Translations under genes and position numbers: made by a program
DNA from: Actinoplanes sp. NBC_00393
Lineage (GTDB): Bacteria > Actinomycetota > Actinomycetes > Mycobacteriales > Micromonosporaceae
Reading direction: 5' to 3'
Assembly (NCBI RefSeq): GCF_036053395.1
Contig: NZ_CP107942.1
Span: forward strand, 6,900,501-6,964,500
Length of the DNA: 64,000 nt
Shown: positions 1 through 64,000 of the stretch, piece after piece
How the letters are laid out: each line of letters opens with the position of its first letter
How positions within the stretch are numbered: position 1 is the stretch's first letter
The notes under the pieces: generated by a model
Told to the model about the DNA's origin: nothing
Seen by the model: the letters and a program-made list of their open reading frames with translations, nothing else
The model's database searches: none

Positions 1-25
1 TGCGTCTCCGCTCGTCACGCCTTGA

Positions 26-244
26 TCAGACCTTCATGGCTTCGTAGATCTCCTTGCACTGCGGGCACACCGGTGAGCCGGGCTTGGGCGCCTTGGTCAC
101 CGGGAACTTCTCGCCGCAGAGGGCCACCACGAAGGTGCCCATGACCGCGCTCTCCGCGATCTTCTCCTTGCGAACGTAGTGGAACATCTCCGGACCGGTG
201 TCGGCATCCTTGGTCTCCGGACGCTCCAGGATCTGGGTGCTCAC
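26..244 (-). CDS. DUF3039 family small zinc-ribbon-like protein
   Basis: A 72-residue protein matching the actinobacterial DUF3039 family over its full length. C43 and the CPQC motif (C60, C63), together with H22, suggest a small zinc-binding fold; that metal site is inferred from residue spacing. There is no membrane segment or signal peptide, so it should be cytoplasmic. It stands alone, transcribed away from psuG with about 130 bases between them. No function is established for the family as far as I know. Confidence 0.85.
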   Translation of the reverse strand: MSTQILERPETKDADTGPEMFHYVRKEKIAESAVMGTFVVALCGEKFPVTKAPKPGSPVCPQCKEIYEAMKV

Positions 245-374
245 GGTTTATCTACCCTTCGCAGAATCAATGCTCATGCCATGGCGGAGTCACAGCTCCA
301 GCCGCCAAGTCTGACAGCTCACGCCTGGTCGGTCCAACGACAACGCAGGTCGTGAGCGCCGTACCGTAGCGGGC

Positions 375-1325
375 GTGACTGACTTCGCAATTCGATACGG
401 CGAGCACGTGACCCGGGCCCGCCGGGACGGCCGTCCGGTGGTGGCCCTGGAGAGCACGATCATCTCGCACGGCCTGCCGCACCCCGACAACCTCCGGGTG
501 GCGCGCGAGATCGAGCAGACCGTCCGGGACAACGGGGCGGTGCCGGCGACCATCGGCATGATCGGCGGAGAGGTCGTCGTCGGCCTGGACGACGCGCAGG
601 TCGAGCACCTGGCGCTCGCCGGGGACGTGGCGAAACTCTCGGTCCGGGATCTCGCGATCGCCGCGGCCCGGCGTGCCGACGGCGCCACCACGGTCGCCGC
701 CACCAGCGCGATCGCGGACGCCGCGGGCATCGGGGTGTTCGCCACCGGTGGGCTGGGCGGGGTGCACCGGGAGGCGAACATCACGTACGACGAGTCGGCC
801 GACCTGACCGCGCTGGCGCGGACGCCGATCGTGGTGGTCTGCGCCGGCGTCAAGTCGATCCTCGACGTGGGCGCCACCCTGGAGCGGATGGAGACCCTCG
901 GTGTGTCGGTGGCCGGTTACCGGACCCGGCGGTTCCCCGGCTTCTTCATCACCGACGGCGGCTTCGACGTCGACTGGGAGCTGGACTCGCCGGAGCAGGT
1001 GGCCGACTTCATCCGGGCCCGCGCCGAGCAGGGCGTCAGCGAGGGCGCCCTGGTGCTGGCGAACCCGCTGCCCACCGACGAGCAGCTCGACCCGGGGCTG
1101 CACGACCGGACCCTGGCGGCCGGACTGAACCTGCTGGCCGAGCAGAACATCACCGGCAAGGCGGTCACCCCCTTCCTGCTGGGCCACTTCCACGCCAGCA
1201 CCGAGGGCAAGAGCCTCGAGGTGAACATCCGGATCATCCTGCGCAACTCCGCCCTGGCGGCCCGGATCGCGGCGGCGGCCAACACCGGCGCGGCCGCGCC
1301 GGTGGGCTTCGCAGCGCCCGCATGA
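375..1325 (+). CDS. psuG: Pseudouridine-5'-phosphate glycosidase
   Basis: PsuG reversibly splits pseudouridine 5'-phosphate into uracil and ribose 5-phosphate in cytoplasmic pseudouridine salvage. The 316-residue length is normal for the family. The N-terminal ALESTIISHG motif carries the conserved Glu (E26), and CAGVKSILD carries the Lys expected to form the ribose adduct (family knowledge). The start is the GTG at 375. The TGA stop overlaps the ATG of a repeat-encoded micro-ORF (ATGA, 1322-1325), which leads into a PfkB-family kinase. The psuG-kinase pair is the classic arrangement for pseudouridine degradation. Confidence 0.93.
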   Translation: MTDFAIRYGEHVTRARRDGRPVVALESTIISHGLPHPDNLRVAREIEQTVRDNGAVPATIGMIGGEVVVGLDDAQVEHLALAGDVAKLSVRDLAIAAARRADGATTVAATSAIADAAGIGVFATGGLGGVHREANITYDESADLTALARTPIVVVCAGVKSILDVGATLERMETLGVSVAGYRTRRFPGFFITDGGFDVDWELDSPEQVADFIRARAEQGVSEGALVLANPLPTDEQLDPGLHDRTLAAGLNLLAEQNITGKAVTPFLLGHFHASTEGKSLEVNIRIILRNSALAARIAAAANTGAAAPVGFAAPA

Positions 1326-1386
1326 ACAGCGCCCGCATGAACAGCGCCCGCATGGACAGCGCCCGTATGAACAGCGCGCGCGTGGG
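1312..1386 (+). repeat. Five 15-bp tandem repeats at the psuG/kinase junction
   Basis: Five consecutive copies of a 15-bp unit, consensus CAGCGCCCGCATGAA, at 1312, 1327, 1342, 1357 and 1372. Copies 1 and 2 are identical, copies 3 and 4 differ at one base each, and copy 5 has several changes and carries GTG in place of ATG. The first copy contains the psuG stop codon. Each unit contains a potential start codon. The array probably arose by slippage; because the unit is a multiple of three, one frame stays open throughout. Confidence 0.93.
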
Positions 1387-1399
1387 CAACTCACGATGA
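1322..1399 (+). CDS. 25-codon micro-ORF made of MNSAR repeats, coupled to both neighbours
   Basis: An ATG at 1322 overlaps the psuG stop (ATGA). The frame runs through the 15-bp repeats as MNSAR, MNSAR, MDSAR, MNSAR and VGNSR, then ends at TGA 1397-1399, which overlaps the kinase ATG at 1396 (a second ATGA). The peptide has no recognisable function and no Shine-Dalgarno of its own. Its likely role, by inference, is to hand ribosomes from psuG to the kinase by termination-reinitiation. It could also be a chance product of repeat growth. Confidence 0.5.
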   Translation: MNSARMNSARMDSARMNSARVGNSR

Positions 1400-2271
1400 T
1401 CGTTGTCGGGGACCTGGTCACGGACGTCCTGGTCGAGCAGAACGGGCCGATCCAGGTCGGATCGGACACCGATGCCGCGATCCGGGTCGCCGGCGGAGGT
1501 CAGGCCGCGAACACGGCGGCCTGGCTGGCCCACGCCCGGCAGCCGGTGACGCTGGTCGCCGCGGTCGGTGACGACGCGGCCGGCCGGGAGCGGGTCGCGG
1601 AACTCGAGTCGGTGGGCGTGCGCTGCGCGGTGCACGTCCACCCGGGCGCCGTCACCGGCAGCGTGGTGGTCCTCACCGGCCCGGCCGAGCGCACCATGAT
1701 CACTGATCGGGGCGCCTCGCTGCTGCTCGACCCGGACCACGTGACCGCGGTGGTCTCCGCCGCTCCGGCCGGCAGCCACCTGCACCTCTCCGGCTATCCG
1801 CTGCTGCATGCCGGGTCACGTCCGGCGGGCCTCGCGGCCCTCACCGCCGCGGCAGGACGAGGAATCACGGTGAGCGTCGATGCGGCCTCGGCAGCCCCGT
1901 TGCGCGCCGCCGGTGCGCAGGCTTTCCTGGATTGGGTACGCGACGCCGACCTGCTCCTGTGCAACCAGGACGAGGCCGACGTGCTCGCCGGTCCGGGCAG
2001 CGCGGAGGAGCAGGCGGCCCGGCTGACGGCCCACGTGCGGAACGCGGTGGTGAAACAGGGGGCGGCCGGAGCCGTCTGGCGCGTGCGGGACGGCGAGGTG
2101 TTCTCGGGGGCGGCTTCGCGCGTACCGGTGAAGGATCCGACCGGGGCGGGTGACGCCTTCGCTGCCGGCCTGTTGGCCGCATGGTGTTCCGGTGCCGGGC
2201 CGGAAGCGGCGCTGGCCGCCGGCGCCGCTCTGGGCGCGGCCGCCGTGGCCCGGATCGGCGCCCGCCCGTAA
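1396..2271 (+). CDS. PfkB-family sugar kinase, probable pseudouridine kinase
   Basis: A 291-residue ribokinase/PfkB-fold enzyme. The N-terminal VVGDLVTDVLV strand and the GGGQAANTA substrate/Gly motif are present, and the C-terminal PfkB signature DPTGAGDAFAAG carries the catalytic Asp. Position directly after psuG suggests it phosphorylates pseudouridine to feed the glycosidase (PsuK role); the substrate is inferred from context. No clear Shine-Dalgarno precedes ATG 1396, and the start overlaps the micro-ORF stop, so translation is probably coupled. Another PfkB substrate such as ribose or an adenosine-type nucleoside cannot be excluded. Confidence 0.85.
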   Translation: MIVVGDLVTDVLVEQNGPIQVGSDTDAAIRVAGGGQAANTAAWLAHARQPVTLVAAVGDDAAGRERVAELESVGVRCAVHVHPGAVTGSVVVLTGPAERTMITDRGASLLLDPDHVTAVVSAAPAGSHLHLSGYPLLHAGSRPAGLAALTAAAGRGITVSVDAASAAPLRAAGAQAFLDWVRDADLLLCNQDEADVLAGPGSAEEQAARLTAHVRNAVVKQGAAGAVWRVRDGEVFSGAASRVPVKDPTGAGDAFAAGLLAAWCSGAGPEAALAAGAALGAAAVARIGARP

Positions 2272-2276
2272 CCGGG

Positions 2277-2660
2277 TCAGGAGCCGCGGCGCTGCTGCTC
2301 GACCGGGTCGTCGACCACCTCGGAGTCGATGGTGATGTACTCGGGCTCCTGCTGCACGAGCGCCCGCCGGACGTCCTCACGCGCGGCCCGGTCGGCGGCA
2401 CGCTCGGCCTTGGTCTTGGCCGGCCGATCGTTCGCGATCAGCACGGCCATCCAGGGCAGCAGGACCATCCCGAGCGCGCAGAGGCCCAGCCAAAGCGGCA
2501 GGAGCGGGACCCGGGCGCTGATCAGCACACCACCCAGGATCAGGCAGCCCGCCCGGACACTCATCATCGTGACGTAGCGGATCTGCCTGCTGCGGAGCTG
2601 AGCGTCCTGACTGTGCGCGGCATCGGTGATCAACACCGGATGCTCCGGCTGCTTCTTCAC
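2277..2660 (-). CDS. DUF3099 family membrane protein
   Basis: A 127-residue actinobacterial membrane protein of the DUF3099 type. A basic N-terminal region (residues 1-30) precedes two hydrophobic helices at roughly 33-50 and 54-76. A charged Ala/Arg/Glu-rich cytoplasmic tail follows. It ends five bases past the end of the convergent kinase gene. I know of no function for the family. Confidence 0.8.
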   Translation of the reverse strand: MKKQPEHPVLITDAAHSQDAQLRSRQIRYVTMMSVRAGCLILGGVLISARVPLLPLWLGLCALGMVLLPWMAVLIANDRPAKTKAERAADRAAREDVRRALVQQEPEYITIDSEVVDDPVEQQRRGS

Positions 2661-2727
2661 GCGAGGACTCCGATCGACCCGGTAATCCTTGCACCGTCCG
2701 GGCCGTTGTGCCCAACCTGTCGGTGAC

Positions 2728-2818
2728 TGAACCTTTCAACGTGGCCAGGGCCGGCAGCACCCGGCACCGGCCAACCGCCGGGACATTTCCGGCCCGATGC
2801 CAGGTTGAGAAAGGTTCA
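2728..2818. repeat. Long-range 10-bp inverted repeat
   Basis: TGAACCTTTC at 2728-2737 is the exact reverse complement of GAAAGGTTCA at 2809-2818, with 71 bases between. A weaker GGCCGG/CCGGCC pair lies inside. It occupies the gap between the glycosylase stop and the DUF3099 start, both on the minus strand. It could fold at the 3' end of the glycosylase mRNA; no T tract is visible. Confidence 0.45.
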
Positions 2819-3403
2819 TCAAGCGCCCTTGGCGGCTCTCGCCTCGGCCTTGGCCGCCTTCTTGTTCGCCCGGACCTTGGCGAGGGATTCGTCGTCGACG
2901 ATGTCGGCGACCGACTTGAACGCGTCCACCTCGCCGTAGGCGCCGGCCGCTTCGCGCCAGCCCTCGGGCTGCACGTTGTACTGCTTGCCGAGCAGGGCGA
3001 CGAAGATCTGCGCCTTCTGCTTGCCGAAGCCGGGCAGCGCGAAGATCCGCTTGTAGAGCTCGGCGCCGGTCGGCACGCCCCGCCAGAGGGCGGCGGCGTC
3101 CCCGTCGTACTGGTCGACCAGCACCCGGCAGACCTCCTGCACGCGGACCGCCATCGCCTTCGGGAAGCGGTGCAGGGCCGGCGGCTCGGCGAAGATCGCG
3201 ATCAGCGCGTCCGGGTCGAAGTCGGCGAGCTCGGTGGCGGTCGGCTCGTGGCCGAGGCGCTGCGCGAGCACCCACGGCGAGGTGAACGCCTTCTCCATGG
3301 TGATCTGCTGGTCCAGCGTCAGGCCGACCAGCACGGCGAGCGGGTCCCGGTCCAGCAGCGCGTTCGCCTCGGCGTCGATGGGCAGCGAGAATGGCATGCT
3401 CAC
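2819..3403 (-). CDS. HhH-GPD-type base-excision DNA glycosylase
   Basis: A 194-residue protein of the actinobacterial HhH-GPD base-excision family. The N-terminal part contains the LVGLTLDQQITMEKAF helix typical of the family. A helix-hairpin-helix-like element, LPGFGKQKAQIFVALLG, lies near residue 130. There is no C-terminal Fe-S cysteine cluster, so it differs from MutY/Nth. It probably removes a damaged base; the substrate cannot be read from sequence. GTG 3403 has no strong ribosome site, and ATG 3397 is an alternative. It lies 14 bases after the small gene at 3418 on the same strand. Confidence 0.8.
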   Translation of the reverse strand: MSMPFSLPIDAEANALLDRDPLAVLVGLTLDQQITMEKAFTSPWVLAQRLGHEPTATELADFDPDALIAIFAEPPALHRFPKAMAVRVQEVCRVLVDQYDGDAAALWRGVPTGAELYKRIFALPGFGKQKAQIFVALLGKQYNVQPEGWREAAGAYGEVDAFKSVADIVDDESLAKVRANKKAAKAEARAAKGA

Positions 3404-3417
3404 ATCTTGCTACAGGC

Positions 3418-3690
3418 TCAGGCCTGCACCGTCCCGGCCAGGGCCTCGTAGGTGATGATGCGCACCTTGAGCGAGCGCCCCGCGACCCGGCTCAGCTCGC
3501 CGACCTCCATGATGTGCTCGGCCACCCGTCGCAGGTCGGACGGCGCGGTCACCGGCCGCCGCAGGCCCTGGGCCTGTACCGCCAGCGACCACAGGCCCTC
3601 GGCCATCTGCGGGCCGATCAGATCCGCCAGGGCCTTCACCGCGTCCTGCTCGGTGGGAATGTCGGGGCCGTAATTCTCGATCCGGGCCAT
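3418..3690 (-). CDS. Small unknown protein at the 3' end of the chemotaxis operon
   Basis: A 90-residue soluble protein, likely mostly helical, with no family I recognise. A GAGAGGTG ribosome site precedes ATG 3690. It lies 32 bases downstream of the receptor gene on the same strand, so it is probably the last or next-to-last gene of the chemotaxis transcript. A role as a receptor or adaptor accessory is only a guess from position. Confidence 0.65.
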   Translation of the reverse strand: MARIENYGPDIPTEQDAVKALADLIGPQMAEGLWSLAVQAQGLRRPVTAPSDLRRVAEHIMEVGELSRVAGRSLKVRIITYEALAGTVQA

Positions 3691-3722
3691 CGCGGCACCT
3701 CTCGCTGGCGATCTCGTGGTGG

Positions 3723-4769
3723 TCAGAACAGTTCGATGAGGGGCTCGTTGCCGGCCGAGGTGTCCCCACCGGTCTGCTGAGCATGGGTGGACCGCTGGCG
3801 GGACATCACGTGCTTGCTGCGCAGGTCCTCCACGTTGATGGACTGCGCCGCGAGATCCTCCGCACCGAGTTCCCCACGGGCGTACGCGGCGACGTTCTCC
3901 GACTGCCGGCGCACGTCGTCGACGGCTTCCGCGACGTGCTCGAGCATCTGCCGGCTGATGTCCTGGAACTGCACGTGCCCGACCGCGCCGGTGGTCTCCG
4001 AGGTGAGCGCGTCGGAGCTGCGCTGCACCTGCTCGGCAGCGCTGACGGTGTCCTTGAGGATGCCGGTGACCATCGCCGACATCTCCCGCTGCGCGTTCAG
4101 GATGCCGCCGAGCCGGCGGGTCATCGCCGTCTCCTCGGTCATCTCGGCCAGTTCCCCGGTCCGGTCGAACTGGGTGTCGTCGGAGAGCACCGCGTCGAGC
4201 CGGTTGGTGAGATCGGCGATGTTGCTGCCGATGCCGTGGGCGGCCTCGGAGGAGCGGTGCGCGAGTTTGCGTACCTCGTCGGCAACGACCGAGAAGCCCT
4301 CGCCGGCATCGCCGGCGCGGACCGCTTCGATCATCGCGTTCAGGGCGAGGATGTTGGTCGCCCGGCTGACTTCCTCGATCTGTTTGACGTGCTGGTCCAG
4401 CTCACGCATCTGGTCGACCAGGGCCCGGATCTGATGATCGCGGTACAGGAAGTACGCGATGAGCCGCCCGACCAGCTGGTCGTTGGAGGAGCTGACCTGG
4501 CTCAGCTCGGTCTCGGTGCGGCTGAGGGTGCCGGCGAGTTGCGAGACGTCGCCGGCCATCACCTCCGCCAATGAGTCGACCTTGATGAGCTGCTGGACGA
4601 TCGCCTGCGCAGCCTCGCCGGTCTGGTCGATGACGTCGTGAACGTGCCCGTCGATCACTTCGCAGAACGACGGGATCGGGTCCAGCGCCTCGGCCACGAC
4701 GTCCCCGCGCACCTGCTGGCTGTCCGGCTCGGCCGGCGGCAGCGTGAGCTTGCGGAGAAGGCTTGGCAT
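3723..4769 (-). CDS. Soluble methyl-accepting chemotaxis-type signalling protein
   Basis: A cytoplasmic receptor of about 348 residues with no transmembrane helix and no recognisable ligand domain. A helical N-terminal half leads to the receptor hairpin tip, [17 protein letters not shown] followed by [14 protein letters not shown], which is the CheA/CheW contact region. The start is ATG 4769, preceded by GGAGG at a 9-base spacing; the longer open frame upstream runs through cheY in another frame and is not real. It lies 26 bases downstream of cheY. It should modulate CheA from the cytoplasm; its signal is unknown. Confidence 0.88.
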
Positions 4770-4795
4770 GCGATACCTCCGTAATGGGACGAGTG

Positions 4796-5167
4796 TCAGG
4801 CTCCGGGCAGGACCTGCTTGATCACACCGAGCAGCTGGTCCGGTCCGACCGGCTTCACGAGCCAGCCGGTGGCACCGGCGTTCTTGGCCTCGGTGCGCTT
4901 GGTCTGCTCCGACTCGGTGGTCAACATGAGGATCGGGGTGAACCGCATACCCGGGGCCTTGCGGGCCTCGCGGGCGAAGGTGATCCCGTCCATCTGCGGC
5001 ATGTTGACGTCGCTGATGATGAGGTTCGGCTTGACACCCTTGCTGAGCTTGTCGAGAGCTTCCTTGCCGTGGCCCGCGGTCTCCACCGCGTACCCGGCCT
5101 TGGTGAGGATCGACTTGAGGCTCATCAGCATGGTGGCGGAGTCGTCGACGAGCATCACAGTGGTCAT
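4796..5167 (-). CDS. cheY: CheY-type single-domain response regulator
   Basis: A 123-residue stand-alone receiver domain. Acidic pocket DD is at residues 8-9, the phospho-acceptor Asp lies in [13 protein letters not shown], the conserved Thr in MLTTE, and the Lys in LVKPVG. It is expected to take phosphate from CheA and act on the flagellar motor or another output. Its ATG overlaps the stop of the preceding STAS-like gene (ATGA), indicating translational coupling. It is one of two CheY proteins in the operon; which one reaches the motor cannot be told from sequence. Confidence 0.93.
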
Positions 5168-5439
5168 GGAGGTTCGCTTCCCTGTCTGCTGGCGAGGCCG
5201 CTGCTCCCGTTGAGCAGCGGCAGCACCTGAGCAGCCAGGAAGGCGTCATTCGGTGCTGAAGAAATCTTCGGCCGGAAAAGAAGCAGAGCCTGGAGCGCGC
5301 CGGTGTGCAAGTGGTTGCAACGCCGCAGGCTGACCCTGGGCTTGCGGGCCGACCGCAGCCAGCCGGCCAGCTGCTCGACCTCGTCCACGGTCACCACGCC
5401 GATCAGCGTGGCGCTGTCGTCATGCAACTCGAGCGGCAA
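5164..5439 (-). CDS. Small STAS-like protein nested between cheA and cheY
   Basis: A 91-residue protein with an alternating strand/helix pattern. The stretch [18 protein letters not shown] resembles the central strand and helix of STAS/anti-sigma-antagonist-like proteins found in some chemotaxis clusters; the assignment is tentative. TTG 5439 is preceded by GGAGG at a 9-base spacing. The first 20 bases overlap the end of cheA, and the stop overlaps the cheY start by four bases, so it is translationally locked into the operon. It may be an adaptor or phosphatase partner, by inference. Confidence 0.7.
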
Positions 5440-7786
5440 GACCGAGCACCTCCTTCATGTTGAGCACCAGCAGGACCAGGCCGTCCCCGAGCAAAGCGGT
5501 TCCGGAGAACTCGTCGGCGTAGGCGAGTAGCCCCTCCATCGGCTTCAGGATCACGTCGACCTCGCGGTGGAACTGCGAGACGAGCAGGCCGACCCGCTGG
5601 CCGTTCACGTTCGCCACCAGGATCGCCCGATCGGCGCCGGGATCCGGTTCCCACGGCATGTCCAGCGCCCGTGCCAGGTCGATCACCGGCACCACCTCGC
5701 CGCGCATCACGACCACCTCCTGGTGCAGCACGTGGCCCATCTCGGCGGCGGGCACGCGTACCGTCTCCACCACCAGGTCGACCGGGATGCCGAACCGCTG
5801 ACCGGCGACGCTGACCACCATCACCTGGGTGACGGCCATCGAGAGCGGCAGCCGCAGCCGGGTGGAGGTGCCGTGGCCCAGCCGGGACCGCATGGTCACG
5901 GTGCCGCCCAGCTTCTCCACGCTGGCCCGGACCGCGTCCATCCCGACTCCCCGTCCGGAGAGATCCGAAACCTGGTCGGCGGTGGAGAATCCGGCACGGA
6001 ACACCAGGTCGACGGCGTCGTTGTCGGAGAGCGTCTCCAACTCCTCCTCGGAGATCAGCCCCTTCTCGTACGCCTTGCGCTTGACCCGTTCCGGATCGAT
6101 GCCGCGCCCGTCGTCGTTGACCTCCACGATCACCGCGTCGCCGTCCGCCACCGCCGCCAGGGTCAGCTTCGCCGCCGGCGGTTTGCCGGCCGCCACCCGC
6201 TCGTCGGAGGTCTCGATGCCGTGGTCCAGGCTGTTGCGCACCAGGTGCACCAGCGGGTCGCCGAGCGCCTCGATGACGTCCTTGTCGGCCATCGTGTCCT
6301 CACCCTCGGTGACCAACTCGATGCTCTTGCCGAGCCGCCGGCTCAGGTCACGGACCAGGCGGGGGAAACGGCCGAAGGCGACCGAGAGCGGGAGCATCCG
6401 TACGTCCATCACCGCGGCCTGCAGCTCCTCGGCGATCCGGTGCAGGCCGGCGTACTGGTCCTTGATCCGGCGGCTGAAGACCCGGCTGCCGAACTCCTCC
6501 TCGGCCTCGTCGGCCAGGAAGGTCAGCCCGTTCTTCGCCACGTTCAGCTCGCCGACCAGCTCCATCAGCCGGTCGACCTTCTCCTGGTCGACCTTGAGCA
6601 CCCGGGTGCCGACCTGCCCGCCGGGGTCGTCGGCCCGGCCGGCCATGTCGGCCGGGGCGGTGGCCGGCGGGGTGGGGGCCGCCGCGGCTGCTGGGGCAGC
6701 CGGTTTCACCGGCTCCGGCGCCGCTTCCGGAAGGAGACGTTCCACCGCCTCGAGCAGCGCGGTTCGGTCCGCCTCTGCAAGATCCATCGGTACGCCCAGC
6801 GCCTGCGCCGCCGCGGTCACGCTCCGGGCCACGGCCCGCAGTTGTGCCCCGTCCGCCGCGGGCACGCCTTCGGTCACGGCGAGGGAGCGCTGCGCCGCGG
6901 CCAGCACGGCCCGGGCGTCGGCGGCGATCGCCGAGTCGATCATCTCGGTCACAGCCACGGTGACCGGTTCCTCGGCGTGCAGCGGCGGCTCACCGCTGAG
7001 GTGGCGAGTGATCGCGTCGGCGTCCAGCTCGACGATCTGGACCTGATCCGGGACGTACCGGAACAGGTACTCCAGTTCGCCGACCGCGGCCCGGGTGGCG
7101 AGGACGAAGGAGAGCAGGCAGACGTACTCGTCGTACTCGTCGGTGGACGGCCACTGCTCGGGCGGAACCACTTGGAGCCGGTCCAGGCCGGGCACCTGGC
7201 GGATCAGGTGCAGCGGGTCCTCGGCCCGGAAGAAGCAGTCCGAGTCGGGTGCGTACCGGACGAAGCGCATGGTGGACGAGGTGGTGGAGAGCCAGGTCCC
7301 GGTCTCGGTCAGCCACTCCGCGTCCAGCCAGGCGAGCCAGTCCGGCGCCGCGTCGATCCGGGCGGCTGGGCCGGCGGCGCTCTGGGTGGGTGCGGCCGCC
7401 TCGCCACCGATCGGCGCCCGCAGCTTGGTGATCAGCCCGGCGGCGTCGTTGCCGGCGCTGGCCGGGAGCCGCTCGTGCGAGGTGACGTGTGCCAGCCAGC
7501 CGCGGATCAGGTCGAAGGCGGCGAGCAGGTCGTCGGCCATCTGCGAGTCGAGGGAGAGCCGGCCTCCGCGTACCGCGTCCAGCAGGTCCTCCGCGGCGTG
7601 GGTCAGCCGGGTCAGCTCGGGGAAGTCGAACAGGCCGGACGAGCCCTTGAAGGTGTGCGCCGCCCGGAACACCTCGTTGACCAGCTCCGGGTCGCCGGGG
7701 TCGCGTTCCAGCTGGAGCAGGCCTTCGTCGACCTGGGCGAGCAGGTCGTTGGCCTCGGCGAGGAACTGTGCGAGGAGCGGATTCAT
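5420..7786 (-). CDS. cheA: Chemotaxis histidine kinase CheA
   Basis: A 788-residue CheA. The N-terminal HPt domain carries the phospho-accepting His in RAAHTFKGSSG (H44). A middle region of roughly residues 150-350 replaces a canonical P2 domain, and a Pro/Ala linker follows. The dimerisation domain (LMELVGELNVAKNG) precedes the HATPase domain with the N box HLVRNSLDHGIE, DDGRGID and GRGVGMDAVR. A C-terminal CheW-like domain begins near VVSVAGQRFGIPVD. It phosphorylates CheY and CheB in response to receptor state. Its start overlaps the stop of the preceding cheY (ATGA). Confidence 0.95.
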   Translation of the reverse strand: MNPLLAQFLAEANDLLAQVDEGLLQLERDPGDPELVNEVFRAAHTFKGSSGLFDFPELTRLTHAAEDLLDAVRGGRLSLDSQMADDLLAAFDLIRGWLAHVTSHERLPASAGNDAAGLITKLRAPIGGEAAAPTQSAAGPAARIDAAPDWLAWLDAEWLTETGTWLSTTSSTMRFVRYAPDSDCFFRAEDPLHLIRQVPGLDRLQVVPPEQWPSTDEYDEYVCLLSFVLATRAAVGELEYLFRYVPDQVQIVELDADAITRHLSGEPPLHAEEPVTVAVTEMIDSAIAADARAVLAAAQRSLAVTEGVPAADGAQLRAVARSVTAAAQALGVPMDLAEADRTALLEAVERLLPEAAPEPVKPAAPAAAAAPTPPATAPADMAGRADDPGGQVGTRVLKVDQEKVDRLMELVGELNVAKNGLTFLADEAEEEFGSRVFSRRIKDQYAGLHRIAEELQAAVMDVRMLPLSVAFGRFPRLVRDLSRRLGKSIELVTEGEDTMADKDVIEALGDPLVHLVRNSLDHGIETSDERVAAGKPPAAKLTLAAVADGDAVIVEVNDDGRGIDPERVKRKAYEKGLISEEELETLSDNDAVDLVFRAGFSTADQVSDLSGRGVGMDAVRASVEKLGGTVTMRSRLGHGTSTRLRLPLSMAVTQVMVVSVAGQRFGIPVDLVVETVRVPAAEMGHVLHQEVVVMRGEVVPVIDLARALDMPWEPDPGADRAILVANVNGQRVGLLVSQFHREVDVILKPMEGLLAYADEFSGTALLGDGLVLLVLNMKEVLGLAARVA

Positions 7787-8184
7787 GCCGGCTCGTCCTT
7801 TCCGGAGGTCAGCATGGTGGCGATTCGCACCAGGCGATCTCCGGAGACCGGCTTGACCAGGTATAGGTTTGCTCCGGCCTGGTACGCCCGGTCCGCGTCA
7901 CCGGGCCGGTCCTCGGTGCTGATCATCAGCACCGGGGCCGAGGTGCCGACCGTCTCCGATCGCAGCGCCTCGACGCAGGCGTAGCCGTTCATCTTCGGCA
8001 TGTTGACGTCGACGACGAAGAGGTCGAACGGCGTACCTAGGGCCACCTCCACGGCTTCCAGCCCGTTCGCCGCCTCGGCCACCTCGAATCCGGCGGCGGT
8101 GAGCAGGCTGGTGTGGTAGAGCCGCACCGTGGCGGCGTCGTCGACGACGAGCACTCGGGCTTTCGTCTCGGTATCCGAGGTCAT
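7783..8184 (-). CDS. Response regulator receiver protein (CheY-like)
   Basis: A 133-residue single receiver domain. Acidic residues lie in VLVVDDAATVRLYH, the phospho-acceptor Asp in LFVVDVNMPKMNG, and the conserved Lys in YLVKPVSG. The start is ATG 8184, which shares one base with the cheR stop (TGATG); the longer open frame upstream overlaps cheR and is not coding. The stop overlaps the cheA start. It is a second CheY-like protein and may serve as phosphate sink or adaptation regulator (inference). Confidence 0.92.
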   Translation of the reverse strand: MTSDTETKARVLVVDDAATVRLYHTSLLTAAGFEVAEAANGLEAVEVALGTPFDLFVVDVNMPKMNGYACVEALRSETVGTSAPVLMISTEDRPGDADRAYQAGANLYLVKPVSGDRLVRIATMLTSGKDEPA

Positions 8185-9059
8185 CACTTTGCTCCGGTCG
8201 GTCGCTGGTAGACGATGCCCTCCGGCAAACGGGTCGGCGTGAAGATCGGCGAGATCCGGCTCATCGACTCGGAGTGGCCCAGGAACAGATAGCCGCCGGG
8301 GCGCATGGCGCCGTACAGGTTCTCGGCCGCACGGCGGCTGGACAGCTCGTCGAAGTAGATGAGCACGTTGCGGCAGAAGACGACGTCGAAGTCGCGGAAG
8401 GCCCGCATCGCGGGTGTGTCGCAGACATTGACCCGGTGCAGCGTGACGGCGCTCCGGATGCCGTCCTCGACCTGGTAGCGGCCGGTGCCGACCGAGTTGA
8501 AGTACTTGGCGATCCACGGCTTCGGCACCCGCTGCAGCGACCGTTCGCCGTAGCTGGCGTGAGCCGCCTTGGCCAGCACCTCACTGTCGATGTCCGCCCC
8601 GTGGATCTCGACGTCCACCTGGTCGATCTGGTCCCACTCCTCGAGCAGGCGCAGCGCGATCGAGTACGGCTCCTCGCCGGTCGAGCAGGGCAACGAGAGG
8701 ATCTTGACCGGGCCGGCGATCCGGGACACCCCGCCGCGGTCCTTCAGCACGTTCGGCAGCACCGTGCTGAGCATCGCGTCGAACTGGTAATCCTCGCGCA
8801 GGAAGTACGTCTCGTTGACGGTGAGCTGGTTGATCAGATCCTGCAGCATCCCGGAGTTGTCGCTCATCCGCAGCGCGGCGAACCAGCTCGTGAAGGTGTC
8901 GTACGTCGAGTTGCGGATGCAGGTCTCGATCCGCTTGTCGACGAAGTACCGCTTGCCCGAGGTGAAATGGATGCCGGTGCGCTTGTAGAAGTACTCGGTG
9001 AAGCGGGTGAAGTCCGTGTCCGAAAGGACGGCACCGGTCGCGGGGGCGCTCACGTTCAC
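8184..9059 (-). CDS. cheR: Chemotaxis protein-glutamate O-methyltransferase CheR
   Basis: A 291-residue enzyme that methylates receptor glutamates using S-adenosylmethionine. The N-terminal helical domain starts LSDTDFTRFTEYFYKRTG. The SAM-binding region includes LSLPCSTGEEPYSIA, and a later motif VVFCRNVLIYFD is typical of CheR. GTG 9059 overlaps the HEAT-gene stop (GTGA), and translation beyond it in the longer frame is unlikely. It pairs with CheB in the same operon for adaptation. Confidence 0.93.
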   Translation of the reverse strand: MNVSAPATGAVLSDTDFTRFTEYFYKRTGIHFTSGKRYFVDKRIETCIRNSTYDTFTSWFAALRMSDNSGMLQDLINQLTVNETYFLREDYQFDAMLSTVLPNVLKDRGGVSRIAGPVKILSLPCSTGEEPYSIALRLLEEWDQIDQVDVEIHGADIDSEVLAKAAHASYGERSLQRVPKPWIAKYFNSVGTGRYQVEDGIRSAVTLHRVNVCDTPAMRAFRDFDVVFCRNVLIYFDELSSRRAAENLYGAMRPGGYLFLGHSESMSRISPIFTPTRLPEGIVYQRPTGAK

Positions 9060-9691
9060 GCCGTCCCGGTGAGCCGGGGCAGCGCTGCCTGGACGGTGAA
9101 GCGGAGGAACGGGTCGTCCGGGAACCGCAGCACGGCGGCCTCCAGCACCGGTGCGTGCTCCGCGGTGGCGCCCGGCAGCAACGCGTCGATCGCCGCGGTC
9201 ACCACGTTCGGGTGTGGGTCCTCGGCGATCATCCGGGTCAGCCAGACCTGCGCGTCGGGATGGGCGAGGTCGGCGAGGACCATCGCGGTCATCACGCGTA
9301 CGTCGTGGTCGGGTGCCGCGAGCAGGTTCGGCATCAGGGCCGGGACCGAGCGGGGCATCGTGGCCAGGGCCTCGGCCACGGCCGTACGCAAGGCGGCGTC
9401 GTCGCTGGCCAGATGGACCGCGAGCCCGCCCGCCACCGTCTCGGTGTCGTGCGCGGACAGCGTGGTGAGCACCGCGTCCCGGACCCGCGTCTCGGTCTCC
9501 ACGGTGACCCGGGTCAACAGCGCCGGAACCGCGTCGGCGACACCTTCGAGTCCGAGCGCGGCCTCCCGGCGGCATTCCGGATCGGGGTCGTCCAGCTGCT
9601 GCAGCAGCGTGTCCACCGAGGGTTTCTCCGCCGTCAGCTCTTCGGGCTGCTGCGGAGCCTGCTTTCGTACCAGTCCCATCGTGACCCCCAT
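9056..9691 (-). CDS. HEAT-repeat protein of the chemotaxis operon
   Basis: A 211-residue soluble protein built from HEAT-type helical repeats. About five units run from residue 30 to the C-terminus, with motifs such as DPDPECRREAALGLEG and HDVRVMTAMVLADLAHPD. HEAT arrays are protein-binding scaffolds, so a scaffold or adaptor role beside CheB and CheR is likely, but no partner is visible. It starts 10 bases after cheB and overlaps cheR by four bases. Either Met1 or Met5 could be the true start. Confidence 0.85.
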   Translation of the reverse strand: MGVTMGLVRKQAPQQPEELTAEKPSVDTLLQQLDDPDPECRREAALGLEGVADAVPALLTRVTVETETRVRDAVLTTLSAHDTETVAGGLAVHLASDDAALRTAVAEALATMPRSVPALMPNLLAAPDHDVRVMTAMVLADLAHPDAQVWLTRMIAEDPHPNVVTAAIDALLPGATAEHAPVLEAAVLRFPDDPFLRFTVQAALPRLTGTA

Positions 9692-9701
9692 TTCCTACGA
9701 G

Positions 9702-10766
9702 TCAGCGAACCCAGTCAGCCAGACGGTCGGCGATCTCGTACGCCGGAAGCACAACCGTGGCCCCTCCGCGCCGTGACAGTTCGCCAGGCATGCCCCAGAC
9801 CACCGCGGTCTCCTCGGCCTCGGCGATCGTGCGGCCGCCACCCTCCTTGACGGCCCCCATCTCGGCGGCCCCGTCGTCGCCCATCCCGGTGAGCAGCACA
9901 CAGACCAGGCGGCTGGGATCGATGTACCTGCGGGCCGAGGCGACCATCCGGTCCACGCTCGGGTGCCACCGGTACTCGGACGCGGCGGGGACGCTCTTGA
10001 CGATCAGCCCGTCACTGCGCCGGGCCACCACGACGTCGGCGTTGCCCCGCCCGATGTAGATGTTTCCGCGCTGGATGTTCATGATCCGGTCGACCTCGTG
10101 CACCCGCAGGGCGCAGATCTCGTCGAGCCGGCGCGCGAGTGCCGCGGTGAACGAGGCCGGGATGTGCTGGGCCAGCACCACCGGCGCGCCCAGCGTGCTC
10201 GGCAGCTGCGGCAACAGCTCGGACAACAGTGCCGGCCCGCCGGTGGAGGACCCGATCAGCACCAGGTCAACCGAGCCGACCGCGCCGAGCTGCCGGCGGG
10301 GCGGGGCCGCCGCGGTCCGGGCGTTCTGCGCGCGCATCCGGTCGCGCAGGCCACCGGCCCGTTTCAGTCTCACCGCCGCCGCGCTGCGTACCTTGCGCAC
10401 TAGATCGCCGGAGACCTCGTCGATGTTGAGCGAGACCGTGCCGCCGGGCTTGGGCACGTAGTCCACCGCGCCCAGTTCCAGGGCCTCCAGCGTGACGAGC
10501 GCGTTGTGCTCGGTCAGGGAGGAGACCATGACCACCGGTGTGGGCCGCTCCTCCATGATCTTGGCCAGGCAGGTGAGCCCGTCCATCTCCGGCATGTTGA
10601 TGTCGAGGGTGACCACGTCCGGCTGTATCCGCCCGAGTTGCTCCAGAGCGTCGACCCCGTTGCGGGCGGTGTGCACCTCGAACTCACCCGCGTCGGCGAG
10701 GATCCCCTTGAGCGCACGGCGCATCAACGCCGAGTCGTCGACTACGAGCACTGATGTGGGGGGCAT
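9702..10766 (-). CDS. cheB: Chemotaxis methylesterase/deamidase CheB
   Basis: A 354-residue two-domain protein. The N-terminal receiver has its phospho-acceptor in VVTLDINMPEMDG. A linker of about 50 residues leads to the methylesterase domain, where the catalytic triad is visible: Ser in LIGSSTGGPALL, His in VLAQHIPASFTAAL and Asp in LLTGMGDDGAAE. It removes methyl groups from receptor glutamates when phosphorylated by CheA. A GGAG ribosome site precedes ATG 10766, and the gene follows the triple CheW gene by 12 bases. Confidence 0.95.
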   Translation of the reverse strand: MPPTSVLVVDDSALMRRALKGILADAGEFEVHTARNGVDALEQLGRIQPDVVTLDINMPEMDGLTCLAKIMEERPTPVVMVSSLTEHNALVTLEALELGAVDYVPKPGGTVSLNIDEVSGDLVRKVRSAAAVRLKRAGGLRDRMRAQNARTAAAPPRRQLGAVGSVDLVLIGSSTGGPALLSELLPQLPSTLGAPVVLAQHIPASFTAALARRLDEICALRVHEVDRIMNIQRGNIYIGRGNADVVVARRSDGLIVKSVPAASEYRWHPSVDRMVASARRYIDPSRLVCVLLTGMGDDGAAEMGAVKEGGGRTIAEAEETAVVWGMPGELSRRGGATVVLPAYEIADRLADWVR

Positions 10767-10778
10767 CGGCAGCTCCGA

Positions 10779-12338
10779 TCAGACGGCGGCGAGAGCCTCG
10801 TCGACGAGGCTCTCGCAGAGCTCCGCGGCCTGGTCGGCCTGGTCGGCGGCGAGCAACTGGTCCACCTGCACGAGCAGGAGCATCCGTTGCTGCTCGGGCA
10901 GGTTCGCCACCCGCGACACCACCCGGGCCTGCTCGGCCGAGAGCTCCGGCGCCGGCTCCAGCACGTTGCGGCCCACCCGGGCCACCTCGGCCACCGAATC
11001 CACGATGAAGCCGGTACGCACCCCACCGATGATCAGTACGACGATGCGCTGCCGTTCGTCCCGCTCGGTGCGCCCGAGACCCAGCCGGGTCCGCAGGTCC
11101 ACCACGGGCAGCACCGTGCCGCGCAGGTTGACCAGGCCCTCCACGAAATCGAACGACTTGGGGACCCGGATCAGCGCCTGGGGCACCCGGATGATCTCCT
11201 GCACCGCGTCGACGTCGACGGCGTACTCCTCGTCGTCGAGGCGGAACACGACGAACAGCTCCTCGTCGCCACGCCCGTCGTCGACCGACCCGGCCCGTTC
11301 CTCGACCATGTCCGGCTCGTCCTCCCGGTATTCGGCGATCTCGTTGCGTACTTCCGGCGAGTCGAACATCCGGTTCACACTCAGCACCGAGACCAGCCGC
11401 TTGCCGTCCTCGAGCCGGCACACCGACTCCACCTCGGTCTTGCGACTGTCGCCGGCCACCACGCTGGGCAGCGGGGCGACCAGCTGGTGCGGCACCCGGA
11501 GGACCTCGCGAACGGTGTCCATCACGACGCCCACCACACCGCCGTCGATCGAGACGACGACGATCCGGTTCTGCGGTTCGAGCGGTGTCACCGGCAGTCC
11601 GAAGACCCGGCGCATGCTCACCACCGGCAGCAGCCGGCCGCGCAGATCGATCACGCCGAGCACCCGGCTGCCGGCGTTAGGCACGTGACTGACCGACTCC
11701 GGCGCCTGCACGATCTCCTGCACCTGGTCGATCGGCAGCGCGTACTCCTGCCCCTCCACCGCGAAGCTGACCAGCTCGAGCGTGTCATCCAGGTCGCCGT
11801 CGATGTCGTTCTCGGCCGTCATCCGGGTGGCGGCCGTGGTGTCGCGGCCGCCGCGCCGCTCGGCGAGCCGGGAGAACTGGCTGCCGATCAGCCGGTCCAC
11901 GTCGAGCACCGTCGTCATGTCGCCGTCACCGGACTTGATCACGCCGACCAGGACGTCCGAGCGGACCGTCGACTGCACCGACTCCGCCGCCTCCATCTGC
12001 TGCGGGTCGATGCTGATCACGCTCGCCACCCGGTCCACCACGAACCCGAGCGGCACCCCGCCGTCCACCACGATCACGCGGGTGGTCTCGTCGTGGCCGG
12101 TCTGGTCCATGGCGCAGCAGCGCCGCAGACTCACCACCGGCAGCACCCGGCCACGCAGGTTCGCCAGTCCCTCCAGCGACGGCGGACCGAGCGGCACCTT
12201 CACCACGGCGGGCATCCGGATGATCTCCTGCACCCGGCGCATCGGGAAGGCGTACCGCTCCCCCGCCATGTCGAAAGTGACGTAGTCCGCACCGTCCTCG
12301 TCCAGCTCGTCCGCGGCGAGATCCTCGTCGGAGTCCAT
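10779..12338 (-). CDS. Triple-CheW-domain adaptor protein
   Basis: A coupling protein of about 519 residues with three CheW domains in one chain, at roughly residues 15-150, 190-330 and 365-505. Each has the RVQEIIRMP / QVQEIVQAPE / AVQEIIRVP helix and an NLRG or DLRG motif followed by VLPVV or LLPVV. Acidic linkers separate the domains. The start is ATG 12338 with a GGGGAGAG ribosome site; the longer frame overlaps the receptor gene. Tandem CheW domains can bridge several receptor and CheA units, so it may organise a cytoplasmic array (inference). Confidence 0.93.
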   Translation of the reverse strand: MDSDEDLAADELDEDGADYVTFDMAGERYAFPMRRVQEIIRMPAVVKVPLGPPSLEGLANLRGRVLPVVSLRRCCAMDQTGHDETTRVIVVDGGVPLGFVVDRVASVISIDPQQMEAAESVQSTVRSDVLVGVIKSGDGDMTTVLDVDRLIGSQFSRLAERRGGRDTTAATRMTAENDIDGDLDDTLELVSFAVEGQEYALPIDQVQEIVQAPESVSHVPNAGSRVLGVIDLRGRLLPVVSMRRVFGLPVTPLEPQNRIVVVSIDGGVVGVVMDTVREVLRVPHQLVAPLPSVVAGDSRKTEVESVCRLEDGKRLVSVLSVNRMFDSPEVRNEIAEYREDEPDMVEERAGSVDDGRGDEELFVVFRLDDEEYAVDVDAVQEIIRVPQALIRVPKSFDFVEGLVNLRGTVLPVVDLRTRLGLGRTERDERQRIVVLIIGGVRTGFIVDSVAEVARVGRNVLEPAPELSAEQARVVSRVANLPEQQRMLLLVQVDQLLAADQADQAAELCESLVDEALAAV

Positions 12339-12361
12339 GGGTCTCTCCCCTCTCGCCGGTC

Positions 12362-14299
12362 TCAAGCGGCGTTCTGCAGCTCGTCGGCGAGCGCGGCGAT
12401 CTCCTCGACCGCGGCAGCGAGCTCCTCCGCGCCCTGGGACTGTTCCCGGGCCGCGGTAGAGCACTGGCCGGCCAGTTGCTCGGCCTCGTTGGCGGACGAG
12501 GAGATCTGCTCCAGTCCCACCTTGACCTCACCGAGGACGCTGGCGATCTGCTGCGCCGACTCGCGGACCTCCTCGTTGCCGCCGCGCACCTGCTGCATGT
12601 CCCGCTCGATCTCCTCGAGCCGGGCCGTGGTGGCCTTGGCCGACTCGACCTCGGCGAGCGAGAGCCGGCTGGTCTCCTCGAGGTCGGCACGAACCTCGAC
12701 GATCCGGTCCTGCACCGACTTGACGAGGTCCTTGATCCGGTCGGCGTTGTCGGCGGAGTCGCGGGCCAGATTCCGGATGTCGGTGGACACCACCGCGAAA
12801 CCCTTGCCGAACTCGCCGGCCCGGGCGGACTCGACCGAGCCGTTGACCGCGAGCATGTTGGTCTGGATCGAGACGTTGGCGATCGCGTCGACGATCTTGT
12901 CGATGCGCCGGGAGATCTGCTCCAGCTCGGAGACCTTCCGGACGTTCTCGATGCCCTCCCGTGCGGCCGTACCGATCGCCTCGATCATCGAGTCGACCGC
13001 CTCCTTGTTGGTGGCGAGCAGCTCCAGGATCACATCGGCTCGTTCCACCGCTGCTCCGCCGCGAGTCGCGGAGAGCTGGGCGCCCTGCTCGATCTGGTTG
13101 ACCGCCTCGGCCGTCTGCTGACCCTTCTCGGCCGCGGTACGAGCCCCTGTGTTGATCTCGTTGATCGCCACGTTGATCTGGCTCGCCGCCCGGTTGATCT
13201 CCTCCACCGCGGCGGAGAGCTCCTCGGCCGCGGAGGCCACCTCCTCGGCGCTCTTGGCGATGTCCGTGCTGCTCCGCAAGGTCTCCGAGACCTCGGCCAG
13301 TGACTCGGCGGCCTGCTCGCTCTGCCGCAGTGCCTGGGTCTGCTGGCCGACCGTCTGCAGCGACTCCTCACACGCCGCGGACTGCTGCTCGGCCGCCGCA
13401 GCGATCTCCTCGGACCGCTGCTTGGCGCTCGCGGCGGACCGTTTCGCCTGCTCCGCCGCGGCCGCCATCTCGGTGGCGCCGACCATGATCGTGCCCATGT
13501 CGGCACGGATGGTCTCCAGCTGCGAGGTGATCGTCTTGCCCTTCTCCACCTCGCCCCGGGCCGTCTCCGCCGAACCCTGCACCGCCGCGGCGATCTCGGT
13601 GACGCTGTTGCGGACCTCGTCAATCAGGTCGCGGATCTGCCGGGCGCTGCGCTCGCTGGTCTCGGCCAGGGTGCGCACCTCGTCGGCGACGACCGCGAAA
13701 CCCTTGCCGTGTTGCCGGGCCCGGGCCGCCTCGATGGCGGCGTTCAGCGCCAGCAGGTTGGTCTGGTCCGCGATATGCGCGACCGTCTTGACGATCTCGC
13801 CGATCTCGTCGGCCTGCTTCTCCAGCTCGGTGATCGTCACGACCGACCCGGTCTGCCGGGTGGAGGCGCTGTCGACGTTGGCGAGCAGGTTGCTGATCCC
13901 GTTGCGGGTCTCGTTCAGCAAGCCCTGCAGGGCCTGGCTCAGGTCGGCGACCTGGCGGGTGGTCGACTCCTGGCGGCTGACCCGCTCCTCGACCTGGTTC
14001 ATCGCGGCGAGGCTCTGCTGCGTCGCGCCCGAGGCTTCCTCGGCGCCCGCGGCGATCTGCTGCATCGACTCGGTGAGCTGCCGGGACGCCTCAGCCGCCT
14101 GGGCGTTCTGGGCGGAGATCTCGGCGGTGGCGGTGGCGATCCGCTCGGCGGCCTGCTGTTGCTTCGCCACCGAGCGGGCCTGGCGCCGGGTCGCGTCGGA
14201 GTCCGCACCCCGGGCGGCTGGACGGGCGGGCGCAGCGGTCGGGCGAGCCGTCCGGGAGCTGTCGGTGGCACGCCCGTTGGTAGTGCTGGTGAGCGGCAT
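12362..14299 (-). CDS. Soluble chemotaxis receptor with two signalling tips
   Basis: A chain of about 645 residues, almost entirely coiled-coil after a Pro/Ala-rich N-terminus, with no membrane segment or sensor domain. Two receptor-tip motifs are visible. The first is [20 protein letters not shown] with [12 protein letters not shown] near residue 185-215; the second is [20 protein letters not shown] with [12 protein letters not shown] near 500-535. This is about twice the usual signalling unit. A GGGAGA ribosome site precedes ATG 14299. As first gene of the operon it probably feeds the CheA and triple-CheW proteins made with it. Confidence 0.92.
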
Positions 14300-14517
14300 G
14301 GGTGGTCTCCCAATCTGAGTCCGGTCGATCCCGCGCACACGGGGTGCGCGTCAGGTAACCGTGAGTCGGGACCACGCCGTCGGCGGCCCCTTCGACCAGC
14401 AAAATCCTGGCACCGGCGCGACTGCTGGCGAGGCGGTATTCAGCCATTCCGATCCGGCCTGGAAACGAGGTGCCACCTGCCCGGAAGTGTCTGACCGACC
14501 TCGGCTAGTTTCGCCTG

Positions 14518-14940
14518 ATGCGCGCACTGGTACAGACCGTCAGCCGAGCGAGCGTCCAGGTCGAGGACGAGATCGTCGGAGAGATCAAGGACGGCCTGCT
14601 CGTCCTGGTCGGGGTGACGCACGACGACACCACGGCGAAGGCCGCCGAGCTGGCCCGCAAGACGTGGGAGCTGCGCATCCTGGACGGGGACCGGTCGGCC
14701 TCGGACGAGAACGCGCCGGTGCTGGTGGTCAGTCAATTCACCCTGTACGGCGACGCGCGCAAGGGCCGCCGTCCGACCTGGAACGCCGCCGCGCCCGCCG
14801 AGGTCGCCGAACCGCTGATCACCAGCTTCGTGGAAGCACTGCGGGCCCGGGGAGCGACCGTCGCAACCGGTCGCTTCCGGGCCCACATGCTGGTCGAAAG
14901 CGTGAATGTCGGACCGCGGACGGTCCTGTTGGAACTCTAG
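14518..14940 (+). CDS. dtd: D-aminoacyl-tRNA deacylase
   Basis: DTD hydrolyses D-aminoacyl-tRNA (and mischarged glycyl-tRNA) to protect translation. The 140-residue length is typical. The family motif SQxxLYGD appears as [16 protein letters not shown], and the C-terminal NxGPxT motif as VNVGPRT. It is divergent from the chemotaxis operon, with 218 bases between starts, and its stop overlaps the convergent spo0M gene by four bases. Confidence 0.95.
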
Positions 14941-15722
14941 AAGAGGCCGCGCCGCTGGGCCGACTGCCGCAGCCACTGGTCCAGCCGGGCGGTCCAGTCG
15001 ACCTGGTCCACCGTGGCGTAGTCCACGTCGAAGCTGCCGAACGCGTCGTGGCCCTCGGTGAACATGCCACCCCGCTTGTCCAGCTCCAGCACCACCTGGA
15101 GCTTGTGCGGCGTGGGCAGGAAGGTCAGCTCGAGCTGGTTGATGCCCCGCGCGTACTGCGAGGGCGGGTAGAACTCGATCTCCTGATAGAACGGAAGCTG
15201 CTGCTCGACGCCGTAGACCCGGCCCTTCTCCACGTCGGCCTTGCTGAACCGGAAGCCGAGCCGCAGCAGGGCCGCCAGGATCCGGTCCTGAGCCGGCAGC
15301 GGGTGCACCGCCACCGCGTCGAGGTCGGTCTTGTCGACAGCGCGGGCCACCTCGAGCTCGGTCGACAGGCCCATCGTCATGCCGTGCAGATGCTGACCGT
15401 TCACCACCGTGATCGGGGTCTGCCACGGCACGTCGAACTTGAACGGGACGTCGTGCCGGACCCCCGGCTCCAACCGGAACGAACCGGTCAGGCGCTGCCG
15501 GTGGAACTCCTGATTGCTCTGGTACTCACTGTCGCCGCTCTCGACCTCGACCCGGGTGGTCAGGCCGATCGCCAGATATTCCACGTCGACAGCGTGATCG
15601 CCGCCGACGATGTGCACCTGGCCCTCCAGAAACCCGCCCGGGTACGTGTTCGGGTTCGCCAGCACCGTGTCGACGGACGGACCGCCGACTCCGAGTGCCT
15701 GCATCATGCGTTTGAAGACCAC
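14937..15722 (-). CDS. Spo0M-family sporulation-control/arrestin-like protein
   Basis: A protein of about 261 residues with the beta-sandwich pattern of the Spo0M family. It begins [11 protein letters not shown], followed by [18 protein letters not shown], a typical Spo0M N-terminus. GTG 15722 is chosen because GAGGAAGGG precedes it at a suitable spacing and homologues begin near this point; an upstream TTG (15767) would add 15 unconserved residues. In Bacillus the family affects sporulation; the role in a sporulating actinomycete is inferred only. It is divergent from the sigma factor gene. Confidence 0.85.
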
Positions 15723-15801
15723 GACACCATTCCCTTCCTCGGGAAGCACATTATCGAGATGAGACAACCGCGGAGAGTGATCAAGCGCCCGGTTGTCGAC
15801 T

Positions 15802-15812
15802 TGACGACGTCA
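15802..15812. promoter_or_regulatory. Operator-like palindrome TGACGACGTCA
   Basis: TGACG-A-CGTCA is a perfect palindrome around a central A, in the 221-base divergent region between spo0M and the sigma factor gene. It overlaps a TTGACG that could act as a -35 element toward the sigma factor gene. The candidate -10 (GATTCA, 15824-15829) is weak, so the promoter assignment is uncertain. Confidence 0.3.
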
Positions 15813-15943
15813 GGGTTCTCCCCGATTCATGCCACCTGGACGCTGGCCTCACCTCCGCTTAACGCGCCGCAGACCAAGCTAGCCATCACCGGCACGGATG
15901 CGGCTGGTACGCACGAGACGTTATCGCGGGGAGGGGACTCAAA

Positions 15944-16948
<1,005 letters not shown>

Positions 16949-16951
16949 CCC

Positions 16952-19498
16952 TCACACACTGCGCAACCTACGCGGGCCGGTGTCCGGACGGACACCGGCA
17001 TCGCCGTATTCGACGACGGCGTGCAGCACCGAGAAACCGTCCGGGCGGGCCAGCACCGGGTTCAGGGTGAGCGAGCGGACCTTCGGGTGCTCGTCGGCCA
17101 GGCGGCCCACCCGCAGCAGCAGATCGATCAGCGCGGCGCGGTCCACCGGCGTGGAGCCGCGGTACCCGTGCAGCAGCGGCGCCGCCCGTGGCTCGTCGAC
17201 CAGCGCCTCGGCCGCCCGGTCGGTCAGCGGTGCGGCCCGCCAGGCCAGGTCACCGAGCAGTTCGCTGGCGACGCCGCCCAGGCCGAACCCGACGACCGGG
17301 CCGAACGCCGGATCCTCCAGCACCTCCACCACGCAGGCGACGCCGGCCGGCACCATGGTCTGGACTAGGACGTCCGTACCGAACTCGGTGGAAAGTTCGC
17401 GGTACGCAGCGCGTACGCCATCGGGGTCGGAAAGGGCGAGGCGCACGGCGCCGAGGTCTATCCGGTGGCGCAACCCACCGCCTGCCGCCTTGAGCGCGAC
17501 CGGAAAGCCCAGCTCTACCGCGGCTGCGACCGCGGCATCCTCGGTGCCGGCGAGGGTCGACGGCACGACCGGGATGCCGTAGGCGGCCAGCAGTTCCTCG
17601 GGGGTCTCGGCAGCCTCGGCAGCGACCGGATCCACACCGGACAGCTCCGGCATCACGCCCGGCGGGCGCCGCAACCAGTCGGCGTAGTTGACCACCCGGG
17701 CCAGGGCCCGCACCGCTTCCTCGACCGAGGGATAGACCGGTACGCGCGGCGGCGCCTTCCCGAAGACCAGCATCGCGACGGTCGGCTTCTCCCCCGCCAG
17801 AGCAACGCTGGCCAGCGCCGCGGAGAAGTCGGCGTCCTCGTCGGAGAGCTGCCCGGGCACCGGCGGCGCACAGACCGCGACCAGCGCGTCCACCCGTTCG
17901 TCGACCGCGGCGTCAGCGAGCGCGTCGGCCAGATCGTGCGCGGTCGCGGACGGCCCCGCGTCGAAGGGATAGCCCTCGGCCACCACCAGGCCGGCGGCGC
18001 GACAGGCGACGACGGCCAGCTCGGCCAGCGCGGACGAATTGCCGACGACGGCCACCCGGCGCCCGGCCGGCAACGGCTGATGCGCCAGCAGCATGCCGAC
18101 GTCGAAGAGCTCCTGGACGGTGTCCACCCGGATCACGCCGGAGCGGGCGAACAGGGCGGTCACCGCGTTCACATCGGGGCCCGGGGTGTCGCCGGCCAGA
18201 CCCGGCGGCCGGGTCGCCGAGGCGACCGCCACCACCGGCTTGATCCGGCTCATCCGGCGGGCCAGCCGGGCGAACTTGCGCGGGTTGCCGAACGTCTCCA
18301 GGTAGAGCAGGACGACGTCGGTGCCGGGGTCGTCCTGCCAGTACTGCAACAGGTCGTTTCCGGACACGTCGGCCCGGTTGCCGGCGGAGACGAAGCTGGA
18401 CAGGCCCAGCCCGCGTCGATCGGCCTCGGCCAGCAGCGCCACACCCAGCGCGCCGCTCTGGCTGAAGAAGCCCACCCGGCCGGCGGTCGGCAGGCGCGGG
18501 GACATGGTGGCGTTCAGGCGCACCTCGGGGTCGGCGTTGGCGATCCCGAAGCTGTTGGGGCCGACCACCCGGAGGCCGACGGCGCGGGCCCGCTCGATCA
18601 GGGCACGCTGCTGCGCGGCGCCCTCCGGGCCGGCCTCGGCGAAGCCCGTGGAGACCACGACCACGCCACCGGCTCCGGCGCGGGCGGCGTCCGCACCGGC
18701 CTCCGGCACCGCCTCCGCGGGCACGGCGATCAGGGCCAGGTCGATGGGGGCTCCGGCTTCCGCAGCTGTCCGGTACGCCGCCAGCCCGGCGATCCGCTCC
18801 GCGGTGGGATGGACCGGCACGATCGCTCCGGAGTACCCGCCGTCCCGCAGGTTGCCCAGCATCGCGGCGCCGATCCCGTGACCGGTCGCGCTGGCACCGT
18901 AGATGGCGATGCCCCTCGGGGCGAGCAGCCGGGCGATCGACCGGGCCTCGGTGAGGTGCTCGCGGGACTCCTGCACCTCGCGGGACTTCTCGGTCGGCGC
19001 GATCGGGAAGCTCAGGTGCACGACGCCGTCCGCGTACCGGCGCTGCACCTGGTAGCCCGAGTCGCCGAAGACCCGCAGCATGCCGCCGTTCTCCGGCAGC
19101 ACCTCGGCGACGAAGCGGGTGATGCCGTGGTCGCGAGCGGCGTCGGCGAGATGTTCCAGCAGCACCGAGCCGATGCCGCGGCCCTGCAGCGCGTCCTCGA
19201 CCACGAAGGCGACCTCGGCCTCGGGTGAGTCGGGGCCGAGTCGCTCGTACCGTCCCACTGAAGTGATCTTGCCGTCCGCGACCGTGACGAAGGCCTCCCG
19301 GTCCCGATGGTCGACGTTGACGAACCGCTGCAGATCGCGCTCCGGGATGCGCGGGTACGGCGAGAAATAGCGCAGGTAACGGGTGCGGTCGCTCATCCGG
19401 GAGTGGAAGTCCACGATGGCCGGTGCGTCCTCGGGCCGGATCTGCCGCAGATGCGCGGCAGAGCCGTCGGCCAGCAGAACGTCTGCGCTCCTCTCCAC
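16952..19498 (-). CDS. Protein lysine acetyltransferase: N-terminal GNAT fused to acyl-CoA synthetase (NDP-forming)-like domains
   Basis: An 848-residue Pat-type enzyme. The N-terminal GNAT domain (1-165) has the acetyl-CoA loop QGRGIG at 105-110. A CoA-binding Rossmann domain follows near 195 (GIAIYGASATGHGIG), then the ligase domains, with an ATP-grasp part from about 640 to the end. In this family the ligase part senses or binds acyl-CoA while GNAT acetylates Lys of acyl-CoA synthetases. Here GNAT comes first, an order also described in actinomycetes. GTG 19498 lies 3 bases after acuC, whose product does the reverse reaction. Confidence 0.92.
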   Translation of the reverse strand: MERSADVLLADGSAAHLRQIRPEDAPAIVDFHSRMSDRTRYLRYFSPYPRIPERDLQRFVNVDHRDREAFVTVADGKITSVGRYERLGPDSPEAEVAFVVEDALQGRGIGSVLLEHLADAARDHGITRFVAEVLPENGGMLRVFGDSGYQVQRRYADGVVHLSFPIAPTEKSREVQESREHLTEARSIARLLAPRGIAIYGASATGHGIGAAMLGNLRDGGYSGAIVPVHPTAERIAGLAAYRTAAEAGAPIDLALIAVPAEAVPEAGADAARAGAGGVVVVSTGFAEAGPEGAAQQRALIERARAVGLRVVGPNSFGIANADPEVRLNATMSPRLPTAGRVGFFSQSGALGVALLAEADRRGLGLSSFVSAGNRADVSGNDLLQYWQDDPGTDVVLLYLETFGNPRKFARLARRMSRIKPVVAVASATRPPGLAGDTPGPDVNAVTALFARSGVIRVDTVQELFDVGMLLAHQPLPAGRRVAVVGNSSALAELAVVACRAAGLVVAEGYPFDAGPSATAHDLADALADAAVDERVDALVAVCAPPVPGQLSDEDADFSAALASVALAGEKPTVAMLVFGKAPPRVPVYPSVEEAVRALARVVNYADWLRRPPGVMPELSGVDPVAAEAAETPEELLAAYGIPVVPSTLAGTEDAAVAAAVELGFPVALKAAGGGLRHRIDLGAVRLALSDPDGVRAAYRELSTEFGTDVLVQTMVPAGVACVVEVLEDPAFGPVVGFGLGGVASELLGDLAWRAAPLTDRAAEALVDEPRAAPLLHGYRGSTPVDRAALIDLLLRVGRLADEHPKVRSLTLNPVLARPDGFSVLHAVVEYGDAGVRPDTGPRRLRSV

Positions 19499-19501
19499 CG
19501 G

Positions 19502-20692
19502 TCAGTCCCGGGGGTCGTGCGGGTCGAGGCCATGCAGCGGGAACACCGCGGACCGGGTGGCCAGGATGGCGCGGTCGACCGGATCGGTCGTACCCGGTGC
19601 CCAGCTCTGCACCGGCGGGGTGGTCCCGTCGGTCATCGTCTCCGGAACCCGGGCGTCAGGCCGTTTCTGGGAGGCCAGCCGGCGCCACTCCGGTGGTGTG
19701 GGCGTCTCCGGTGCCAGCGGCTCCCCGGTGGCCACCGCGAGCAGGTGCGTCCAGGCCCGGGGCACCACCTCGACCAGCGCGTACCCGCCGCCGCCGGTGG
19801 CCACCCACCGCCCCTCGCACACCTCGTCGGCCAACTTCCGGATCGCGATGTACGCCGCCCGCTGCCCGTCCACCGACAACCGCAGGTCGGCGAGCGGGTC
19901 GAGCCGGTGCGCGTCGGCGCCGCACTGACTGATGATGATCTCCGGAGCGAAAGCCCGGACCACCGAAGGCACGACCGCGTGGAAGGCCCGCAGCCAGCCT
20001 GCGTCATCGGTGTTCGGCGGCAGCGGCACGTTCACCGCGGTGCCCTCCGCGTTCGGACCGCCCACCTCGTCGGCGAACCCGGTGCCCGGGAAGAGCGCCA
20101 GCGGCGTCTCGTGCAGGCTCACCGTGAGCACCCGTGGGTCGTCGTAGAAGGCGTACTGCACGCCGTCGCCGTGGTGCACGTCGACGTCGATGTAGGCCAC
20201 CCGCTGCGCGCCCTGCTCCAGCAGCCAGGCGATCGCCACCGCAGGATCGTTGTAGACGCAGAACCCGGCGGCCCGGGCCGGCATGGCGTGATGCAGCCCG
20301 CCGGCCACGTTCACCGCCCGGCGGGCCGAGCCGTGCCAGACCGCCTGAGCCGCGGCGAGAGTCGCCCCGCAGATGCGCGCCGCCGAGTCGTGCATGTCGT
20401 CGAAGACGGGGTTGTCCGGAGTGTTCAGACCCCAGCCGGTGAAGAACGGATCGATCGGCGCCAACCGGACGGCGTCCAAGTAGTCGGGACGATGCACCCG
20501 GGTGAGATCAGAATCACTCGCCGGCCGCGGCGTGATCATCTGGACGTGCGGCCGATCAAGGACGCCCAGCTCGCGGGCGAGCGCCATGGTCAGCTCCACC
20601 CGCACCGGATTGAGCGGATGATCACCCATGTCATAGTCGAGCAGAGCGCTGTCCCACACCACTGCCGTCGTCTCATCGGCCATGCTCGACAT
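19502..20692 (-). CDS. acuC: AcuC-type protein lysine deacetylase (histone deacetylase family)
   Basis: A 396-residue class I HDAC-like hydrolase. The His pair GLHHAM (H134-H135) and the zinc ligands in YIDVDVHHGDG (D171, H173) are visible, with a late GGGGYA motif. In Bacillus, AcuC removes the acetyl group that inactivates acetyl-CoA synthetase. It sits directly upstream of the acetyltransferase gene in the same operon, so the modifier and eraser are made together. The start is uncertain: ATG 20692 or 20683, neither with a strong ribosome site; longer reading overlaps the ideR leader. Confidence 0.92.
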   Translation of the reverse strand: MSSMADETTAVVWDSALLDYDMGDHPLNPVRVELTMALARELGVLDRPHVQMITPRPASDSDLTRVHRPDYLDAVRLAPIDPFFTGWGLNTPDNPVFDDMHDSAARICGATLAAAQAVWHGSARRAVNVAGGLHHAMPARAAGFCVYNDPAVAIAWLLEQGAQRVAYIDVDVHHGDGVQYAFYDDPRVLTVSLHETPLALFPGTGFADEVGGPNAEGTAVNVPLPPNTDDAGWLRAFHAVVPSVVRAFAPEIIISQCGADAHRLDPLADLRLSVDGQRAAYIAIRKLADEVCEGRWVATGGGGYALVEVVPRAWTHLLAVATGEPLAPETPTPPEWRRLASQKRPDARVPETMTDGTTPPVQSWAPGTTDPVDRAILATRSAVFPLHGLDPHDPRD

Positions 20693-20835
20693 GCTGCCAT
20701 GCGCCGCGGTCCTCCGACGGTTTGCCGACGCCTCTTTCGCCGCGCCGGGCGACGTGTCGTTAGCACACCTGTTTCGCGGTCGGGTAGGGTCTCTTGGCAC
20801 TTGCTCGGGGCGGATGTCAACCCCCCGCCGCGCGG

Positions 20836-20841
20836 TATTAT
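20836..20841 (+). promoter_or_regulatory. Candidate -10 element (TATTAT) for the ideR transcript
   Basis: TATTAT fits a -10 hexamer well. It stands out in GC-rich DNA about 22 bases before the uORF start. A -35 is unclear (GATGTC at 20813-20818 gives a 17-base spacer). A transcript from here would start near 20848, just ahead of the uORF ribosome site GGGAGGA. Confidence 0.45.
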
Positions 20842-20862
20842 CGCTGCTGGGAGGACCGCATC

Positions 20863-20925
20863 GTGAATGATCTCGTCGATACCACTTCGCGCGGGTGTAC
20901 CTGCGACCTCGGAGGTACACGTTGA
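20863..20925 (+). CDS. 20-codon upstream ORF repeating the first eight residues of IdeR
   Basis: GTG 20863 has a strong GGGAGGA ribosome site 6-8 bases upstream. The frame encodes MNDLVDTT, then SRGCTCDLGGTR, and stops at TGA 20923-20925, which overlaps the ideR TTG start at 20922. MNDLVDTT is identical to the IdeR N-terminus, yet the codons differ almost only at silent positions (18 of 24 bases match). The two Cys codons lie in the left arm of a hairpin that holds the ideR ribosome site. A leader peptide controlling ideR translation is the likely reading, by inference. Confidence 0.55.
   Translation: MNDLVDTTSRGCTCDLGGTR
20895..20920 (+). promoter_or_regulatory. Hairpin sequestering the ideR ribosome-binding site
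   Basis: GTGTACCT (20895-20902) and AGGTACAC (20913-20920) form a perfect 8-bp stem with a 10-base loop. The GGAGG site of ideR (20911-20915) is split between the loop and the right arm. The left arm lies within the uORF Cys codons, so a ribosome on the uORF would open the stem. The palindrome could also be a protein operator, but its half-sites run opposite to the known IdeR iron box. Confidence 0.55.
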
Positions 20926-21605
20926 ACGACTTGGTCGATACCACCGAGATGTATCTGAAGACCATCCTCGAGCTCGAGGAAGAGGGTGTTCCGGCCCTCC
21001 GCGCCCGGATCGCCGAGCGCCTGCACCAGAGCGGTCCCACGGTCAGCCAGACCGTCGCCCGGATGGAACGGGACGGGCTCCTCACCGTCGAGGGCGACCG
21101 CCACCTGGTCCTGACCGAAGCCGGCCGCACGCACGCCATCGCCGTCATGCGCAAGCACCGTCTCGCCGAGCTGCTGCTCGTCAACGTCATCGGCATGCCC
21201 TACGAGGAGGCCCACGAAGAGGCCTGCCGCTGGGAGCACGTGATGAGCGACTCAGTCGAGAAGCGGGTCTACGAGCTGCTCAACAAGCCGACCCGCTCGC
21301 CGTACGGGAACCCGATCCCCGGCCTCGAACAGCTCGGCGCGCCGGACGAGAGCGCCCAGCCCGCCGACCAGGCCGAACGCAACCTCGCGTTCCCCGGCCT
21401 GTCCGGTGACGTCGTGGTCCGGCGGATCTGCGAGAGCGTGCAGACCAACGCGGACGTGCTGCGCCAACTGCACGCCGCCGGCATCGACCCCGGCACCACG
21501 GTGACCGTCGCCCAGGAACGGGACGGTGTCACCATCGACCGCTCCGGCGACAAGATCCGTCTGCCGCGTGAGGTGGCGTCCCGGGTGTTCGTGGCGGCTC
21601 GCTAG
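20922..21605 (+). CDS. ideR: Iron-dependent transcriptional regulator of the DtxR/IdeR family
   Basis: A 227-residue repressor with an N-terminal winged helix (RARIAERLHQSGPTVSQTVA), a dimerisation and metal-binding domain and a C-terminal SH3-like domain. Counting from TTG 20922, the metal ligands fall at M10, H79, E83, H98, C102, E105 and H106, exactly as in mycobacterial IdeR, which fixes this start. GGAGG precedes it. It should repress iron uptake genes when bound to Fe(II). Its stop overlaps the convergent lipoprotein gene by CTAG. The uORF and hairpin upstream suggest translational control. Confidence 0.94.
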   Translation: MNDLVDTTEMYLKTILELEEEGVPALRARIAERLHQSGPTVSQTVARMERDGLLTVEGDRHLVLTEAGRTHAIAVMRKHRLAELLLVNVIGMPYEEAHEEACRWEHVMSDSVEKRVYELLNKPTRSPYGNPIPGLEQLGAPDESAQPADQAERNLAFPGLSGDVVVRRICESVQTNADVLRQLHAAGIDPGTTVTVAQERDGVTIDRSGDKIRLPREVASRVFVAAR

Positions 21606-22153
21606 CTGTCGGTGTCCATCGCCTTGGCCAGCTCCAGCAGCTTCGCGTTCATCTTCTTGACGGTGCTGGCCTTCGGCCCCTTGGCGAAGGTGAAACGCAG
21701 CGTCTGCAACTGCTTGGCGCTGCTCAGCCAGCCGATCTCGACAGTCGGGCCGTGCCCGCCGGCGGCCTTGGTGTTCAGCAGATAGGCGGCCTTGCCCAGA
21801 CCCTTGAGCTTGGTCGCCTTCGGCGGCATGCGCTCGGCCAGGAAAAGGGCAGGGGTCGCCTTCGTCGTCTCGACCACGGAGAGCGACAGGTCGGGCCAGG
21901 CGGTGTTCACGGTCTGCACCACGCAGGTCGACGTGTCGTCGATCTGCTCCGAGGCGGCGACGGAGAAACGGACGCCGATCTTCTCCTCGATGAAATTCCA
22001 GTCCCAGAGGATGCAGGCGCCGCCGGCTGAAGCGGCCGGGACCTCGGCGACGGTGATCGGGGGCGCGGCCGGGCTGGACTCGGCGGGCTTGCTGCAGCCG
22101 GGCGCGGCCAGTAGTAGGACGGCGGCGGCCGAGATGGCGAAACGCGTACGCAC
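21602..22153 (-). CDS. Secreted lipoprotein of unknown function
   Basis: A 183-residue exported lipoprotein. A basic start (MRTRF), hydrophobic helix and lipobox LAAPGC (Cys20) direct lipid attachment. The mature domain, with two Cys (in GGACILWDW and STCVVQTVN) likely forming a disulfide, resembles the DUF3558-like lipoproteins of actinobacteria, though I am not sure of the family. It ends in a four-base overlap with ideR on the opposite strand. No function is known. Confidence 0.8.
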   Translation of the reverse strand: MRTRFAISAAAVLLLAAPGCSKPAESSPAAPPITVAEVPAASAGGACILWDWNFIEEKIGVRFSVAASEQIDDTSTCVVQTVNTAWPDLSLSVVETTKATPALFLAERMPPKATKLKGLGKAAYLLNTKAAGGHGPTVEIGWLSSAKQLQTLRFTFAKGPKASTVKKMNAKLLELAKAMDTDS

Positions 22154-22383
22154 TCTTGATCCTCCCCGGTACCGGGGACACCGTACTGGCCGTGGGCCTT
22201 GAGGGGAAGGGGTTGATCACGCCACATTGGTGTACAGGTAGTGACTGCCTTGGTGGTTACTCTTTGTGTTGTGGCGTGCGCTTTCTGGTCAGGTTGTTCC
22301 TGGTGATTTGCGTCGTTGATCTCTGTGGCTGCTTTCTACGGCTGCTCCGTGCGGGAGTGATCACCTGTTCGGAGCAGGGCCGC

Positions 22384-22640
22384 GGTTTGCGACTTGGCTT
22401 GGCTTGCGGCACGGCGCGGCACGGCGCGGCTTGGCCTACGGCGTGGCTGGGCTTTGTGGCGCGGCTTGGTCGGCTTTGTGGCGCGGCGGGGCACGGCGTG
22501 GCTTTGTGGCACGGCGTGGCTTTATGGCGCGGCGGGGCGCGGCACGGCGTGGCTTTGTGGCGCGGCGGGGCACGGCGTGGCTTGGCGGCGCGCCGCGCCG
22601 TGCGGTGCTTGCCTCGGCTTGCCTTAGCTTGCGGCGCGAT
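22384..22640. repeat. GC-rich degenerate repeat block
   Basis: The gene-free stretch 22154-22786 contains a block built from variants of GGCTTTGTGGCGCGGCGGGG and GCACGGCGTGG. Clear copies begin near 22472, 22520 and 22551, with shorter GGCACGGC/GGCGCGGC units around them. Open frames across it exist on both strands but have strongly biased repetitive composition and no ribosome site. I regard it as non-coding. Confidence 0.75.
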
Positions 22641-22748
22641 GGCGAAGCGACCGCAAGGCTCGCCTCACCTTTTGTGCGGGCTCCAAGGCTCCGTTCAAGC
22701 AGCCCTCCGCATTCGTGCCGACCTCCGCGGCAGCCGCATTCCTTCGCC

Positions 22749-22769
22749 ACTTGACGCGCGGTGTCAAGT
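22749..22769. promoter_or_regulatory. Operator-like palindrome upstream of the HTH gene
   Basis: ACTTGAC and GTCAAGT are perfect 7-base arms around GCGCGGT, ending 17 bases before the ATG of the HTH gene. The left arm contains TTGACG, which could also be a -35 element. The position suits an autoregulatory operator. Confidence 0.5.
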
Positions 22770-22786
22770 AACGGAAGGATGGGGAC

Positions 22787-23365
22787 ATGGGTGGGAGTGA
22801 TGAGCTGAGTGAGCAATTGCTTCGGCTGATCGACATACGCCTGCTCGACCCGCTCGAGGTCCTGCTCGAAGATGATCGCGCCATCGACGGGGCGAGGGAC
22901 AGGCTTCGCGAGCTGACCGCAGACTGGGCCGACGCGATCGAGAACGGGAGCGACGCCGCCGCTATCCGGACGATCGCCCGGCTGATGGCCACGCTCTATC
23001 CCGACGATCACGCCTTCGCCCCGCCGGCCGACTGGTGGCGGGCCCCGTTCGGGCAGGCCGTGGTCCGCCGGGTCGGCCACCCGTTCGCCGAGTCCGTGTC
23101 GCTGGCCACCGCCGGCGCGATGCTCGGCATCAGCCGGCAGGGCGTGCACGACCTGGTGCGCCGGGGCCGGCTGCCCCGCCACGCGGATGGCGGGGTGCCG
23201 GTAGCGGCAATCCGGGAACGACTTCTGCACACGCCTCCCACTTCGCACACGTCTCCGATTTCGCATGCGTCTCCCCTTCTGCATACCTCTCCGGATTTAC
23301 ATGCGTCTCCGGACCTGCATGCGTCTCCGATTTTGCGTAAGCCTCCGATTGAGGAGCCCACATGA
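22787..23365 (+). CDS. Helix-turn-helix protein with hexapeptide-repeat C-terminal tail
   Basis: A 192-residue protein. Residues 1-95 form a helical domain of unknown type. Residues 103-132 hold a MerR/excisionase-like HTH (SLATAGAMLGISRQGVHDLV, then RRGRLP). Residues 146-187 are seven hexapeptides of consensus xxH(T/A)SP, with the first and last degenerate. The His/Ser/Pro tail should be extended; its role is unknown. GGGGAC precedes ATG 22787, and a 7-bp palindrome lies just upstream. The stop overlaps the hydrolase ATG (ATGA), so the two are one operon and the HTH protein may control it. Confidence 0.75.
   Translation: MGGSDELSEQLLRLIDIRLLDPLEVLLEDDRAIDGARDRLRELTADWADAIENGSDAAAIRTIARLMATLYPDDHAFAPPADWWRAPFGQAVVRRVGHPFAESVSLATAGAMLGISRQGVHDLVRRGRLPRHADGGVPVAAIRERLLHTPPTSHTSPISHASPLLHTSPDLHASPDLHASPILRKPPIEEPT
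23222..23347 (+). repeat. Seven 18-bp in-frame repeats encoding the HTH protein tail
   Basis: The tail is encoded by seven consecutive 18-bp units with a core of CATGCGTCTCCGGAT type. The units in the middle are most alike and the outer ones have drifted. The period keeps frame, so copy number could vary without a frameshift. Confidence 0.8.
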
Positions 23366-24270
23366 TCAACGACCGCCTCATCGACGCCGGGGACTTGCCG
23401 CTCGCGGTTCGCGATTTCGGTGGCACCGCGCCGCCGCTCCTGCTCCTGCACGGCGCCGGCGGCAACCTCGCGCAGATGACCACGCTGGCGCGTGCGCTGC
23501 GCCCCCACCACCGGGTCGTCACCGTCGATCTGCGCGGGCACGGCCGCTCGGGCGACGGCACCTGGACGTGGGACGCCGCCCTCGGTGACCTGGCCGCGGT
23601 CTGCGTTCAGCTCGAGCTGGAGCGACCAGCAGTGGTCGGGCACTCCCTCGGCGGCATGCTGGCCGCTCTCTGGGGCCAGCGCCACCCCGAGTCGCCCGGG
23701 ATCATCAGTCTGGACGGCAACCCACCGCCCACCCGCGCCGAGCACCTGCCCGGGCTGGACCCGGAGAAGGCCGAAGCCGAACTGGCCCGGTTGCACGCGA
23801 TCTTCGACGCCATGGAGGCAGTGGCCGGCCAGGTGATCGAGGCGGACAAGCTGCCCGACCTGGTGGAACGCCAGCAGATGGCGGCGCGGGACATGGGCGC
23901 CAACGAGAAGGTCTGGATCGAAGGCTTCCGCCGCAACCTGAAACACGAGAACGGCGAGACCTCGATCCGCCCGTCCGCCGCAACGACGTCGCAGCTCCGG
24001 GCGCTGATGAACAGCCTCGACCTGACCCCGGTGTACTCGGCAACCACCTGCCCGGAGCTGGTGATCCTGCCAACTCGCAACCTGCCGGAGCAGGAGCCGT
24101 TCGCCGAGCTCTACGAGGCACACCGCCGCTACCTGCTGCAGCAGGCCAAGGCGGTCCCCCGCTTGCGCTACCTGTCCCTGGCCGACGCCTCCCATGCCAT
24201 GGTGATCGAACAGCCGGCGCTGATCGCCTCGGTGATCACCGACTTCCTCGCCGAACACCGCGGCCGGTAG
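23362..24270 (+). CDS. Alpha/beta-fold hydrolase
   Basis: A 302-residue cytoplasmic alpha/beta hydrolase. The oxyanion motif LLLHGAGGN is followed by VDLRGHGRSGDG, the nucleophile elbow GHSLGG (Ser), a later acid residue and the C-terminal His in DASHAMVIEQP. The variable cap domain lies around 130-210. The substrate is not predictable; esterase, epoxide hydrolase-like or C-C hydrolase activities all use this fold. Its start is coupled to the upstream HTH gene by a four-base overlap. Confidence 0.9.
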   Translation: MINDRLIDAGDLPLAVRDFGGTAPPLLLLHGAGGNLAQMTTLARALRPHHRVVTVDLRGHGRSGDGTWTWDAALGDLAAVCVQLELERPAVVGHSLGGMLAALWGQRHPESPGIISLDGNPPPTRAEHLPGLDPEKAEAELARLHAIFDAMEAVAGQVIEADKLPDLVERQQMAARDMGANEKVWIEGFRRNLKHENGETSIRPSAATTSQLRALMNSLDLTPVYSATTCPELVILPTRNLPEQEPFAELYEAHRRYLLQQAKAVPRLRYLSLADASHAMVIEQPALIASVITDFLAEHRGR

Positions 24271-24735
24271 TGGCGCCCGGCTGGTGGAGTCCTCCGACCC
24301 GGCCGGTCCGGGTACGAGGCCGACTCGGCTGTCCGCTCGGAAGGGCACACCGACCGCCACTGAGCCGATCATGCGAGGCCGCCCTGGCCCGGTCCGGCTT
24401 CGGGCCGACCCGGCGGCGGATTTGGACCCTGGCTGTGCCTGGCTCGCGGAAGGTGCCGGCCGGCTTGCAGCAGGTGCCTAACTGGTTCCCGCCGCGACGC
24501 CCGGGCTTGCACCCCGCCCGGGTTCGGGGCGCGGTCGGCCGCTGCCCAGTCCCGGCGGGAGAGGCCACGTCCTGCAATGTGGCAAGTCGCGAGGGCCAAC
24601 AACTCAAGCGGAGGACGGCAACCCGCCCGGCGGCCGGGTGGCGGCTGTGTGACGCGGCAGAGTCGCGGGCTGCTGCGGGTGCTGCGGGTGACTGCGGTGG
24701 GTTGGGCGCAGCGATTGCCCGTACCCGGGGGCGGG
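24271..24735. other. Intergenic region without a supported gene
   Basis: This 465-base stretch separates the convergent hydrolase and MFS genes. Open frames on both strands are biased GC shadows with no homology, ribosome site or sensible composition. I see no strong hairpin, repeat or promoter in it. Confidence 0.6.
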
Positions 24736-25917
24736 TCAGCGGGGTGTGGTGGGTCTGGCGGCGTGGGAGGCGGCGAGGCCGATGGTTAGGGCGCCGAGTA
24801 CGCAGAGGGTGGAGTTCAGGATGCCGTAGTGCTCGGCGGCGAAGCCGATCAGGGGAGGGCCGGCCAGGAAGGCACCGTAGCCGATGGAGCCGGCCACGGA
24901 AACGCGGATGGCTGCGCGGAGTGGGTCGTCGGCGGCTGCGCTCATGCCGATGGGGAAGCCGAGGGAAGCGCCTACGCCCCACAGGAGGGCGCCGAGCAGG
25001 GCTACCGGGATGGTGCTGCCGAAGACCACGAGCAGGAGGCCGGCGGCTGCGGTCAGGGCGGTCAGGCGGAGGACGAGTACGCGGCCCCAGCGTTCGATGG
25101 CCTGGCCGCCGAAGAGGCGGGCCAAGGTCATTGCGGTAACGAAGACGCCGAAGCCGATCGCGCCGATGGTTTCGCTGCTTCCGTAGCCGTCTACGAGGCT
25201 GATGGCCAGCCAGTCGTTGGCGGTGCCCTCGGTGAAGCCGAAACCGAGCATGATCAGGCCGATGAGGAGGGTTCGGGGTTCGCGCCAGGCCTGGCCGATG
25301 GTCATGGCGGGGCGTTCGCCGGGTTCCAGCGCCACGTGCGGCAGGAAACGCCGCACCATGAAGACCATCACGGCGGCGGTGACTGTCGCGGAGAGGTAGA
25401 GCTGGGCAGAGAGTGGCAGGCCGGTCGCCGCGGCGGCGGCGCCGGTGGCTGCGCCGGTCACGGTACCCAGGCTGAAGCCGGCGTGGAAGCGGGGCATCAG
25501 GGTACGGCCTAAGCGGCGCTCCACGTCGGCGCCTTCGACGTTCATGGCTACGTCCCACGTGCTGGTGGCCACCCCGGCGAGGAGCAGGCCGGCGCCGGCC
25601 ACGATCGGTTCGCCGAGCAGGACGCCGGTGGCCAGCACGGCCAGGCCGGACACCAGTGTCAGGCAGCTGAGCAGCACGGTCCGGGCGGGGCCGAAACGCT
25701 GCACGATCGGGCCGGCCAACGGGATCGCGGCGACTGCGGAACCGGACATGCAGAGCAGCAGCAGGCCGAAGCCGGCTGCGGAGACGTCCAGGGCCTCGCG
25801 GGCGGCGGGTGCCCGGGACAGCCAGCCCGCATAGGCGAACCCGTTCATGGCAAAAGCGACGCCGACGGCGGTCTTCGCGGAATTCACACGTGAGAGATCG
25901 ACGGCGAGATTAGCCAC
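24736..25917 (-). CDS. MFS transporter
   Basis: A 393-residue membrane protein with about 12 hydrophobic helices in the two-times-six MFS pattern. The first loop has RFGPARTVLLS and the later half the matching GGQAIERWGRVLVL. It resembles the YbjJ-like group of exporters or sugar-type permeases of unknown substrate. It has no operon partner. The divergent nucleotidyltransferase-like gene begins 130 bases away. Confidence 0.87.
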   Translation of the reverse strand: MANLAVDLSRVNSAKTAVGVAFAMNGFAYAGWLSRAPAAREALDVSAAGFGLLLLCMSGSAVAAIPLAGPIVQRFGPARTVLLSCLTLVSGLAVLATGVLLGEPIVAGAGLLLAGVATSTWDVAMNVEGADVERRLGRTLMPRFHAGFSLGTVTGAATGAAAAATGLPLSAQLYLSATVTAAVMVFMVRRFLPHVALEPGERPAMTIGQAWREPRTLLIGLIMLGFGFTEGTANDWLAISLVDGYGSSETIGAIGFGVFVTAMTLARLFGGQAIERWGRVLVLRLTALTAAAGLLLVVFGSTIPVALLGALLWGVGASLGFPIGMSAAADDPLRAAIRVSVAGSIGYGAFLAGPPLIGFAAEHYGILNSTLCVLGALTIGLAASHAARPTTPR

Positions 25918-26047
25918 TACCCGAACTTACACGTTAAAGCGAGGGCAGCCACGGCGTTGGCCGGTGGGGGTGGCACGGCGGGTCGAACGGGCACATCCCA
26001 CAATGGGCGGCGGCGGCATCACGGGTACGTGACGGAAGGAGAGTTGG

Positions 26048-26596
26048 ATGGGCCGGCCGGAGGAACTGCAGGCGGAGGCACGCTCGGTTCTTGCGCAGCT
26101 GGAGCCCCTGGGGCCATTGATGCCCACCGGCAGCTACGTCTCCGGGCTGATGGTCTGGCGCGACCTGGACGTCATGCTGCTCGGCGGGCCGGAGTACACA
26201 CCGGACGACGTCATGGCGCTGCTCGCGCGGGCGGTCCGGATTCCCGGAGTGACCGGGTTCGGGTACGCCGACGAGCGCGGCTCCCGGTCGCCGACGGGTG
26301 AGGAACGCGACGAGCGCTACCACGTGACGCTCACACTGGACGATTGGCGGGTCGACCTGTCGATCTGGTTGAACCACGACCACGCCGACGGCGCCGAGTG
26401 GCACCGGGCGCTGGCCGAGCGCATCACCGACGAGGAACGCGAGGCGGTCCTCGCCATCAAGAGCGTCTGGCACCAGCGTCCGGAGTATCCCGACGAGGTG
26501 AGCGGTTTCGAGATTTACACGGCGGTCTTGGAGCACGGTGTGCGTACCGCGGTGGAATTCGGGGTCTGGCTGCGTGAGGCGCAGAAGAAACCTTGA
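26048..26596 (+). CDS. Nucleotidyltransferase-fold protein
   Basis: A 182-residue protein with the marks of the nucleotidyltransferase superfamily. TGSYVSG (the G-S motif) is followed by WRDLDVMLL (D-x-D), and a third acid lies in DDWRVDLSIWL. This is the layout of small MNT and aminoglycoside-type nucleotidyltransferases. The substrate is unknown, and no antitoxin partner (HEPN) is next to it. GAAGGAGAGTTGG supplies a ribosome site before ATG 26048. Confidence 0.7.
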   Translation: MGRPEELQAEARSVLAQLEPLGPLMPTGSYVSGLMVWRDLDVMLLGGPEYTPDDVMALLARAVRIPGVTGFGYADERGSRSPTGEERDERYHVTLTLDDWRVDLSIWLNHDHADGAEWHRALAERITDEEREAVLAIKSVWHQRPEYPDEVSGFEIYTAVLEHGVRTAVEFGVWLREAQKKP

Positions 26597-26606
26597 GTGA
26601 AACGGG

Positions 26607-26640
26607 CGACCGCCCGGTCCCTGAAGGGACCGGGCGGTCG
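26607..26640. terminator. Bidirectional hairpin terminator
   Basis: CGACCGCCCGGTCCC and GGGACCGGGCGGTCG form a perfect 15-bp stem with a TGAA loop. It sits between the convergent nucleotidyltransferase-like gene and nrdJ. There is no T tract, which is common for actinobacterial terminators. Confidence 0.85.
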
Positions 26641-26658
26641 TCGTTCAAGCGGCAGTGA

Positions 26659-29550
26659 TCAGCTGCAGCCGGAGGTGGAGCCGCAGCCCTCGCAGACGTA
26701 GCAGCTGCCCGCGCGGCGCATCTTGGTGCCACAGGTGAAGCAGAGCGGCGCGTCAGCGGCGTGGCCGGTGACGATCTCCAGCAGCTCGGTGGACGAGCCG
26801 GCCGAGACCGGCGCCTCCTTCTCCTGCGCGACCGGCGCCTTCGCCTCGGCCGGCGCGGTCGCCGCGCCCACCGGGGCGGACACCGGCGCGGACGCGGCCA
26901 TGCCGGCCAGGTCCACCGCGGCGGCCTCGGCGGCCGCCTCGGCCTGCGCCTGGGCGGTCCGCTCCTTCGCGGTGAAGATGCCGAGCTCAGCCCGGGTGTC
27001 GTACGGCAGGAAGTCCAGCGCGAGGCGACGGAAGATGTAGTCCATCACCGACGACGCCATGCGCACGTCCGGGTCGTCGGTCATGCCGGCCGGCTCGAAG
27101 CGCATGTTGGTGAACTTGCTGACGAACGTCTCCAGCGGAACGCCGTACTGCAGCCCTATGGAGATCGCCACCGAGAAGGCGTCCATGACGCCGGCCAGGG
27201 TGGAACCCTGCTTCGACATCTTGAGGAAGACCTCGCCGAGGCCGTCGTCCGGGTAGGACGACGCGGTGAGGTAGCCCTCGGCACCGCCGACCGAGAAGGA
27301 CACCGTCTCCGACGGGCGCTTCTTCGGCAGGCGCTTGCGGATCGGCCGGTACTCGATGACCTTCTCGACGATCTTCTCGACCTCAGCCTTGGCCTCGGCC
27401 GGCTCCTCCGCCTTGTTCTTCTTGGCGGCGGAGAGCGGCTGCCCGACCTTGCAGTTGTCGCGGTAGATCGCGAGCGCCTTCAGGCCGAGCTTCCAGCCCT
27501 GGTAGTGGATCTCCTCGATCTCCTCGATGGTCGCCGTCTCCGGCATGTTGACCGTCTTGGAGATGGCACCCGAGATGAACGGCTGCACCGCGGCCATCAT
27601 CCGGACGTGACCGATCGGCGCGATGGCCCGCTCGCCCATGGCGCAGTCGAAGACCGCGTAGTGCTCCAGCTTGAGGCCGGGGGCGTCGATCACGTTGCCG
27701 TGCTCGGAGATGTGCTCGACGATCGCCTCGACCTGCTCCTCGAGGTAACCGAGGCTGCGCAGGGCGCGCGGCACAGTCTGGTTGACGATCTGCATCGAGC
27801 CGCCGCCGACCAGCTTCTTGAACTTGACCAGCGCCAGGTCGGGCTCGATGCCGGTGGTGTCGCAGTCCATCATCAGGCCGATGGTGCCGGTCGGGGCGAG
27901 GACCGAGGCCTGCGCGTTGCGCCAGCCGTTCTTCGCACCGATCTTGTTGCCGGACTGCCACTGCCGGGTCGCCTCGCGGACGATCTCGGTCGCGACCTCA
28001 CCCTGCGGACGGATCTCGTCGTTCGCCGCGGCGTGCTTGCGCATGACACGCTGGTGCGCCTCGGCGTTACGGGCGTATCCGTCGTACGCACCGACGACTC
28101 CGGCCAGCTCGGCCGAGCGCCGGTACGCCGTACCGGTCATCAGCGAGGTGATCGCCGCCGCGACATTGCGGCCGCCCTCGGAGTCGTACGGCAGGCCGGA
28201 GGCCATCAGCAGCGCGCCGATGTTCGCGTACCCGATGCCGAGCTGGCGGTACGCCCGGGTGGTGATCCCGATCTTCTCGGTCGGGAAGTCGGCGAAGCAG
28301 ATCGAGATGTCCATCGCGGTGATGATGAACTCGACGCTCTTGACGAACTTCTCCACCTCGAAGCCGCCGTCGGCCTTGAGGAACTTCATCAGGTTGAGCG
28401 AGGCCAGGTTGCAGGACGAGTCGTCCAGCGACATGTACTCCGAGCACGGGTTGGACGCGGTGATCCGGCCGGTCTCGGGGTTGGTGTGCCAGTCGTTGAT
28501 GGTGTCGTCGTACTGCAGGCCTGGGTCGGCGCACTCCCACGCGGCCTTGGCGATGTCGCGGAAGAGCTTCTTGGCGTCGATGGTCTCGATGACCTCGCCG
28601 TTGAGCCGGCCGCGGAGGCCGAACTGCCCGCCCTCTTCGTAGGCCCGCATGAACTCGTCGCTGACCCGCACCGAGTTGTTGGCGTTCTGGTACTGCACCG
28701 AGACGATGTCGGCGCCGCCCAGGTCCATGTCGAAGCCGGCGTCCCGCAGCGCGCGGATCTTGTCCTCCTCGCGCGCCTTGGTGGAGACGAACTCCTCGAT
28801 GTCCGGGTGGTCCACGTCGAGGATCACCATCTTCGCGGCGCGCCGGGTGGCGCCACCGGACTTGATGGTGCCCGCGCTCGCGTCCGCGCCGCGCATGAAG
28901 CTCACCGGGCCGCTGGCGGTGCCACCGGACGACAGCAGCTCCTTGGAGGAACGGATCCGGGACAGGTTGACACCCGAACCGGAACCGCCCTTGAAGATCA
29001 GGCCCTCCTCCTTGTACCACTCGAGGATCGAGTCCATCGAGTCGTCCACGGAGAGGATGAAACAGGCGCTGACCTGCTGCGGCGACTTCGTGCCGACGTT
29101 GAACCAGACCGGCGAGTTGAAGCTGAACACCTGGTGCAGCAGCATCCAGGTCAGCTCGTGCTCGAACAGCTCGGCGTCCGCCGGGGAGGCGAAGTAGCTG
29201 TACTCCTCGCCCGCCTTCCGGTACGTCTTCACGACGCGGTCGATGAGCTGCTTCAGCGACCACTCGCGCTCCTCGGTGCCGACCGCACCGCGGAAATACT
29301 TGGTCGTGACGATGTTCGCCGCGTTGACGCTCCAGAACGCTGGGAACTCGACGCCCCGCTGCTCGAAGTTGATCGAGCCGTCACGCCAGTTGGTCATGAC
29401 GACGTCGCGGCGTTCCCACTCCACCTCGTCGTACGGGTGGACGCCGTCGGTCGTCCACACCCGCTCCACACGCAGCCCCCCGGCCGCCGCGCCGTTGCCG
29501 CCGCTGGTCCGGCTGCGCTGGCGACCTGCAGTGATGCCGTCTCCGGCCAT
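26659..29550 (-). CDS. nrdJ: Adenosylcobalamin-dependent ribonucleotide reductase (class II)
   Basis: NrdJ converts ribonucleotides to deoxyribonucleotides using vitamin B12, independent of oxygen. The 963-residue chain has the N-terminal actinobacterial extension, substrate-site segments such as FNSPVWFNVG and SACFILSVDDSM, a central NPCSEYM motif and the loop SVLAPTGTIGLMMDCDTTG. A C-terminal Cys-rich tail (CFTCGTKM, CYVCEGCG) binds zinc or relays electrons. It follows nrdR by 45 bases, with GGGGGAG before ATG 29550. There is no room for a B12 riboswitch directly ahead of it; regulation should come from NrdR. Confidence 0.96.
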   Translation of the reverse strand: MAGDGITAGRQRSRTSGGNGAAAGGLRVERVWTTDGVHPYDEVEWERRDVVMTNWRDGSINFEQRGVEFPAFWSVNAANIVTTKYFRGAVGTEEREWSLKQLIDRVVKTYRKAGEEYSYFASPADAELFEHELTWMLLHQVFSFNSPVWFNVGTKSPQQVSACFILSVDDSMDSILEWYKEEGLIFKGGSGSGVNLSRIRSSKELLSSGGTASGPVSFMRGADASAGTIKSGGATRRAAKMVILDVDHPDIEEFVSTKAREEDKIRALRDAGFDMDLGGADIVSVQYQNANNSVRVSDEFMRAYEEGGQFGLRGRLNGEVIETIDAKKLFRDIAKAAWECADPGLQYDDTINDWHTNPETGRITASNPCSEYMSLDDSSCNLASLNLMKFLKADGGFEVEKFVKSVEFIITAMDISICFADFPTEKIGITTRAYRQLGIGYANIGALLMASGLPYDSEGGRNVAAAITSLMTGTAYRRSAELAGVVGAYDGYARNAEAHQRVMRKHAAANDEIRPQGEVATEIVREATRQWQSGNKIGAKNGWRNAQASVLAPTGTIGLMMDCDTTGIEPDLALVKFKKLVGGGSMQIVNQTVPRALRSLGYLEEQVEAIVEHISEHGNVIDAPGLKLEHYAVFDCAMGERAIAPIGHVRMMAAVQPFISGAISKTVNMPETATIEEIEEIHYQGWKLGLKALAIYRDNCKVGQPLSAAKKNKAEEPAEAKAEVEKIVEKVIEYRPIRKRLPKKRPSETVSFSVGGAEGYLTASSYPDDGLGEVFLKMSKQGSTLAGVMDAFSVAISIGLQYGVPLETFVSKFTNMRFEPAGMTDDPDVRMASSVMDYIFRRLALDFLPYDTRAELGIFTAKERTAQAQAEAAAEAAAVDLAGMAASAPVSAPVGAATAPAEAKAPVAQEKEAPVSAGSSTELLEIVTGHAADAPLCFTCGTKMRRAGSCYVCEGCGSTSGCS

Positions 29551-29595
29551 ATGAACGTGCTCCCCCTCGTAGTACCAGCTGAATGCAGGCTGTGA

Positions 29596-30114
29596 TCAGC
29601 CGTTGAGCTTTGGTGCGCGACCGCCGGACCGCGGCGCGACGGCGTGTCGCGTCCCGGGCTCCCTGACGACCGCCGCGTCGCGCAGTGCCGCGATCTCCTT
29701 CTCGAATTCGTCGAGAGAGTCGAACGACTTGTAGACACTGGCGAACCGGAGATATGCCACCTGGTCCAGCTCACGCAACGGCGTGAGGATCGCCAGGCCC
29801 ACCTCGTGGCTGGGGATCTCGGCGGCGCCGCGGGCCCGGACGGTCTCCTCCACCCGCTGCGCGAGCAGCGCGATCGAGTCCTCGTCGACGGGCCGGCCCT
29901 GACAGGCCTTCCGGACCCCACTCATGATCTTCGTCCGGCTGAAGGGCTCGGTGACGCCACTGCGCTTGACGACCGCGAGGATCGCCTCCTCGACCGTGGT
30001 GAACCGCTTGCCGCACTCGGGGCACGCCCGCCGGCGACGGATCAGCTGACCCTCATCGGCCTCACGCGAGTCGACCACGCGCGAATCGGCATGACGACAG
30101 TACGGGCAACGCAC
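29596..30114 (-). CDS. nrdR: Transcriptional repressor NrdR
   Basis: NrdR binds (d)ATP and represses ribonucleotide reductase genes. The 172-residue protein has the N-terminal zinc ribbon (C3, C6, C31, C34) and an ATP-cone domain from about 49 to 139. A 30-residue C-terminal tail is extra. It is the first gene of an nrdR-nrdJ operon. The 300-base region upstream contains sequences resembling NrdR boxes and DnaA boxes. Confidence 0.96.
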
Positions 30115-30196
30115 CGCGACCCCTTCCGGACAACCGCTCCACGGAATCCGGACATGCTGAAGCGCAGCTCCGCCATGGTCACGACCATCGCGATGC

Positions 30197-30246
30197 TGTG
30201 GACGACATGTGGATAACCGGGGAGAGGAAACCCAACCTGTGGATGA
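30197..30246 (+). promoter_or_regulatory. Three DnaA-box-like 9-mers upstream of nrdR
   Basis: TGTGGATAA at 30208-30216 is a perfect DnaA box (reverse complement TTATCCACA). TGTGGACGA (30197-30205) and TGTGGATGA (30238-30246) are near matches in the same orientation. The spacings of 11 and 30 bases are close to whole helical turns. They lie upstream of the nrdR-nrdJ operon. DnaA control of ribonucleotide reductase is known in E. coli; here it is inferred. Confidence 0.5.
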
Positions 30247-30247
30247 C

Positions 30248-30277
30248 TTACATCTTTGTAACCACTAGATGTTGGGG
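30248..30277 (-). promoter_or_regulatory. Candidate NrdR boxes
   Basis: CCACTAGATGTTGGGG (30262-30277) resembles actinobacterial NrdR boxes, which on the nrdR sense strand read around CAACATCTAGTGG. Next to it, TTACATCTTTGTAA (30248-30261) is a palindrome with TTACA/TGTAA arms and the same ACATCT core. Autoregulation of nrdR-nrdJ is expected for the family; the exact boxes are my reading. Confidence 0.45.
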
Positions 30278-30431
30278 TAGACGCTATGCCCCGGCGGACG
30301 CCGATGCAAGCTCAGTGGCGTGCCGACGCGCCGTATTTTGCGCCTCACCACCAGGGGTGATGTCACGATCACGCGGAGCGCCCGGGAAGTAGGGCTCGAC
30401 GCGCCGATCAGTGGTCAGTTCGGGACATACA

Positions 30432-30569
30432 TCAACCCTGGGAGGCGGTGGTGAACAAGACGACACTCGCGAACGCCGACATCATGAAGAACAGACTGAG
30501 CAGCACGACCCGGCCGCGCCGGGTGAGCCGCAACGGCGGCTCGACGTGCCGTGCACCAGTGGTCACCAT
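30432..30569 (-). CDS. Small membrane peptide divergent from lexA
   Basis: A 45-residue peptide. A short soluble N-terminus containing EPPLRLTRRGR is followed by one transmembrane helix (about 22-41). AGGAGGGG lies 9 bases before ATG 30569, which decides the start. The RLTRRGRVV motif and position beside lexA match SOS-linked cell-division inhibitors of actinobacteria, but those carry a C-terminal LysM domain and this one ends after the helix. Two LexA-box-like sequences lie 34 and 58 bases upstream. A role as a short SOS division inhibitor is inferred. Confidence 0.7.
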   Translation of the reverse strand: MVTTGARHVEPPLRLTRRGRVVLLSLFFMMSAFASVVLFTTASQG

Positions 30570-30602
30570 GACGAGACTCCCCCTCCTAGGACACCCGTTC
30601 GA

Positions 30603-30642
30603 TAGAACGCCCGTACGACGGTCTATCAGAACACAGGTACGG
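30603..30642 (-). promoter_or_regulatory. Two LexA-box-like sequences of the small membrane gene
   Basis: TAGAACGCCCGTACGA (30603-30618) and CAGAACACAGGTACGG (30627-30642) share the pattern AGAAC-N4-GTACG. They approximate the actinobacterial SOS box TCGAAC-N4-GTTCGA with two or more changes each. Their tandem placement 24 bases apart supports function. Confidence 0.5.
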
Positions 30643-30678
30643 AAGTCGAGCACTTGAGCGCAACACGCCGGGGAAATC

Positions 30679-30694
30679 TCGTACAGATGTTTGA
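30679..30694 (+). promoter_or_regulatory. LexA (SOS) box upstream of lexA
   Basis: TCGTACAGATGTTTGA matches TCGAAC-N4-GTTYGA with a single change. It lies 131 bases before the lexA start and overlaps TTGAAT, a possible -35 element. LexA autoregulation is general, so this is the likely operator. Confidence 0.65.
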
Positions 30695-30824
30695 ATATGT
30701 CGGACCCGCCTATTAGGTTTTGCATTCAAGAGGGGTCAGCCGGACAAACGCCATCCCCACGGCGGATGTTCGGCTCCGCGACGCACCACGTGCCGACAGG
30801 CACTGGCCGACAGGGAGGGCGGAC

Positions 30825-31616
30825 GTGTCGACCGACGACCGGACGAGCCGACAGCAACAGACCGGGAAACCCGAGGCGGTCGGCGCCTCGGCGGCCATGC
30901 GGCGCCGCACCCCCAGCCGCGCCCGCAGCGCTGACGCGCCACAGCTGCGCTCGGTGACGCCGGTCGGCCACCTGCCCGAGGCGGTCGCCACCGATCTCAC
31001 CGCGCGGCAGCGCCGCATTCTGGAGTTCATCCGGGACTGGGTGGAGCGGTACGGCTACCCGCCCAGCGTCCGTGAGATCGGCGAGGCCGTCGGGCTGGTC
31101 TCCCCGTCCAGCGTGGCGTACCAGTTGAAGGCCCTCGAGACCAAGGGCTACCTGCGCCGCGACCCCAACCGGCCACGGGCGGTGGACGTCCGTGCGCCCG
31201 GTGAGCTGGTCGACGACGAGGCGATGCGGGCCGCCCGTCCGCAGCCGGCGTACGTGCCGCTCGTCGGCCGGATCGCTGCCGGTGGCCCGATCCTGGCCGA
31301 GCAGGCCGTCGAGGACTTCTTCCCGCTGCCGCGCGAGCTGGTCGGTGAGGGCGAGGTCTTCATGCTCGAGGTCAAGGGCGACTCGATGATCGACGCCGCG
31401 ATCTGCAACGGTGACTGGGTCGTGGTCCGCCAGCAGCCGAACGCTGAGGTCGGCGACATCGTGGCCGCCATGATCGACGGTGAGGCCACGGTCAAGAGCT
31501 ACCGGCAGCGGGACGGGCATGTCTGGCTCATGCCGGCCAACCCGGCCTTCGACCCGATCCCCGGTGACGACGCAACGATCATGGGTCGGGTGGTGGCGGT
31601 CCTCCGTCGCGTCTGA
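30825..31616 (+). CDS. lexA: SOS repressor LexA
   Basis: A 263-residue LexA. The N-terminal 50 residues are a basic disordered extension, followed by the winged HTH ([20 protein letters not shown]) and the S24 peptidase domain. The Ala-Gly cleavage site is in RIAAGGP (152/153), with catalytic Ser187 in GDSM and Lys224 in ATVKSY. It represses DNA-damage genes until RecA filament triggers self-cleavage. GTG 30825 is chosen because GGGAGG lies 7 bases upstream; the longer open frame crosses the operator. Confidence 0.96.
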
Positions 31617-31766
31617 CCGCTGACCCGAACACGGCTGCGCGGGGTGCGCTCCGGGCGGTGCAGGCCGCGCAAAGCCGAGATGTCCGGCATGCCGGACAGT
31701 ACCTCGCGAGGGCGGCCCTGACAGTGAACATGAGGCTGCCCGGTCCTAGGCCGAACGCGCTTCCGG

Positions 31767-31990
31767 CCCGGCAGCCCTCTGCCGAGCGCCGCATCTTGCA
31801 CCCAGCTGGGAGCCGGCCCTCGATCCGGCAGCCCTCGGCCGGGCACCGCATCCTGCGCCGGGCTGGCAGCCGGCCCTCGATCCGGCAGCCCTCGGCCGGG
31901 CACCGCATCCTGCGCCGGGCTGGCAGCTGGCCCTCGATCCGGCAGCCCTCGGCCGGGCACCGCATCCTGCGCCGGGCTGGGAGCCGGCCC
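31767..31990. repeat. 57-bp tandem repeat downstream of lexA
   Basis: Three 57-bp units begin at 31811, 31868 and 31925, nearly identical, each containing GATCCGGCAGCCCTCGGCC and CACCGCATCCTGCGCC. A degenerate unit precedes them (from about 31767) and the start of another follows at 31982. The unit is 19 codons long, so repetitive frames stay open on both strands. I see no ribosome site or family match and treat it as a minisatellite in the lexA 3' region (31617-32129). Confidence 0.85.
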
Positions 31991-32129
31991 TGGCCAGCCC
32001 ATGATCAGGAGATCGGGCCACGAGCCGGAGACCAGGCGTCCGTTCGCCGACAGCTGACCAGAACCGAGCCGGCAACCAGGAGCCGGTACTCAGCACGAGG
32101 CCGGCCACAAAGAAAGCCAGGCCACAGAA

Positions 32130-32165
32130 TGAAAGGCCGGCTTACCCGTACGAGTAAGCCGGCCT
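32130..32165. terminator. Bidirectional hairpin terminator
   Basis: AAAGGCCGGCTTAC and GTAAGCCGGCCTTT form a perfect 14-bp stem with an 8-base loop. The stem ends in AAA/TTT, giving short T runs on both strands. It separates the lexA side from the convergent membrane protein gene. Confidence 0.88.
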
Positions 32166-32176
32166 TTCGTCGTCTG

Positions 32177-34063
32177 TCAGCGCTGATACCCGTCCTGGCC
32201 GGGCCCCTGCGGTCGGCCACCGTAGGTGCCGCCCGGCCGCTGTCCCGGGCCTTGCTGAGGCTCGCGCCCCTGCTGAGGTCCGCGCCCGCCACCGTCGTAG
32301 GCGCCGCCACCACCGCGGGGCTGCTGCCCCCGGCCGGGAGGCGGCTGCTGCCCACGACCCGGCGGTTGCTGCTGCGGACCGCGCGGGGGCTGCTGCTGCC
32401 CACGACCCGGTGGCTGCTGCTGCGGATTACGCGGGGGTTGCTGCTGCGGGCCACGAGCGGGCGGCTGCTGGCCGCCACGCCCGGGTTGCGGGCCACGCAC
32501 CGGCGGCGCCTGCGGGTTCCGGGCTGGGGCCTGCTGCGGGCCGCGCGGCTGCTGCGGGCCGCGAGCCGGCTGGCCACCTCCGGGCCGGCCGTACTGCGGG
32601 CCGCCACCGGGACCGCCGCCCGGACCCTTACCGCCGCCACCCGGACCGGCCGAACCGCCACCGGGGCCGACTGGGCCGCCACCGCCACCGGGGCCACCGC
32701 TGCCGGGACGAGCCGCACCGCCACCGGGACCGGCCGGGCCGTTGCCCTGGCCGCCGTAGACGCCGGTGCCGCGCTGCGCGCCGCCCGCCGCCGGGCCGGA
32801 CTGCGCGCCGCCGTACACCGGGCCGGGACGGCCGCCCGCGCCGCCGTAGGCGCCGGCTCGCTGGGGCAGGCCGCCGACGCCGATGAGTTCGGTCTCCGGG
32901 TCGGTGGTGTTCAGGCCGCTGGACAGGCTGTCCGAGTCGTTCACAGCCGCCTGCGGGGACTTGCGGAAGCGCATGATGCCGAAGACCCCGACGCCGACCA
33001 GGATCAGGCCGAGCGCGCCGACGCCGCCGACCATGTAGGTGACGTCGTCGAGGGTGAGGTCCGAGTACCACGAGTCGCCGCTGCCGTTCTGGCCGGACTT
33101 CTCGGAGATCTCGGCCACCGTGGTCGCCGGTGTGTACTGCCGGATGTTGTTGGCGGTCTCGGCGTCACCGTTCATGTCGGAGACGGTCAGGAAGGTCTTT
33201 CCGTCCGCGCTGTAGGTGATCGCCTCGCCGAACGGCTCGTTCGGCAGGCCGGTGGTGCGCGGCTGCGTCTTCAGCGCGCCGATCACGTCGCCGTTGGCGA
33301 CGTCCCACTCCAGGGCATCCGTGTACGTCCGGAGCGTCACCCGAGCCCCGCCGGGAGCCACCGCGCCGCCGGTGATCGTCTTATTGCCGATCCGGGCGAG
33401 CGTGTTGCCGGCCGTCTCGGTGGCGTTGATGTTGAGTTCCGCCACCCGCTTCATCGGGATGGGCTCGGAGTTCTTCGCCTTCAGCGGCTCCGTCGGCTGG
33501 TACACGTACGCCGGTTTGCCGATCTCCTTGGTCACGACGAGCGGCGTCCCGTCGCCGTTGAGCAGCAGCGCCTCGGCGTCGTGGGCGTCGCCCTCCGGGT
33601 AGCTCAGCCGGTGCAGCACCGGCTTCTTGCTGCCGCTGACCGGCATGCTCCAGAGCGCGATGCTCGGGCGCGGATCCGGGTCGGAGCCGCGGACGTCGTT
33701 GTCGCCGATGTCGGCGATCCACAGGGTGTCGCCGTCGGCGGAGAGGACCAGATCCTCCGGGTCGAGCGGGCCGGCGCCGCTGTAGTCCTGGTCGTCGACG
33801 ATCTTGCACTCCTGGTCCAGGAAGAAGATCTTCTTCTTGGCGTCGTCGGTGACGCTGTCGTTGACGACGACGTAGCCCTTGCTGGTCGCCACCATGCCGG
33901 AGATCTCGTCGATCCGCTTGTCGGTGATCTTGCAGAGCTTCTTGCCGGGCGTCGCTTTCGCGCTGACCGTCGCCGCTGGGGTCGGGTCCTCGGCGGACGC
34001 GCTGGAGGAACCGACCATCACCAGACCAAGACCCACGATGATCGGGAACACGAGACGCCGCAT
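32177..34063 (-). CDS. Exported propeller-like protein with one membrane helix and a Gly/Pro/Gln-rich tail
   Basis: A 628-residue protein. A signal peptide ends near SSASA (24). The extracellular domain (25-340) has repeating blades with motifs such as DPEDLVLSADGDTLWIAD and GEAITYSADGKTFLTVSD, resembling beta-propeller or esterase-like repeat domains. One transmembrane helix lies near 350-372, followed by basic FRKS. The cytoplasmic tail of about 250 residues is low-complexity Gly/Pro/Gln/Arg. Topology suggests an outside sensor or binding domain joined to a disordered inner tail. No family name is certain. Confidence 0.8.
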   Translation of the reverse strand: MRRLVFPIIVGLGLVMVGSSSASAEDPTPAATVSAKATPGKKLCKITDKRIDEISGMVATSKGYVVVNDSVTDDAKKKIFFLDQECKIVDDQDYSGAGPLDPEDLVLSADGDTLWIADIGDNDVRGSDPDPRPSIALWSMPVSGSKKPVLHRLSYPEGDAHDAEALLLNGDGTPLVVTKEIGKPAYVYQPTEPLKAKNSEPIPMKRVAELNINATETAGNTLARIGNKTITGGAVAPGGARVTLRTYTDALEWDVANGDVIGALKTQPRTTGLPNEPFGEAITYSADGKTFLTVSDMNGDAETANNIRQYTPATTVAEISEKSGQNGSGDSWYSDLTLDDVTYMVGGVGALGLILVGVGVFGIMRFRKSPQAAVNDSDSLSSGLNTTDPETELIGVGGLPQRAGAYGGAGGRPGPVYGGAQSGPAAGGAQRGTGVYGGQGNGPAGPGGGAARPGSGGPGGGGGPVGPGGGSAGPGGGGKGPGGGPGGGPQYGRPGGGQPARGPQQPRGPQQAPARNPQAPPVRGPQPGRGGQQPPARGPQQQPPRNPQQQPPGRGQQQPPRGPQQQPPGRGQQPPPGRGQQPRGGGGAYDGGGRGPQQGREPQQGPGQRPGGTYGGRPQGPGQDGYQR

Positions 34064-34134
34064 CCGAACAGTGTCGCATGCGGCGTCGCGTACCGGTATT
34101 ACGTGTGGATCAACGCTGGTGGAGCGCTCGATGG

Positions 34135-35547
34135 TCAGCAGCGGAAGTCGGCCAGCTCCGCGGCCAATTGCTCGTCCACCCGGACGCGCAGCTCGGTGCC
34201 GTCGTCCAGATGGCGTGACTGCAGCACCTGACCGGACCGGTGCACCCTGGCCACCAGTTCACCCCGGTCGTAGGGCACCAGGACGGTCAGCTCGACCGCC
34301 GGGCGGGGCAGCCGGTCGGCGATCGCCTTGTGCAGCTCGGCGATACCCGTACCGGAGCGGGCGGAGACGAAGACGGCATCCGGCCAGGTCCGCTTGAGCC
34401 GGAGTTTCGTCTCCTCGTCGGCGGCGTCGACCTTGTTGACCACCAGGAGCTCGGGAATCCGGTCGGCGCCGACCTCACCCAGCACCTCGCGGACCGCGCT
34501 GACCTGACCCTCCGGGTCCGGGTGGGCGCCGTCGACGACGTGCACCACCAGGTCGGCCCGGGCCACCTCCTCCAGGGTCGAGCGGAACGCCTCGACGATC
34601 TGGTGCGGCAGGTGCCGGACGAAACCGACGGTGTCGGAGAGGGTGAAGACCCGCCCGTCCTCCGCGGCTGTCCGCCGGGTGGTCGGGTCCAGCGTGGCGA
34701 AGAGCGCGTTCTCCACCAGCACGCCCGCCTGGGTCAGGCGGTTGAGCAGGCTGGACTTGCCGGCGTTGGTGTAACCGGCGATCGCCACGGCGGGGACACC
34801 GCTCGCGGCACGGCGGGAGCGCTTGGTCTCCCGTACCGTCTTCATGGCCTTGATCTCGCGCCGCAGTTTCGCGATGCGGGTGTTGATCCGCCGGCGGTCG
34901 GTCTCCAGCTTGGTCTCACCGGGACCACGCGTGCCGACGCCACCGCCGCCCGAACCGCCACCCGCGCCACCGCCCTGCCGGGACAGCGACTCACCCCAAC
35001 CACGCAGACGGGGCAGCAGGTATTGCAGCTGGGCCAGCTCGACCTGCGCCTTACCCTCGCGGCTCTTGGCGTGCTGGGCGAAGATGTCCAGGATCAGAGC
35101 GGTCCGGTCGACCACCTTGACCTTGATCTGCTGCTCCAGGTTGCGCAGCTGGGACGGGGACAGCTCGCCGTCACAGATGACGGTGTCGGCGCCGCTGCTC
35201 ACGACCACGTCGCGGAGCTCGTCGACCTTGCCCCGGCCGATGAAGGTGGCCGCGTCGGGCTGCTTGCGGCGCTGGATCAGGCCCTCGAGGACCTGGGAAC
35301 CGGCCGTCTCGGCGAGGGCGGCCAGCTCGGTGAGTGAATTGTCGGCGTCCTCGACGCTGCCCTCGGTCCAGACGCCGACCAGCACGACCCGCTCGAGTCG
35401 CAGCTGTCGGTACTCGACCTCGGTGATATCGGTCAGCTCGGTGGAAAGACCCGCCACCCGCCTGAGCGAGTGCCGCTCCTCGAGCTCGAGCTCCCCGGTA
35501 GTGGGATCAAGCTCGTCAAGGACGGGTGTCTGGTACGTGTTTCGCAA
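34135..35547 (-). CDS. hflX: Ribosome-associated GTPase HflX
   Basis: A 470-residue HflX. The N-terminal HflX domain leads through a Gly-rich linker (about 193-204) to the GTPase domain, with G1 GYTNAGKSS (258-266), switch LFATLDPTTR, G3 DTVGF and G4 NKVD. HflX splits stalled ribosomes after stress. TTG 35547 is preceded by GGAGGAGG at a 6-base spacing. The long open frame upstream is antisense to malic enzyme and not coding. Confidence 0.95.
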   Translation of the reverse strand: MRNTYQTPVLDELDPTTGELELEERHSLRRVAGLSTELTDITEVEYRQLRLERVVLVGVWTEGSVEDADNSLTELAALAETAGSQVLEGLIQRRKQPDAATFIGRGKVDELRDVVVSSGADTVICDGELSPSQLRNLEQQIKVKVVDRTALILDIFAQHAKSREGKAQVELAQLQYLLPRLRGWGESLSRQGGGAGGGSGGGGVGTRGPGETKLETDRRRINTRIAKLRREIKAMKTVRETKRSRRAASGVPAVAIAGYTNAGKSSLLNRLTQAGVLVENALFATLDPTTRRTAAEDGRVFTLSDTVGFVRHLPHQIVEAFRSTLEEVARADLVVHVVDGAHPDPEGQVSAVREVLGEVGADRIPELLVVNKVDAADEETKLRLKRTWPDAVFVSARSGTGIAELHKAIADRLPRPAVELTVLVPYDRGELVARVHRSGQVLQSRHLDDGTELRVRVDEQLAAELADFRC

Positions 35548-35696
35548 AAGTGACCTCCTCCGCCCGATCGTGGCATGTCCCGTCGGGCGGCGCATCCACA
35601 TAACTGGGCTAACTCACTAGTAACCACCGCGGGCGAATCGACTATTCCGCAAGAGCGACAATGCGGAGACCACCCACCAACGTCGGAGGGAACACC

Positions 35697-37157
35697 GTGG
35701 TGACCACCCGCCTGCCGAGCGCAGGATTCTCGATCACGATTCGCATCGCTGTTACCGCGGACGCCTCGTCCATCGGCCGGCTCACCACCTGTGTGGGTGA
35801 GGCCGGAGCGATCGTGACGGCACTGGACGTGGTGGACTCCGACCCCACCCACGTGCTCGTCGACCTCACCTGTGACACCGCGGACGCCGCGCACGCCGAC
35901 CAGGTGGTCAAGCAGCTCGAGGACCAGGACGGCGTGGACGTCCGCAAGGTCTCCGACCGGACCTTCCTGCTGCACCTGGGCGGCAAGATCGAGGTGTCGT
36001 CGAAGGTCGCGCTGCGTAACCGGGACGAGCTGTCCCGGGCCTACACGCCGGGTGTGGCCCGGGTCTGCATGGCGATCGCCGAGAACCCGGCCGACGCCCG
36101 CCGCCTCACCATCAAGCGGAACACCGTCGCGGTGGTCAGCGACGGCTCGGCGGTGCTCGGGCTGGGCAACATCGGGCCGGCCGCGGCGATGCCGGTGATG
36201 GAGGGCAAGGCCGCGCTGTTCAAGCGGTTCGGCGGCGTGGACGCCTGGCCGGTGGTCCTGGACACCCAGGACACCGACGAGATCGTGAACATCGTCCGGG
36301 CGATCGCGCCCGCCTACGGCGGCATCAACCTGGAGGACATCGCGGCGCCGCGGTGCTTCGAGATCGAGGCGCGACTGCGGGAGCTGCTGGACATCCCGGT
36401 CTTCCACGACGACCAGCACGGCACCGCGATCTGTGTGCTGGCCGCGCTCACCAACGCGCTGCGCGTGGTGGGCAAGCGGATGCAGGACGTCAAGGTGGTC
36501 GTCTCCGGCGCCGGCGCCGCCGGCACGGCGATCATGAAGCTGCTGCTGCGGCAGGGTGTGGGCGACATCATCGCGTACGACCGGAAGGGCGCCCTGCACC
36601 GCGGGATGCCGGACATGTCGGAGACCTGGCAGTGGCTGGCCGACAACACGAACAAGGCGAACTACTCCGGCGACCTGCCCGGCGCGATCGCCGGCGCGGA
36701 CGTCTTCATCGGGGTCAGCGCGCCCAACCTGCTCACCGGCGACGACATCGCCCGGATGGCCGAGAAGTCGATCGTGTTCGCACTGGCCAACCCGGACCCG
36801 GAGGTCGACCCGCGGGAGGCCCGCAAGCACGCCGCCGTGGTGGCGACCGGCCGGTCGGACCAGCCCAACCAGATCAACAACGTGCTGGCCTTCCCCGGCG
36901 TGTTCCGCGGCATGCTGGACGTCAGCGCCGAGGAGTTCACCGAGGAGATGGCCCTCGCCGCGGCCCGGGCCATCGCGGACGTGGTCGGCGAGGACAAGCT
37001 CAACCCGACCGTGATCATCCCGAGCGTCTTCGACCAGCGGGTGACGCCGGCCGTGGCCGCCGCGATCCGGGCCGCGGTCAAGGGCGTGCCGGCGCCGACC
37101 AACCCGTCGGCGGCCCCGGAGTCCGAGCTCGACCAGGCTCCGGAGGGCGTCTTCTAG
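35697..37157 (+). CDS. NAD-dependent malic enzyme with N-terminal ACT-like domain
   Basis: A 486-residue oxidative decarboxylase (malate to pyruvate and CO2). Residues 1-80 form an ACT-like regulatory domain. The catalytic part has the YTPGVARVC motif, the catalytic Lys in [18 protein letters not shown], metal ligands in FHDDQHGTA, and the nucleotide fold [13 protein letters not shown]. Ending in FALANPDPE, it matches the bacterial type. GTG 35697 or 35700 follows GGAGG. Its stop overlaps the convergent phosphodiesterase gene by CTAG. Confidence 0.93.
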
Positions 37158-37876
37158 GCGTTGGCCCAGCCGGTGAGCTCGCCGACGTGGTCGGTGATCA
37201 GGCCGGCCACCCCGGCGTCCACCAGCGGACGCCATCGCGCCATGTCGTTCGGGGTCCAGGGCATCACCTGGACCCCGGCCTCGGCCAGTCCGGCCATCGT
37301 CTCCGGCCGGGCCAGGACATCCTCGAGGTCCGGATTGCAGTAGGCCACGCCGAGCTCCTGACAGGCGGCCACGGTCTCCGCGTCGAATCGGAAGAGCAAC
37401 AGCCCGAGGCGTACGCCGGGGACGAGCCCGCGCACCTTGCGGATCACGTCGGCGTCGAAGCTCTGGATGACCGAACGGTCCAGCAGGTCCCGCTCGGCGA
37501 GCTGGGCGACGATCGTCTTGACCTCGTCCAGCGTGGCCGGCGGCTTGATCTCGACGAGCAGCTCGGCCGGGCCGGCGGCCAGCAGGTCCAGCGTCTCGGC
37601 CAGCGTCGGCACCCGCAGACCGGCGAACCCGGCGCCGAACCACGAGCCCGCGTCCAGGGCCGCGATCTCGGCATGGCTGAGGTCCCAGACGCGGCCCACG
37701 CCGGAGGTCGTGCGATTGACCGTCCGGTCGTGGATCACCACGGGTACGCCGTCGCGGGTGACCCGGACGTCGAACTCGACGAAGGTCGCCCCGGCCCGCA
37801 GCGCGGCGTCGAAGGCGGGCAGCGTGTTCTCCGGCGCCACCGTCGAGTAACCGCGGTGCGCGACGCGGTGCAGCAT
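37154..37876 (-). CDS. Glycerophosphodiester phosphodiesterase
   Basis: A 240-residue cytoplasmic GDPD-family enzyme. Catalytic HRGYS and PENT motifs at the N-terminus are followed by EFDVRVTRDG and VVIHD (metal and acid/base residues) and EIKPP. It cleaves glycerophosphodiesters to glycerol 3-phosphate and an alcohol. ATG 37876 shares one base with the dapF stop (TGATG), so it is last in a miaA-dapF-GDPD operon. The longer frame runs into dapF and is not used. Confidence 0.93.
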   Translation of the reverse strand: MLHRVAHRGYSTVAPENTLPAFDAALRAGATFVEFDVRVTRDGVPVVIHDRTVNRTTSGVGRVWDLSHAEIAALDAGSWFGAGFAGLRVPTLAETLDLLAAGPAELLVEIKPPATLDEVKTIVAQLAERDLLDRSVIQSFDADVIRKVRGLVPGVRLGLLLFRFDAETVAACQELGVAYCNPDLEDVLARPETMAGLAEAGVQVMPWTPNDMARWRPLVDAGVAGLITDHVGELTGWANA

Positions 37877-38718
37877 CAAAGCACCTCGCCGGTCGCCACC
37901 AGCACCGCCGGGCCCTCCAGCCACCAGGCGCCGTCGGCGTCGTGGGTCACGACGAGCCGGCCACCGGGCAGGTCCACGGCGATCGAACCGGCCGCCAGGC
38001 CCGTGTCGCGCAGCGCCACCGCGCCGACCGCCAGGGCGCCGGTGCCGCAGGAGAGGGTCTCGCCGGAGCCGCGCTCGTGCACCCGCATCCGGACGTGCCC
38101 GTCCACGCCGTCGACCGGCTCGGCCGGCTCGACGAACTCGACGTTCACCCCGGCGGGGAAGACCGCGGGGTCGTGACCGGGCGCCCGGGTCAGGTCGAGG
38201 CCGGCCAGCGCCACCCCGTCGTGCAGGTTGCAGACCAGATGGGGGTTGCCGCAGTCCACCGCGACTCCGGGGACGGTCAGGGCTCCGATGGTCGCGGTGC
38301 TTCCCGCGTACACCCGAGGGGTTGTCATCCGCACCCGGATGGTCTCCTCCCGCACCTGAGCGACCATGATCCCGGCCCGGGTCGCCACCGGCAGGCCCTC
38401 CGGGCCGGGCGTGGCGAGCCCGTTACTGACCAGGTAATGGGTGAAGACGCGGACGCCGTTGCCGCACATCTCGGCGATCGAACCGTCGCTGTTCCAGTAG
38501 TCCATGAACCACTCGGCCTCGCCGGCCTGCCCGGCGGCCTCCGGGTGCTTGGCGCTGCGCACCACCCGCAGCACGCCGTCGCCACCGATCCCCCGGCGCC
38601 GGTCGCAGAGCGCCGCCACCCGCTCGGGTGTCAGCTCCAGCTCACCGTCGGGGTCGGGGAGGATGACGAAGTCGTTGCCGGTTCCATGGCCCTTGGTAAA
38701 ACGCACGCGGACAATCAT
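37876..38718 (-). CDS. dapF: Diaminopimelate epimerase
   Basis: DapF interconverts LL- and meso-diaminopimelate for lysine and peptidoglycan synthesis. The 280-residue chain carries the paired catalytic cysteines, C85 in EMCGNGVR and C224 in LSCGTGA. The N-terminal GHGTGNDFV is also diagnostic. ATG 38718 overlaps the miaA stop (ATGA), indicating coupling. The longer open frame upstream lies inside miaA in another frame. Confidence 0.96.
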   Translation of the reverse strand: MIVRVRFTKGHGTGNDFVILPDPDGELELTPERVAALCDRRRGIGGDGVLRVVRSAKHPEAAGQAGEAEWFMDYWNSDGSIAEMCGNGVRVFTHYLVSNGLATPGPEGLPVATRAGIMVAQVREETIRVRMTTPRVYAGSTATIGALTVPGVAVDCGNPHLVCNLHDGVALAGLDLTRAPGHDPAVFPAGVNVEFVEPAEPVDGVDGHVRMRVHERGSGETLSCGTGALAVGAVALRDTGLAAGSIAVDLPGGRLVVTHDADGAWWLEGPAVLVATGEVL

Positions 38719-39638
38719 CGCGCAAGCGCGAGACCGTCCGCCACGAGCGTCGGGGAGGCGCCGTCCAGCCAGGTGATCGAGGAATCGCGGCGGAACCAGG
38801 AGCGTTGCCGGCGGACGAAGCGGCGGGTGCCCCGGACCGTGTCGGCCTTCGCCTCGTCCTCGGTGAGCTCGCCGTCGATCTGGGCCAGGGCCTGCTGGTA
38901 GCCGAGGGCCCGGGAGGCGGTCCGGCCGTCCCGGATGCCGTCCAGCCCGCGCACCTCGTCGATCAGCCCGGCCGCCCACATCAGGCCGACCCGCTGCTCG
39001 ATCCGCTCGTCCAGCTCGGCGGTGTCGCGGTCGACACCGATCTGGAGCGCGTCGTAGACGGGTTTCGGGTCCGGCAGCGCCGCGGTGAACGGCTGCCCGG
39101 TCAGCTCGATCACCTCGAGCGCGCGGACGATCCGGCGGCCGTTGGAGGGCAGGATCTTCGCGGCCGCGTCCGGATCCCGCTCCCGCAGGCGCTCGTGCAG
39201 CGCTGCCGGTCCGATCTCGGTCAGCTCGCCCTCCAGGCGCGCCCGGACCGCCGGATCGGTGCCCGGGAAGTCGAAGTCCTCCAGCACCGCCCGTACGTAC
39301 AGACCGGAACCACCGACCAGCAGCGGCACCCGCCCGCGGCCGAGGATGTCGTCGATCGCCGCCCGGGCCAGCCGCTGGTACTCGGCGACGGCCGCCGGTT
39401 CGGTGACGTCCCAGATGTCGAGCAGATGATGCGGCACGCCCTCGCGCTCGGCGAGCGTCAGCTTGGCGGTCCCGATGTCCATCCCCCGGTAGAGCTGCAT
39501 CGAGTCGGCGTTGACCACCTCGCCGCCCAGCTCGTGCGCGAGCGAAATGCTCAGCGCGGACTTGCCGGCCGCGGTGGGGCCGACGACGGTGACCACGCGG
39601 GGACCTGTCCGGAACGGCACGGGCCAACCGTAGGACAC
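38715..39638 (-). CDS. miaA: tRNA dimethylallyltransferase MiaA
   Basis: MiaA adds a dimethylallyl group to A37 of tRNAs. The 307-residue protein has the P-loop GPTAAGKS (20-27), DSMQLYRGMDIGTAK, VGGSGLYVRA and the C-terminal FVRRQRSWFRRD motif. GTG 39638 is used, but a GTG seven codons later is also possible. It is the first gene of the miaA-dapF-GDPD operon. The MiaB enzyme that modifies the same base lies at 57.4 kb. Confidence 0.95.
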   Translation of the reverse strand: MSYGWPVPFRTGPRVVTVVGPTAAGKSALSISLAHELGGEVVNADSMQLYRGMDIGTAKLTLAEREGVPHHLLDIWDVTEPAAVAEYQRLARAAIDDILGRGRVPLLVGGSGLYVRAVLEDFDFPGTDPAVRARLEGELTEIGPAALHERLRERDPDAAAKILPSNGRRIVRALEVIELTGQPFTAALPDPKPVYDALQIGVDRDTAELDERIEQRVGLMWAAGLIDEVRGLDGIRDGRTASRALGYQQALAQIDGELTEDEAKADTVRGTRRFVRRQRSWFRRDSSITWLDGASPTLVADGLALAR

Positions 39639-39799
39639 CGTTGTGTCACGGTCGTCGGCGGGAGCTTTCCCCTAACCGGGTTGGACCTGTGACAATGCGC
39701 GAGAAAGAATGCCGGTGGGAAGATTGCATTCAACTGTGCTGTGGCGGTGGCCACGGGCCCGACCGGGTCCGATGACGCCGGGAGAACGAGGATGAGCTC

Positions 39800-41008
39800 A
39801 TGAACGACTGGACGGCCTTCGGGCGCGTGGATGCCGACGGCACCGTGTACGTGAAGACCGCCGAGGGCGACCGGGTGGTCGGCTCCTGGCAGGCGGGCAC
39901 GCCGGAGGAAGGGCTGGCTCACTTCGCCCGGCGCTTCGACGACCTGGTCACCGAGGTCGACCTCGTCGAGGCTCGCCTCAAGTCCGGCGCGGCCGACGCC
40001 TCGCACTCGCTGAGCAGTGTCAAGCGGCTCCGCACCCAGCTCGACGAGGCCCACGTGGTGGGTGACATCGACGGTCTGGCGGCCCGGCTGGAGCGGCTCG
40101 CCGGTCTGGCCGAGGAGAAGGCCGGGGAGGCCCGGGCGGCCCGCGAGGTGGCCCGGACCGAGGCGCTCGCGCGCAAGACCGCCCTGGTCGAGGAGGCGGA
40201 GAAGATCGCCAACGAGGCGACCGGCTGGAAGTCGGCCGGCGACCGCCTCAAGGAGATCCTCGACGAGTGGAAGACCATCCGCGGCGTCGACAAGAAGACC
40301 GACGGCGAGCTGTGGAAGCGGTTCGCGGCCGCCCGGGACGGCTTCACCCGCCGCCGCGGCGCGCACTTCGCCACCCTCGACGGCCAGCGCAAGCAGGCCC
40401 AGACGGCCAAGGAAGAGCTGGTCAAGGAGGCGGAGAGCCTGTCCGACTCGACCGAGTGGTCGAGCACGGCGAACCGGCTCAAGGAGCTGATGACCGAGTG
40501 GAAGGCGGCGCCGCGCGCCGCCAAGGAGGCCGAGCAGCGCCTCTGGGAACGCTTCCGGGCCGCTCAGGACGCCTTCTTCACCCGGCGCAGCGAGGTCTTC
40601 TCCGCCCGCGACGCGGAGTACCAGGGGAACCTGGAGAAGAAGCAGGCCATCCTCGCCGAGATCGAGGCGCTCGACGTCGACGCCGACCCGCGGGGCGCGC
40701 AGAACAAGCTGCGTGACGCCCAGGCGGCCTGGCACGACGCCGGCCGGGTGCCGCGCGAGTCGGCCGCCTCGCTGGACCGCCGCTGGCGGAACGCCGAGGA
40801 GCGGATCCGGGTGGCGATGGACTCGGCGTGGCGCAAGACCAGCCCGCAGGACAACCCGCTGCTGCGCCAGATGCGCGAGCAGGTCGCCGAGGCCGAGCAG
40901 CGGCTGGCCCGGGCACAGGCCGCCGGGGACGCCCGCCGGGTCAAGGAGGCGGAGCAGGCGCTCGCCTCCAAGAAGCAGTTCCTGGCCCTGGCCGAACAGG
41001 CGAGCTGA
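39800..41008 (+). CDS. DUF349 domain protein
   Basis: A 402-residue, highly charged helical protein with at least three DUF349 repeats (roughly 140-210, 215-280 and 285-350). Typical elements are WKTIRGVDKKTDGELWKRF and WKAAPRAAKEAEQRLWERF. The family is widespread in actinobacteria and its function is not settled. It is monocistronic, followed by a strong hairpin terminator. Coiled-coil content suggests a scaffold role. Confidence 0.9.
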   Translation: MNDWTAFGRVDADGTVYVKTAEGDRVVGSWQAGTPEEGLAHFARRFDDLVTEVDLVEARLKSGAADASHSLSSVKRLRTQLDEAHVVGDIDGLAARLERLAGLAEEKAGEARAAREVARTEALARKTALVEEAEKIANEATGWKSAGDRLKEILDEWKTIRGVDKKTDGELWKRFAAARDGFTRRRGAHFATLDGQRKQAQTAKEELVKEAESLSDSTEWSSTANRLKELMTEWKAAPRAAKEAEQRLWERFRAAQDAFFTRRSEVFSARDAEYQGNLEKKQAILAEIEALDVDADPRGAQNKLRDAQAAWHDAGRVPRESAASLDRRWRNAEERIRVAMDSAWRKTSPQDNPLLRQMREQVAEAEQRLARAQAAGDARRVKEAEQALASKKQFLALAEQAS

Positions 41009-41027
41009 GTACAACACGTTCGGAGGA

Positions 41028-41060
41028 GCGGGGCGGCGGACCACTGGTCCGTCGCCCCGC
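41028..41060 (+). terminator. Hairpin terminator after the DUF349 gene
   Basis: GCGGGGCGGCGGAC and GTCCGTCGCCCCGC pair over 14 bp (one G-T wobble) with a CACTG loop, followed by TTCTTTCGTTCT. This is an intrinsic terminator with a T-rich tail. Confidence 0.85.
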
Positions 41061-41070
41061 TTCTTTCGTT

Positions 41071-41103
41071 CTCCATTGGATCTCAATTCGCTCTCCATTG
41101 GAG
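41071..41103. promoter_or_regulatory. Twin operator-like palindromes upstream of the SCO252x operon
   Basis: CTCCATTGGA occurs at 41071-41080 and again at 41093-41102. The second copy is the full palindrome CTCCA-T-TGGAG, while the first keeps TCCA-T-TGGA. The copies are 22 bases apart, about two helical turns. They lie between the DUF349 terminator and the SCO2524-family gene, in a 280-base region with no other gene. Confidence 0.45.
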
Positions 41104-41340
41104 GGTTGGATCGACTTCGCCCCGCTCGTGACGCTACTTTTGAGCGCCTGCGAGGTTGATAGCTTGACGGGTGCGACATCATGAGGGAGTCAGCGCGGAT
41201 CGGGCGGCCATCGACCGAACAGGATGTCCGTTGATCCGGCTTCGCGGCACGCCGGGCGGCCGAGGCCCCCTCGGCGCAGCCGGTGAGCCGCGGGCATCTG
41301 TCGCCCTCGGGCCCGTCTGCGGAGATGGTGGTGTGCACCG

Positions 41341-43263
41341 GTGAGGATCGAACCGCGACAGCATCTGCTGGAGACCTGGAAAGCGACCGTGGAGAGCTCC
41401 TGGCGCGACGGTCGATGGCACTGGGGTGGCCGCGACGGATCCAACTCCATCAGTGACGCCGAGCAGCTGCTCTGCATCCTGCTGCCGGCGACCCAGGTCA
41501 CGCCGTTCGCGCTGGACCGGCCGAACGCCACCGCCGACGCGATGGTCCGGGCGCTGCGGCCGCTCGGCGACGAGACGACCATCCCGATCAACCTGGTCCG
41601 CATCGCGACGGAGTATTTCACTCGGTACATCGACGAGAAGGACGGCAACCGCCCGATCTTCTCCGGTGGGAGCTACTACAAGACCCACAAGGGCGCCGAG
41701 CTGGCCAAGGAGCAGCTGGGCCGGGACATCGTGGACTCGTTCGCGATCTCGGTGACGCTGTCGCTGGCGACCATCGGTTTCGTCCGCATCTTCCGGCAGT
41801 CCGTCACCCGGCAGGACCTGCGCCGCGAGCTGCGAGAGCTGGAGACTCTGGCCAGCACCCGGCTCACCGCGGCCATGGTCGGTCTGCTGCGCAGCTTCTC
41901 CACGCACGTCTTCGACGCGGACGAGGAAGCCGGGCAGATCCTGCTCCAGACCATCAACAAGAGCCAGGCGCCGTCCAAGGCCGTGGTCAGCCAGTTCCGG
42001 ACGGCGTTGCAGGAGACCATCGCGTCGTTCGGCGAGGTCCTGATCGGATCGGGCCAGACCCAGCGGCTGGTGGGCGCCAACACGCTCTTCGAGTGCGGCT
42101 GGTCGTGGGGCATCGTCCGGGAAGCCCCCGAGGTCATGCTGGAATACAAGCCGGCCAACCGGGGCAGCGAGCCGGGCACCGGGACCGAGGCGCCGGTCGG
42201 CATCCCGGCCGACGAGACCGAGGACATCGGCCCCCAGCCGAACGGCATCGCCGAGAACAAGCCGTACCTCTACTTCACCGTGGTGGCGGTCGACGCCATC
42301 GAGGACCTCTTCTCCGAACGGACCCGTGTCCTGGGTCTGCTCAACGAGGAGCAGCAGCGCCTGTCCCGTGCGCTGCAGCTGCGCTGGGATCTCACGCTCA
42401 CCTACTGGGCGACCGTGGCGACGTTCAGCGGTGGTCCCACCTGGCCGCTCGAGGACCCACCCTGGCAGACCACCGACGGCCTGCGCAGTGAGTACTACAG
42501 CCTTCTGGTGACCTCGATCGTCGTGAAGGACCTGGTCCGGCGGCGCGGCGCGGACACCAGGCTCGCCCGGATCGGCGCCGTCCTCTCCGACCTGTCGAAC
42601 GAGGGCCGGGTGACCCGGCAGTACCGCAAGGGTGACTCCGGGCTGCTGCTGCACAACCCCGGCCTGGAAGTCGTCCTGGAGGGCAGCGACACCGACTCAC
42701 CGGACAAGACGAAGTCGATCTGGTACGTCGAGGAGTTCGCCTCCCTGCTGCTCCAGCGCGCCGTCGCCATCGCGGGCCTGCTGAACGACGTGGAGGAGCG
42801 CGCACGCCTGCTCCGCCTGGCGGACGGCGTCTGGGACCACCTGGCCCGCCGCCGGCTGACCGGCAAGAACCACCGGAGACTGTGGGACCAGCCGTCCAAC
42901 GTGTTCGCCGAGCTGCCCGAGCACAAAGAGCCCTCGTGGTATTACACCGAGCGGGTGGTGGCCGGCCTCGTCAGCACGGCGAACCTGCTCAGCGAGGAGC
43001 CGATCGTCAACGACCGGCTCGTGATCCACGCCTTCGACCTGCTGTTCGAGGCCGAGCATCTGTACGACATGGAGCTCATGCGGGGCACCACCGACGCCAG
43101 CCTCGGCGTCGTGGACGTCCTCACCGAGATCCGGTCCAAGCTCGAACGGGCGCGGTCCATCGCCCGTACCCGGCCGGGAGCGGCGACCGCCCTGGTGAAC
43201 TGGATCCTGTTGGAACTCGACGGCCTCGACGCCGTCCGCGGCAACGAAAGCACGGCGATCTGA
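41341..43263 (+). CDS. SCO2524-family protein
   Basis: A 640-residue protein I recognise as the actinobacterial family named after S. coelicolor SCO2524, from its N-terminus (PRQHLLETWKA, WHWGGRDGSNSISDAEQLLC). It is soluble, helix-rich and without a known domain. GTG 41341 lacks a strong ribosome site. Its TGA shares a base with the next start (TGATG). Members co-occur with SCO2521-, SCO2522- and SCO2523-family genes. I know of no assigned function; a large scaffold or sensor component is a guess. Confidence 0.8.
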   Translation: MRIEPRQHLLETWKATVESSWRDGRWHWGGRDGSNSISDAEQLLCILLPATQVTPFALDRPNATADAMVRALRPLGDETTIPINLVRIATEYFTRYIDEKDGNRPIFSGGSYYKTHKGAELAKEQLGRDIVDSFAISVTLSLATIGFVRIFRQSVTRQDLRRELRELETLASTRLTAAMVGLLRSFSTHVFDADEEAGQILLQTINKSQAPSKAVVSQFRTALQETIASFGEVLIGSGQTQRLVGANTLFECGWSWGIVREAPEVMLEYKPANRGSEPGTGTEAPVGIPADETEDIGPQPNGIAENKPYLYFTVVAVDAIEDLFSERTRVLGLLNEEQQRLSRALQLRWDLTLTYWATVATFSGGPTWPLEDPPWQTTDGLRSEYYSLLVTSIVVKDLVRRRGADTRLARIGAVLSDLSNEGRVTRQYRKGDSGLLLHNPGLEVVLEGSDTDSPDKTKSIWYVEEFASLLLQRAVAIAGLLNDVEERARLLRLADGVWDHLARRRLTGKNHRRLWDQPSNVFAELPEHKEPSWYYTERVVAGLVSTANLLSEEPIVNDRLVIHAFDLLFEAEHLYDMELMRGTTDASLGVVDVLTEIRSKLERARSIARTRPGAATALVNWILLELDGLDAVRGNESTAI

Positions 43264-44180
43264 TGTTCGTCTTCGCCGCGTCCGACAAGGGCGGCACCGG
43301 CCGGTCGGTGACCAGCAGCAACCTGCTGTATCGCAGCGCGCTGCAGGGCAACGACGTCTGCTACCTGGACTTCGACTTCGGCTCCCCGACAGCGGGCGCC
43401 ATCTTCGGCATTGAGAAGGCCGAGAACGGTACGCACAGCGGGTCCGGCCTCTACCGCTTCCTGCTGCAGGAGGTGGAGGAACCGGAGCGCATCGACATCT
43501 GGACGTCGACCGACCGGCGCGCGATCAGCGACGGCCAGGCGAACACCGGCCGGCTGGTCCTGCTTCCGGGTGACGTCGGCAGCGGCGACTTCCCGAAGCG
43601 GACCGACCTCGAGGACCAGTGCCTCAACCTGTTCCTGCGGCTCAACGAGGAGTTCAGCCTCTGCATGGTCGATCTCAGCGCCGGGCGGAACCTGGCCGTC
43701 GAGATGGCCCTGAAGGTGACCGCCAGGCCGGAGATGCGCAACATCATGAGCCGCTGGCTGGTCTTCCACCGGTGGACCCGGCAGCACGTGGTGGCGGCCG
43801 GCGGTCTCGTCAACGGTCCCCGCGGCCTGCTCGCCAACGCCGAGGCGGCGGGCCACGACCGGCAGCAGTTCGCCAACAATCTTCGATACGTCCGGACCGC
43901 GGTGATCGACCCGACCCCGTCGACACACAGCGGCCTCACCGCCAAGCAGGACGTTTGGCTCACCGAGTGCAATCAGCGACTCACTCGGCTGGCGGGACAG
44001 CACCAAGTCGGCAAAAATCTGGTATTAGGGACCGTACCGCTCGATCCCATGTTGCAATGGCAGGAACAGTTGATCACTGACAAGGACGTGGTGGCCGGCG
44101 TCGCGAAGCAGGAGACGCGGAACGCCTTCGATTCGTTGGCGAGGCGCCTCGTCGACGACTCTGCCTGGGAGACCCTATGA
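43263..44180 (+). CDS. SCO2523-family variant P-loop protein
   Basis: A 305-residue ParA/MinD-like NTPase relative. The N-terminal FAASDKGGTGRSVTSSN is a deviant Walker A in which the usual GK(T/S) Lys is Arg (KGGTGRS, residues 9-15). A Walker-like YLDFDFGSPT and a later LCMVDLSAGRN strand follow. The altered loop may bind but not hydrolyse nucleotide, or may differ in specificity (inference). It is coupled at both ends to its neighbours by overlapping stop/start codons; the longer open frame upstream lies within the SCO2524-family gene. Confidence 0.82.
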   Translation: MFVFAASDKGGTGRSVTSSNLLYRSALQGNDVCYLDFDFGSPTAGAIFGIEKAENGTHSGSGLYRFLLQEVEEPERIDIWTSTDRRAISDGQANTGRLVLLPGDVGSGDFPKRTDLEDQCLNLFLRLNEEFSLCMVDLSAGRNLAVEMALKVTARPEMRNIMSRWLVFHRWTRQHVVAAGGLVNGPRGLLANAEAAGHDRQQFANNLRYVRTAVIDPTPSTHSGLTAKQDVWLTECNQRLTRLAGQHQVGKNLVLGTVPLDPMLQWQEQLITDKDVVAGVAKQETRNAFDSLARRLVDDSAWETL

Positions 44181-45154
44181 CGGTAGCCCCGCACCGCCCC
44201 CGTTCGGTCTACCGGGAGACGGCGGCCGAGCCAACCGCTCCCTCTGTGGGACTCTCACACGTCTCACTCGAGCTGGGCCACCTCTACATGGAGGATCTGC
44301 AGGCGGCGGAGAGCGAGAGCCGGCTCGCCGAGCACTTTCGGAGCGTCTCGCACTGGCTCGAGGCCATCAAGTCGATGGGTCGCTGGGGCATCAAGTCACC
44401 ACGGGTCAGCACCTGCTTTCTGATCGACGACTACTTCAGCCGCCTCGACGAACCGGCAGTGATCATCAAGAAGGTGGTCGACGCCGCTGCCAAGAGCGGG
44501 GTGATCATCGACTACATCGCCCGCGAGTCGAGTTGCGCCGAGTTCGGGACGACCAAGCTGGCGCAGCAGGTCTTCAACTCGATCGTGCCGGAGGCCCTGC
44601 CCGGCGCCAACGGGAGCCGGCCCCCGCTCAAGGAGAGCGGCTGGCTGGCGAACGGCCGCCGGTCCTTCGACCCCGCGGTCGCGCCGGCCATGGCGGGCGA
44701 GACGTGGCGCAGCCCCGAGCAGACCGCCGCCAATCGGCACTCGATCTTCATGGACGTGCAGATCCGGGACAACCTGTGGTCGTGCTCCTTCCTCGCCGCG
44801 GTGTGGCAGCTCCTGCGCCTGGGCCTGCTCCGGCCGGAGGAGAAGCAGCTCACCAAGCCGGTGAGGCTGGCCGGTGACTATCCGACCGACTGGTCCGATC
44901 TGCCCCCGGTGATCAAGCTGACCAACACCAACAACCCGTTCTGCGCATACCGGAGTTTCTCCATCCTCCCGACCCGCTTCATGGAGGTCGAGATGGCTGC
45001 GCGCACGGTTCTGCACCAGGTCGGGCTCGATCCGCTGATCATGGAAGACCTCAACGACCGGGCCGCCGACGAGGGGATCAAGCTGCCGCCCGAGATCCTC
45101 GACCGCATCGATTACGCCTTCATCAACGACTGGTCTCCCGCCACCGGCCGCTGA
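44177..45154 (+). CDS. SCO2522-family protein
   Basis: A 325-residue protein matching the SCO2522 family by position and by segments such as SHVSLELGHLYMEDL and RVSTCFLIDDYF. No catalytic motif or membrane segment is visible. It overlaps the SCO2523-family stop by four bases (ATGA) and is third in the operon. Its last 32 bases overlap the 3' end of the convergent NACHT gene. The function is unknown. Confidence 0.8.
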   Translation: MTVAPHRPRSVYRETAAEPTAPSVGLSHVSLELGHLYMEDLQAAESESRLAEHFRSVSHWLEAIKSMGRWGIKSPRVSTCFLIDDYFSRLDEPAVIIKKVVDAAAKSGVIIDYIARESSCAEFGTTKLAQQVFNSIVPEALPGANGSRPPLKESGWLANGRRSFDPAVAPAMAGETWRSPEQTAANRHSIFMDVQIRDNLWSCSFLAAVWQLLRLGLLRPEEKQLTKPVRLAGDYPTDWSDLPPVIKLTNTNNPFCAYRSFSILPTRFMEVEMAARTVLHQVGLDPLIMEDLNDRAADEGIKLPPEILDRIDYAFINDWSPATGR

Positions 45155-48100
45155 GGCGCAACAGGTTGGCCGCGGTGCTGCTGACGGCGAAGTCGTCGTC
45201 ATGGGTGCAGTAGGACAGGACCTCCTGCACGTCGTCGAGGTGCGCGACCGGCTCCAGGGTCTCCACCGCTGCGCGCCGCACCTCGTGCTGCTCGGCGGCC
45301 CGGGCCAGCACCAGCACCTCCGTGCGGACCGCGTCGTCGGTGAGCCAGCCGGCCAGCGCCCGGATCACCACCTGCCGGATCGCCGGTTCGCTGTCGGCGA
45401 GCCGGGCCAGCAGGTCGTCCCGCAGCTCCTCCTGTGGGAGCGCCGCGGCCGCGCCCGCCGCCGCGGCGACCACGGCCGGGTCTGCGTCGTACCGGACCCG
45501 GTCGCGGAAGACCTCGGCGGCGGTCTTCGGGTCGGCGCCGGTGCCGAGCAGTTCCACCGCGACCGCGCGGATCTCCGGTTTCGGGTCTCTGGTGGCCCGG
45601 TCCGCGATCACGTTCCACAACGGGGCGGCGTTGGCGGTGTCGCCCACCGCAGCGGCCGCCGCGGCGGCGAAGACCTCACCCACGCTGTCGTGGGAGAGCC
45701 GGTCCAGCAGCACCGCGGCGAGGTCGACCCCGGACGGGCAGAACCCGATCAGCACCTGGAGCGCGGCCAGCCGGATCTGCGGATGATGCCCGTCGCCGGT
45801 GAGCAGCACCAGCTCGCCGCCGGACGGCGGGTCCAGGGGCCGGCCGCAGAGACCGCGCAGGGCGGCCGCGCGGATCTCGGTGTCCCGATCGTTCACCGCG
45901 GCCCGGATCAGCGCCTGTGTCGCGGACTCGCTGCGATCCGCGGCGAGCAGTTCGACGGCGGCGCGCCGGACCGGCGGGGTCGGGTCCTTACCGGCGAGGC
46001 GGATCAGCAGATCCTGGCGGGCCGGAGTCTCGGGCAGATCCGTCAGCCCCTGCACCGCGGCCAGCCGAACAGACGGCTCGTCGTCGCCCGCCGCGGCCGT
46101 CAGGGTGGCCTCCAGGCGGGGGTAGGAGCGGTAGGAGCCGCTCAGCGTACGCACCACGGCGCGCCGCATCACCTCGTCCGGCTCGGTGACCAGGCGGGTC
46201 ACCAGCGCCTCCCATGACCGGTCCCGCGGCCGTTGACCACGGGCGGCCAGGGCGACTGCCGCGTCCCGGACCACGAGCCCGTCCACGTCCTCGCGGATCC
46301 GCTCGATCAGGGCGCCTTCCGGGCCGCTGCGGCCGAGCAGCCCGACCGCGGTGCGGCGGACCCCGGCGGACTCACCGGTACGCAAACGGGTCAGCAGCAG
46401 CTCGCGAGCCTCCCCGTCGGTGTCGGCCCGGGGCAGCAGCACCGCGGCGGCCGCTTCCACGACCTCCGGCGCCGGGTCGCGGCGGCAGGCGTCCATCAGC
46501 GCCTCCCTCACCCGGCCGGAGAGCTGCCCGCTGCGGGCCAGGATCCGGACCGCCCCGGCGCGCACGGCTGGATGATGGTCGTCGCGCCGGGAGGTCAGCA
46601 GGATCTCCTCGACCTCCGGCTCACCGCTCAGGCGCTCACCGAGAATCTGTACGGCCGCCAGCCGAACCGTCGAGAATGCGTCCTCACCCGCCGCCTCGAA
46701 GAGCACGTCCCGCGCCTCGGTGTAGACCGCGACCAGGGGCGCCAGCGCCTGAACCGCGGCGAGGCGGACGACCGCCGGCCCGGTGTGTGCCACCCTCAGC
46801 AGCGGCTCCAGCGCGGCCCGGCCCTGCTCGGTGGCCTCGTGCCGGACCGCCTGCTGCGCCAGCTCGCCCAGGCCGGCCACCGCGGCGCAGACGATCCGGA
46901 CGTCGGCGTCGGCGAGCTGGGACTCGAATTTCGCCTTCAGCCGCTCCCCCGGCTGCGCGAGGATCGCCGCGAGCCGGGCCGCCGAGACCGCGGCCGGGTT
47001 GCCGACGATCCGCACGCCCTCCCGTAGGTACCACCCCAGGTAGGTCTCGCCGTCCGGCCAGCTCGAACCGACCGCCTCGACGGCCGGGATCAGCTCGTCG
47101 ACCAGCAGGTCCGCGTACGCCGAACCGGGCTCAGACGGTGTCGCCGCGCAGTGTTCCAGAACCAGGCCGACCTGCCGCAACACCAGACCGGCGGCATGCC
47201 CGGCGCCCCCGATCGGATGAATCCCGGCCAGGCACTGCACGGCCAGCGCCACGTTCCACGGTGGGTCGGCCGGCGGATCCCGGTGCCAGTCCGGGTTGAT
47301 CTCGGTGACGAGCAGCTCGACGAGATCGGCCGCCAGCGGCACCCGCAGCTGGCCGGCGACCAGCCGCAGCGTCTCCCGCCAGCCCGGGTCCGCCCACCGC
47401 TCCCGGAACAGGGTCCGGATCTCCTCGAACGAGGACTCGTGCCGCTTGAAGCGCTCGACGATCGCCCACGCGCAGTAGAACTCCAAAAAGGTCCGGTGCA
47501 CGAAGCGGTAGTCGGCGTGACCGGCGCGGCCCAGCACGAAGCTGCGCGTCTGCAACTGCTCGATGGCCTGCTTGGCGGACGCCTTCGCCTCCGCCCAGTT
47601 CGACCCCTGCTGCTCCAGGTGCCGGGCGAAGATCTGCCGGAGCTGGTCGCCGCCGACGTCGTCGCCGTGCGGTCCGAGCCGGCCGGACATCATGTCGAAG
47701 GCCAGCGAGCGGAGCAGCTTGTGCTTCTCCTCGGCGTCGAGGAACTGCGAGGTGGTCGGGGTGTCCACCAGCCGGCTGTCGTCCCAGCTGTCCACCAATG
47801 TCTCGGCGGCCTTGCGGTAGAGCCGCCACCGCTGTTTCGGCAGCATGTGGTGCCGCCCGAGCACCGCGAGGATGCTGAGCAGCATCGGGTTTCCGGCCAG
47901 CTCGGTGAGCTCCGGCGAGCGGCGGATGGTGCTGAGAACCACCTCGCGCCGGGCCGCGGCGTCGGTCTCGGCCACCGCCTGGAACCAGCGGTTCATGAAC
48001 TCTGCGGTCTGTTCCGGCGAGAACCGTTGCAGCGTGTGATGGGCGAAGCCGGCAGCGGCCAGAGCGGCCCGGTTGTACTCCGCGGGGCGGGTGGTCACCA

Positions 48101-49250
48101 CGACCCGGGCGTTCGCGAAACTCTCGGCGAAAGCCGCGATCTGTCCGGCCGTCTCCTCGCGGACACGCCGGTCGATGATCTCGTCGAGACCGTCGAAGAC
48201 CACCACCGCCGGGTCACCGCGGGCCAGATGCAGGTGCAGGCCGTCGGGCTCCTCCTGGTAGCCGTCGGAGGCCGCGCGATACGCCAGGTACTCCCGGAAG
48301 TTGCGGCACTGGCCGGCGGCGACGGCCCCCGCGTACGACCGGAGCTCGATCAGGATCGGCAGGTGATCGGCGAGGGTGGCCAGGCGCTCGTCGCCGTGCG
48401 CGCGGGCCAGAGCGAGCGCGAGGTGGCGGACGACCGCCGACTTGCCGGCACCGGCGTCGCCGATCAGCACCAGACGGTGCTGGTCGCGCCCGCAGATCAC
48501 GTCGAAGACCGGCTGCCCGGGCCAGGACATCGGCAGCGCCGACCGGTCGAGGCGCTCCGAGTCGGCGCTCCCCCGCGGCGGACGGTCCAGCTCGGGGGGT
48601 TGTTCGGCACGCGCGCGCGGCTCCACGAACACGTCGAGCAACTGGGTGCCGAGGTACTCCTGCGGGTTCAGGTTGAGCAGGTCGAGCCCGCCGTACTGCT
48701 GGCGGAGGCGCTCGAAGTAGTGCTCGGTCGCCGCCGGGCTCAGGCCGGGCAGCACCGGGCCGGCCGAGGCCGGACCCTCCTCCTGGGCCTGCTCCTCCAG
48801 CAGTTTGTGGACCGCGCCGTAGACCAGCAGCGCGAGCTGACCGGGCGAGCTGAAGAAGTTGCACAGGTGCTCGGTCTGCAGCACCTTGCGCAGCGCGTCG
48901 ACCTGCGCCGATCGCGGGCCCCGGTCGACGAACTTGACCGGCCACGGCGCCTCCGGGTCGAGCAGGAAGATGAGGCAGTCCTTGCCGCGGGCGACGGCGT
49001 GCTCGTACTCCAGGTGGGTGAAGGACTTCGACTGTTTGGGCGGCGTGTCCCCGTAGTTCCACGCGAAGATGCCGATGTAGATGTCGCACGACTCCACGTC
49101 GGCGAGGCAGCGCGCCAAGGGGGTACGGCTACCGGCGAAATACTTCTCCATCGTCCGGAACGACAGGCCGAAGAGCTCGAGCGCCTCACGGACCGCCTGG
49201 CGGCACTCCTTCAGATCCTCGAACGTGGCGGAGATGTAGGCCTCGGTCAA
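45123..49250 (-). CDS. DUF4062-NACHT-HEAT STAND protein
   Basis: A 1375-residue STAND NTPase. Residues 3-100 are a DUF4062 domain (AYISATFEDLKECRQAV, EYEHAVARGKDCLIF). The NACHT domain has Walker A GDAGAGKS (264-271), Walker B VVFDGLDEI (350-358) and VVVTTRP. After a helical region, HEAT repeats of about 30 residues fill roughly 680-1375, forming a large sensor surface. Bacterial NACHT proteins include antiphage sensors, so a surveillance role is plausible. TTG 49250 follows AGGGGAGAAG. It is convergent with the SCO2522-family gene. Confidence 0.88.
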   Translation of the reverse strand: MTEAYISATFEDLKECRQAVREALELFGLSFRTMEKYFAGSRTPLARCLADVESCDIYIGIFAWNYGDTPPKQSKSFTHLEYEHAVARGKDCLIFLLDPEAPWPVKFVDRGPRSAQVDALRKVLQTEHLCNFFSSPGQLALLVYGAVHKLLEEQAQEEGPASAGPVLPGLSPAATEHYFERLRQQYGGLDLLNLNPQEYLGTQLLDVFVEPRARAEQPPELDRPPRGSADSERLDRSALPMSWPGQPVFDVICGRDQHRLVLIGDAGAGKSAVVRHLALALARAHGDERLATLADHLPILIELRSYAGAVAAGQCRNFREYLAYRAASDGYQEEPDGLHLHLARGDPAVVVFDGLDEIIDRRVREETAGQIAAFAESFANARVVVTTRPAEYNRAALAAAGFAHHTLQRFSPEQTAEFMNRWFQAVAETDAAARREVVLSTIRRSPELTELAGNPMLLSILAVLGRHHMLPKQRWRLYRKAAETLVDSWDDSRLVDTPTTSQFLDAEEKHKLLRSLAFDMMSGRLGPHGDDVGGDQLRQIFARHLEQQGSNWAEAKASAKQAIEQLQTRSFVLGRAGHADYRFVHRTFLEFYCAWAIVERFKRHESSFEEIRTLFRERWADPGWRETLRLVAGQLRVPLAADLVELLVTEINPDWHRDPPADPPWNVALAVQCLAGIHPIGGAGHAAGLVLRQVGLVLEHCAATPSEPGSAYADLLVDELIPAVEAVGSSWPDGETYLGWYLREGVRIVGNPAAVSAARLAAILAQPGERLKAKFESQLADADVRIVCAAVAGLGELAQQAVRHEATEQGRAALEPLLRVAHTGPAVVRLAAVQALAPLVAVYTEARDVLFEAAGEDAFSTVRLAAVQILGERLSGEPEVEEILLTSRRDDHHPAVRAGAVRILARSGQLSGRVREALMDACRRDPAPEVVEAAAAVLLPRADTDGEARELLLTRLRTGESAGVRRTAVGLLGRSGPEGALIERIREDVDGLVVRDAAVALAARGQRPRDRSWEALVTRLVTEPDEVMRRAVVRTLSGSYRSYPRLEATLTAAAGDDEPSVRLAAVQGLTDLPETPARQDLLIRLAGKDPTPPVRRAAVELLAADRSESATQALIRAAVNDRDTEIRAAALRGLCGRPLDPPSGGELVLLTGDGHHPQIRLAALQVLIGFCPSGVDLAAVLLDRLSHDSVGEVFAAAAAAAVGDTANAAPLWNVIADRATRDPKPEIRAVAVELLGTGADPKTAAEVFRDRVRYDADPAVVAAAAGAAAALPQEELRDDLLARLADSEPAIRQVVIRALAGWLTDDAVRTEVLVLARAAEQHEVRRAAVETLEPVAHLDDVQEVLSYCTHDDDFAVSSTAANLLRLSGRWRETSR

Positions 49251-49353
49251 GCGCTTCTCCCCTCGCCGGAGTGCTCGCCACAGCCGGAGTGGGCAGCGGC
49301 AGAGCCGTCACGGCGATCACTCGGCGGCGCTCCCCGGCAGCGCTGCGTAGCGG

Positions 49354-50319
49354 TCAATATATCCGGGTCAGGCAAGCCTCCACCATGGACGCGACATCGC
49401 GTGCGCATCCCCAGGAGACGCTCACTCCACCGCCGCCGTGACCGTAGTTGTGCACCACGAGCTGATCGCCCAGGCCGGCCACCTCCAGCCGGATCCGGTC
49501 ACGCACCGGCCGGTGTCCCTCCCGGACCGCGACCACCGGGGCGTTCCGCAGCCGCGGCTCGATCCGCGCGCACCGGGCCCGGATCCGCTGCACCGCCGTG
49601 GCCTGCGGAATCGCCGCCCAGTCCGGCGACTCGAGAGTGCTGCCCAGCACCACCGTGTCACGGTGCGGGATGATGTAGGTGAGTTCCGGACCCGTGCCCT
49701 CCTCGGCGAAGAAGGTGTCGATCCCCGGGTTGCCGACCACGACCACCACACCGCGGACCGGAATCAGCTCCGGATCCGCGGCCAGTTCGCGGGCGCCGGA
49801 TCCGCTGCAATTGACGACGACCGGGGCCAGGTCTCTCAGTTCGTGCAGCGAGACGATCTCCCGCCGCTCCACCACCACGTCCGCGGCGCGCAGCTCGGCG
49901 AGCAGGTACTCCGAGTAGACCGGCATGTCCACCACCGCTGTGGTGTACCGCCAGGCGCTGCGATAACCCGGCCATCCGCTCTCGTCACAGCGCTGCAGGT
50001 CGCCGGTGAAGTCGAGCCAGGGATGCGGAACGGCGAAGTCCCGCGACACCTCGATGCCACGCACCATCGTCACCCCGGCGAGGCGCTTGGCCGCGAGCTC
50101 ACGGAAGGCGGCAAGGCTCTGCCTCGCCCACCGCGCGGCATCCGGATGGCCGACCAGAAAGGGACCCCACATCGCTCCCGCCGCGCAGGAGCTGGTGTGC
50201 GGTGGCAGCCGATCCGCCACGACGCGCACCGACAACCCTCGCCGGGCCAGGCACAGGGCGCTCGTCAAACCGCAGACGCCCGCACCGACCACGATGGCAT
50301 CGACGTTCGTGACAATCAC
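49354..50319 (-). CDS. D-amino-acid-oxidase-like FAD-dependent oxidoreductase
   Basis: A 321-residue flavoenzyme. The N-terminal FAD fold has GAGVCG (12-17). The C-terminal DAAO signature is present (VVHNYGHGGGGVSVSWGCA), and HRPVRD holds the Arg expected to bind the substrate carboxylate. It should oxidise D-amino acids to oxo acids with H2O2. GTG 50319 is the start. It lies 103 bases downstream-side of the NACHT gene on the same strand and is divergent from the SCO2521-family gene. Whether it belongs to the neighbouring system is unknown. Confidence 0.88.
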   Translation of the reverse strand: MIVTNVDAIVVGAGVCGLTSALCLARRGLSVRVVADRLPPHTSSCAAGAMWGPFLVGHPDAARWARQSLAAFRELAAKRLAGVTMVRGIEVSRDFAVPHPWLDFTGDLQRCDESGWPGYRSAWRYTTAVVDMPVYSEYLLAELRAADVVVERREIVSLHELRDLAPVVVNCSGSGARELAADPELIPVRGVVVVVGNPGIDTFFAEEGTGPELTYIIPHRDTVVLGSTLESPDWAAIPQATAVQRIRARCARIEPRLRNAPVVAVREGHRPVRDRIRLEVAGLGDQLVVHNYGHGGGGVSVSWGCARDVASMVEACLTRIY

Positions 50320-50502
50320 ACCCCGACACTAATGGCTTACTCCGCGGCGTCGCCACGCGCCGAAATTCCGGCGACCGGCCACACCTGAGACGAGCTGGGG
50401 TGATGAGCCTTTATCCTTCCGGCGCGAGCTAGGCACGCCGGTGTTTGCCCGGCCTCGATCCGGAGCGTCACGATGGACCCAGGAAAAGTCTGCGGAGGAC
50501 CC

Positions 50503-51465
50503 ATGTTGGCTTTCGGCGAGGTGCAGACCGGCCTTCTGCAGAACTCCGCCGCGCTCTCCCGGCGGGGCACCGAGCAGCTCATCGCCACCGCGGTGGACGA
50601 GCGGATCCGTACGGTGGAGCGCCCGATCGGGCACACGTCGGCGCAGGCCCGGCAGGAGGGTGTGGACTGTCTGCTGCCGGCCGTCTCGGGCCGGCAGACG
50701 CGGGGCGTCGGCACGGTGCTCACCCGGGTCGCGGTGGTCGGTGGGCACGTGATTCAGGGCTCCGCGTACGCGCAGGTCGCGCCGGCCCGCAACACAGTCC
50801 GGCTGCCGTGGTCGCACTATCTGGCCAACCCCGGCCAACTGGAGGCGATCGGCAAACTGGACTCGAAGGACGTCGCGCTCGGTGTGCTCAGCGGCGTACG
50901 GACTGGGAAGACGCTGGAGCTGGGCGCGTTCACCACGCGGGTGGTGGACCTGGTGCAACGGTCCCGGTTCGTCGACCACGCGCCTCCACTGCGCACGCCA
51001 CGCGTACGGCTGAGGTGGACCGCCGTCCTGGACAAGAGCCTCGACGAGCCGGACAGCATCTTCACGCTCGTCTCCGACGAGTTGCGCACGATCGAACTCC
51101 GGGTGCCCACGCCGGACCTGAAGGCCGTGGTGGCGCTCTGCGAGGACCTCGCGCTGCACGACTGGCTGCTGACCACAGTGCTGTCCGTCCTGGACGCGAC
51201 GCTCGCCCACGACCAGAGCCGGGCCGAACGGGTGATCCGGTTGCAGCCGCTCCTGGAGCATCTGCTGCACCTCTGGATGCCGGGCGCCCACGTGCCCGAG
51301 CAGCTCCTGCCGGTCTGGACGGCGCTGGACCAGCGCCCAGGGTTCACCCGGCAGTGGGAAGCCGCGGTGGCCCGCATCCGCGACCAGGTGACGGTCGAGA
51401 CCCTCGACCTGTTGCAGGCGGCCGACGGCCGGGTCGCGCGGCCGGTCAGCCCACCGGGACGCTGA
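50503..51465 (+). CDS. SCO2521-family protein
   Basis: A protein of about 320 residues that I recognise as the SCO2521 family from its N-terminus (MLAFGEVQTGLLQNSAAL) and the segment LPWSHYLANPGQLEAIGK. ATG 50503 follows GGAGG closely and matches the conserved start; an ATG 10 codons upstream is possible. It is soluble, with no known domain. It lies about 5 kb from its three partner families, separated by the NACHT and oxidase genes. Its 3' end overlaps the convergent SLOG gene by 20 bases. The function is unknown. Confidence 0.8.
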   Translation: MLAFGEVQTGLLQNSAALSRRGTEQLIATAVDERIRTVERPIGHTSAQARQEGVDCLLPAVSGRQTRGVGTVLTRVAVVGGHVIQGSAYAQVAPARNTVRLPWSHYLANPGQLEAIGKLDSKDVALGVLSGVRTGKTLELGAFTTRVVDLVQRSRFVDHAPPLRTPRVRLRWTAVLDKSLDEPDSIFTLVSDELRTIELRVPTPDLKAVVALCEDLALHDWLLTTVLSVLDATLAHDQSRAERVIRLQPLLEHLLHLWMPGAHVPEQLLPVWTALDQRPGFTRQWEAAVARIRDQVTVETLDLLQAADGRVARPVSPPGR

Positions 51466-51913
51466 CCAGCGGCATCCGCCGGGCGCCCGCGGGCCAGACC
51501 TGCACGACGGTCTTGCCCTGGGCACGGGCCCACTCGACCGTCTCGGCGGTGCCGCCCCGCCCGCCGGCCGGGTCGCCGTCCCAGACCGCGATCAGGATGT
51601 CGCTGCGGTCGACGACCTCGCGGCTTGCCGCTTCATACGCCGCCTCGGGCGGACCGGGCACCTCGAGCCGGGAGATCCGCCCGGCCTGGTGCAGCAGCCG
51701 GGCCGGCGCCGTGGCGGCACCGGGCAGCACCACGTCGAAGGTGCCGTGGCAGGCCCGGATCGCGCGGGCGAAGAGCTGGTCGGCGCCGTCGGCCAGACAG
51801 GTGATGCCGTGCACCCGCGGGAACCTCGCCAGATAGCGCACGAGCTCCCGGTAGATCAGCCGGCTGGACGCCGGGGTCAGGCGGATGTGCCCGGTGACTC
51901 CGATCGTCGTCAT
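51446..51913 (-). CDS. SLOG-domain nucleotide-binding protein
   Basis: A 155-residue single Rossmann-like domain of the SLOG superfamily. GVTGHIRLT near the N-terminus, CLADGADQLFA (residues about 39-49) and the GGTAETVEWA segment are typical of these predicted nucleotide-derivative sensors. It follows the TrkA-N/RyR gene by 16 bases on the same strand, forming a two-gene operon. SLOG and RyR domains have been linked in computational surveys of nucleotide-based conflict systems. The ligand is unknown. Confidence 0.75.
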   Translation of the reverse strand: MTTIGVTGHIRLTPASSRLIYRELVRYLARFPRVHGITCLADGADQLFARAIRACHGTFDVVLPGAATAPARLLHQAGRISRLEVPGPPEAAYEAASREVVDRSDILIAVWDGDPAGGRGGTAETVEWARAQGKTVVQVWPAGARRMPLVSVPVG

Positions 51914-51929
51914 CCCAGTGCTCCCGCCG

Positions 51930-53723
51930 TCATCGGGCCGGATCGAAGACCCGGTCCACTCCAGTGTCCGTCAACCGCACCACCCGGAACCCGGCGTCGG
52001 CCAGGATGTGCGGAATCTCCAGCACCGCGGACCGGCATTTGGCACGTCCCTCCGGCCCCAGGTCGTCCCAGTCCACCAGATCCGGCGACCGACGGCGAGC
52101 CCTGTCCCGCTCCGTGCCATGGATCCACCCGTCGGCCCGGGCCGCCTGCACCCATCGCTCCTGCTCGCGCTGGGCGAGCACCTCGACCTCGACCGGCGTG
52201 AACCGGAAGTCGTCGGAAGTACCGTCGGCGGGCACCACGGCGCAGCCGACCATGTGCAGCTTGACCCCGATGTCGTCGGCCTGCCGGCGGTTCGACCTGC
52301 GCAGCTCCTCCTCCAGGTCCACCCACGGGCGCATCGCGGGAGTGCTGCCCAGCTTCTCGCCGCGGCGCAGGCAGCCCTCGACGAAACGCTCGTGTATCAA
52401 CCGGCCCAGCCGCTCGGACAGGTCGTCCGCGATCAGGGCCGGATCGCAGCCGGCGGCCACCGCGGAGAAGAGCTTGACCCGGCCGTCGATCGGGTCGAGC
52501 AGCGGCTGCTCCCGGTGGTTGCGGCTGAACGCCTCGGTGATCGCGGCGAGCGCGTCCACCACCACGACGATGTCGCCGCTGACCCGGCTCCAGAGCCGGT
52601 GCTCGCTCAGGGCCAGCTCCAGCCCCTGCCGGTCGTCGGAGTAACACACGAAGGCCCGGTCGTAGCGGCCCAGGTCGCCCTCCTCCAGCAACTCGTGCAG
52701 GGAGGATTCGTACGGCACCGGGCGGCAGCCGTCCAGGATCACCTCGTGCCGGTGGGTGAGCTCGTCGAGGACCCGGCCGGCGTCGGTGGCCACGAAGTCG
52801 ACGTCCACCCGCTGCTCCGGCTCGGCCCGGCGCAGCCGCCAGTGCCGGGCGATCTCCAGGAGCAGCACCTGCGCCAGCGACGAGTCACCGGCGACCAGCA
52901 GCCGTGGGACCTCGCCCGGGCGGACCGGGAGCGGCTGCTGGTCGAGCAGGACGTGGACCGCGAGCTGGTCGAGGTGGAAGAAGTCCAGGCGCTGTCCCGG
53001 CGTGTGCGGCACGCCCAGCCGCCGGGCCTGCAGGGTCAGCGCCCACTCCGGCTCGTGGATCTGTGCGTAGAGCGCGATGTCGTTGCGCGCGGCGGCCACC
53101 CGGGCGGCGGCCGCGGCGATCGCCAGGTTGGCGGCGCTGGTGTCCGCGCAGGCGTAGAGCACGGCGGCCCGGGCGACACCGGCGCCGCGCAGCACGTCCG
53201 GGTCGCGGCCGTCGCCCTGCACGCCGAGCAGGCTCCGGCGCCGCAGTTCCAGAGGACCGATCGGCTGGGTACGCACGACGACGACACGACGGCCGCTCAG
53301 ATGCAGCCGGTGCGCGAGGGTCCGCGCGACCGAGGTGTCCCCGCAGACCACCACGTGCCCGCTCGAACGCCGGGCCCGCAGCCGGCGCAACTCCGAGGAG
53401 AGCAGCAACCGGGCCGCCTCGACGACCGCGTACAGCGTCACGATCGGCGCCGCGAACCGGGCGATCTGCAGGGCCAGCGGGAAGTCGGTGCCACCCTCCA
53501 GCGGATCGGCGCCGAGGACGAAGAGCTGCAGCGTGCCGTACATGAGGTTGAGCGGATGACGGGCGGCCGGCTCGGCTTTCGTCGCCAGGTACTGATCCAA
53601 CCCGATGAAGCCGAGTATCAGCGCCAGGATGCCGATCAGCGCGAAGACCGCGCGGGTGGCGGTCACCGCGGTCTGGCTCTGCTCGTCCCGGAAGGACAAC
53701 GGCGTTCGGGGGAAGTTGGCCAT
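51930..53723 (-). CDS. Membrane TrkA-N protein with C-terminal RyR domains
   Basis: A 597-residue protein. Two N-terminal transmembrane helices (about 22-42 and 82-108) flank a short loop (YGTLQLFVLGADP) in the place of a channel pore loop, which is degenerate. Two Rossmann/TrkA-N-like domains follow (from 123, HVVVCGDTSVARTL; from 274, LLVAGDSSLAQVL). The C-terminus has RyR-type repeats (about 435-500 and 508-585, including QERWVQAARADGW). It looks like a ligand-gated channel or membrane sensor. The SLOG gene downstream may supply or detect the ligand (inference). Confidence 0.82.
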   Translation of the reverse strand: MANFPRTPLSFRDEQSQTAVTATRAVFALIGILALILGFIGLDQYLATKAEPAARHPLNLMYGTLQLFVLGADPLEGGTDFPLALQIARFAAPIVTLYAVVEAARLLLSSELRRLRARRSSGHVVVCGDTSVARTLAHRLHLSGRRVVVVRTQPIGPLELRRRSLLGVQGDGRDPDVLRGAGVARAAVLYACADTSAANLAIAAAAARVAAARNDIALYAQIHEPEWALTLQARRLGVPHTPGQRLDFFHLDQLAVHVLLDQQPLPVRPGEVPRLLVAGDSSLAQVLLLEIARHWRLRRAEPEQRVDVDFVATDAGRVLDELTHRHEVILDGCRPVPYESSLHELLEEGDLGRYDRAFVCYSDDRQGLELALSEHRLWSRVSGDIVVVVDALAAITEAFSRNHREQPLLDPIDGRVKLFSAVAAGCDPALIADDLSERLGRLIHERFVEGCLRRGEKLGSTPAMRPWVDLEEELRRSNRRQADDIGVKLHMVGCAVVPADGTSDDFRFTPVEVEVLAQREQERWVQAARADGWIHGTERDRARRRSPDLVDWDDLGPEGRAKCRSAVLEIPHILADAGFRVVRLTDTGVDRVFDPAR

Positions 53724-53802
53724 CGGTACCTCTCGGCAGCACGGCTGCGATGGTCCACAGTGTTACACGCGGTGGCCGTTCCGGCCACGCACCGTATCCC
53801 CC

Positions 53803-54750
53803 TCAGGGCAGGGTGGCCAATTCGGCAGGGTCAGCATTGCCTCCGGTGCACACGACGGCGATCCGGCGGCCGGTGAACACGGCCGGGTGGCTCAGGACGG
53901 CGGCCAGGGCGGTCGCGCCGGCGCCCTCGGCCAGCGTGTGGGCGGTGCGGGCCAGCACGCGCCGCGCCTCGGTGATCTGGTCGTCCGTGACCAGCAGGAA
54001 GTCGGCCAGCCGGGCCCGCATCAGGCGCTGCGGCAGGGCGAACCCGCGGCCGGTGGCCAGGCCGGCGACGGTGGTGCGGTTGGGGCGCTCGACGATCCGG
54101 CCGGCGCGCCAGGAGTCGTGGGCGGCGGGCGAGGCGGTGGACTGGACCGCGATCACGGCACAGTTCGGCGCCAGCTCGGCGGCGACCAGGCAGGCGGCCG
54201 CGGCGCCGGTGCCGCTGCCCACCGGGACGACGATCGCGTCCAGGTCCGGGTGGGCCTCGAGGATCTCCAGATAGAGAGTGCCGACGCCGGCCAGCAGTTC
54301 CGGGGTATCGCCGGGGCTGATCAGGAGTGCGCCGGTGTCGGCGGCGTGCTGGTGGGCGTACCGTTCGGCGGCCGCCAGCGAGTCTCCGGTCAGGATGGCC
54401 CGGGCGCCCCACGCCTCGACCGCCGCGGCCTTGGCCGGCGGCGTGCCGGCCGGCATGACCACCGTGCACTTCGCGCCGAAGACGTGCCCGGCGTAGGCGA
54501 TCGACTGGGCGTGGTTGCCGGTGGAGTAGGTGACCGTGCCGCGAGCCCGGTCGGCGTCGTCCATGCCGGCCAGCAGGGTCAGCCCGCCACGCACCTTGAA
54601 GGCGCCGACCGGCTGAGTGTTCTCGTGCTTGACCAGCACGGACGCGCCGGCGGCGCGGTCCAGCAGCGGGTAGGACCAGATCGGGGTGGGCGGGAGATGC
54701 TGCTGCAGGAGGGTACGCGCGGCGCGCACCTCGGCGAGGCTCGGAGTCAT
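53803..54750 (-). CDS. PLP-dependent threonine/serine dehydratase family protein
   Basis: A 315-residue fold-type II PLP enzyme. The cofactor Lys is K52 in GAFKVRGG, with TGNHAQSIAYAG near residue 77, the phosphate loop GSGTGAAAA and the late CTGGNAD motif. It resembles short threonine ammonia-lyases or serine racemase-like enzymes without a C-terminal ACT domain. The divergent LysR gene suggests substrate-controlled expression. The exact substrate is not clear. Confidence 0.9.
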   Translation of the reverse strand: MTPSLAEVRAARTLLQQHLPPTPIWSYPLLDRAAGASVLVKHENTQPVGAFKVRGGLTLLAGMDDADRARGTVTYSTGNHAQSIAYAGHVFGAKCTVVMPAGTPPAKAAAVEAWGARAILTGDSLAAAERYAHQHAADTGALLISPGDTPELLAGVGTLYLEILEAHPDLDAIVVPVGSGTGAAAACLVAAELAPNCAVIAVQSTASPAAHDSWRAGRIVERPNRTTVAGLATGRGFALPQRLMRARLADFLLVTDDQITEARRVLARTAHTLAEGAGATALAAVLSHPAVFTGRRIAVVCTGGNADPAELATLP

Positions 54751-54796
54751 GCACCGATCCTCGTGCGGAACCCTCCCATAGGTCCAATGTCAAAGA

Positions 54797-54830
54797 TCTC
54801 GCTGACTCATAGACCGCATTGATAGATTGG
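54797..54830. promoter_or_regulatory. Divergent dehydratase/LysR control region
   Basis: The 84-base gap between the divergent starts contains TAGACCGCATTGA, a T-N11-A sequence as bound by LysR-type regulators, flanked by CATAGA and GATAGA. No clear -35/-10 pair is evident. The site is tentative. Confidence 0.3.
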
Positions 54831-54834
54831 CCCG

Positions 54835-55722
54835 ATGCTCGACGTCACCCGGCTCACCGTCCTGGTCGCCGTCGCCCGGCACGGCTCGGTCACCGCCGCG
54901 GCCCGGGCCCTGCACTACGCGCAGCCCTCGGTCAGTCACCACCTGGCCCGGCTCGAGACCGAGACCGGGAGCCGCCTGCTGCAACGGGTGGGCCGGGGCG
55001 TGCGGCTCACCGAGGCCGGGCGGCTGCTCGCGGACCGGGCCGAGGAGATCCTGGGGCGGCTCGCCGCGGCCGAGACGGAACTGGCCGAGCTGACCGGGTT
55101 GCGCAGCGGCCGGGTGCGGTTGGCGGCGTTCCCGTCGGCGCTGGGCACGTTCGTGCCGGTCGCGGCGGCGGGGTTCGTGGCCGCGCATCCCGGGGTGGAC
55201 CTGCGGTTCACCGAGGCCGAGCCGCCCGAGGCGCTCCGGCTGCTGCGCAACGGCGAGGTGGAGGTCGCCGTCGTCTTCGATCACCTCGACGGCGTGCCGG
55301 ATCCCGGCGGTCTGCGGGTGGAACCGCTGTTCGACGAGCCGGCGCACCTGGTGGCGCCGGCCGGCTGGGCCGGTGACGGGCTCGCCGACCATCGGGACCG
55401 GCCGTGGATCGGTGGGTGCGAGCGGTGCCGGGCGCGGCTGTCGGCGGCGTGCGCGGCGGAGGGGTTCACTCCGGACATCCGGTTCATGACTGACGACTAC
55501 GTCGCGGTTCAGGCGCTGGTCGCGGCCGGGATGGGGGTCACCACGCTGCCCGCGCTCGCGCTTGCCGCGCACCGGAATTCCCGGGTACGGGTCGCGCCGT
55601 TGCCCGGTCCGGGACGGCGGATCTCGGTCGCCGTGCTGGGCGAGCCGCCGGATCCGCCGGGCACCGCCGCGGTGCTCGACCACCTCCGGACCGCCGCTCG
55701 GAACCTGTCAGCCGGCCTGTAG
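54835..55722 (+). CDS. LysR-family transcriptional regulator
   Basis: A 295-residue LysR regulator. The N-terminal HTH (residues 1-60) includes GSVTAAARALHYAQPSVSHH. A periplasmic-binding-like effector domain fills residues 90-295. It is divergent from the dehydratase gene, 84 bases apart, the usual arrangement for a LysR regulator and its target. The effector is unknown. Confidence 0.93.
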   Translation: MLDVTRLTVLVAVARHGSVTAAARALHYAQPSVSHHLARLETETGSRLLQRVGRGVRLTEAGRLLADRAEEILGRLAAAETELAELTGLRSGRVRLAAFPSALGTFVPVAAAGFVAAHPGVDLRFTEAEPPEALRLLRNGEVEVAVVFDHLDGVPDPGGLRVEPLFDEPAHLVAPAGWAGDGLADHRDRPWIGGCERCRARLSAACAAEGFTPDIRFMTDDYVAVQALVAAGMGVTTLPALALAAHRNSRVRVAPLPGPGRRISVAVLGEPPDPPGTAAVLDHLRTAARNLSAGL

Positions 55723-55735
55723 AACGGCGTCCAGG

Positions 55736-55858
55736 ACCACCTAGACCACCTACTCAGGCCCGGCGACGTCCGGCGTGGGCGAACCACCTGGACCACCTAC
55801 CCAGGCCCGGCGTCCGGCGTGGGCGGACCACCTGGACCACCTACCCGGCCCGGCGGCC
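55736..55858. repeat. 44-47-bp tandem repeat between the LysR gene and miaB
   Basis: Copies begin at 55736 (47 bp), 55783 (44 bp) and 55827 (partial). Each starts ACCACCTGGACCACCTACC and continues with a GGCCCGGCG...GGCGTGGGC part. Within each unit ACCACCTGG is itself nearly doubled. It is the only notable structure in the 211-base gap between the convergent genes. Confidence 0.8.
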
Positions 55859-55933
55859 GCGCTGCGGCCCGGAGTGGGCTGATGGTCGCGGTGTAGGGCG
55901 GGTACCCGGGTAGCTCGTACCCCATCGGGGTTC

Positions 55934-57418
55934 TTAAAGGGCACAGCCTTCCGCGGGCGGCAGTGGGGCCGGGACGCCGATGCTGGGCAGGCCCAGGGAG
56001 ACGCCCTTGAGTTTGGGGGTGAGGCCGGCTTCGGAGGCGTCGCCGGCGCGGGTGCGGCGGTGGCTCAGCGGGGCGCCGTCGGCGTTGAGGTGGTGCGGCG
56101 CGGCGTAGGTGACCACGGTCTCGATGATGTCGCCCGGGCGCGGCTTGCGGTCGCCGGTGGCGAAATGGACCAGGCGGCCGTCGCGGGCGCGGCCGCTCAG
56201 CCGGCCGGTGCGCTCGTCCTTGCGGCCCTCGCCGACCGCGACTAGGACCTCGACCTTCTCGCCGACCAGCTTCTTGTTCTCCGCCCAAGTGATCTCCTCG
56301 AGGGTGGCGATCAGGCGGTTGTAGCGATCCTGGACGACGGCCTTGGGGATCTGCTCCTCCATGGTGGCGGCCGGGGTGCCGGGACGCTTCGAGTACTGGA
56401 AGGTGAAGGCGCTGGAGAAGCGCGCCTGACGGACCACTTCGAGGGTCTGCTCGAAGTCCTCCTCGGTCTCACCCGGGAAGCCGACGATGATGTCGGTGGT
56501 GATCGCGGCGTCCGGCATGGCGGCCCGGACCTTCTCGATGATCCCCAGGTACTTCTCCTGGCGGTAGCTGCGGCGCATGGCCTTGAGCACCCGGTCGGAG
56601 CCGGACTGCAGCGGCATGTGCAGGGAGTGACACACATTCGGCGTCTCGGCCATCGCGGCGATCACGTCGTCGGTGAAGTCCTTCGGATGCGGGCTGGTGA
56701 ACCGGACCCGCTCCAGGCCCTCCACCTCGCCGGTCGCGCGCAGCAGCTTGCCGAAGGCGAGCCGGTCGCCGAACTCGACGCCGTAGGAATTCACGTTCTG
56801 CCCGAGCAGGGTGACCTCGAGGACGCCCTCGGCGACCAGCGCGCGGACCTCGGCCAGGATGTCGCCGGGCCGGCGGTCCTTCTCCTTGCCGCGCAGGCTC
56901 GGGACGATGCAGAACGTGCACGTGTTGTTACAACCGACCGAGATCGAGACCCAGCCCGCGTACGTCGATTCGCGCTTGGTGGGCAGCGTGGAGGGGAAGA
57001 CCTCGAGCGACTCGAGGATCTCGACCTGAGCCTCCTCGTTGTGCCGGGCGCGCTCGAGCATCGCCGGCAGCGAGCCGATGTTGTGGGTGCCGAAGACCAC
57101 GTCGACCCAGGGCGCCTTCTTGACGATGTCGCCCTTGTCCTTCTGCGCGAGGCAACCGCCGACGGCGATCTGCATGCCCGGATTCTTCAGCTTCGTCGGG
57201 CGCAGGTGGCCGAGGTTGCCGTAGAGGCGGTTGTCCGCGTTCTCCCGGACCGCGCAGGTGTTGAAGACCACGACGTCCGCCGCGTCGGCATCAGCGGCGC
57301 GCACATAGCCGGCGTCCTCCATCAGGCCGGAGATCCGCTCGCTGTCGTGCACGTTCATCTGGCAGCCGTAGGTACGCACGTCGTACGTGCGGGGGGCGCC
57401 CTGCAATTCGGTAGTCAT
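55934..57418 (-). CDS. miaB: tRNA methylthiotransferase MiaB
   Basis: MiaB adds a methylthio group to i6A37 of tRNA, the step after MiaA. The 494-residue protein has the N-terminal MTTase domain ([30 protein letters not shown]) carrying three Cys for one cluster. The radical-SAM motif CNNTCTFC binds the second cluster, and a TRAM domain spans about 370-440. The C-terminal 50 residues are an extra variable tail. ATG 57418 is a clear start. Confidence 0.95.
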
Positions 57419-57439
57419 GGCAATTGACCAGGCTACCCG

Positions 57440-57877
57440 CTAGGCCGCGGCGGGCCGCTCCGGCGTCCGGCCACATCTGGGACCGCAGCCCTCGCCGGGA
57501 TGCAGCAGGCGCCGCTCCGTGCCGTCATCACTCTCCCGTTCGGCGACGTGCACCGGCCGTAGTGTGCCGTCGGGCTCCGCCAGCACGTACCGCGAAGGGT
57601 CGAGCGTGTCGTCGGGCAGCAGGACCGCGGCACGCAGCCGGACCGCCACCGCGCTCGCGATGGTCTCCTCGGCGAGCTCGGACGGAGCGAGATAGACGTC
57701 GACAATTGTCGGGAAATCACCACGAACGTGGTAGACGTCGCAGAGCAGCCCACCGCCGGGGACCAGATCGTGCACAGGCTGCTCCAGCGCACCGGCCAAC
57801 GCACCCCTCACCAGGTCGGGGTCGAGCCGCGCGGCCACACTCCAATTCCAGAGGCCGTCTGCCGCCATACCCACCAT
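57440..57877 (-). CDS. Unknown actinobacterial protein upstream of miaB
   Basis: A protein of about 145 residues, soluble, with a predicted mixed alpha/beta core (LLCDVYHVRGDFPTIVDVYL) and an acidic/polar C-terminus. I do not recognise a family. It lies 21 bases upstream of miaB on the same strand and may be co-transcribed with it. ATG 57877 is used, with ATG 57868 as an alternative; the longer frame continues into the gluA gene on the other strand and is not real. Confidence 0.6.
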   Translation of the reverse strand: MVGMAADGLWNWSVAARLDPDLVRGALAGALEQPVHDLVPGGGLLCDVYHVRGDFPTIVDVYLAPSELAEETIASAVAVRLRAAVLLPDDTLDPSRYVLAEPDGTLRPVHVAERESDDGTERRLLHPGEGCGPRCGRTPERPAAA

Positions 57878-58004
57878 GTTTGTCCACCCCGTCCCGCCGA
57901 GACCTGCTGTGTTACCGCTCCGTGACCATTCTCGACACGATCCGATACTGACCGCCCCATAGGGTGTGTCCATTCGAGTGAACCGACGAGTGGATGGACC
58001 CGGG

Positions 58005-58748
58005 GTGGCAGACGAGGCTCTCATCGTCCTTGACAAGGTCAACAAGTGGTTCGGGCCACTGCACGTGCTGCAGGACGTGGACCTGTCTGTCGCGCGCGGC
58101 GAAGTCGTGGTCGTGATCGGACCCTCCGGATCCGGCAAGTCCACGCTGTGCCGCGCCATCAACCGGCTGGAGCCGATCGACTCCGGCACGATCACCTTCG
58201 ACGGACAGCCACTGGCTGCGGAAGGCCGGGCCCTCGCCCGGCTGCGCAGCGAGGTCGGCATGGTCTTTCAGTCCTTCAACCTGTTCGCGCACAAGACCAT
58301 CCTGCAGAACGTGATGCTGGGCCCGGTCAAGGTGCGCAAGGAGAAGCAGACGGTGGTCCGCGACCGCGCCATGGGGCTGCTCGAGCGGGTCGGCATCGCC
58401 AACCAGGCCGAGAAGTACCCGGCACAGCTCTCCGGCGGCCAGCAGCAGCGTGTGGCCATCGCCCGCGCGCTCGCCATGCAGCCGAAGGCCCTGCTCTTCG
58501 ACGAGCCCACCAGTGCCCTCGACCCGGAGATGGTCGGCGAGGTGCTGGAGGTCATGACCTCGCTGGCCAAGGAGGGCATGACCATGGTGGTCGTCACCCA
58601 TGAGATGGGCTTTGCCCGGCACGCGGCCAACCGTGTCGTATTTATGGCAGACGGACAACTGGTCGAACAGGCCGCGCCGGCCGAATTCTTCGCGAATCCG
58701 AAGAGCGATCGGGCGCGGGACTTCCTGTCCAAGATCCTCACGCACTGA
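58005..58748 (+). CDS. gluA: Amino-acid ABC transporter ATPase (glutamate-type)
   Basis: A polar amino-acid ABC ATPase of about 247 residues. Walker A GPSGSGKS, Q-loop VFQSFNLF, signature LSGGQQQR, Walker B ALLFDEPTSALD and the H-loop VVTHEMG are all present. It powers import by the two permeases encoded downstream. GTG 58005 gives the length usual for the family; GTG 57966 in the same frame would add 13 unconserved residues. It leads the gluABCD operon. Confidence 0.92.
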   Translation: MADEALIVLDKVNKWFGPLHVLQDVDLSVARGEVVVVIGPSGSGKSTLCRAINRLEPIDSGTITFDGQPLAAEGRALARLRSEVGMVFQSFNLFAHKTILQNVMLGPVKVRKEKQTVVRDRAMGLLERVGIANQAEKYPAQLSGGQQQRVAIARALAMQPKALLFDEPTSALDPEMVGEVLEVMTSLAKEGMTMVVVTHEMGFARHAANRVVFMADGQLVEQAAPAEFFANPKSDRARDFLSKILTH

Positions 58749-58777
58749 TCAAAACCCTGTTTCGAGGAGCGTTAAAA

Positions 58778-59641
58778 ATGCGCATCACCCGACTGGCAGC
58801 GACCTTCGGCGCGCTGACCATGGCGCTGGCCGTGGCGGCATGCGGCGGCGGTGGCGACGATTCCGGCGGCAGCGGCAACACCGCGTCCGGCATCGTCGGC
58901 AAGGCCCAGAACGACAAGAAGCTGGTCATCGGCGTCAAGGCCGACCAGCCCGGCCTCGGCCTGCAGACCGGTAGCGAGTACACCGGTTTCGACGTCGAGA
59001 TCGGCAAGATCATCGCCAAGGGCCTGGGCGTCGAGGAGAGCGGCATCGAGTGGAAGACCACGGTCTCCGCGAACCGCGAGCCCTACATCCAGCAGAACCA
59101 GGTCGACCTGGTCGTGGCGACGTACACGATCAACGACGAGCGCAAGCAGAAGGTCAACTTCGGCGGGCCGTACTTCGTGGCCGGCCAGGACCTGCTCGTC
59201 CCGACCGACTCGACGATCACCGGGCCGGAGTCGCTGGCCGGTAAGAAGGTCTGCTCGGTGAGCGGCTCGACGCCCGCCAAGCGGATCCAGACCGAGTACA
59301 AGGACGCGCAGCTGCAGCAGTTCGACTCGTACTCGAAATGTGTGACGGCGCTGGCCGGCGGTCAGGTCGACGCGGTCACCACCGACGACATCATCCTCGC
59401 CGGCTACGCCGCGCAGGATCAGTACGCGGGCAAGTTCAAGGTCGTCGGCAAGCCGTTCAGCGAGGAGCCGTACGGCATCGGGCTGGCCAAGGCCGACACC
59501 GAGGGCTGCAACAAGATCAACGAGATCCTGAAGACCGCGGCCACGGACGGCTCGTACAAGAAGGCCTGGGACGACACCCTCGGCAAGAGCGGCACGGCCG
59601 CGCCGGAGCTGGACGTCACCAAGCTCACCAACTGCTCCTGA
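58778..59641 (+). CDS. gluB: Glutamate-type ABC transporter substrate-binding lipoprotein
   Basis: A 287-residue extracytoplasmic binding protein. The signal peptide ends in lipobox AVAAC (Cys22), followed by a Gly/Asp-rich linker. The SBP family 3 domain includes GFDVEIGKIIAKGLGV and RKQKVNFGGPYF. It delivers an amino acid, probably glutamate, to GluC and GluD. GAGGAG precedes ATG 58778. A 13-bp hairpin separates it from gluC. Confidence 0.92.
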   Translation: MRITRLAATFGALTMALAVAACGGGGDDSGGSGNTASGIVGKAQNDKKLVIGVKADQPGLGLQTGSEYTGFDVEIGKIIAKGLGVEESGIEWKTTVSANREPYIQQNQVDLVVATYTINDERKQKVNFGGPYFVAGQDLLVPTDSTITGPESLAGKKVCSVSGSTPAKRIQTEYKDAQLQQFDSYSKCVTALAGGQVDAVTTDDIILAGYAAQDQYAGKFKVVGKPFSEEPYGIGLAKADTEGCNKINEILKTAATDGSYKKAWDDTLGKSGTAAPELDVTKLTNCS

Positions 59642-59654
59642 ACCGTCGTTCTCT

Positions 59655-59685
59655 GAGCGGAGCCGGGCACTCCCCGGCTCCGCTC
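59655..59685 (+). terminator. Intercistronic hairpin between gluB and gluC
   Basis: GAGCGGAGCCGGG and CCCGGCTCCGCTC form a perfect 13-bp stem with a 5-base loop, 14 bases after the gluB stop and about 20 before gluC. There is no T tract. Such stems often lower downstream expression or protect the binding-protein mRNA, which fits the need for more GluB than permease. Confidence 0.7.
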
Positions 59686-59705
59686 ACCTGTTGCCGAAGG
59701 TGACG

Positions 59706-60371
59706 ATGGACATCTTCTCCGATCCGGCCTATCGGGCCGGATTCATCTGGATCATCGAGCTCACCGCCGCCTCCACGGTCGGCGCGCTGGTACTCGGCGT
59801 CCTGCTGGCGGCCATGCGGGTCTCGCCCGTTCCGGTGCTGCGCGGCTTCGGCGCGGCCTGGGTGAACGTGTTCCGGAACACGCCCCTGACCCTGATCATC
59901 TTCTTCTGCTACTTCGGTCTGTTCGCGGTCCTCGGCTTCGCGCCCTACCCGGACAGCATCGAGTGGAACAACTTCTGGCTCGGCGTGATCGGCCTGTCGG
60001 TCTACACCGCCGCGTTCGTGTGCGAGGCGATCCGGTCCGGCATCAACACGGTGCCGTCCGGTCAGGCCGAGGCCGCACGGGCGATCGGGATGTCGTTCTT
60101 CCAGACCCTGACGATCATCGTGCTGCCGCAGGCCGGACGTGCCGTGGTCGCGCCGCTCGGCAGCATCTTCATCGCGCTGTCCAAGAACTCCACGATCGTC
60201 GGCACGATCGGCGTGATGGAGTCCTCCAACGCGATGAAAGAGCTGATCAACGCGAACGGTGACCGGGTCATCCTGATCTTCCTGATCTTCGCCGGCACGT
60301 TCGCCGCCGTTCTGATCCCCACCGGCTACGCCTTCGGCTGGCTGGCCAACCGACTGGCGGTCAAGCGATGA
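59706..60371 (+). CDS. gluC: Amino-acid ABC transporter permease (first)
   Basis: A permease of about 221 residues with five hydrophobic helices. The HisM-type motif is present: EAIRSGINTVPSGQAEAARA, the ATPase-coupling loop. It forms the membrane channel with GluD. The start is uncertain: ATG 59706, GTG 59700 or TTG 59691 are in frame; AAGG just upstream favours 59706. Its stop overlaps the gluD start (ATGA). Confidence 0.9.
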   Translation: MDIFSDPAYRAGFIWIIELTAASTVGALVLGVLLAAMRVSPVPVLRGFGAAWVNVFRNTPLTLIIFFCYFGLFAVLGFAPYPDSIEWNNFWLGVIGLSVYTAAFVCEAIRSGINTVPSGQAEAARAIGMSFFQTLTIIVLPQAGRAVVAPLGSIFIALSKNSTIVGTIGVMESSNAMKELINANGDRVILIFLIFAGTFAAVLIPTGYAFGWLANRLAVKR

Positions 60372-61246
60372 GCAGCAACACGGACGCGGTGCTCTACGAC
60401 CACCCTGGCCCCCGCGCCCGGATCCGCAACGGCGTCCTCACCGTGCTGTTCGGCGTCGTTCTGCTCGGGCTGGCGTACTGGATCTACCTGAAGTTCGACG
60501 AGAAGGGGCAGTGGGCCGCCGCCCTCTGGAAGCCGTTCACCGAGAGCTCGACGTGGACCGACTACATCCTCCCCGGCCTGTGGGGCACGCTCTCCGCAGC
60601 CGCGGTGGCCATGGTCCTATCGCTGGTCTTCGGTATCGCCTTCGCCGTCGGCCGGCTCTCCGACCACAAGTGGATCAGCTATCCGGCCGGGGCGGTGGTG
60701 GAGTTCTTCCGCGCCGTACCGTTGCTTCTGCTGATCTTCTTCATCTTCTTCGGCGTGCCGTTCCTCACCCTGCAGCCGATGTCGGTGTTCTGGGCGCTGG
60801 TCATCGCCCTCACGCTCTACAACGGGTCGGTGCTCGCGGAGGCCTTCCGGGCCGGCATCCGGGCGGTGCCGCGCGGGCAGAGCGAGGCCGGGTACGCGAT
60901 CGGCATGCGCAAGAGCCAGGTGATGAAGGAGATCCTCGTCCCGCAGGCGGCGCGGGCCATGCTCCCGGTGATCGTCAGCCAGCTCGTGGTCCTGGTGAAG
61001 GACACCGCGCTCGGCTACATCATCTCCTACCCGGAGCTGCTGCAGTACGGCGTGAACAACGTCGCCGCGAACTTCGGCAACGTCATCCAGGCCGCGATCG
61101 TGGTCGCCGTGATCTTCATCGTGGTGAACTCGTCGCTGACCGCGCTTGCCGGCTGGCTGGAACGCCGGACCCGGCGCGGTGGGCGGGCACCCAAGGGGCC
61201 GCAGGCGCCGGCACCTACCGGTGAGGTCACCGCCGCCACCATCTGA
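60368..61246 (+). CDS. gluD: Amino-acid ABC transporter permease (second)
   Basis: A 292-residue permease with an N-terminal helix near 23-42, then the family core with the coupling loop EAFRAGIRAVPRGQSEAGYA. A basic, Pro-rich C-terminal tail follows. It pairs with GluC in a heterodimeric membrane channel. It is translationally coupled to gluC by a four-base overlap and ends 7 bases from the convergent rny gene. Confidence 0.92.
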   Translation: MSSNTDAVLYDHPGPRARIRNGVLTVLFGVVLLGLAYWIYLKFDEKGQWAAALWKPFTESSTWTDYILPGLWGTLSAAAVAMVLSLVFGIAFAVGRLSDHKWISYPAGAVVEFFRAVPLLLLIFFIFFGVPFLTLQPMSVFWALVIALTLYNGSVLAEAFRAGIRAVPRGQSEAGYAIGMRKSQVMKEILVPQAARAMLPVIVSQLVVLVKDTALGYIISYPELLQYGVNNVAANFGNVIQAAIVVAVIFIVVNSSLTALAGWLERRTRRGGRAPKGPQAPAPTGEVTAATI

Positions 61247-61253
61247 CGGGCTT

Positions 61254-62978
61254 CTACCGGGCCAGCTCCGTGACGCGGGACTCTCTGACGACCGTGACGC
61301 GGATCTGGCCCGGATAGGTCAGCTCCTCCTCGATCTGCTTCGCCACATCCCGGGCGAGCACGGCAGCGCCGATGTCGTCGATGTCGTCCGGTCGCACCAT
61401 CACCCGGATCTCGCGGCCGGCCTGCATCGCGAAAACCTTCTCCACCCCGGTCTTGCCGCCGGCGATCTCCTCGATGCGTTCCAGGCGCTTGACGTACGCC
61501 TCCAGGCTCTCCCGCCGGGCACCCGGCCGGCCGCCGGAGCAGGCGTCCGCGGCCTGGGTCAGCACCGCCTCGATGGTCTGCGGCGGAACCTCGTTGTGAT
61601 GCGCTTCGATAGCGTGCACCACGTCCTCGTGCTCACCGTACTTGCGGGCCAGATCGGCGCCGATCAGCGCGTGGCTGCCCTCCACCTCGTGGGTGAGCGC
61701 CTTGCCGATGTCGTGCAGGAACGCGGCCCGGCGCATCGTCGGCACGTCCAGGCCCAGCTCGGCGGCCATGATCCCGGCGATGTGCGCGGTCTCGACCAGG
61801 TGCTTCAGCACGTTCTGCCCGTAACTGGTGCGGTACCGCAGCCGGCCCAGCAACTTCACCAGCTCCGGGTGGATGTTCGTGATGCCGACGTCGACCAGCG
61901 CCTCCTCGGCGGCGCGGTCACAAAGCCGTTCCACCTCGTTCTTCGCGCTGTCGAAGACCTCCTCGATGCGGTGCGGGTGGATCCGGCCGTCCAGGACCAG
62001 TTTCTCCAGGGTCAGGCGGCCGACCTCCCGGCGTACCGGGTCGAAGCACGACAGCAGCACCGCCTCCGGGGTGTCGTCGATGATCAGGTTCACGCCGGTG
62101 GTGGACTCGAAGGCCCGGATGTTGCGGCCCTCCCGCCCGATGATCCGGCCCTTCATCTCGTCACTCGGCAGGTGCAGGACGCTGACCACGCTCTCCGCGG
62201 TCTGCTCGCTGGCGATCCGCTGAATCGCGTCGACCACGATGTGCCGGGCCCGGGTGTCCGCGGTGTTCTTCGCCTCGGTCTCGATGTCCCGGACCAGGAT
62301 CGCCGCCTCCCGCTTCGCCTGACCCTCGATCGACTCGATCAGCTCACCCCGCGCCGTCTCGGCGCTCAGCCCGGCGATCCGCTCCAACTCGCGGCGCTTC
62401 ACCTCTTCGGTCCTGGTGAGGTTGGTCTCCCGCTCGGCCAGGGCGGACTCTCTCTTCGTCAGCTCCGCCTCCAGGGTGCCGAGCCGGCGCTCCCGCTCCA
62501 CGAGGCGCTCCACCTCTTCGGCGTGCAGGCGCTCCCGCTCGTCGATCCGGGCGGCCCGGCGCTCCACCTCGGCAGCCTGCTCCTTCACCGTGGCGTTGAG
62601 CAGCGCGATCTCCCGCTCACCGGAACGGCGGGCCGCAGCCCGGAGCTGCTCGGCGTCAGTCTCGGCCTGGCGGTGAGCGTGCTCGAGAATCGTGTCGGCC
62701 TCCTCGTGGGCGGCCTCCAGAACCCGGCGGGCCTCAGCACGGGCGGCGCTGGCCTCCGCCTTCGCAGCAGCAGTTTCTGCGCGTACGGAAGCGGCCTTCG
62801 CCTTCGCGTCCTCGACCTTCGCCTGCGCGTCACCGACCGCCTGCTCCTGCCGCTCCTGGGCATCCTGCCGGTCGGCGTTCAGATTGCGCAGCGCCCGCGC
62901 CCCGAAAACGATCCCGGCTATCACCGACACGGCGAGCACGATGGTCGCAACCACGAGCACCCAGACCAGGGGGGTCAT
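61254..62978 (-). CDS. rny: Ribonuclease Y
   Basis: RNase Y is a membrane-anchored endoribonuclease starting mRNA decay. The 574-residue protein has one N-terminal transmembrane helix (3-25), a long charged coiled coil (30-260), a KH domain (GRIIGREGRNIRAFE) and an HD domain with AAFLHDIGKAL. ATG 62978 is chosen because the transmembrane helix begins here and GGGAGA lies upstream. The longer frame from 63047 has no support. Confidence 0.95.
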   Translation of the reverse strand: MTPLVWVLVVATIVLAVSVIAGIVFGARALRNLNADRQDAQERQEQAVGDAQAKVEDAKAKAASVRAETAAAKAEASAARAEARRVLEAAHEEADTILEHAHRQAETDAEQLRAAARRSGEREIALLNATVKEQAAEVERRAARIDERERLHAEEVERLVERERRLGTLEAELTKRESALAERETNLTRTEEVKRRELERIAGLSAETARGELIESIEGQAKREAAILVRDIETEAKNTADTRARHIVVDAIQRIASEQTAESVVSVLHLPSDEMKGRIIGREGRNIRAFESTTGVNLIIDDTPEAVLLSCFDPVRREVGRLTLEKLVLDGRIHPHRIEEVFDSAKNEVERLCDRAAEEALVDVGITNIHPELVKLLGRLRYRTSYGQNVLKHLVETAHIAGIMAAELGLDVPTMRRAAFLHDIGKALTHEVEGSHALIGADLARKYGEHEDVVHAIEAHHNEVPPQTIEAVLTQAADACSGGRPGARRESLEAYVKRLERIEEIAGGKTGVEKVFAMQAGREIRVMVRPDDIDDIGAAVLARDVAKQIEEELTYPGQIRVTVVRESRVTELAR

Positions 62979-64000
62979 CTCGCCGCGTCTCCCTTCGCCG
63001 CCGCGCGGTGTGCACGCGCGCGGCCTCATTGCGGGATGCCCGACCAAGGCAGATGACCGCAGGCGGCACCGAACCCGGGCTCACTCGCTCCGCTTCGGCT
63101 TCCCCGAGCTATCCAGTCTCCAGGCGGCTGTTCGGGCCGCCGGGGTGGGCTGCGTGGTTGCCTTTCCTGCAGGTCCGGCTGCTGCCTTTCGGCTGCGGCC
63201 GCCTTTCCTGCAAGCCTGGCTGCTGCCTTTCGGCTGCCGCTGCCTTTCCTGCAAGCCTGGCCGCTGCCTTCCGGCTGCCGCTGCCATCCCTGCAAGCCTG
63301 GCCGCTGCCTTCCGGCTGCCGCTGCCATCCCTGCAAGCCTGGCCGCTGCCTTCCGGCTGCCGCTGCCATCCCTGCAAGCCTGGCCGCTGCCTTCCGGCTG
63401 CCGCTGCCATCTCCTGCGGGTCTGGCTGCCGCGCTGCTGCCTTGTCTGCAGGCCTTGGCTGCCGCTGTCGGCTCGCCGTCTCCGCGGATCGGACCGCCGT
63501 TGCCTTCTTCGCGAATCGGGCTATCAGTGCCTTTCCGCAGATCAGGCTGCCTGATGGCTGCCTTTCTGTGGTTCGGGCTGCCGGTGAGGCTGCCGTTCTC
63601 GCGCGTCCGGCCGCCGCGGGTCGCCACCTTGTTGGCCGGCTCCCCTGGCTGCCCTTCCGCGGCTGGCCCTCCTTTCGCTCACACCGCGGGTTTCGCGTTG
63701 CGAGCGGCCGGATGGTCAGGGCCGCTGGAGGCTGACGAATACTCCGCCTGCGTTTCGCCCAGCTTCCCTGCTGTGGCCGCCGTACCGGATGATCGGGGTG
63801 TCGCACTCGCGGCTGTGAGGCCGTTCGCGGATAGCCTGATCAATCCGGTCAGGTCAGCCCTGGCACGGATCGCCTTCGTCGAGGTCGGTCGGTCACCGAT
63901 GCCCGGGTCACCACCGCCATCGGAACCGCACACAGATCGCCATCTCTGGTTCACCATGCAGGGATCCGTGGTGGATCACCGGTCGGAGCCTCGCCCCGGT
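62979..64000. other. Region without a supported gene up to the window end
   Basis: Apart from the 41-bp repeat, I see no protein family, RNA gene or clear promoter. A minus-strand frame at 63679-63957 (92 residues) lacks homology and its composition is not convincing. In related genomes recA and recX lie near rny, but neither is visible here. Confidence 0.5.
63168..63425. repeat. 41-bp GC-rich minisatellite upstream of rny
   Basis: Units repeat every 41 bases at about 63168, 63209, 63250, 63291, 63332, 63373 and (shifted by one) 63415. Each contains TGCAAGCCTGGCCGCTGCC and TTCCGGCTGCCGCTGCC. The central units are nearly identical and the outer ones diverged. The unit is not a multiple of three, and frames stay open on the minus strand only because no unit frame holds a stop. 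Confidence 0.85.

Follow-up and report, generated by a model that had tools for sequence, protein, structure and literature searches.

An SCO2521-SCO2524 gene cassette in Actinoplanes with an NLR-like NACHT-HEAT protein and a predicted NADase domain: a candidate bacterial conflict system

According to a 2026 report (PMC13174449), the DUF4062 domain is an NADase of TIR-like type and acts as an antiphage effector. The Swarozyc/DUF4062 NADases described there (KpSwz, TEP1) have, like the protein presented here, a DUF4062 domain with a conserved Glu region, and a DUF4062-NACHT combination is likewise present in the human proteins TEP1, NWD1, NWD2 and NPHP3 (PMC13174449). In the bacterial Swarozyc tested there, the auxiliary domain is a different one and the trigger is the portal (PMC13174449), whereas the domain here is joined to NACHT and HEAT and stands beside a multi-gene core. 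The bNACHT antiphage proteins and EruA are described as combining a NACHT NTPase with C-terminal repeats, as here. The EruA profile match of the NACHT protein is weak, however (33.6 bits against a cut-off of 1000), and the protein differs from bNACHT in its N-terminal NADase-like domain and its steady partner genes. Kaur et al. 2020 describe NTP-dependent conflict systems of multicellular actinobacteria that contain STAND ATPases and variant MinD/ParA-like domains (PMC7159879). In contrast to those systems, the window has no recognisable vWA-MoxR or VMAP component, and DUF4062 does not occur in the text of that paper (PMC7159879). The SCO2521, SCO2522, SCO2523, SCO2524 and SCO2525 families have been named only, as NCBIfam families; four of the five are found here above cut-off.

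The window is a stretch of 64,000 nucleotides from Actinoplanes sp. NBC_00393. The unit within it spans 41341-51465 and consists of SCO2524-2523-2522, a DUF4062-NACHT-HEAT gene, a D-amino-acid-oxidase-like gene and SCO2521. All genes named in the original prediction are present, with SCO2521-2524 above the NCBIfam cut-offs. The SCO2524 family gene (41341..43263, plus strand) encodes 640 aa and scores 859 bits against NF040567 (cut-off 300). It is followed on the plus strand by the SCO2523 family gene with a MinD/ParA-like variant P-loop, KGGTGRS (43263..44180; NF040564, 459 bits, cut-off 200), and by the SCO2522 family gene with an E-x-G-H motif (44177..45154; NF040566, 375 bits, cut-off 200). 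The predicted stop/start overlaps of these three genes are confirmed, the first as TGATG at 43261 between SCO2524 and SCO2523 and the second as ATGA at 44177 between SCO2523 and SCO2522. The DUF4062-NACHT-HEAT gene (45123..49250, minus strand; Pfam) encodes a STAND protein of 1375 aa and converges on SCO2522 with a 32 bp overlap. Upstream of it and co-directional, after a gap of 103 bp, lies the gene for the D-amino-acid-oxidase-like FAD enzyme (49354..50319, minus strand; Pfam DAO 8.6e-37). This gene is divergent from the SCO2521 family gene (50473..51465, plus strand; NF040565, 378 bits, cut-off 150) and 153 bp away from it. The coordinates bear out that SCO2521 has the orientation of SCO2524-2522 and that the NACHT and oxidase genes lie between them.

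The left edge of the cassette (41009..41340) lies past a DUF349 gene (39800-41008) and is marked by the empty site in four related genomes (L172-L175), where the flanks are 89-155 bp apart and the cassette is absent. On the right, SCO2521 converges with a 20 bp overlap on a SLOG-like gene (51446..51913, minus strand), which adjoins DUF349 in the cassette-less genomes. A gene does follow SCO2521 as predicted, but its SLOG identity is weakly backed, with a YAcAr match at E 0.019 whose 15.2 bits fall short of the 28.2-bit cut-off. The next gene (51930..53723, minus strand; Pfam) encodes a TrkA_N and RyR protein which is probably membrane-anchored, judging by its hydrophobic segments. The SLOG and TrkA-N/RyR genes flank the site even where the cassette is absent and are rejected as members of the unit; both are resident flank. 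In other genera the TrkA-N/RyR-SLOG pair lies beside genes k75-k77, which border the cassette elsewhere. Since the NACHT, oxidase, SLOG and RyR genes are on the minus strand and SCO2521-2524 on the plus strand, they do not form a single operon.

SCO2523 is above cut-off in 154 of 300 Micromonosporaceae genomes and is also found in Streptomyces. The gene order of the SCO2521-2524 set is seen again in other genera: three or four core genes keep it in Streptomyces, Microbispora, Planotetraspora, Frankia, Dactylosporangium and Actinoplanes; SCO2521 was not seen in the Frankia locus. In the 300 genomes, at least 48 of the 55 close homologues of NACHT have a listed SCO2523 place no more than 10 kb away, and the chance expectation is about 0.2% (a 20-kb stretch in a 9-Mb genome). 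Of the five far matches, one is interrupted by a stop and the other four belong to much longer open frames of 1802-2162 residues. Among the 125 listed oxidase matches of 200 bits or more, 84 are within 10 kb of SCO2523, 20 are far and 21 are in genomes without a listed SCO2523 place. The TrkA-N/RyR matches (88 of 90 used, omitting the second pieces of two split genes) are near SCO2523 in at least 16 cases, far in 49 and without a listed place in 23. Across many genera the NACHT gene is placed either within the core or next to it, and two or more gene layouts are represented. It is a true partner of the SCO252x core, and the oxidase is also a partner.

The neighbourhoods were compared in 140 loci with 8 kb on both sides, taken from 156 mapped loci of which 152 have a called SCO2523; the 140 hold some species twice, as the named and unnamed collections overlap. 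NACHT-HEAT is present in 40 loci and a membrane/DUF6879 protein in 79, and no locus has both. This is again the case in the 106 loci left after removal at 95% identity. The oxidase is present in 76 of the 140 loci, and SCO2525 is near in 57. The maps hold genes of at least 80 aa from a GC3-based caller, and loci scored as having neither may hide missed genes. The comparison was proposed in the original prediction and upholds it for NACHT and the oxidase, but not for SLOG and RyR as unit members; a complete absence of NACHT, SLOG and RyR from SCO252x loci elsewhere, which would have pointed to chance, is not what was found.

In the trees, two switches between NACHT and membrane protein suffice, one of them at the window's own site; therefore, the 140 loci cannot be counted as so many independent events. 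Fisher p-values for the table were set aside because the loci are related. The first tree has 92 rows with long branches flagged. The second has 64, after removal of 5 long-branch and 23 thinned rows, and agrees with the first. Locus L145 has a membrane-protein cassette between the same flanks as in the window, and in the trees its core clusters with that of the window. The module of the cassette is either an NLR-like protein with a domain predicted to be an NADase or, instead, a small membrane protein. The latter sits at the SCO2520 position, a name inferred from gene order. Another STAND type, a phosphoesterase-NACHT-WD40 protein, adjoins SCO2524 in 5 loci. The alternation of NACHT and membrane protein in the SCO252x families was not found described in the literature searched.

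The NACHT protein has Pfam matches to DUF4062 (8.5e-21), NACHT (2.3e-11) and HEAT_2 (3.8e-41). The DUF4062 (TIR-like) domain comprises residues about 1-110 (48921..49250, minus strand; PF13271, 74 bits, cut-off 24.7) and the NACHT NTPase domain residues 259-425 (47976..48476, minus strand; PF05729, 44 bits, cut-off 26.7). The C-terminal sensor repeats are HEAT_2 in 7 stretches. Walker A residues G264/G267/G269/K270 and Walker B residues D353-E357 (DGLDE) are kept in 41/41 NACHT-HEAT proteins. E81 of DUF4062, the likely catalytic Glu, is also kept in all 41. Residue 79, two before E81, is Glu in 29 of the 40 proteins that have a residue there and His in the other 11, this one included, which weighs against the conflict reading. 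E81 is matched to E97 of KpSwz by inference from a weak alignment (E 0.038); at that position the deposited KpSwz chain carries Ala, and the structure was solved as E97A (PMC13174449). Among four human DUF4062-NACHT proteins tested, NAD+ hydrolysis is reported for TEP1 only (PMC13174449), so the pair of domains is no guarantee of activity. The roles of sensor and effector, earlier assigned to the STAND and channel proteins, are recast: the NACHT protein is predicted to carry an NADase effector itself, and the channel-like protein is a neighbour. The oxidase has a DAO domain, and 74 of 84 family members have the motif H-N-Y-G-x-G-G, which we take to be the PROSITE D-amino-acid oxidase signature.

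The core proteins appear enzyme-like. SCO2523 matches 3kb1 in the PDB sequence search (E 3.1e-6). KGGTGRS is present in 141 of 152 family members; of the 11 without it, 8 were inspected, and 3 have KGG[TA]GR[ST] variants and 5 a called start past the motif. The deviant Walker A motif KGGxGK is found in 0/152, with Arg replacing the second Walker A Lys of MinD/ParA proteins, and SCO2523 is not taken as a canonical MinD/ParA ATPase. An NTP-dependent core, as proposed earlier, is plausible, but SCO2523 departs from MinD/ParA proteins by this Arg. SCO2522 (325 aa) is predicted to have a class I aminoacyl-tRNA-synthetase-like (HUP) catalytic fold; the structural match covers residues 25-325 and falls on the catalytic part of the synthetase. 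The motif E-x-G-H-x-Y is present in 139 of 142 members and KMSKS is absent from the consensus. Since SCO2522 has no anticodon-binding domain, it is not classed as a synthetase proper. Profile comparison with MshC (hhalign) found nothing, with a probability of 0.5% against 0.1-0.4% for controls. SCO2524 is predicted to be an (alpha/alpha) toroid, of the (alpha/alpha)6 type of AGE-type epimerases. Both calls are at fold level, from a second look at the models with VIA-align; Foldseek gave no match for either model at E 0.001. The PDB sequence search gave none for SCO2522 or SCO2521 and a best E of 0.034 for SCO2524. The synthetase-like and toroid folds of the models suggest small-molecule chemistry.

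The best explanation of the locus is a modular conflict cassette, probably of the abortive-infection or regulated-cell-death kind, and we give the explanation as a whole an even chance. The constant core would consist of the enzyme-like toroid SCO2524, SCO2523 as an NTPase switch or scaffold, the synthetase-like SCO2522, which would use ATP, and SCO2521, often joined by the oxidase-like enzyme and the SCO2525 methyltransferase. The variable module would be DUF4062-NACHT-HEAT here, and the membrane/DUF6879 or phosphoesterase-NACHT-WD40 protein elsewhere. The core may make, modify or guard either a protein complex or a small molecule derived from an amino acid. A disturbance, for example by phage, would cause the HEAT region to release the NACHT domain, which would oligomerise and activate DUF4062; NAD+ would be hydrolysed and the cell stopped. 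It is rather doubtful that the core forms the signal-producing half of a bacterial immune system of a new class, with interchangeable executioners reading its signal. The synthetase-like enzyme, toroid, NTPase, oxidase and methyltransferase would then make an amino-acid-based signal or an "all-is-well" molecule, read by NADase-NACHT-HEAT, phosphoesterase-NACHT-WD40 or the membrane protein, in parallel with but unrelated to CBASS and Thoeris.

It is possible, if somewhat unlikely, that the core is a physiological pathway of growth and differentiation or of amino-acid or cell-envelope metabolism, with the NACHT or membrane protein as an attached regulator or guard. SCO2525 is cited as necessary for normal growth in coelicolor, with a morphogenetic role (PMC11472566, PMC6344877), and the operon sco2521-sco2526 is placed in the HupS regulon (PMC11472566). 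This suits a physiological role and calls for caution on immunity. The enzyme-like core agrees with it, as does the finding of no SCO2523 relatives in plasmids, phages or viral contigs. No SCO2522 matches were found in plasmids and no tRNA genes in 36000-58000, and a PADLOC scan of 10 window genes recognised no known defence gene and matched neither the core nor NACHT convincingly. The cassette site adjoins MiaA and DUF349 genes. However, presence is patchy (about half of the Micromonosporaceae genomes), the DUF4062 and NACHT motifs are conserved and the modules are swapped. Remnants of the cassette remain at the same site in L182 and L183, and a second, decayed cassette lies elsewhere in the window's genome; with the empty site, this is the gain and loss pattern of accessory genes.

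A pathway for a small natural product or a modified peptide, in which the NACHT protein would serve as a self-sensing or killing device, is improbable. The synthetase-like enzyme, methyltransferase and D-amino-acid oxidase would suit it, and Kaur et al. 2020 tie peptide-processing systems of actinobacteria to an AP-ATPase that has an inactive MinD/ParA-like domain (PMC7159879), but the maps of genes of at least 80 aa contain no constant exporter, regulator or precursor gene and no gap within the window's cassette exceeds 153 bp. That the genes met by chance or hitch-hiked into shared insertion sites is a very unlikely account, refuted for NACHT and the oxidase by their linkage to SCO2523, for NACHT in different layouts too, and accepted in the window for SLOG and RyR only, which keep their place at the flank without the cassette and, in other genera, beside k75-k77.

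As a conflict system, the cassette is a candidate undescribed bacterial immune or cell-death system, and would be one with an enzymatic core in antibiotic-producing bacteria. If this is wrong, NLR-like proteins are still paired, unusually, with a pathway linked to growth. The link of SCO252x to an NLR-like predicted NADase, swapped for a membrane protein at one site, provides a concrete hypothesis.

The window lies on a chromosome of 11.43 Mb. In a profile search, the NCBIfam families SCO2524, SCO2523, SCO2522 and SCO2521 all scored well over their cut-offs in the window, and stop/start codon overlaps join the genes for SCO2524, SCO2523 and SCO2522, which confirms the gene set of the original prediction. 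The nearest relatives of the SCO2523 protein are from Actinoplanes, with A. aureus at 91%. Between SCO2522 and SCO2521, on the strand opposite to these genes, are a DUF4062-NACHT-HEAT STAND protein of 1375 aa and a D-amino-acid-oxidase-like protein of 321 aa. With a gap of 103 bp between them, oxidase and NACHT apparently form one transcription unit. SLOG-like and TrkA_N-RyR genes follow beyond SCO2521 on the minus strand. The gene map of the window's cassette contains neither SCO2525 nor the membrane protein common in relatives. The set is best explained as a modular conflict cassette which, in this lineage, has a predicted NAD-depleting, NLR-like executioner; we give this reading an even chance.

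A total of 156 loci were mapped (the window, 35 from named genomes and 120 others, 114 of the last from the same family, Micromonosporaceae), and linkage was counted in the 140 with at least 8 kb either side of SCO2523. SCO2524 is near SCO2523 in all 140 loci, SCO2522 in 131, SCO2521 in 132, the oxidase in 76, SCO2525 in 57, and SLOG and TrkA-N/RyR in 15 each. When the first 650 residues of the NACHT protein were searched against 300 family genomes, 55 matches reached at least 400 bits; 48 lie no more than 10 kb from SCO2523, five are far and two are in genomes without SCO2523 among the places listed. Among the oxidase matches listed at 200 bits or more, 84 of 125 are near SCO2523, 20 are far and 21 are in genomes without SCO2523 among the places listed. 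The proposed association of SCO252x with NACHT and oxidase genes is therefore real. The same comparison of neighbourhoods did not bear out linkage to TrkA-N/RyR, with 16 of 88 matches near SCO2523, 49 far and 23 without SCO2523 among the places listed.

The NACHT-HEAT gene alternates with a membrane protein that has a DUF6879-like C-terminus; close to the N-terminus, 93 of its 94 members have one or two hydrophobic stretches. NACHT-HEAT occurs in 40 of the 140 loci, the membrane protein in 79, a phosphoesterase-NACHT-pentapeptide-WD40 protein in four and none of these modules in 17; NACHT-HEAT and the membrane protein are together in none of the 140. After thinning at 95% identity (106 loci) the counts are 26, 63, 4 and 13, again with no locus carrying both. 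The 140 loci are related, and trees of 92 and 64 rows were built on SCO2524 and SCO2523. NACHT cassettes fall in one well-supported clade, which also includes locus L145 and a few module-less loci, and both trees need only two NACHT/membrane changes. The second is L145: both trees join it to the window's set with support 100, and it occupies the same site. Thus, the alternation reflects a single main switch that has persisted for a long time, plus one clear exchange, rather than many independent events. Two of the "none" loci have other membrane proteins of 264-300 aa in the module slot (L056:7645-8544 and L060:11364-12155); these have one or two hydrophobic stretches at the N-terminus and match no notable Pfam family.

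The predicted NAD depletion would come from DUF4062, which the available text of a May 2026 preprint (PMC13174449) places in a TIR-like NADase family. According to that text, the antiphage member Swarozyc requires E97 for defence, and the structure solved for KpSwz is the E97A form. Human TEP1 joins DUF4062 to NACHT, as the cassette protein does, and is the only one of four human DUF4062-NACHT proteins tested (NWD1, NWD2, NPHP3, TEP1) reported there to hydrolyze NAD+. All 41 cassette NACHT proteins that were aligned retain E81 (S-x-T-x-x-E-Y), DGLDE, and the glycines and lysine of Walker A. The PDB chain of KpSwz is a weak match to the cassette protein (E 0.038) and has Ala opposite E81; since the solved form is E97A, this alignment suggests that E81 is probably the catalytic Glu. 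Residue 79 is Glu in 29 and His in 11, including the window, of the 40 proteins with a residue there.

The role of SCO252x may be physiological rather than pure defence, and published reports favour this. As far as the accessible portions of these papers go, the operon sco2521-sco2526 seems to be under HupS control and SCO2525 is needed for normal growth (PMC11472566), SCO2525 is termed morphogenetic (PMC6344877) and its mutagenesis is mentioned (PMC3017869). Of all the evidence, these reports weigh most against pure defence. Our literature search found no paper naming SCO2523, SCO2520 or DUF6879, and three that mention SCO2521 or SCO2525. Actinobacterial conflict and peptide systems with inactive MinD/ParA-like domains, some beside AP-ATPases, have been described (Kaur et al. 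2020, PMC7159879); however, in the available text these are described without DUF4062, which the cassette NACHT protein has.

Comparison with relatives shows that the block 41341-51465 can be replaced. Four of them lack it: in L172-L175 (genomes G137, G186, G236 and G204) the outer neighbours are the same as in the window, but the DUF349 and SLOG genes face each other 89-155 bp apart with nothing of the cassette between them. Their distance is 10.4-10.7 kb in the window, L009, L010 and L012, and 7.7 kb in L145 (G167), where the membrane protein replaces NACHT. L183 retains the oxidase gene alone (1.1 kb) and L182 has fragments of SCO2524 and SCO2523 (3.8 kb). Since DUF349 and SLOG meet without the cassette, SLOG and TrkA-N/RyR are resident flanks, and their proposed membership of the SCO252x set is dropped. 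TrkA-N/RyR is near SCO2523 in eight genomes of the window's genus and eight of another genus of the family, whose mapped loci (L155, L156, L158) have NACHT, TrkA-N/RyR and SLOG in that order on a single strand, unlike the window; the pair therefore meets the cassette in two settings. Shared insertion sites explain these meetings at least as well as function, because in other genera (L177, L178, L184) the pair adjoins genes k75-k77, which border the cassette elsewhere (L050, L056). This neighbourhood is a possible insertion hotspot for both. The window's genome also has a second, decayed cassette at about 7,341,400-7,343,300 (L189:7425-9297, minus strand) with SCO2521, SCO2522 and a piece of SCO2523, and without SCO2524. 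A second argS (7336722-7338290) is about 3 kb away.

Other features of the loci were also observed. The phosphoesterase-NACHT STAND protein is about 1600-1660 aa long and combines a phosphoesterase-like start with a NACHT motif, pentapeptide repeats and WD40; it is divergent from SCO2524 in five loci of three genera (L069, L076, L085, L096, L112). In 16 loci the membrane protein has a different DAO-family oxidase of about 400 aa nearby (cluster c5), and loci of this type are found in Microbispora, Planotetraspora and Streptosporangium; the D-amino-acid oxidase signature is in none of the 16. A 3.2-kb contig labelled Candidatus Melainabacteria (L033) encodes SCO2524 and SCO2523 (SCO2523 identity 54%) and is probably a mis-binned actinobacterial contig. 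In L147, whose branch is the longest of the core tree, two proteins come after SCO2523: one of 155 aa and one of 968 aa that contains a Peptidase_M48 domain (L147:5995-8901, minus strand), a possible further module.
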